Positions 1-64,000 of a stretch of 64,000 bases of DNA are shown one piece after another (the first letter of the stretch is position 1; every line of letters begins with the position of its first letter). A model generated the notes under the pieces. The model searched no databases. It was not told where the DNA came from and worked only from the letters and a program-made list of their open reading frames with translations. The stretch lies in NCBI RefSeq assembly GCF_029633865.1, contig NC_079219.1, positions 55,659,182-55,723,181 of the forward strand, in the 5' to 3' direction. This stretch comes from Lampris incognitus. Taxonomy: Eukaryota; Chordata; Actinopteri; Lampriformes; Lampridae. Made by a program: the position numbers and the translations under genes.

Positions 1-56
1 GGCTAAAGGGTCAGACCCGTTAGCTAGGGGCTAACGTGTCTTATTAGTAGTTTACA
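1..56 (-). repeat. partial LTR of the TRIM-like family, cut by window edge
   Basis: Read on the minus strand, this begins TGTAAACTACTAATAAG at position 56 and runs through the ...CTAACGGGTCTGACCC... block to the window edge. It matches the first 56 bases of the repeats at 54451, 54680 and 60695. Only the head is present, so whether it is a solo LTR or part of a full element cannot be told. Confidence 0.75.
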
Positions 57-430
57 ATAACACTGACTGGTTGATTTTGAACATGTTAAAATAATAAAAA
101 ATATAAGATATATAGGCAGGAACACAAATAAATGGAAATAACACTGAACACATGTTGCAAACTCCCTGTAACACCACAAGTAATAATAACTATAGTCCAT
201 GCTCGAAAAGGGCGTAGGACGAAGCGAGGGACTTTTCTGGCCCCGCCCCCTTTTTTATTCATTATCAGTCGAATGGAAACAAAACTTTCAAAACAAAACA
301 AAAGTGGGGGGGGGGAGAAGGACCAACGCATAGAAACCAAAATAAACAACAAATGAGTGAGCTGCGTGATCATCGACACAACACAGATAGACAGACAGAC
401 AGAAAGGCGAGCGCAGTAGAGTGGACCACA
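57..430. other. intergenic DNA upstream of TMEM245, no gene seen
   Basis: This is AT-rich sequence with short GC patches and a poly-G run near 306. Short open frames on both strands look like chance. No repeat family was recognised beyond the LTR head at the left edge. Confidence 0.5.
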
Positions 431-21966
<21,536 letters not shown>

Positions 21967-23436
21967 AAGAAAACGAGGGGCGAATCTCCCAGATTCCTAT
22001 TGGCTGATTCCTGAGAGGAAGGGGGGGTGGGGGTGGGGGTTTCAGAACTCTCCTAAATTCCTCCCAATACTGTCCAACCCCTACAGGGTTGGCCCTGACC
22101 AAGAGGTGGTGGGTTCAATGTAAGACCATGAAATTACAAATACGTGCATACATTCAGAGGCCAAGCTGTGTTCCATGAGATGTGGACCAACGACTCTTCA
22201 AAGCCTTAAGATTTGAAATGGCAGAGACAATTGTGGTTCTCACATAGTTGCACATAACCCAGGTGCCTGTGCTGATGTGCAAATGTTGAGAAAAGCCTAA
22301 ATTTATCATTCTGCATATCGTAATCAGCGGTTCATGTTAAAACCGTATGCGTTGGTCATATTAAGACAATAATTCCCTGATCTGGTCCCAGCAGGCCTTG
22401 CCTGTCACTAAACGGCACAGCTGTGCAGTATCTGTACTTGCTCTCTTCATCCTCTTGGAGACTAAAGATGATTTTTGTAGCAAAAGTTGGCGGATACGAC
22501 GACAAAGTGAACTCTTGTTCCGCTTTTATTTTTTTAAGCCTGGCTGTGAATAAGGGGGTTTGTTCAAAAGTGGTCTCCCCCCTCCCCCCCCACCCCCGTT
22601 TTACTTAATGCTCATTTTATTTTACACAACTAATTCAATTTGCAGTGTTAGCTCATGAACAACAGTTTACTCTCCAAAGCTGGTTCTCCTAGACCAGGAT
22701 TTGCTACCATTGTTGTTTGTCCTGTCACGTTTTAAAGGGTCATTCCGGTATTTTTTTTAAACCTGGGACCTATTTTTCCATCGTTTGGGATCTAAATGAC
22801 TTAATAGGGGCAAAATAAATGTTGGAAGTGGTCCAGTATTGAGCGAGAACGCTTCAGCCGGCGGCCGCCAGACAGGCTGCGACGTAATGGTTTGGGGGGG
22901 CAAGTGTGCGTTTCGTAGTGCGTCCACGAAAAGCGCTCGTTTTTGCCACTGACAGGCTCAGCTTGATATTATGAGTGGCTGACAACATTATGGAAGAGAC
23001 AGACCTTCTTCAATATGGTTCGCTTCGTCTGGTCTCTGTTCTTGCATCCCTTTTGCCGCTGCTACTGTGTGCACGCCGGGGCGCGGCGTCGGATATTCAC
23101 AAAAGAAGAAGTCACGCCGAATCTTATCAGAGCTGACCATTTGTTTGAGGTAGCGTGGCGGGGGGCGGCGTAAGGACGGGTCTTCGTTACACCAGTATTG
23201 TGGGATCTCTGCCTCGTGTCTCAGGCCGCGCTACCTCAAACGAATGGCCAGCTCTGATAAGATTCGGCGTGACTTCTTCTTTTGTAAATATCCGACGCCG
23301 CGCCCCGGCGTGCACAAGGCAGAAGTGGTAAAAGGGATGTGACGGCAGAGACCAGAGGACGCAAACGAACCGTAGAGAAAAAGGTCTATCTCCGTAGGGA
23401 TCCTTTCCATGATGTTGTCACACTCTTATAATAACG

Positions 23437-23528
23437 GTCAATCAATCAAGTTGCATTTTTTTTATAGCGCTAGCTGCAACAGCCACTCAGAGCACTTTAC
23501 AATTAATTAATTAATTCATACACACACA
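23437..23528. repeat. insertion in the right arm of the fold-back element
   Basis: TTTATAGCGCTAGCTGCAAC and AGAGCACTTTACAATTAATT look like the tail of a dispersed LINE/SINE-type repeat. This segment has no partner in the left arm, which is how it is seen to be an insertion. Confidence 0.45.
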
Positions 23529-23640
23529 TGACCTGTCAGTGGGAAAAGCAAGCACTTTCATTGGCCATATTTCGACAAGTGCATTTGCCCCCAGTGATTA
23601 CATCACATCCTGTTTTGCAGCTGCCGGCTGAAGCGTTTTT

Positions 23641-23766
23641 TGTGGCATTTTCCACCTTTATTTGCTAGCGATAGTAGAGAGAGACAGGAAAGGCAGGGGA
23701 GGGAGAGGGGATGACATGCAGCAAAGGGCCCCGGGCCGGATTCGAACCCGGGCCGCCCCGGCTCAA
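23641..23766 (-). repeat. tRNA-derived SINE fragment in the right arm of the fold-back element
   Basis: The reverse complement contains a box-B-like GGTTCGAATCCGGCCC followed by CTTTGCTGCATGTCATCCC, a common fish SINE head. It has no partner in the left arm of the palindrome, so it came in later. Confidence 0.6.
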
Positions 23767-24795
23767 GCGTTCTGGCTCAATACTGGACCAATTCCAAAGA
23801 TTTTTGTCCCGATAAGTCATTCAGACCCCGAATGATGGAAAAATAGGGCCCGGGTTTAAAAATACCGGCATCGCCCTTTAATATCCACACCATATAATAC
23901 GTTTGGATTATAAGCGTTATTGTATGTTATTACTAACGGTTACATGTTTCTCGACATGTAGTGGCATTGTCATGTTTGGCGTGGGGACGAGTGACTTTTG
24001 CACCGTCCCACGCCAGCCTTTTGTAAGATGGGGGAGCATCCTGATATCTGGGGTGGCGTTGGTCTCCGGTCTGTTACCGGAGACTCCGTTTTTACACTGC
24101 GAGATTGTTTCTGGCTTGTGATTGTACTAACAAACGGTTTGCAAGAGAGCACCTACACACACACACACACACATATATGCTATTCACTCTGACAGGCCCA
24201 GCAGGTCTGCCACATGACTACAGTAACGCGTTTGACTGACTAGTTTAGCGGGGTATTTTTGCAAGCACTTTTGTTGAAACCCATTTTCATAAGACTGTTG
24301 GGCTCTAAAGCCCACCTGTTGGCATACAAGGAAATGTCGTTAACACACACACACACACACACACATACATGCAAAAACCCACGCACACATGCCACACTTG
24401 CCATGGTGGAAACTCCTTGTTTCATTTTCTTGTACTCGCCTCATTCTCTGTGACAGGGAGCCCGATCCAAACTAAACTACAGCAGAAGCACTTTTCTGAA
24501 CTGTAAACATGACGCTGTTTACACAACATGGAGCTTTAATGAACAAGCTGTGCAGATGAGTCGTCTGCACACAAGGCACATTATTTATCAAAGACGACAG
24601 CTCCATCGGCTGCCTGAGCGTGGGAGGATTTTAATTTATTCAGGTTAGGTTGGAAAAGACCTGTGATTTGTAGAATGTTTTACCGTCTCACTAATGTGAT
24701 CCTTGGCGTGTGCTTCGTTTTTGTCCTTTTAGTATTTGTTGTTGTTTTTTTTAATGGAATTGCACTGACTCATTAAACATTGCTATTAAGGCGGC

Positions 24796-26422
24796 CTTGT
24801 TGCGTGTTCTACTTCAAACCAGGTTTTGTTAACGAGGATTTTAATTTGCTGAAAGGGATTTGCTCTAGGTTTGTTTTCCTTTGGCAGTCAAACATTGCAC
24901 GCAGGCGGGCACCCCGGCTGGGTCCTCACTGCAGCGTCAGACACTGAAAAAATGATTTGACAATGTAAAAAAGGAATTAAATACATTTAAAAACACAAAC
25001 TGAAACGTGCAAATTCCAAAGATGACAGTTTTGATACAATTTATTAAAACTGAAGAGCAAAAAATAAAAGTAACTGAACTGTCCTTTTCTAGAATTTTGT
25101 GTATGGGTGGGTTTTTTTTCTTCTTGTTTTGACTACAGTACAGCTCATTTTAAACTAAAACATTCAAATTTTGCATATGCATAACTTTAATTGGAAATAT
25201 AGATGGATTTTTTTTTAGTCTTTATTGAGATGGAATCAGAAATTACTCCATTCTGAAAAAGTATAAAACAATAGTCTATGTGAGCAGTATGTTAGATGTC
25301 GGGGGTTTGCTATCAATGGTTTGCTTGCTTGGGAACAATCCCAATTTGATTTGGCCACTTCATCAAAAAGGCAACATCAATTTTTTGGCGATAAAGAAAC
25401 ACAAAGTGTCCTAAACAGACTTCACTTCGTTTTCCATCCTCTCCTTCACTCCATTCTTCTTCTCATCTCTTCAGTGTTGCTTTTACGTAGTAGAGGAGAG
25501 ACGGTGAGAGACTTCAGAGGACAGAGAAAATATTTTTATAGGAACAGAACTTGCCTAGAAGTAGTGGATTAGGGGTTCACATGATGCTAGAAGTCAGAAT
25601 TAAAGATTACCAAAGGTGGACAAGAAGGGATTTGGGGGGGCATTCTAGACAGGGGAGAGAAAACATGGGCCCTTTTTAAGAATACAGGACTAGAGAGGAG
25701 AATATAAAGATAAATAGCCTAGGCCTACATAAGAACATAGATTAGAAGAATTGAGTAGAATTTGTATAGACATATGATATCAATGTTTTACTGTAAATGG
25801 AATAGTATACCAATATTAATAGAACTAGAAGAACCCTGCTACAATGTAGCGGTTTGGTTATCCACCCGTCTAAATCTCCCTCCTCTTCATCCTGCCAGCT
25901 AACCGCCTTCCCCCTGCCCCTAAACCCCCCCCCCCCACTCCAACTCCCTCCCCCCCAAATGCTCAGAATCATCTGAAATACCGAGAAAAGTGTTTTTTAG
26001 CCATTTTTAGAAAATGCATATTTTGCATAATTATGCATAATTATTATAATTATTTTAATGTTCTGATATTTTTCTGGTCCTCTCTGGAACAATACCTACC
26101 ACCTCCAAAAAAAATGAGGATCATAATTGCATTTTTGCAAAAATGCATATATTTTGCATAATGCCAAAACATTTCCAAGTCCCAGACATTTTTTTTTATA
26201 TAGGTGAAAAAAATCAAAGATGCTCAGAATCACCTGAAATGCCGAGAAAAGTGGTTTTTAGCCATTTTTAGAAAAATGCATATTTTGCATATTTATGCAC
26301 AATTTTAATTTCCTGGGATTTTTCCCTTACTCTCTGAGACAATACCTACCACCTCCAAAAAGAATTAGGATCATAAGTGCTTTAGTTTTCGGTCCCGCTA
26401 TCTGCACTAACACACACACACG

Positions 26423-26453
<31 letters not shown>

Positions 26454-26470
26454 GAACACCACACACACAA
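24796..26470. other. intergenic DNA between TMEM245 and TMEM67
   Basis: AT-rich with a poly-C stretch (25927-25955), a two-unit 261-bp tandem repeat (25958-26380) and a (CA)n run (26408-26452). No exon was recognised. A short open frame at 25321-25572 has no family resemblance. Confidence 0.5.
25958..26380. repeat. two-unit 261-bp tandem repeat rich in ATGCATATTTTGCAT
   Basis: GCTCAGAATCATCTGAAAT at 25961 recurs as GCTCAGAATCACCTGAAAT at 26222. Both units continue with CCGAGAAAAGTG, TTTTTAGCCATTTTTAGAAA, a TGCATATTTTGCAT block and CAATACCTACCACCTCCAAA. The second unit is incomplete. Confidence 0.75.
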
Positions 26471-26474
26471 GATT

Positions 26475-26636
26475 GGGCGTATGGACGTAATCCGGTGATG
26501 GAACTGCACAACCCGGACCGTTAGATGGCGGTATGCAGCTTTCCTCGCTGGTTCACGATCCGCCCAAAACAAAGAACAGTGAAGAAGAAGAAGAAGACGA
26601 AGAAGAAGAAGCCGGAACTGAAAGACGTTGTTTACC
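26475..26636 (+). promoter_or_regulatory. TMEM67: TMEM67 promoter-proximal region and 5' UTR
   Basis: The DNA before the TMEM67 ATG contains AGATGGCGGTATGCAGC, GGTTCACGATCCGCC and a (GAA)n run (26577-26610). This word order resembles 3' ends of RTE-type fish retrotransposons, so part of the 5' UTR may be repeat-derived. Start context ACCATGG is a strong Kozak match. Confidence 0.4.
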
Positions 26637-37090
<10,454 letters not shown>

Positions 37091-37298
37091 CATTTCCAGC
37101 TGATTCATTGATAATGCCAACATTGCTACGTGGTAGAGCATGTCTATTTTTTTACAGCTTGTGCAGCTATTAGATTTTATAATTCTTTGTACCACATTTT
37201 CCATACAGTCTTTTTCACCATTGAAACGTTCATGTAAATATTTTCAGTGATGTTTTGCTTTGATATTTCAGTGTTTGTCCAGTGTGAGGTCTTTCTTA

Positions 37299-37304
37299 AT
37301 TAAA
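37299..37304 (+). terminator. TMEM67: TMEM67 poly(A) signal (ATTAAA)
   Basis: ATTAAA lies 209 bp after the stop codon, followed by a GT-rich stretch (TGATGTGACAGCAGTCTTGTG). It is the first candidate in the short gap before PDP1. Confidence 0.6.
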
Positions 37305-37739
37305 GCTGATGTGACAGCAGTCTTGTGTGAGCGAACGCTCATGTGTCGTTTATAACATATTGCAACCAGGGGCCAGGAGAGGCAGATTTGCAGCGACTCG
37401 AGGAGCAAGCTGTTGCACGAACTCGAAGGAAACGAGAAAGTCGCCCTTTCAAAGGTTCTCCCCGCTTTTACAGCGTTTTGACGTTTTTGCCAACGGCCAG
37501 TTGCGTAATCAACGCCGCTCATGTCGTGTCAAGACGTTTACTCCGATCTCGAGCCATAAGCTACCCACGTGTTACCGTTGCAGCTGTTAAATAACAGCGT
37601 TTTCAGATGACGTCTAACCGTTTGGCCGAGCGTGCACTTCTTCGTCGGACTTAAATTCACGCCACACAGTCGCAAAAGCTGCAGAAGCTTCTTCTTCTTC
37701 TTCTTTTTTTTTTTTTAAGCTGCAGAAGCTTTTCGCCTG

Positions 37740-37878
37740 CAGGGGCCGACGGGGACGTCACGACTCCTGTCAGCGCTCAGCCAATCGGGGCTCGCGGTGC
37801 GTCCGAGCGCTGGTGAACGATGCACGGTATTCCGGTCCGCTATGAACGCTAATAACCACTCCAAACCCGCCGGATAAG
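37740..37878 (+). promoter_or_regulatory. PDP1: PDP1 core promoter and non-coding first exon
   Basis: This GC-rich region has a CRE-like GACGTCACG (37754-37762) and a CCAAT box (AGCCAATCGG, 37779-37788). The putative first exon ends CGGATAAG|GTGAGT at 37878 and would splice to the acceptor at 41735-41736. CpG-rich sequence continues to about 38500. The transcription start is not fixed. Confidence 0.6.
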
Positions 37879-38660
37879 GTGAGTGTGTGTGTATTGTGAG
37901 TCTGTCCCCGTGCTTTTAGGTTTTCGACGCGGCTCTGCGAGAGGTTCCTGCGTGGGCTTTGCTCGGCTCGGCTCGGCCGCGCTTGGGCGGGCGGTGGTCC
38001 GCGGCTAGCGAGTCCGTGTGTGCGGCTTTCTCCGCCCGGCCGGCCGGCCGGCCGACGGACGGACGGCGCATCGTACTTGGCGGAGCGCCAGCGTTATTTA
38101 AAGCGCCGCCGCCGCGCAGCGCTGACGCGACCCCCGGCGTCGCCGTTGCCTCGTTTTACACCGATTTGCCGTTTTCGCTGGCGGGCTTTTAGCTGCTGCT
38201 CGTAGGCCACTTGTCAACAAACATGGCAACTTAGTAGGGATGGGCCCCCCCCCCCCATGGCCCCTCCCGTGTGCGCGGCTTTCCTAGCCCTCGGGCTGCA
38301 CCGCAGAGACTAGAGAACACCGGGAGTGCTTATTGGATTAGTCATGACCCCGGCCGCCGCCGCCGCCGATGCCCCGGATGTAGGTTTCTTGCGCCTCCAC
38401 ATCGTCGTGGGCGAACACCCCTCCCATGCATGCAGCGCACGGACCCACCAAGTCCCCAATTACGTAACCAAGATCGAGACACGCGAGAGTCCGGATCTGG
38501 TTCAGTGGGACGGAGAGAGAACTGAAGTAGGTGTAAATGCCAGGAGGAGAATTAATAGCAAGTCTATTAATAGGCGGCTCCCCGTTTGACCTGTCCTTGG
38601 AGGATAGGGCAACGCGGTAATAGAAGCCGGGCGGACACCAGAGCGTTTTGTGTCTGTTGC
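37879..38660. other. CpG-rich start of PDP1 intron 1
   Basis: A CpG island continues into the intron (repeated GCCGGCCGGCC near 38040 and GCCGCCGCCGCC near 38353). No second first exon could be proven, though human PDP1 uses alternative first exons. Confidence 0.45.
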
Positions 38661-38662
38661 AC

Positions 38663-40417
38663 TGTGGTCTGGGATCTAGGTTAACACACCGGTCTGGGGT
38701 CTAGGTCAGCACTCTGGTCTGGAGTCTGGGTTAACACTCTGGTCTGGGGTCTGGGTTAACACTCTGGTCTGGAGTCTGGGTTAACACTCTGGTCTGGAGT
38801 CTGGGTTAACACTCTGGTCTGGAGTCTGGGTTAACACTCTGGTCTGGAGTCTGGGTTAACACTCTGGTCTGGAGTCTGGGTTAACACTCTGGTCTGGAGT
38901 CTGGGTTAACACTCTGGTCTGGAGTCTAGGCCAGCACTCTGGTCTGGAGTCTGGGTTAACACTCCGGTCTGGAGTCTGGGTTAACACTATGGTCTGGAGT
39001 CTAGGTCAGCACTCTGGTCTGGAGTCTGGGTTAACACACCGGTCTGGAGTCTGGGTTAACACTCTGGTCTGGATTCTGGGTTAACACCCTGGTCTGGAGT
39101 TTGGGTTAACACTCTTGTCTGGAGTCTAGGCCAGCACTCTGGTCTGGAGTCTGGGTTAACACTCCGGTCTGGAGTCTGGGTTAACACCCTGCTCTGGAGT
39201 CTGGGTTAACACTCTGGTCTGGAGTCTAGGTCAGCACGCTGGTCTGGAGTCTGGGTTAACACCCTGGTCTGGAGTCTGGGTTAACACTCCGGTCTGGAGT
39301 CTGGGTTAACACACCGGTCTGGAGTCTGGGTTAACACTCTGGTCTGGAGTCTGGGTTAACACTCTGGTCTGGAGTCTTGGTTAACACTCCGGTCTGGGTT
39401 AACACTCCAGTCTGGAGTCTTGGTTAACACTCCAGTCTGGAGTCTGGGTTAACATCCTGGTCTGGAGTCTGGGTTAACACTCTGGTCTGGAGTCTAGGTC
39501 AGCACTCTGGTCTGGAGTCTGGGTTAACATGCCGGTCTGGAGTCTGGGTTAACACCCTGGTCTGGAGTCTGGGTTAACACTCTGGTCTGGAGTCTAGGTC
39601 AGCACTCTGGTCTGGAGTCTGGGTTAACACTCTGGTCTGGAGTCTGGGTTAACACCCTGGTCTGGAGTCTAGGTCAGCACTCTGGTCTGGAGTCTAGGTC
39701 AGCACGCTGGTCTGGAGTCTGGGTTAACACCCTGGTCTGGAGTCTGGGTTAACACTCTGGTCTGGAGTCTAGGCCAGCACTCTGGTCTGGAGTCTGGGTT
39801 AACACCCTGGTCTGGAGTCTAGGTCAGCATTCTGGTCTGGAGTCTGGGTTAACACTCTGGTCTGGAGTCTGGGTTAACACTCTGGTCTGGAGTCTGGGTT
39901 AACATCTTGGTCTGGAGTCTTGGTTAACACTCTGGTCCGGAGTCTAGGTCAGCACGCTGGTCTGGAGTCTGGATTAACACTCTGGTCTGGAGTCTGGGTT
40001 AACACCCTGGTCTGGAGTCTGGGTTAACACTCTGGTCTGGAGTCTAGGTCAGCACTCTGGTCTGGAGTCTGGGTTAACACTCCGGTCTGGAGTCTGGGTT
40101 AACACACCAGTCTGGAGTCTGGGTTAACACTCCGGTCTGGAGTCTGGGTTAACACCCTGATCTGGAGTCTGGGTTAACACTCTGGTCTGGAGTCTAGGTC
40201 AGCACTCTGGTCTGGAGTCTGGGTTAACACTCCGGTCTGGAGTCTGGGTTAACACTCTGGCTGGAGTCTGGGTTAACACACCGATCTGGAGTCGGGGTTA
40301 ACACTCCGGTCTGGAGTCTAGGTCAGCACTCTGGTCTGGAGTCTGGGTTAACACTCTGGTCTGGAATCTGGGTTAACACACCGGTCTGGACTCTGGAGTC
40401 TAGGGTAACACGCCCCT
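38663..40417. repeat. 25-bp minisatellite, about 70 copies, PDP1 intron 1
   Basis: Two unit types of 25 bp are interspersed: GGTCTGGAGTCTGGGTTAAC+ACTCT and GGTCTGGAGTCTAGGTCAGC+ACTCT. The last five bases vary (ACTCT, ACCCT, ACTCC, ACACC). Most major units contain a GTTAAC palindrome. A few shortened units occur near 39390-39420 and 40260. Confidence 0.95.
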
Positions 40418-40507
40418 CTTGAAACTTGGGCGCAGTATGGGAAGTTAATTGTAGTCTGTCAACATACTTGGAATTCCGCAGTAGGGACGTGTGGCTCTCC
40501 ATGTGTG

Positions 40508-41272
40508 ATCCCAATCAGAATACTTTATTCATCCCCGGGGGGAAATTGGGTTGTGCAGACACTCGCGCTCTAGTAAGGAAAAAACTCAAAACGAACAAGA
40601 TAACGAGAAAATAGAAGCAAGAACAACAGAAACAAATAGAAATAAAATAAGAGATGGAAATAAGAACAAAATATATCAGCAAGCATGGTGCACATGACAC
40701 CCTATCTATACTGCACTACCGCAGCGCAAAACAACAGCACAAACAAAACCCAACAAGTCGAAGGCCAGTCCAGTGACCATTAACTCCAGAGCGTCTGACA
40801 GTCTGAGGGAGGAGTTGTACAGTTTGATGGCCACAGGCAGGAATGACCTCCTGTGGCGCTCTGTAGTGCATTTCGGCAGAATGAGTCTATTACTAAAAGT
40901 ACTCCTGTGCCCAACCAGCACATCGTGGAGTGGGTGGGAGACATTGTCCATGATGGTACATAATTTCAACAGCGTCCTCCTCTCACAAACCGCCGTCGGA
41001 GGATCCAGTTCCAGCCCCACAACGTCACCGGCCTTGCAGATCCGTTTATTGAGCCCCAACACACAACAGCAAACAGGCCACCACAGACTTATACCACGTC
41101 CTGAGCATCGTCTGGCAGATTTTGGAGGACTTCAGCCTCCTCAAAAAGTAGAGACGGCTCTGTCCCTTCTTGTAGAGGGCATCAGTGTTCTTAGCCCAGT
41201 CCAGTTTATTGTCTACAAACACTCCCAGGTACTTGTAGTATTCCACTGACCCCCAAATCACCAACTGCAGCT
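40508..41272 (-). mobile_element. non-LTR retrotransposon 3' end, PDP1 intron 1
   Basis: Minus-strand pieces read YYKYLGVFVDNKLDWAKNTD, ALYKKGQSRLYFLRRLKSS and, further on, IMDNVSHPLHDVLVG and RHRRSFLPVAIKLYNSS, the C-terminal end of a CR1/Rex/jockey-group LINE. The 3' UTR ends in CAATTTCCCCCCGGGGATG and an AATAAAGTATTCTGATTGGG tail at 40508-40530. Frameshifted and 5' truncated. Confidence 0.7.
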
Positions 41273-41736
41273 ATGACATGTCAGCAACACTGAAACGGTC
41301 ACCTTGTCACCCTCTGCTCATATGTTCCAGCACTGAATGCACACATTAAGATACTTTGAAGAAGAAAAGTAAATAAGTCATAAAGTTAATATATAGCCTG
41401 ATGTAACTGGAGCTTCTTTTTTTAGCCACTCCTTTATTTCGTCATCTCTACGACATGTAATTCTCACACTTGAATATTGATATCTAGCATGAAAGGTTAG
41501 ATCACCAAGAAGCAGGGAGTAGGAAAGTCACACGGACAGTAGACATGTTCAGCAGTGTTGCAGACAAAGTGTCAGATAAGTCTGCACGTTGACCATTTAA
41601 TAGTGTATGTAGAAATACTTCTCTTTATATATGAATGTCTGAATGCCAAGAGATACGCATCCATTACACACTCTTAGCTGTGGGAGCATGGCTGTTTGTG
41701 AGCGCTGCCCTTCTGAACTCTTGTATTTCTTTGCAG
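41273..41736. other. end of PDP1 intron 1, unassigned
   Basis: AT-rich with no element recognised. It ends in the acceptor TTTCTTTGCAG at 41735-41736. The frame is open from 41643 through this acceptor into the first coding exon. Confidence 0.4.
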
Positions 41737-41795
41737 TGGTTGCATTGACATCAGTGGTGCACTTGTGCAGGTGCGCCCCACGTGTGCTGTCAGCC

Positions 41796-44700
41796 ATGCC
41801 TGTGACATTACAGTTTCTCAGGGGTTTGCCCCGTGCCAAGCTCCTGGCCGCCAGCCTGTTACCGTGCCAACACCAGTCCCACTTTAGTCCTGTTTCCTCC
41901 TGGCCCACTTCACGACGCCCCTCCCATATCTGGCGATGCCATCTGTCATCGAGGAGTTACCGGACCACCTCACACCTTCATAGCTATACCCTCACCCCGC
42001 CGCAGGTCAACTCCATTCTCAAAGCCAATGAATACAGCTTCAAGGTTTGTGTTCTCACTCACTCACTCACTCTGTCTATTTACTGTCTCTTACTTACTCT
42101 CCCACACACTTACATTCGTCCATCCTTACATAAAACCTTTGACTTTGGGTTTTGATTTTGTACCACGGTTCTAGGTGCCAGAGTTTGATGGGAAGAACGT
42201 GTCATCTGTGATGGGATTTGACAGTAACCAACTACCAGCAAATGCTCCCATAGAGGATCGCCGCAGCGCAGCCACCTGTCTGCAGACAAGAGGGATGCTG
42301 CTGGGTGTGTTTGATGGCCACGCCGGCTGTGCCTGTGCGCAGGTAGAACTCATTTTGATCCACTTCAATCAAATGCGCATGCTTTAAACAATCCATCGAT
42401 CATTGTGAACCGCAGATCTGATGAGGTGAATAGCCCCGCACATCTGGACACATCGCTACTCGAAACCTCCACTCGCATAATTTGACAGTGGGAATAGTTA
42501 ACAATGCTCATTTGCTAGTATATAGTTACTACTACTACTACTACTCTCGGCTGCTCCCGTTAGGGGTCGCCACAGCGGATCATCCGTTTCCATTTCTTCC
42601 TGAGTCTTATTTATGATCCGCATATTTGATTTGGCAAAGATTTTACGCCGGATGCCCTTCCTGACGCAACCCTCCCCATTTGTCCGGGCTTGGGACCGGC
42701 ACTAAGGATGCACTGGCTTGTGCATCCTCAGTGGCTGGGTTCATTTGCTAGTATATCGATACATTTCAGTAAAATGCTACTTCCAACTATAAATCTGATA
42801 ATTTGAACCGCTAATGATGCACATTTGTAAGCCTGCACTGCATGATTCTATAAACCGCAAAGATCTGTACACCGGTTAATTTGTCAGTGGCCAACATATT
42901 GAAAAAGACCTTCAAGCCATAAAGAAGTTTATAAGTACCATCTAAAGTACCATATGAATATTTTATAAGTACCATTTGCTTTATACAGTACTTATCTACA
43001 GTATATACTTTGCTATTGCAGTGATGCAGGAGAAAAAATAAATTTTCTATTATGATAAAGTTGCACTGATTACATTCTGAAGATGAACAGATGAAGATTG
43101 TTTGATTTGCCGTGTTCCCTGTCTCTCTCGCCGACTGTCTTTCCCTCTGCCAGGCGCTGAGTGAGAGGTTGTTCTACTACATAGCCGTATCACTGCTGCC
43201 TCACAACACCCTGTGTGAACTGGAGGCGGCGGTGGAGGCCAGCCGGCCCCTCAGCCCCATTCTGCAGTGGCACAAACACCCCAACGACTACTTCAGCAGG
43301 GAGGCTCAGATGCTGTATTTCAACAGCCTCCGCACCTACTGGCAGGAGCTCATCGATCTCAACAGGTGAGGGGGTGGAACAGGTCAATGCAGATGATGTG
43401 TTGCAAAAATCTATTTCTTTTTCTCTCTTGCATTTGCAATCTCCTCTCTCTCGCTCACTTGGTCACTTTCTCGCTTGCACTCTCTCTTTCTCGCTGTCAT
43501 TTGCCGGTTTACCATCAATTGTTCAGTGGTTTTTAAATTAAAAATTTTTAATCCTTTAATTGAACTCCCTGTGTCCAGTTCGATATCATTGAAAACATTT
43601 AAGAGAATAGTGGAAAGTAGTTGACAAGAATGACTTGCCATGGGTGTCTGGGTAGTGTAGTGGTCTATTCCGTTACCTACCAACACGGGGATTGCCGGAT
43701 CAAATCCCCGTGTAACCTCCGGCTTGGTCGGGCATCTCTACAGACACCATTGGCCGTGTCTGCAGGTGGGAAGCCGGATGTGGGTATGTGTCCTGGTCGC
43801 TGCACTAGCATCTCCTCTGGTCGGTCGGGGCACTTGTTCAGGGGGGAGGGGGAACTGGGGGAAATAGTGTGATCCTCCCACGTGCTACGTCCCCCTGGTG
43901 GAACGCCTCACTGTCAGGTGAAAAGAAGCAGCTGGCGACTCCACGTGTATCGGAGGAGGTACGTGGTAGTCTGCAGCCCTCCCCGGGTCGGCAGAGGGGG
44001 TGGAGCAGTGACCGGGATGCCTCGGAAGAGTGGGGTAATTGGCCAAGTACAATCAGTCTTTGACAGTTACGTATGTTTGTTGATTGTGACGTCACCCAGC
44101 CGCCATTTTAGTGGTGTAGAAATAGCTAACACGGAGACAGGTAGCAGCAAATAAAATCACTTTTAAAGTAGCCACGGCAAAGCGTAAAAAGAGAGGATGC
44201 CATTCCGAGACAAACTTAGCAAGGATGCCAGGGACCGTTATTTGGAGAAATTGTCATCAATTAACAACATTGATCCATACAACCTGCCCACAAAATGGTG
44301 GAGTGCTGACCCCGCATTGCTGCTTCCATCCTCATACCTTGATATCACCAACTATCTTGTTTACAGTATAAGTGCTTATACCTGTGAACAGTTCTGAAAT
44401 TACAAATCCCTTGAGGCTCACGGACATTTCACCAATGGCTGGGTGCAGGAATTGTTTATATTTCGACCGGATCACTGCGACAACACAGTCCTGACAGCAA
44501 AGGTAAGCTAACTTTAGCTCTAAATCAAGGAAACTTGTGCTTAGCATAGTCGCCTTAACTTCCATTTACTTCCCCTTAAAAGTAAGATATTACAAATGTA
44601 CTACACATTTAGAGTGTTATCAAGGGCGAAACTTTAAGGAGGGAGGGTCATTATCTTACTTTTTGAGAACATTTTTGGGCTCGTTCGGGGTTGCCGAGGA

Positions 44701-47700
44701 CCACATTCACTAGCTAGCTAATGTTACCGGCTAGCTAACTTACCTTTAAAATGAGGTCCGCTACCATTAGCTTGCATTAACTTCGTCTACCAGATGGCTG
44801 GCATTTTCGATGATTGAGGTAACGTTAGCTAGCTAGCTAATTGTGCCAAATAGCTAGCACAACCACTGACTAAGTTCAGCTTTTCAGACTGTAAAAAGTG
44901 GGGGGACACACAGGGAATTATGCCCATGGCTGTAATAATGATGATATACTCATGTTATACTATCTTCGGGGCCTGATTGTGTTTTGTTTGTTTTGTTTAT
45001 TTTGAACATGGACAAATGTCAAACAGGAGGTAAAAATGAGCTAATCCTGTTGTCCTCTGTCTACCTGTCTTGTCTACAGGTCATGCACTCACAACGCCTG
45101 AGTGACACACCACTCAAGCCATGGGCCGTCATCAACTCATCCGGGGCTATAACGTCAGGTCACTGCCCATGTATGGCTGGCATAGCCGAGACATGCATAC
45201 ATGTGGCAGCTATGCTGTTCAAGTTGGAGGCGGTAGTCAGATGCAGGGAGACCAAAACAGTGACTGGCCAACCTGCATACAGGATGATACCAAGCAACAT
45301 CACAAAGGGGCAGAGGCAGGACACAGAATTGACTTCACCTCTTCCAAAGCGAAAAGAAAGTCTCTGAATAGACTCCTGGATGGTGAGGTAGAGAGCACGC
45401 CTGCTCTAAGGACTTCATCAAACACCTGCAAGTTCGGCATTGCTACACAGGAGCAGTGGGCGTCATATCTTGCACAACTGCAGAAAGTATCCCTGAAAGC
45501 TGCAATTCTGTCAAATTTGCCCGGTTATGGTGACGCATTTGCAGACCCTGTGCAGCCATTCTCAGCACCAGATTCGCTGCGCTGTCTCCGTGATGAGGAA
45601 ATAGATGGCAGTGAACTCTCTGTCTTGAGCTTGCACTGCAAAACCTTGGCAAGTAAGGTAGACGTTTCACCTGAGCAGGCACACGTCATTGAAAGACAGA
45701 CCAGAAAGCAGCACCAATCCTCATCTTGGCATCACTTCCACACTGGAAGGATAACTGCATCAAATATGCATTCAGTCTTCATGTCTGACTTGGACAAGCC
45801 TGCACTGTCTGTTATCCCAGCAGCGGTCCTCTGAACAAATGTGCTGCTACTGCATGGGGAAGACAAAATGAGGAGAATGCAAGAACACAGTATAGAGTGC
45901 AGGCTGAGAAACAGTCTTCTCTACATCACAGTGATGAGTGTGGCTTCATCATAAACCCCAAGTTTCCTCAGGCTGGGGCATCGCCAGACGGGATGGTGCA
46001 GTGCACCTGCTGTGGAAGAGGCCACATTGAGGTACAGTGCCCGTACAAGCACCGTGAGAGCACTGTCAAGGAGGCATGCAGTGACAGACACTTCTGTTTG
46101 GAAGTAGCGGATGGAGAGCTACAGCTTAACGAAGGGTAGTCCACACTACAAGCAGGTCCAGACACAAATGTTTGTGGCTGATCTGGAGTACTGTGACTTT
46201 GTTTTGTGGACTTCCAAAAACTGCGCTGTATTGCGTGTTGCGCCTCACCCACAACTCCGGCGTGCTCTTTTGAAAAAGGCACAGCACTTCTTTGAGCATG
46301 CGTGTCTCCCTGAACTTGTAGGCTGTTGCTTCACTCAGGGTGCAGGACAGACGCCACTTGAGGGGATTTCTGTTCCTGCAGGGAATCGGAAAAGACCACG
46401 CCAAACATCCGACACAGAGGTTCAGGGTTAGTTGTGTGCCTTCTTTTATCTGAATCGCTGTAGTATTTTGCGTTATTTAGATATGGACTAGTCTTCTGTC
46501 GCAAGTTGACTGACCAGGGAAGACACGCTCTTTCTTTTACTTATGTCTCTCTTACACACACATCTGCCGATACGTACAGGACAAAAAAGATACTCAGATG
46601 TTTAGAAAAACTTGTTTACGTTGCTTATGATACCGAAGCATGTACTGTACTTATTTGTATTGTGCAGATGAGCTTCAGATACTTGTAAATACATAACTAA
46701 ATGAACTTCAGTGCATGCACTTTGGATAACATTTGGTTTCCTTGCGCCATTTGGCTGTGAAAATGTTGATTTAATGACATTTATGAAAAGTCAACTTATT
46801 CAACTTTATTGTTGGTGACAGTGGTGCAAGTATTCAGATCCTTTACTTGAATACGTACATGTTTGATTGATGTGACAGCTGCATTCATTTGAATGGCGCG
46901 GTTAAAGGCTGAGCTTAACATCAGCACACATCACATTTTTAATCTATGGCTGGACACTGGTTTGTCAGCGCACAACAGATGGCGACAACCTTATCTAAAA
47001 ATGTGACTGCCTCACCTTCACATGGAGGCATCACGTCGACGGGTGTGGTTCCTGTTAAGATTTTGCACTTCTGACAAACATCTCCGATGACGCTTTCAAC
47101 ACGGGTTCTCAGATGTGTGTGTCTGTTGTGCGTCTTCTTTTATTACCATTCAAAAAAGAAAGCGAATGAAAGGAAAGCGCTGCAAGTAGAGGACAGCGTC
47201 TACCACAGAAATACCAGAAACATGGCGGCTGACTCAGAGCGCGCTCGTGTGTGACGTCATCTGTTGAAGACCTGTCGAGGAGAAAAAGGGAGGAACTCCC
47301 CCCCCTCCCCCCCGAAAAAGAAAAGAATGGCTTACCGTTCTCAAAATAAATAAAAGGAACGAATTGTTCTGCATTACGTAATCTCTGTTTACATGTCAGA
47401 TCGTCCACCTCGGGGGGGAGGGGGGGGGGGTAAGAAGTGTGTTTTGTTCTGTTGGTATTTTGGCGTGTCCACATGGCCGCCTTATTCAGAACCTTGAATA
47501 TTGCACTAAAGTAGCCTCACTGAAATGCATTTATGGGTTGATTTGCTCTCTCTCTCCCCCCCTTCCTCGCTCTCTCTCTCTCTCCATCTTCCTCCCTCCA
47601 TCTTCCTCCCTCTTTTGCCGTTTATCTTGCGTTCTCGTCTGTTCGTGTTTCTCGCTCTCTTCCTCTCGTTCTTTTCCACTTGGATTTTTCTTCCGCCGTC

Positions 47701-50433
47701 TTTTTCTCCCTCGCCCTCTCTTTCATAGACGTTTCTCTGACATGACTCTGTGTTTGTGTGTTTCTCTGTGTGTCTATGTGCCGTGCGCCCGTGTCTGTCT
47801 GTCTGCAGCCCGGAGGAGACTCCGGACACGGCGGAGGCGTTGCTGAACGCCTTCAAGAGGCTGGACAACGACCTGTCTCTGGAGGCTCAGGTCAGGAAGC
47901 CGGGCGGGAAATGTCCTGTGTACTTTTCCCTCTTGTGCAGCGCGTTGACCGGAGGCTAACGGTGTTCTTGCTGTCTAGGTGGGGGACCCGAATGCCTTCT
48001 TGCACTACTGGGTTCTGAGAGTGGCCTTCTCCGGAGCGACCGCCTGCGTGGCTCACATCGACGGGCCAGATCTGTACGCATGCTTCCTCCACGCTCATTC
48101 ATCTCGCTCACTCGCTGCTCCCTGTAGTTAGCGGTTCAAATCTTTTTTATCTTTTGATATGAAAATATCGTGTCCCAACATGGAACAGCAGGCTCGTAGT
48201 TGCGATGGACTGAGAACCTGTTTGGGGCGTCTCCCTGCCTTCCACCCAATGCATGCTGGGATAGGCTCCATGATTGAATTAGGTTAGGGTTAGCGGGTAT
48301 ACATAATGGACGAGGCTCAGCGTTTTCGGTTTTTATTTTTCAAAGCCATCCAGCATGCCGACTTTTGCCGCAAGAGGACACTGTTACATAACCTCACACG
48401 AACAGGAACAACCGTTGGGTCCATGGAAACATAACATCCGGGTGAAAATCAGTTTAAACCGCTCTTTAAAATGAGGTCCGCTACCATTAGCTTGCATTAA
48501 CTTCGTCTACCAGATGGCTGGCATTTTCGATGATTGAGGTAACGTTAGCTAGCTAGCTAATTGTGCCAAATAGCTAGCACAACCACTGACTAAGTTCAGC
48601 TTTTCAGACTGTAAAAAGTGGGGGGAGAAGGGGGACGCACAGGGAATTATGCCCATGGCTGTAATAATGATGATATAGTCATGTTATACTATCTTCGGGG
48701 CCTGATTGTGTTTTGTTTGTTCCTTTTAAAAAATCTGGGTATTCCGACAACGCTGAGCCTTGATGATGGGTGGCTAAGATATGATACTGTATATTCATAT
48801 GTATTATCCAGACTGTTGATCTCTGCATTCAGTTCTTTTGAATGGTACACAAGTATGGGATTCAATCAGTTATTTAATTTATAATAGAATCAAAATTGTG
48901 CATTTCGACCAAACCTTTTAAAATGTAAAACGAGCCTGCTGTCGAGCTGAACAAGCCTGGATTTTCATGTTTGTCTCCAGATCTGTTTGTACATGTCAAT
49001 GGAGGACATTTCTGAGCTTTTCTTTTCTTGTCCCCCTTCCTCTCTGTTCTCAAGGTACATAGCCAATGCAGGGGACGGCCGGGCAGTGCTGGGGGTGCAG
49101 GAGGAGGACGGCTCATTCAGCGCTCACACGCTCTCCAATGATCACAATGCCCAGAATGAGGAAGAGGTGGCTCGAATACGGAGCGAGCACCCTCCATCCG
49201 AGAAGAAGACGGTCGTACGACAGGTAACGCGCCCGCCGGTCGTGGATCTGAGCCAACAATGGCATTTGCCACTGTGACAAGGGTGAATCTATCTCTTTCC
49301 TTCAAGATTAATATCGTCTATCTCTCTCTCTCTGTTCCTGTCTGTCCCTCCTTCCCATCCCCCCAAAACAGGACCGGTTGCTCGGCCTCCTTATGCCCTT
49401 CCGTGCGTTTGGCGATGTGAAGTTCAAGTGGAGTATCGAGTTGCAGAAGTGCGTACTGGAGTCGGGACCCGACCAGCTCCATGAAAACGAGCACACCAAG
49501 TTTATACCCCCCAACTACCACACACCCCCGTACCTGACCGCCGAGCCGGAGATTACATACCACAAGCTACGGCCACAGGATCGCTTCCTGGTGAGAGAGA
49601 GTGAAAGAGAAACAAAAAAACAAAACGATTTATCGAGGCCTAGAATGTCACATAACAAAGTCATTTGGGGAGGGTTGTGGTTGTAGTAGATGATTCAAGA
49701 ATAAGATTTCAGCCGTTTGAAAATAACTCACTTTGTTCTTACACAGCAGTTGCTGAAGTGAAAGTGAAGCTCATCCTGGTGTAAGGCGTAATACATTTCC
49801 CTCATCTTAAGAGTTGCTTACAGAATAGCCCTGTTTTGGAAGATGTAATATACGTGTTTTTGTAATGGTCAGTATTGTGGGGTACAAGCCCAGCCCTTCT
49901 GACTGGCGTTTGTATGTACACCCAGAGTTCACAGGGTCACCCTGGGGTGTCCGAGTTACCGTCCTCCCAAAGTCCGTAAACAGTCATGTTCATGCGTCAG
50001 TGTTAATCCCCACGTTAATTCCTGACGGCTTTTACAACCTCTGTCCTTACAGGTGATTGGTTCTGACGGCCTCTGGGAGACCCTCCACAGACAGGAAGTG
50101 GTCCGTATCGTGGGAGAGTATTTAACGGGGGTGCACCAGCAACAGCCCCTCACCGTAGGAGGCTACAGGGTCACCCTGGGACAGATGCAGGGGCTGCTGG
50201 AGGAGCGGAAGGCCCGCATGTCCTCCGCGTTCGAGGATCAGAACGCGGCGACCCACTTGATCCGCCACGCGGTGGGGAACAATGAATTCGGCACCATAGA
50301 CCACGAGAGACTGTCCAAGATGCTGTCCCTGCCCGAGGAGCTGGCCCGCATGTATCGCGATGACATCACCATCATCATAGCTCAGTTCAACCCTCACGTG
50401 ATCGGAGCACAGAGACAAGAGGATCAGTCCTGA
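41796..50433 (+). CDS. PDP1: PDP1, pyruvate dehydrogenase phosphatase catalytic subunit 1 (8 coding exons)
   Basis: Coding exons: 41796-42044 (exon begins 41737), 42175-42342, 43154-43365, 47809-47890, 47979-48073, 49055-49223, 49372-49590, 50053-50433. They join in frame to 524 aa (human 537). The enzyme is a Mg/Mn-dependent PPM phosphatase of the mitochondrial matrix that dephosphorylates the E1-alpha subunit and reactivates pyruvate dehydrogenase. The first 60 or so residues are basic and hydroxylated with few acids (LRGLPRAKLLAASLL), a mitochondrial presequence. Then TPPQVNSILKANEYSF, the metal-binding GVFDGHAG (about residue 127), DHNAQN, FRAFGD (about 336), SDGLWE (about 402) and YRDDITIII (about 499). 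ATG 41796 matches human MPAPTQ in position relative to the acceptor. The three-exon upstream part is separated from exon 4 by 4.4 kb holding a SINE and an ISL2EU-like transposon. The gene appears intact. Confidence 0.95.
42525..42745 (-). mobile_element. RTE-type LINE 3' end, PDP1 intron after coding exon 2
   Basis: (TAC)n followed by CGGCTGCTCCCGTTAGGGGT, CGCCACAGCGGATCATCCGT, GCCGGATGCCCTTCCTGACG and CAACCCTCCCCATTTGTCCG. In reverse this is the 3' UTR of a fish RTE-like element ending in a TAG/GTA trinucleotide tail. Confidence 0.75.
43638..44052 (+). mobile_element. tRNA-derived SINE, copy 6 (family A), cut at its 3' end
   Basis: Same family as the five TMEM245 copies; box A is TAGTGTAGTGGTCT and box B is mutated (GGATCAAATCCCC). 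It stops at GGCCAAGTACAAT, where other copies continue TGGGGAGAAAAA. The break coincides with the left edge of the YqaJ-bearing transposon, which therefore inserted into it or replaced its tail. Confidence 0.85.
44197..46431 (+). pseudogene. transposon-encoded SWIM zinc finger + YqaJ-like nuclease protein, decayed
   Basis: Exon 1 44197-44502 (MPFRDKLSKDARDRYLEKL) and exon 2 from 45080. The join gives VLTAKVMHSQRLSDTPLKPW, then a SWIM-type zinc finger CPC...CIH (about 45165-45215), a lysine-rich linker, and a YqaJ/lambda-exonuclease-like core with SSSWHHFHTGRITASNMHS, GFIINPKFPQAGASPDG, IEVQCPYKHRE, YKQVQTQM and CDFVLWTS. It ends TSDTEVQG at about 46428. It is dead: a stop interrupts exon 1 near 44394, frameshifts lie near 45330 and 45830, and another break is near 46137. 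The core motif reads EVQ where active family members have ExK. The function in the transposon is unknown; an exonuclease helping insertion or recombination is inferred from the fold. Confidence 0.75.
46432..46938. other. spacer between the two transposon genes
   Basis: AT-rich, presumably the 3' UTRs of both convergent genes (TTTTATCTGAATCG onward). No other feature seen. Confidence 0.4.
46939..47139 (-). pseudogene. C-terminal remnant of a DDE (DDE_Tnp_4-type) transposase
   Basis: A minus-strand open segment reads HLRTRVESVIGDVCQKCKIL, continues TGTTPVDVMPPCEG and VTFLDKVVAICCALTN and stops at 46939-46941. The pattern RVxVExxIG...FxxL...I..ICxALxN is the end of IS4/ISL2EU/Harbinger-group transposases. 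Everything upstream of about 47139 is missing or in an unrecognised exon. Confidence 0.55.
47141..47808. other. PDP1 intron between coding exons 3 and 4, right part
   Basis: It contains a poly-C/poly-G patch (47297-47312, 47410-47430) and CT/TTCC-rich pyrimidine runs leading to the exon 4 acceptor at 47807-47808. No exon seen. Confidence 0.4.
48195..48270 (+). repeat. L2-tailed SINE fragment (family B), PDP1 intron after coding exon 5
   Basis: GATGGACTGAGAACCTG, GGGGCGTCTCCCTGCC and CCCAATGCATGCTGGGATAG match the 3' module of the family B SINE. Short and diverged. Confidence 0.55.
48464..48721. repeat. second copy of an intron segment of the ISL2EU-like element
   Basis: It is almost identical to 44744-44992, the intron of the YqaJ gene: shared words include GAGGTCCGCTACCATTAGCT, CTACCAGATGGCTGGCATTT and CATGGCTGTAATAATGATGA. 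There is one 9-bp length difference near 48626 and very few substitutions. Flanks on both sides differ. It lies in the PDP1 intron between coding exons 5 and 6. Confidence 0.9.
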
Positions 50434-52335
50434 TCCAGAGCAGCCAATAAGCAGACAGAAACCCTTCGCTGGTGTCGTACTGAGGACTAGCATGCACACA
50501 CACAAACACTCATCCCCTCTAGCCACGCACATGTATTCACAAGCACATAATCTGCGGGCACACCCGCCCTACCGAAGAGAAGAGGTATCTGTCCAGCAAA
50601 CGGAGTTATTTTAAGACTTTTTTTGTGTCAAGAAAGAACTTCCCGTTCGTACGCAAGTCCCACAGAGACCCGAGCTCCTTTGAGGGTTCCACAAAACCAG
50701 ATCTCCCAGGATGAGTTTAACGACTCTGGATCACCTTTCTCTTTGCCTATTTCAGCCTCTCGCACACCTTAGATATTTATGCCGTGCGGCTACTCTGAAT
50801 TTCCGTCACAGCTGTCGATATGAAAGAGTCATGGCCGGCGGGAAGCCGAGGCATGCTACCCTTTGTGCCAAGATTCAACCACCTCTAACGGTGTAACTGG
50901 GGCAGGATTTATGGGGATTCCGAAGGGGGTTCGAAGTATAGGGCTTCGCAGGGAATGAGGCGTTGAGGCACGCAGCGTTGAGCCGCCCTCTTATTTTCGC
51001 TTTCGGAGGTGGACCCGAATCAGCCTGCGCCATTGAAGCGCCGCACCCTTCTCTTGAGTCGTCTGTTTTTGATAATCCGTACCGCTTTGCGCGGGCAGTT
51101 TCAGGCGCCATCCTTTCCGTGGTCTTTTCTGCTTTTACTTGATGTTACATTGGATGGCCGTGCGCGTCCCCCCCCCCCTCCCCCCGTATGTTCCCCTCAT
51201 TCCACGTGCGGTTCTGTGGGACTCTTGGTGCCTCCCCAGCACGCTGTGTTCCCACATTTGTTTTGCGTCGGTCTAAAATCAGATAGGACCGTGAACCTTA
51301 GAAGGACTTGCATCACGTCGCCGCTGCGGATGGAATGCTGTCCACCTTGCTTCGCCACGACTTGACTCCGGCGAAGGATGTGATCAGAAAAAGCTGATAA
51401 CCGCTAAAGGCGGAGCGGTAAATTCCACCGAGCTGTGGTCAACATCTCGGCCCAGACGGCGGACGAGAGTCGAGCGGGGGTCCTTCTGATATTCCACATA
51501 TTGGTGTTCTGATGTTCCTCGGTTGGAACGGAGCCATTGATTAACCACTCCCGGCAGACAAACACTGGCTACCGCGCCAAGGTCAAGGTCAAGGTCACGT
51601 CAACTTTGTTCATTGAGCCCTAAGTAGCGGTTAGTCTCGGGGGCGCCACGTGTCACGCGGGGCAATACAGCTCCGTGCACACAGCAGAGGCGCGCCAGCC
51701 TCGGTAAACGACCAGGCCGTGTGAGTTTCTGAACAGTTGGTTAGTGATCTCAAGAGTCCGTGGTAACTTGTGTTTATTTGACGGGGGGGTCGTAGGTCAC
51801 TGGGTGAAAAAAGGGACACGTTTAAATCTGTCCACGTCTGCGTTTTTGCTCGTAACGCGTTCCTCTTCTGTACAGTTGTCCAAGAGTGGACGCAGGGTGT
51901 ATTTAATTCGGGTGGTAGGGAAGAATATATGTGTATAATGCCTTATAGATTTTTTTTTTATTTTTTTTTACGGTGGGTCGCTGGTTTCCTGGTTGACTGT
52001 TTGTTACTGGTTAGGCCATATAATCATTCGTAATGACATGAATGTACATATGGTTTAAATTTTTAAAACAAAACAGATGCAAGCTAGTCCTCCTGGCACA
52101 GTCCCTGTTGGGACACTTACTCAACGGGCTCTGGGTGTAGCCGGCTTTATCGACGGGCAAACGAACGGGGAGAGCGTGAAATCTTCGAGAGGGTGTCTGA
52201 ATACTTGAAGGTTATTTATTCAGCTTTAGCGACATGTTACACTTCTGTTATCTACGGTTTTACCAGTAAAACGTAACCTACGTGTATTCTGTTTTGTATC
52301 TGGAATGTTGTAATAAAAGATTGAATATGTGCCAT
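50434..52335 (+). other. PDP1: PDP1 3' UTR
   Basis: From the stop codon to just after the poly(A) signal at 52312-52317. It is largely repeat-free and GC-balanced, as expected for a conserved UTR. Short open frames inside are chance. Confidence 0.7.
52312..52317 (+). terminator. PDP1: PDP1 poly(A) signal (AATAAA)
   Basis: AATAAA within TGTTGTAATAAAAGATTG, followed by the GT-rich TGTGCCATCTGG. It is the only canonical signal with good context after the stop. Confidence 0.7.
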
Positions 52336-52480
52336 CTGGTAAGCGTGGGTTGTCGGCGTGCTGTCGTATCTGAGAGCTGACCTGTTCGGGCGCCACCGGC
52401 CCAGGATGCAGCCGGACCGCTCCACTAACGAGCAGAAGGTCAAGGTGATCCTGGGCTAATTCTGTCCCTGTGTGCACATG

Positions 52481-52482
<2 letters not shown>

Positions 52483-52540
<58 letters not shown>
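52483..52540. repeat. (TG)n microsatellite
   Basis: About 28 TG units, uninterrupted. Confidence 0.95.
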
Positions 52541-52542
<2 letters not shown>

Positions 52543-52724
52543 AGAATGGGTCAGTACAATGTTGGCCTGACTTGTAGTCGTTCTGCACTACGTCTCAAAT
52601 TGCACATTACTGTATAGGACAGAATGAGAGACAGCTCACATGACACACCAGCCTGATATTTATGCTGGCTGGATTACTTCTCAGTGGAAGACTTAATGTC
52701 ACAATATCTCGCCAGGATTGTTTC

Positions 52725-53066
52725 AACAGATACTACTGCTACTACTACTACTACTACTACAATTTCGGCTGTTCCCGTTAGGGGGCGCCACAGCGGATCA
52801 TCTGTTTCCATCTCTTCCTGTCCTCTGCATCTTCCTCTGTCACACCAGCCACCTGCATGTCCTCCCTCACCACATCCATAAACCTCCTCTTCGGCCTTCC
52901 TCTTCTCCTCTTCCCTGGCAGCTCCATATTCAGCATCCTTCTCCCAGTATACCCAGCGTCTCTCCTCCACACATGTCCAAACCACCTCAGTCTTGCCTCT
53001 CTTGCTTTGTCTCCGACCCGTCCAACCCGAGTTGTCCCTCTGATATACTCGTTCCGGTTGTTTAAC
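52725..53066 (-). mobile_element. RTE-type LINE 3' end with C-terminal coding part
   Basis: On the minus strand it encodes MWRRDAGYTGRRMLNMELPG, KRRRGRPKRRFMDVVREDM and EDAEDRKRWKQMIRCG, a C-terminal stretch very common in fish RTE-like reverse transcriptases. It then runs through GGCGCCCCCTAACGGG to a (TAG)n tail at 52725-52760. 5' truncated at about 53066. Confidence 0.8.
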
Positions 53067-53123
53067 AGATTGTTTGAACGGATAAAATGTGTTGAGGCGT
53101 TTTGCTAGAGACCGGTTACGCGA

Positions 53124-53164
53124 GCGTGCACTGCGCCGCCACTAGATGGCGGTGCAGTGCACGC
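53124..53164. repeat. 18-bp inverted repeat with 5-bp loop
   Basis: Arms GCGTGCACTGCGCCGCCA and TGGCGGTGCAGTGCACGC around CTAGA; one mismatch, which would be a G-U pair in RNA. Confidence 0.85.
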
Positions 53165-53660
53165 TATGTCCACAGTACCGAACGGGATCTGGAGCTGCCT
53201 CCCGTCCAGTCTATACCAGTTTGGATGAACGTCGTGTTAGTACGTGGAAGAGAAGGGCTTCTTTTACACGGCAAGCAAATTGAACGAGAAGAGATTGTGG
53301 GGCGGAGTGAAAGAACAGGAAAAGGGTAAAGAGAACTGAGAGGAAGTCAGAGAGTGAAGTTCACTTATTGATGTAGACCACCGATGAAGGCCACTCGCCG
53401 TAAAGGTACAGCGCAGTGCCAAAATTGACTTGTGGTACACTGAGGCTATGGTGGCCTTCAGGTGGGCTTGTGACTGTCACAGACGTCCTACATGTGGGCA
53501 GTTTACTGCCCCCGATGTCCCCGTCTCACAGGACGGTGCAGCACAGTCTGGCTCTGTCCCGCGAGGCCTCCGAGCCAAACCAGGAAGCTGCAGAAGGGGT
53601 GAAGATGTGGCGGTTGTGTAAGACAGGAGCGTCGCTGTCTGCGGCAGTATATATATATAT

Positions 53661-53729
53661 TTATTTCTGCAGCTGCTGCAGGAAGCGTGTCCTCTGCTTG
53701 GCCTCTTCGATGAAGCCGACAGCGTTGAC
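53661..53729 (-). CDS. possible terminal exon of an unidentified gene
   Basis: On the minus strand an acceptor TTTTACTGTAG is followed by an open frame of 22 codons, VNAVGFIEEAKQRTRFLQQL then QK and TAA. Third codon positions are nearly all G or C, as in the real exons nearby, and AATAAA overlaps the stop. The frame is closed directly before the acceptor. No upstream exon was found before the repeat cluster at 54451, and I do not recognise the protein. It may be chance. Confidence 0.3.
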   Translation of the reverse strand, partial: VNAVGFIEEAKQRTRFLQQLQK

Positions 53730-54450
53730 CTACAGTAAAACTCAAGGTCATGGGAGTTTGTGGTTCCCAGGAACTGTGACAACTCCACAGTGGTGGCTGT
53801 TGAACCATTGATATTTTCCGTGTGTGTGTGTGTGGGTCAGTGTTGTTGATCTGCAGCCATGATTTGCACAACAGGCCAGGATTGTATATGTTGCGTGTCT
53901 ACATTTCCGATAACCATATTTAGGTCCTAGTAAACTGTTTTGAGGAAGGTGGAAACTTGTGTGCCGTGATGTGTGTGCAGGAAGTGGTGTTCCCGCTCCT
54001 CGCTAGCGCCTCGTTTTTATTGCCGTCGTGTGACTCACATGTCCAGAGGAACTGGACGGCGGTGTGTTTGGTAAACCGGGTTATGGGCAACTCAAACATC
54101 ATTTATTGAGATAACTGGGGGGAAAAAACGTTGTCTCGGCGCAGCACTTTAGGCCCTGCTATGCCTCATTTCCTGCTGTGCTTGGATTTTGTTCCAGGGC
54201 CACTTCCCGAATGCAAACTGTGTGACATTGAACCGGGAGGGAGGGGGGTGGAGGGAGGGGGGCACTTTTACCCTCTTGTTCTCATGTCCCCCGCTAAATG
54301 CCCCCATATTGCAACACTTACGGTAAAAATACGTTTCGGTCATTCCCGTCCACTCTAAGAAATTAGACATAAATCAGGAAGAATATTCACATTTTAATCC
54401 AATCAAAGGGGATATTGCAACACAAATCAAAAGCGTTGTATCCTGCATAG

Positions 54451-54814
54451 TGTAAACTACTAATAAGGCACGTTAGCCCCTAGCTAACGGGTCTGACCCT
54501 TTAGCCGAGCGGTTAGTGACGTCGCCTTGTGGCGCAGTACACCCCGTATCGAATCCCGCACCGGGCAAGAAAATAACCGGTTACATTGGCGGGATCCGGA
54601 AGTGTGCAGATCCTCAGAAGTCTCTTCGGAGTGCGGGAATAACAAAGCGCGAGGGCGCGCTTCCGGGGAGGGTGACGACTGTAAACTACTAATAAGACAC
54701 GTTAGCCCCTAGCTAACGGGTCTGATCCTTTAGCCGAGCGGTTAGTGATGACGCCTTGTGGTGCAGTACACCCCGTATCGAATCCCGCACCGGGCAAGAA
54801 AATAACCGGTTACA
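54451..54814 (+). mobile_element. TRIM-like miniature LTR retrotransposon, looks whole, non-coding
   Basis: Two 135-bp direct repeats (54451-54585 and 54680-54814) start TGTAAAC and end GGTTACA. They flank a 94-bp interior. ATAG lies on both outer sides (54447-54450 and 54815-54818) as a 4-bp target duplication. The interior begins T-TGGCGGGATCC, placed like a primer-binding site, and ends with purine-rich GGGGAGGGTGACGAC, placed like a polypurine tract. Each repeat carries a tRNA-like stretch: box A TAGCCGAGCGGTTAG and box-B-like TATCGAATCCCGC. The repeats differ at about 5 of 135 positions, so the insertion is fairly recent. It has no coding capacity and would depend on another element. Strand is assigned from the order of interior signals and is tentative. 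Two independent SINE insertions are the alternative. Confidence 0.6.
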
Positions 54815-54859
54815 ATAGCAACCAATAAAATGACGTGTATTTGCGTTGTTTGTCTGTTT

Positions 54860-55150
54860 GAGCCGTTAGCTTAGCTAACGTTAGCTCTGCTAGCTTTCAC
54901 TATTGCTAACACGTGCTTCTGCAAAGATGTCAAAGAACCAGTGAATAAGAAAGTAAAATACAGCCAAACAAAACTAAACTTTAACAGTAATGTTACCCCC
55001 CCCCCCCCGCCGCCGTCCACAACTCCGCTGGAGCCTGCCCCCCCCCCCCAAATGGAGAACCAGCGCAGCCAGAACCCCGAAGCAGCAGCTCCAGGACCGG
55101 GACTGCCGAGACTGTTGAAACCGTCAGCATATCGGTTCTATGCTGTGATT
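54860..55150 (+). pseudogene. possible 5' part of a TTF/hAT-type transposase gene
   Basis: After a GCTAACGTTAGC-rich leader the DNA encodes pieces such as VKYSQTKLNFNSN and a proline-rich stretch, similar in style to N-termini of fish TTF-domain/hAT proteins. A short piece reading RERRFSAEWCKN at about 60535-60575, beyond the L2/Gypsy nest, could be its continuation. Stops are frequent. Weak evidence. Confidence 0.25.
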
Positions 55151-55194
55151 CTATTCGTAATATTTTAATTCGTAATATTTTAACACGTGATATT

Positions 55195-56213
55195 TGTAAT
55201 ATCTGATGGCGTCAGACCTCTGGAGCTTGTTCAGAAAGCTGCATGCAGCTCGTCTGGTGTTCAACCGCCCTAAGTTCTCCCACACAACCCCCCTTCTCAT
55301 GTCCCTACACTGGCTCCCAGTAGCTGCTCGCATCCGGTTTAAGACTCTGGTGCTAGCCTACAGGGCAGTGACAGGGACAGCTCCTTCCTATCTCCAGGCC
55401 AGGGTCAAGCCCTACAGCCCCACCCGACCACTTCGCTCTGCCGCCTCGGGACGCCTGGTTGCCCCGTCGCTCAGAGGCCCCTGCTGCCGGTGGACCCGGT
55501 CCCGGCTCTCCTCTGTCCTGGCCCCACAGTGGTGGAATGAACTCCCCATCTGATGTCAGGAAAGCCAAGTCGCTGCCCATCTTTCAGCGCAGGTTGAAAA
55601 CTCACCTCTTCAAGAACTACTACCCTGTTACTTGTTCTTAAATTTATTTCTAGTTTTCCCCCTTATCCCACCCGATTAACCCAATGGCATATGGCCGGAA
55701 CTCTTGTCGAATAACTCCCCTGGCTCACGTTTCCACAGGAAGGAGATAGTCGTTACACCAGCTTTCTACAAACTCGTGTCGGCTGCTCTCGCTATTTCAC
55801 ACGCTGAAGCCTCGGATGGATTGCATCACCTTCAGGCCGCGAGGGAGACGTAGGGAAAACGCTTTCAGTTGCTTGGCTGCAGGTGCCCGGGTGGGCCAGA
55901 GGGGTCGCTGGAGAACGACGAGTCCCTGAACACTACACCGATCTACACCCACTATCCCTCGGGTAAGGGTGGCCTAATGAATGCTTTACTCCGTGGACGC
56001 GCTGGCCGTGACCGGTTACGGCGTGTCTGAGATACGAACCTCCCAGCCACGTGACGAGCGGGTTGCTCTTAGCACTTATTGTATTCACTCATTTAAAAAA
56101 CAAAAAATCTCTTTCTTGCGCTTTTACTTTAGCACTGGTTTTGTTCTTAGATGCTTGTTTAGATGCACTTATGACCTCCGATGACTAGTAGTTCTCCTGA
56201 TTTCCTGCGTTAA
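55195..56213 (+). mobile_element. L2-type LINE 3' end, split by the Gypsy element
   Basis: The plus frame reads LFRKLHAARLVFNRPKFSHT, SLHWLPVAARIRFKTLVLAY, TGTAPSYLQARVKPYSP and LAPQWWNELPI, then in a shifted frame FQRRLKTHLFKNYY: the conserved C-terminus of fish L2 reverse transcriptases. A 3' UTR follows with an unclassified inset (about 55690-56060), then TGCACTTATG. The last piece of the LINE (GCACTTATTGTAAGGCGCTT, TTGGATAAATGGCTGTAATG) resumes at 60372. 5' truncated, with one frameshift. Confidence 0.8.
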
Positions 56214-59200
56214 TGTTGTATCTCTACGTTACTACTGAATTAAGCGGTTTATACAGAATTTATTCTCAATAACTTGGACGACACATCGAATTTGCGGTCT
56301 CTTGCTGGGCGCGCTTTATTAGAGAACCCACTGGCACGAGCGTACCCACAATGCCCTTCCCACCCTGAGGGGCGTGGTACCCATAGACATGACATCCCCC
56401 CTTTTCTTGGCATTAAACTCTTATTAACCAAAAAGTACAGCTGATGATTATACTCACATCAATGCAGCTATTGCATATTAAACCATATTCCAGTAATTAT
56501 CAAAACATCATTTGGCACCTCGTAAGTTAACTGTTATAACATCAGATAACTTTTTTTTCTTTTAAGAAATCAAATCACTGTGTCTTCAAATTATTACCTG
56601 TAAATTAGAAATCAGTGTATCCTTACAGTATTTTCAAATCAGAAACATTATAGAAACTCTTTTTTCCCCAAACACATTAACTAGCGAGAATCACTCATCA
56701 CTTTAAAACCTAGTCAGACAGTCAGTCTACTGGGTGTTCGCTTGATCCTTTGCAGACTGTCTGGCACGCCTGCCTGTATTTGTATGTCAGAGTCCTGCTC
56801 GGTTTGTGAACTCTGAGTATCAGTGGCGTGTGTGTGTTCTTCTGTTACCCTCGGCTTCCTGTATTTCCCCCTTTTCTTGAAATGTCCCTTGTTTCAGTCT
56901 ATTTCCTTTGTATCTCTTAACGAAGGTGGTGTTTCTCGAATATCGTGCTCCTGTTGGTGATTCCACCACCACTTTGTTTCCGGTCCTGCTGATGGTCTTG
57001 TGCGGTGTCGCGTTGAATGTGGTGGAGAACTTGTCAGTTTTGTCCTGTCTCAGGAGAACAGTATCACCGACACTGACCTCTGACTGCTGTGCTCCTCTGA
57101 GTGTGTCTGCATACAGCTTACTCTTAGCCTTTTGCTCAGTCCAGCTAGCTTTCCTCTCATCTTTCGGTTGAAAAGCAATTCAGCAGGGCTTTTACCTGTT
57201 GATGGGTGGAGGATGCTCTTGTAGATTGTCACATATTTTCTCAGTTCTTTCTTCCAATCCAGTCCCTCTGATTGAGCAATCCGAGTTCTCTTCAGCAGTG
57301 ACGCGTTCTGACGCTCAACTTCTCCGTTGGCCTGAGCGTATTTCGGTGTGGTTTTGATGTGTGTGATGCCGTTTTCCTCGCAGTACAGTCTAAATTGCTC
57401 TGTTCTGAACTGAGGTCCATTGTCAGACTTGATTGTGACTGGCAGTCCATGTCGACTGAATATTGACTCCAGACTGTCTATGAACCTCTCTGATGTGGTG
57501 GTAGTCATGACGTCATATTCCTAATACTGGCTGAAATAGTCTACTACCACTAAAATGGAGTGCTTAGACGGGAGAGGCCCCAGTAGGTCAACGGCGACAT
57601 CCCGCCAGGGTCCATCAGGTAGCGGTGTGGGTCTCAGCGGTTCAGGTGGGTCAGGTCTAGCCACTATCTGACATCCGTGGCAGGCTTTACAGTGTCTCTC
57701 CGCGGCCCTATCCATGCCAGGCCACCAGACTTTTGTCCTGAGACGCTGCTTTGTTCCCACGATTCCCAGATGTCCTTCATGGGCTAGTGCAAGTGCCCGC
57801 ATCCGCAAGGCCTGTAGCAACACTCTGCGTGCGCCTCTCAGAACAAGATATCCCACTGTGCATAGCTCACTTGCAATGACAGCATACGGTTTGCACTTTT
57901 CAAAGTGTCCAGTAGCTATGGCTTCGCATACCTCATGAAGCTCTGGGTCAGCGGCAGATGCTCCCTCCACTTCTCGGGTGGTGAGTGCTCTTGGCGTTGC
58001 GTTCACCGCCACAAACCTCACGTACTCATCAGCTCCATGCTCATGCTTGGCCTGTTTCACACTGCTCGACAGGAGTCTTGATAGCGGGTCAGCGATGTTG
58101 TTTTTCCCTGCTATGTGGACAATTTGAATTCGTAGGGCTGTAGCCTAAGAACCCATCGTTCTATCCGCACACAGGGCTTGGAATGGGGACCATAGATCAC
58201 TTCTAATGGCTTATGATCTGTGACTAGGTCAAACTGTCTCCCATATAGGTATGGATGAAGTCTCTCACAGGCCCAAACTAGACCTAGTGCCTCTCGCTCT
58301 GTCTGCGAGTATCTCTGTTCACAGTCTGTCAGGCTACGGCTGACGTAGCACACAGGAACGTTGATTCCTTTCTGGTTCTGCACCAGGACTGCACCTAATC
58401 CTACAGGGCTTGCATCTGCTATTACCTGTGTCGGCGCGTCCTTGTCGAAATAAGCCAGGGTGGTTGCTCTGGCGATCGCTGCTTTCAGCGCACTGAATGC
58501 TTGCTTCTGTTATGGTCCGAATGTGAATGGTGTGTCCTTCCTTGTCAGGCACCTCAGTGGCTCTGACATGGTTACAAACTGAGGGATAAATCTGCTGCTT
58601 TATCCAACTAGCCCAAGGAAGCTACGCACCTCCGTGGCGCTCTCTGGCTCCCGTGCTTCTGTCACAGATTGCACCCTCTCCTCTGTTGGACCGATGCCCA
58701 TCATTTCCGGGTTTTGGGACGATCACGACCGGATTCACCCACGGGGTGGGCCCATTCACTGGTTCAATAATGTCCAAATCCTCAAATTCTTTTATTCTGG
58801 ACTCTACTACCCCCCGGAGGTTAAATGGAATTCGCCTGAGTGGGCTACTGGTTTGACCTCTGGGTTACTGTGTATACTGACCTGTCTCGTTTTCAGTTCC
58901 CCAACTCCACTGAATACTTCAGGCTACTGCTGCTGGAGTGTTTGCTTCATCTCTGTGACGGCAGCAATGTCGGCACCTATTCTCAGGACGCCCAGTCGCA
59001 TCGCTGTTTCTTTTCCCAGCGGTGGTTCACCTTTTCCCCTGATTACAATGAATACAGCACATTCAGTTTTGTTACCTATTGACACATCACATGTAAATGC
59101 ACCCTTGACAGTTAATGGCTCACTGGAACAATATGAGTACAATTTCCTCTCTGTCTTAGGAATGACACTTAATGCGTTCTGCTTTCAGTTTTCCCCCACA

Positions 59201-60371
59201 CATTTTCTCCCATCACATTGCTTGTTGCTCCAGAGTCAATGAGCATATTCATATTCACTCCCCCCAGCGTTTTTGATCTCGGCCAATGTGATCAGAGTTT
59301 CCACATCTATAGCACTTTCCGTCATTTTTATTGTCTCTGTTCGGTTTACCTTTTTGTTCCGTGCTTTCCCTTTATGGTCAACTCTGTGCACAGTCTCTGG
59401 GGTAGCTCCGGTCGATGTGCACGACATGTTAGCCATTTGCTCCTCGATGCTCTCACAACGAGCAGCTAGTATGTCCAGCGTTACTGCTAGCGTCAGCCCA
59501 CGGCCCTCTTCCAGCAGCTTCCTGCGCACATACTCCCATGTTCCCTTACTTAGAATGGCATCCCTTATCTGGTTATCAGACTCTCCCCCATGTCCACAGT
59601 CTCTCACGGCCTGTCTCAGGCGTGTAGCAAATTGCTGCACTGTCTCACCTGGGTTCTGGTGCGTTTTTTGAAATGCCTGCCTTGCTAGCGCCGTGTTGAC
59701 TTGGGGCACGACGTATGCGTTCAAAGCCTCGACCGCCTTCTTGTAGTCCGTTGCATCACCGGTGTCCGGTAAAGTTGAAGAAACGTCCTGAACGTCTGGT
59801 CCAGCTGTAGTAATAGTGCACGTCTCCTTTGCTTTGTAGCTTCAGGTGAGTCGTCAGCCAAGATGAGCCCTTTTCCGTCAGCATATAGCTCGAACGATGT
59901 TAGCCCCACCGCTTCCATCTGGAACCCTTGGTTTTTTTCCCCACCCGCATTCCGGGCACTCTGCCTCTGATTGGCTAGTACTCGTTGCCTCCGTTGGTTG
60001 GGTTGGTTAAGGTTAGGGATAGGGCTAGCCAATCAGAGATAGAGTAGGGGCGGGTCTTCCCGGAATCCAGGTGGGAAAAATAATAACGCTACCGTGGCTG
60101 GCGACATTTTGAATCCCGGATCTCTCCATACCAACTAGCTAAACTCGACTCTTTTAACTACTTGATGTATGTTAATCCTCGTCGCCAATGTTGTCTCTCT
60201 ACCTTACTACTGAATTAAGCGGTTTATACCGAATTTAATCCCAATAACTCGGACGACACATCGAATTCGCGGTCTCTTGCCGGGCGCGCTTTATGAGAGA
60301 ACGAACTGGCACGAGCGTACCCACAATGCCCTTTTCCACCCGGAGGGGGCGTGGCAACCATAGACATGACA
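56214..60371 (-). mobile_element. Ty3/Gypsy-type LTR retrotransposon fossil, both LTRs present, broken inside
   Basis: LTRs at 56214-56394 and 60189-60371 (about 182 bp) begin TGTCATGTCTATGG and end in GACAACA/TACAACA on the minus strand. GTTAA flanks both sides as a 5-bp target duplication, so the ends are complete. On the minus strand come a gag-like region (about 59236-60032), reverse transcriptase remnants (about 58450-59200), RNase H (about 58111-58383), and an integrase with zinc-binding and core domains (about 57050-58060), the Gypsy gene order. The coding part is broken by many changes (at least half a dozen) and is shorter than a full element. The LTRs differ at roughly 15 sites, so it is not a recent arrival. 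It lies inside the 3' UTR of an L2 LINE. Confidence 0.85.
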
Positions 60372-60422
60372 GTTAAATGCACTTATTGTAAGGCGCTTTG
60401 GATAAATGGCTGTAATGTAATG
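60372..60422 (+). mobile_element. terminal piece of the L2 LINE beyond the Gypsy insertion
   Basis: GTTAAATGCACTTATTGTAA then GCGCTTTGGATAAATGGC and TGTAATGTAATG: the standard fish L2 end. It restores continuity with 56213 once the Gypsy element and one GTTAA copy are taken out. Confidence 0.75.
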
Positions 60423-60694
60423 GAAACAATATTACGTTATTTTATTATTACGTGTTAACTCCACGTGTTAAGTAAAAATATCACGTGTTCACATTATTGA
60501 CAAAAAACGAGACTGCTGGGATGTTTGGCCAAAGGGAAAGACGCTTCAGTGCAGAATGGTGTAAAAACTAGAGTGGTTAATTCTGCTGAACACGTGGCAA
60601 CGTTACCGTCGCTATAGCTTGCTTGCTCCTACAGTGTTGCTGTCCTGTAAACTCGTATCTAATCCCACACGCGCTAGCTGGTTTATGTTTGACT
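60423..60694. other. DNA between the L2 end and the solo LTR
   Basis: Contains several CACGTG/ACGTG words and a possible transposase scrap (RERRFSAEWCKN, about 60535). No bounded feature. Confidence 0.35.
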
Positions 60695-60841
60695 TGTAAA
60701 CTACTAATAAGACACGTTAGTCCCTAGCTAACGAGTCCGACCCTTTAGCCGAGCGGTTAGCGATGTCGCCTTGTGGTGCAGTACACCCCGTATCGAATCC
60801 CGCACCGAATCCCGCACCGGGCAAGAAAATAACCGGTTACA
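60695..60841 (+). repeat. solo LTR of the TRIM-like family
   Basis: TGTAAACTACTAATAAGACA through GGTTACA, as in 54451-54585, but 147 bp long because the 12-bp block CGAATCCCGCAC in the box B region is duplicated. Flanks GACT and GAAT are at best an imperfect target duplication. Confidence 0.75.
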
Positions 60842-60879
60842 GAATCATAGCGCCACCCCGTGGGCGGGCAGCAGAAAGA

Positions 60880-61377
60880 GCGGGGAGTTGCGACACTGAA
60901 TACAATGTATCACTTAAGCGCTCGAGCTGATATCCAAACCGCTACAAAGTAACAAGATGGGGCGTGACGCGCGTCTTCAGTAACGTGCTTTATTGTATTA
61001 AAACCCCAAATACAGGCATGCGGAGCTGCGCTCCGGTGCGCTCTTATATATAGCACGACACACAGTACACCCCCGCACACGCATATATATCATTGTTGCC
61101 CCCGCCCCGCCCCCCCCCCCCCCACTTCTGAAATGATTCCAGCGCGCCTGCGTTGAACTCATCTGGTGGAAAGTCTTGGTGTGAGTTCACCTTCTCCCAT
61201 CTCGCTAAATCCAAACAACACACTCGCCCACGGCCCCATCCTGATGCGTACGCGTGTCTAAGCACGGCCTCGCGAGCTTCTTCCCAGATCACATACTTGA
61301 TGTCCGGTAGGGAACAAAACACCTCATCACACTGGGCTTTTCTGGCAGGCGGAGCCGCGATAAAACAAAGGTCGACG
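60880..61377 (-). mobile_element. possible LTR retroelement 3' end (fossil)
   Basis: On the minus strand an open stretch of about 80 codons (with IKYVIWEEAREAVLRHAY, WEKVNSHQDFPPDEF) is followed by a long G-rich run, then a TATATAAG box (about 61045-61052), and about 55 bp later AATAAAG (about 60989). Purine-rich run, TATA and AATAAA in this order are LTR-like. I do not recognise the protein and could not fix the LTR ends or a second LTR. A piece of an unknown host gene is the alternative. Confidence 0.3.
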
Positions 61378-61494
61378 TCAGAATCGGAATCAGAAACACT
61401 TTATTTGTCATTTCATTTCACGCGCGTGCGCACGTGAAATGACGCATCGTTTCCCCCAGCCCACAGCAGTGCAACACAAAGCCAAAAACACATC
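61378..61494 (-). repeat. dispersed LINE/SINE-tail repeat, left part
   Basis: Reversed, it ends AATGACAAATAAAGTGTTTC then TGATTCCGATTCTGAC, a common fish retroposon 3' end. The repeat seems to resume after the minisatellite at about 63366. Confidence 0.5.
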
Positions 61495-63365
61495 CAAGAA
61501 CACATATATCCAAACTAACATACATATCCAAACTAACACACATATCCAAACTAACACATATATCCAAACTAACATACATATCCAAACTAACACACATATC
61601 CAAACTAACACACATATCCAAACTAACATATATATCCAAACTAACATATATATCCAAACTAACACATATATCCAAACTAACATACATATCCAAACTAACA
61701 CACATATCCAAACTAACATATATATCCAAACTATCACACATATCCAAACTAACACATATATCCAAACTAACACACATATCCAAACTAACATATATATCCA
61801 AACTAACATATATATCCAAACTATCACACATATCCAAACTAACACAAATATCCAAACTAACATATATATCCAAACTAACATATATATCCAAACTAACACA
61901 TATATCCAAACTAACACATATATCCAAACTAACACATATATCCAAACTAACACATATATCCAAACTAACACATATATCCAAACTAACACACATATCCAAA
62001 CTAACACATATATCCAAACTAACACACATATCCAAACTAACACACATATCCAAACTAACACATATATCCAAACTAACATATATATCCAAACTAACACATA
62101 TATCCAAACTAACATATATATCCAAACTAACACACATATCCAAACTAACATATATATCTAAACTAACACATATATTCAAACTAACAACATATATCCAAAC
62201 TAACATATATATCCAAACTAACACATATATCCAAACTAACATATATATCCAAACTAACACACATATCCAAACTAACACACATATCCAAACTAACACATAT
62301 ATCCAAACTAACATATATATCCAAACTAACACATATATCCAAACAAACATATATATCCAAACTAACACACATATCCAAACTAACATATATATCTAAACTA
62401 ACACATATATTCAAACTAACAACATATATCCAAACTAACATATATATCCAAACTAACACATATATCCAAACTAACATATATATCCAAACTAACACATATA
62501 TCCAAACTAACATATATATCCAAACTAACACACATATCCAAACTAACACATATATCCAAACTAACACACATATCCAAACTAACACACATATCCAAACTAA
62601 CACATATATCCAAACTAACATATATATCCAAACTAACACATATATCCAAACTAACATATATATCCAAACTAACACACATATCCAAACTAACATATATATC
62701 TAAACTAACACATATATTCAAACTAACAACATATATCCAAACTAACATATATATCCAAACTAACACATATATCCAAACTAACATATATATCCAAACTAAC
62801 ACATATATCCAAACTAACATATATATCCAAACTAACACATATATCCAAACTAACATATATATCAAACTAACATATATATCCAAACTAACATATATATCCA
62901 AACTAACATATATATCCAAACTAACATATATATCCAAACTAACACACATATCCAAACTAACATATATATCCGAACTAACATATATATCCAAGCTAACATA
63001 TATATCCAAACTAACACACATATCCAAACTAACATATATATCCGAACTAACACATATATCCAAACTAACACATATATCCAAACTAACACATATATCCAAA
63101 CTAACATATATCCAAACTAACACATATATCCAAACTAACATATATATCCAAACTAACACACATATCCAAACTAACACATATATCCAAACTAACATATATA
63201 ACTAAACTAACATATATATCAAACTAACATATATATCAAACTAACATATATATCCAAACTAACACACATATCCAAACTAACACACATATCCAAACTAACA
63301 CATATATCCAAACTAACACACATATCTAAACTAACACATATAATTAAATAACACATATAACTAAA
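61495..63365. repeat. 18-bp minisatellite array, about 104 copies
   Basis: Unit ATCCAAACTAACACATAT with the variants CACAT, CATAT and ACATAT before ATCC. Because 18 is divisible by three, every frame stays open or closed as a whole, giving long repeat open frames (up to 322 codons on the minus strand) that are not genes. A variant block containing ATTCAAACTAACAACATAT recurs at about 62173, 62409 and 62715, showing higher-order duplication. Confidence 0.95.
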
Positions 63366-63640
63366 CTAAAAATAAAAACAAAAATAAAAATAAATCACTG
63401 TCCAGGAGAACGAACACCAGCCAGGATGACTGCCAGAACTGCCGGTCTGCATGGGCTAGCAGTTAGCTTAGCCTGCCTCACTTCCGCCATCTGTCAGATC
63501 GCTCTCGGTGTTTCCTCTTCCGGCACAGCCCCGGTCAGGGTCGCGGTCCCTGGGCCCACAGGACGCAGCAGACCAGGATCCCTCACTTGTGACCACGCGG
63601 TCGTTGCAGACATGGAAGGGGTCGAGTGATGACAGCAACT
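63366..63640 (-). repeat. dispersed repeat, right part, after the minisatellite
   Basis: AAATAAAAATAAATCACTGTCC, then AGCAGTTAGCTTAGCCTGCC, GCTCTCGGTGTTTCCTCTTC and GGTCGCGGTCCCTGGGCCCA look like the body of the repeat whose 3' end lies at 61378-61494. The 18-bp array would have expanded inside it. The link between the two parts is inferred. Confidence 0.4.
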
Positions 63641-64000
63641 TTTAATGTCAGTATTATTATTACTGCACGCGACGGCCCGGAGTAACGCTGCAGCTGCGTG
63701 CACCGGAAGTGTTAACTTTCCCCCCCAGATAGAGCACGTGCGCCTCGCCGGCTGAACGATGAACGGCGCGGGCTTCGTGTGGAGGTCGGGCTCTTGGCTT
63801 GTGTCTGTGGCCGATATAAAACTCACAACCACCACGAATACAAACCAGCTCTGGTCCTGCTGCCACCTCCTAACGCCGGTTCTCTCGTAGTCTTGCTGAA
63901 TGTTAAGTGGACGGAGGTAAGGAGGACGCAGGCGATGGGGGGACGTCATTGCATACTTGTGTTGTTTATTTGCTTAGGACGAACGCTTCACGAGGAGAGG
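63641..64000. other. right end of window, unassigned
   Basis: GC-rich single-copy-looking DNA. A minus-strand open frame of about 150 codons overlaps the repeat and has no recognisable family. A promoter of a neighbouring gene is possible but not shown. Confidence 0.3.

Follow-up and report, generated by a model that had tools for sequence, protein, structure and literature searches.

The closest described systems are the Helenus elements (TRIMp3), TRIMs with tRNA-like LTRs that are described from fish and further animal groups, from fungi and from one plant (Kojima 2024, PMC10886601; all statements on Helenus refer to the accessible part of that text). Helenus is defined by the tRNA-derived sequence of its LTRs, the GGTTC word of box B being termed conserved, not defining (PMC10886601). 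The features described include 4-bp duplications in animals, tRNA-Leu among the vertebrate primers, solo LTRs and tandem arrays, and the fish listed are coelacanth, two Acipenseriformes and Ostariophysi (PMC10886601). One of these elements, zebrafish LTR-11_DR, has 5,575 LTRs, 2,618 interiors and tandem arrays (PMC10886601). Gypsy helpers of animal Helenus were inferred from primer-site similarity, no hybrids being reported in the accessible part of the text, and Pol III transcription of Helenus is called unvalidated by the same paper (PMC10886601). The helper of the plant TRIM Cassandra is given there as not known (PMC10886601).

The locus studied here belongs to the genome of Lampris incognitus and lies in a stretch of 64,000 nucleotides that was analysed as a whole and is referred to as the window. 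As far as Helenus is described in the accessible text, the element in the window resembles it in having box A and box B in the LTRs, a primer site that fits tRNA-Leu, a purine tract, a 4-bp duplication, solo LTRs and tandem arrays, and differs from it in that box B of the window family lacks GGTTC. The family shares with LTR-11_DR the status of a fish Helenus, thousands of LTRs and tandem arrays, and may perhaps be its close kin. In the accessible description of Cassandra (PMC7215508), a Pol III promoter lies within TRIM LTRs, as the putative one of the window family does, and there are long tandem arrays; it is a plant element, however, and carries 5S rRNA sequence in the LTRs instead of the tRNA-like boxes of the window family. 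Like tRNA-derived SINEs, the window family has box A and box B, short length and many copies, but unlike them it has LTRs, a primer site, 4-bp duplications of the integrase type and no variable tail. The first-pass annotation of this DNA had suggested that a tRNA-like equivalent of Cassandra in a fish would be a new kind of LTR/Pol III hybrid; this claim to novelty falls with the description of Helenus in 2024. With high confidence we interpret the element as a Helenus-type miniature LTR retrotransposon that is non-autonomous and is copied and integrated by a Gypsy helper, with strands switching at the common primer site.

The coordinates of the element and of other repeats of the family are collected in Table 1. 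The LTR–interior–LTR unit (positions 54451–54814 of the window, 364 bp) has no coding capacity, and its total length is below 1 kb. The layout proposed at first pass, namely two 135-bp repeats with TG...CA ends, a 94-bp middle and ATAG borders, was confirmed in the sequence, as was the purine-rich end of the interior. The two repeats differ at five positions with no gaps, their termini read TGTAAA...GTTACA, and ATAG borders the unit on both outer sides. The TGG word that had been taken for a primer site does belong to one, but is only its stump. In the complete copy L010, TTGGTGGCAGCGGTGGGATCC follows the LTR directly and the interior is 103 bp long, whereas the window interior is 9 bp short at the primer site. 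Judging by this loss in its sequence, the window copy is probably a dead element. The flanks of the solo LTR found further along the window are GACT and GAAT, with three of four bases matching.

Table 1. Features of the miniature LTR element and other copies of its repeat in the window.
Feature	Position	Strand	Basis
Left target site duplication, ATAG	54447..54450	.	sequence
Left LTR, 135 bp, TGTAAA...GTTACA	54451..54585	+	repeat comparison; thousands of family copies
Box A of left LTR, TAGCCGAGCGG	54502..54512	+	right-LTR score carried over at identical offset
Box B of left LTR, GTATCGAATCC, 2 mismatches	54546..54556	+	identical offset to right LTR
Non-coding interior, 94 bp	54586..54679	+	between the LTRs
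tRNA-Leu primer site remnant, 9 bp shorter than L010 copy	54586..54597	+	L010 comparison
Purine-rich tract preceding right LTR, GGGGAGGGTGACGAC	54665..54679	+	sequence
Right LTR	54680..54814	+	repeat comparison
Boxes of right LTR (A; B)	54731..54741; 54775..54785	+	motif scoring
Right target site duplication, ATAG	54815..54818	.	sequence
Solo LTR, same family, 147 bp, with 12-bp internal duplication	60695..60841	+	
Another repeat copy, first 56 bp, cut by window edge	1..56 (read 56..1)	-	

The assembly containing the window (1.48 Gb, 537 contigs) was searched for further copies. The 364-bp query gave 45 matches, with 40 of 1,854 candidates scored; 44 of these matches span at least 361 positions, 43 of them being 93–96% identical and the remaining one (100%) being the window itself. 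As they read in the right LTR, the initial 26 bp of the repeat have 4,898 exact genomic copies (0 for the reversed control), and the junction of LTR, primer site and interior of the TRIM is found at 2,550 places (at most 3 mismatches); both numbers are lower bounds, as exact or near-exact words were counted. Hence the genome search with the repeat that had been proposed at first pass yields thousands of copies with a common interior. For the comparison of complete and single copies, also proposed there, 67 elements were taken in the order of their positions on contig C1: 27 are complete, 27 are solo LTRs and 13 are truncated, tandem or hybrid. Of the 100 places listed first, 80 fall within these elements; the other 20 are 18 that were not read and two within L041, which was used elsewhere. 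Solo copies may outnumber complete elements, because two repeats raise the chance of a complete element to be picked. The median divergence between the repeats of one element is 3.7% (48 elements), and the window copy is similar (5 of 135). An array of four repeats (L013) has TTAG at both sides.

Target duplications were counted in two sets. In the first one, the 4-bp duplication is perfect in 25 of 38 complete elements, matches at 3 of 4 bases in nine, at 2 of 4 in three and at none in one, and flanks swapped between elements give 2.3% perfect matches as a control. This set omits elements with a cut part and L032, a duplicate of L005; it includes the tandem elements L013 and L016, as well as L023 and L039, whose identical flanks probably represent a single duplicated site. 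In the position-ordered sample, where 13 of the 67 elements stand outside both counts, perfect duplications border 14 of the 27 complete elements and 13 of the 27 solo copies (control 2.3%), and at least three of four flank bases match in 21 and 25 of them, respectively (control 19–21%). The first-pass annotation had left the duplication at 4–5 bp; the length is 4 bp, since none of the 38 complete elements has a 5-bp flank match. Among 28 perfect sites, the second base is T in 23 and the third is A in 21, that is, NTAN is preferred. Insertion of the TRIM family is of the integrase type.

All 27 single copies extend to the LTR end (GTTACA in 20, variants in seven), and a variable 3' tail of the SINE type is absent from all of them. 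In 25, the matching flank bases, at least three of four, stand right at the LTR end. The single copies are solo LTRs and not SINEs, because their ends and 4-bp duplications are the same as those of complete copies. The explanation offered at first pass for SINE-like single copies without an A-rich tail holds accordingly, and so does its preference for a TRIM over a pair of SINEs, given the common interior, the same ends and the 4-bp duplications. The existence of single copies with tRNA-like boxes would fit two adjacent SINE-like insertions at the window locus; however, the LTR–interior–LTR unit stands in thousands of places, the 4-bp duplications surround the whole unit, and the single copies run tailless to the LTR end. 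Two SINE insertions are ruled out by the common ends, the common interior and these duplications, and we assign them practically no probability. For annotation this means that many tailless SINE-like single copies in the Lampris incognitus genome are solo LTRs.

Box A (TAGCCGAGCGG) matches the consensus at 11 of 11 positions and box B (GTATCGAATCC) at 9 of 11; the two are spaced by 33 bp. Box B is degenerate throughout the family: with 59 occurrences, ACCCCGTATCGAATCC is its commonest stretch, the commonest forms have GTATC, the other common forms listed retain TATC or GATC, and the GGTTC word is missing from the window's family. GGTTCG is present in box B of all eight aligned sister LTRs (at least two related subfamilies, 134–158 bp). 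Doubtful, yet the most serious of the competing accounts, is that Pol II transcribes the TRIM and that the match to box A and box B is a functionless remnant. The degeneracy of box B and the lack of a match to tRNA models would agree with this, as would the absence of a sense-strand terminator: TTTT occurs on the sense strand of only two of 62 elements, so that in the other 60 a Pol III transcript would need to end in flanking DNA. It is opposed by the rarity of an equally good box pair among dinucleotide shuffles (6 of 2000) and by the spacing, the best pair being 31–33 bp apart in 9 of the 10 LTRs compared and elsewhere in the tenth. Per LTR, 1 to 16 of 2000 shuffles were equally good, with the exception of the sister LTR L022 (147 of 2000). 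Compared with the sister subfamilies, the LTR has an identity of 0.86 at positions 41–51, 0.77 at 52–62 and 0.78 at 13–24; the value is 0.61 for the box B stretch, and 0.37–0.44 at the far ends and at 87–96. Conservation of the LTR is not limited to the boxes, because positions 13–24 score higher than the box B stretch. Hence, of the tRNA-like Pol III promoter claimed at first pass, box A stands intact, whereas box B is degenerate and the resemblance to tRNA goes unmatched by any model; a putative Pol III promoter in the LTR is supported by motifs.

The tRNA finder proposed for checking this claim recognised nothing in the repeats, and neither did Rfam. ARAGORN predicted no tRNA in the window or in 11 loci with sister subfamilies. 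Rfam gave no match in the window at the gathering level and none for 54480–54585 at E up to 10; at the same E, L082 has 6 matches and L108 has 14, with no tRNA among them. A plain tRNA gene is ruled out by these results. Permissive ARAGORN settings (introns allowed, lowered threshold) gave 173 predictions in 64 kb, which were taken as noise. The box A region has no matches in the viral contigs searched, and folding is unremarkable (z of −1.2, −1.4 and −0.9).

The primer site TGGTGGCAGCGGTGGGAT, taken from a related copy and not from the window, is complementary over 18 nt to a tRNA-Leu-like 3' end including CCA. The word GGTTCGAATCCCACCGCTGCCA has 7 exact genomic places. One of them, on contig C65, has an exact tRNA-Leu 5' word at the right distance and on the right strand, and the spacing of these two exact pattern matches suggests an intact host tRNA-Leu-like gene there. 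In none of the five other places read did ARAGORN find a tRNA gene. CCA follows the tRNA 3' end in three of these five (L161, L162, L164), and in two (L162, L164) it is in turn followed by ATGTAAC, which is complementary to the LTR end. An LTR end with a primer site prolonged into the tRNA was found at five places (at most 2 mismatches), which fits a tRNA-Leu primer that would sometimes be copied beyond 18 nt. L162, L163 and L164 are genomic 3' parts of tRNA-Leu, linked in two of them (L162 and L164) by CCA to the LTR-end complement, and may be fossil primed cDNA. We note in passing that the tRNA-like part of L163 and L164 starts close to where the anticodon loop ends, adjacent to a methylated position (m1G37).

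In L005, L088 and L110 an unrelated left LTR stands ahead of the TRIM interior. It is about 254 bp long, contains TATAAG and AATAAA, and is repetitive itself (40 matches at 96–100%, with 40 of 527 candidates scored). A complete element with such LTRs, helper A, was found at C2:118179139-118184621. It has a GAAG/GAAG duplication, a primer site of the TRIM type and a purine tract, its LTRs differ at two of 255 columns, and the domain order is RVT_1, RT_RNaseH, rve (reverse transcriptase, RNase H, integrase), as in Ty3/Gypsy. The helper pieces scanned (seven frames, three of them without any family) gave no gag domain. The helper and the TRIM agree in starting with TGTAA, in the final 8 bp of the LTR, in the primer site and in the 4-bp duplication, and a stretch of about 27 bp that covers LTR end and primer site is common to both. 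In the end pieces compared, nothing longer in the helper was found to match the TRIM interior or LTR, and the interiors differ past the primer site.

The junction of helper LTR, primer site and TRIM interior occurs at 273 places (at most 3 mismatches), 77 of them exact, against 0 in the control. Such forward hybrids make up 273 of 2,823, or about 10%, of the junctions leading into the TRIM interior. The reverse junction, in which the TRIM LTR leads into helper interior type B, was found at 10 places (at most 3 mismatches), six of which are near a listed forward junction (five at 238–239 bp, one at 188 bp). Ordinary junctions of the helper LTR with helper interior type B number 72, one of them being also among the 10 reverse ones. 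Of the 77 exact forward junctions, the 18 listed next after L110 were sampled, and all 18 have the order helper LTR, TRIM interior, TRIM LTR, several with one part shortened. Flanks were compared in nine complete hybrids that end after one TRIM LTR, L110 and L088 included. Perfect 4-bp duplications border seven (CAAA, ATAT, CTAG, TATA, GTAG, TTAT, CTAA), and the other two match at 3 of 4 (L149) and 2 of 4 bases (L088, which adjoins an inverted helper fragment). The control is 2.2%; it still contains L142, which was removed from the count of hybrids as its TRIM LTR is followed by a primer site. Some hybrid sites are AT-rich, which makes chance flank matches likelier than average. In L137/L138 (contig C3, about 7 kb, two ends read) a TRIM unit lies between the helper left LTR and the helper interior, with ATAT on both sides. 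The hybrids were inserted as units; therefore, hybrid DNA existed prior to insertion.

The hybrids could also be ascribed to recombination of integrated copies at the common LTR tip and primer site, in which case they would say nothing about co-packaging and another element would move the TRIM. The common stretch of about 27 bp offers room for this, the TRIM family does undergo recombination, as its solo LTRs and tandem arrays show, and L088 lacks matching flanks. Recombination across sites, however, is expected to leave unlike flanks, contrary to the perfect duplications of seven of the nine complete hybrids and to ATAT on both sides of L137/L138, and we regard this explanation as very improbable. 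On the minus strand of L089 (about 2150–2450), two interiors with differing primer sites are separated by a further LTR variant, and hybrids may form between TRIM subfamilies too.

We consider it fairly likely that the tie between this Helenus element and its Gypsy helper consists solely of the primer site and the tips of the LTRs, and that roughly one in ten interior junctions was finished by helper strong-stop DNA, i.e. by second strand transfer in trans. Under the preferred reading of a Gypsy-served TRIM, its RNA would probably start at the box A/box B promoter of the left LTR and would be packaged into particles made by the Gypsy element. Host tRNA-Leu would then prime reverse transcription, and the helper integrase would insert the product with a 4-bp duplication. 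By the simplest route, a hybrid would arise within one particle through annealing of helper plus-strand strong-stop DNA to the TRIM minus strand at its primer site. If so, hybrids with a Pol II-type left LTR are a genome-wide record of two retroelements in one particle. For miniature LTR elements with Pol III-type promoters, which are a known group, the helpers in animals have so far been inferred from primer-site similarity, and hybrid insertions with duplications point to one. The hybrids suggest, in addition, that one system of reverse transcription and integration can serve elements whose LTRs are unrelated, and they render the helper question directly testable. Among publications on TRIM hybrids or co-packaging, judged by title, none was on point; hybrids together with a named Gypsy helper were not found in print.

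Another retroelement, with the LTR end TTTATTACA and the same tRNA-Leu primer site, accounts for 13 of 21 places examined (L112, L113, L115–L117 and L125–L132; six on contig C25). As seen by eye in L112 and L132, it has the primer site alone in common with the TRIM, and it is a possible second helper. These 13 places, and the different primer site of the sister subfamilies, could mean that another retroelement with the primer site of the TRIM serves as the main helper, the named Gypsy being an occasional partner. We find this unlikely, given that hybrids with the named helper account for about 10% of the junctions into the TRIM interior.

Related TRIM subfamilies were seen in L006 (about 3190–3346), L022, L057, L059, L062, L066, L069, L082 and L108, with LTRs of 134–158 bp. 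Where their interiors were seen (L022, L057, L082, L108), the primer site resembles TGGTGTCAGAAGTGGGAT and, we assume, fits another tRNA-Leu. The window itself contains, on the minus strand at 56212–60333, a broken Gypsy-type element whose 147-bp repeats are 93% alike and in which remnants of gag and integrase are left; it was rejected as the helper, as its primer site reads TTGGCGACGAGGAT. A long open frame on the plus strand (499–1371) has no Pfam match and, we assume, resembles the first exon of TMEM245. Long tandem arrays lie at 61499–63369 and 38660–40396, with periods of 18 and 25 bp.
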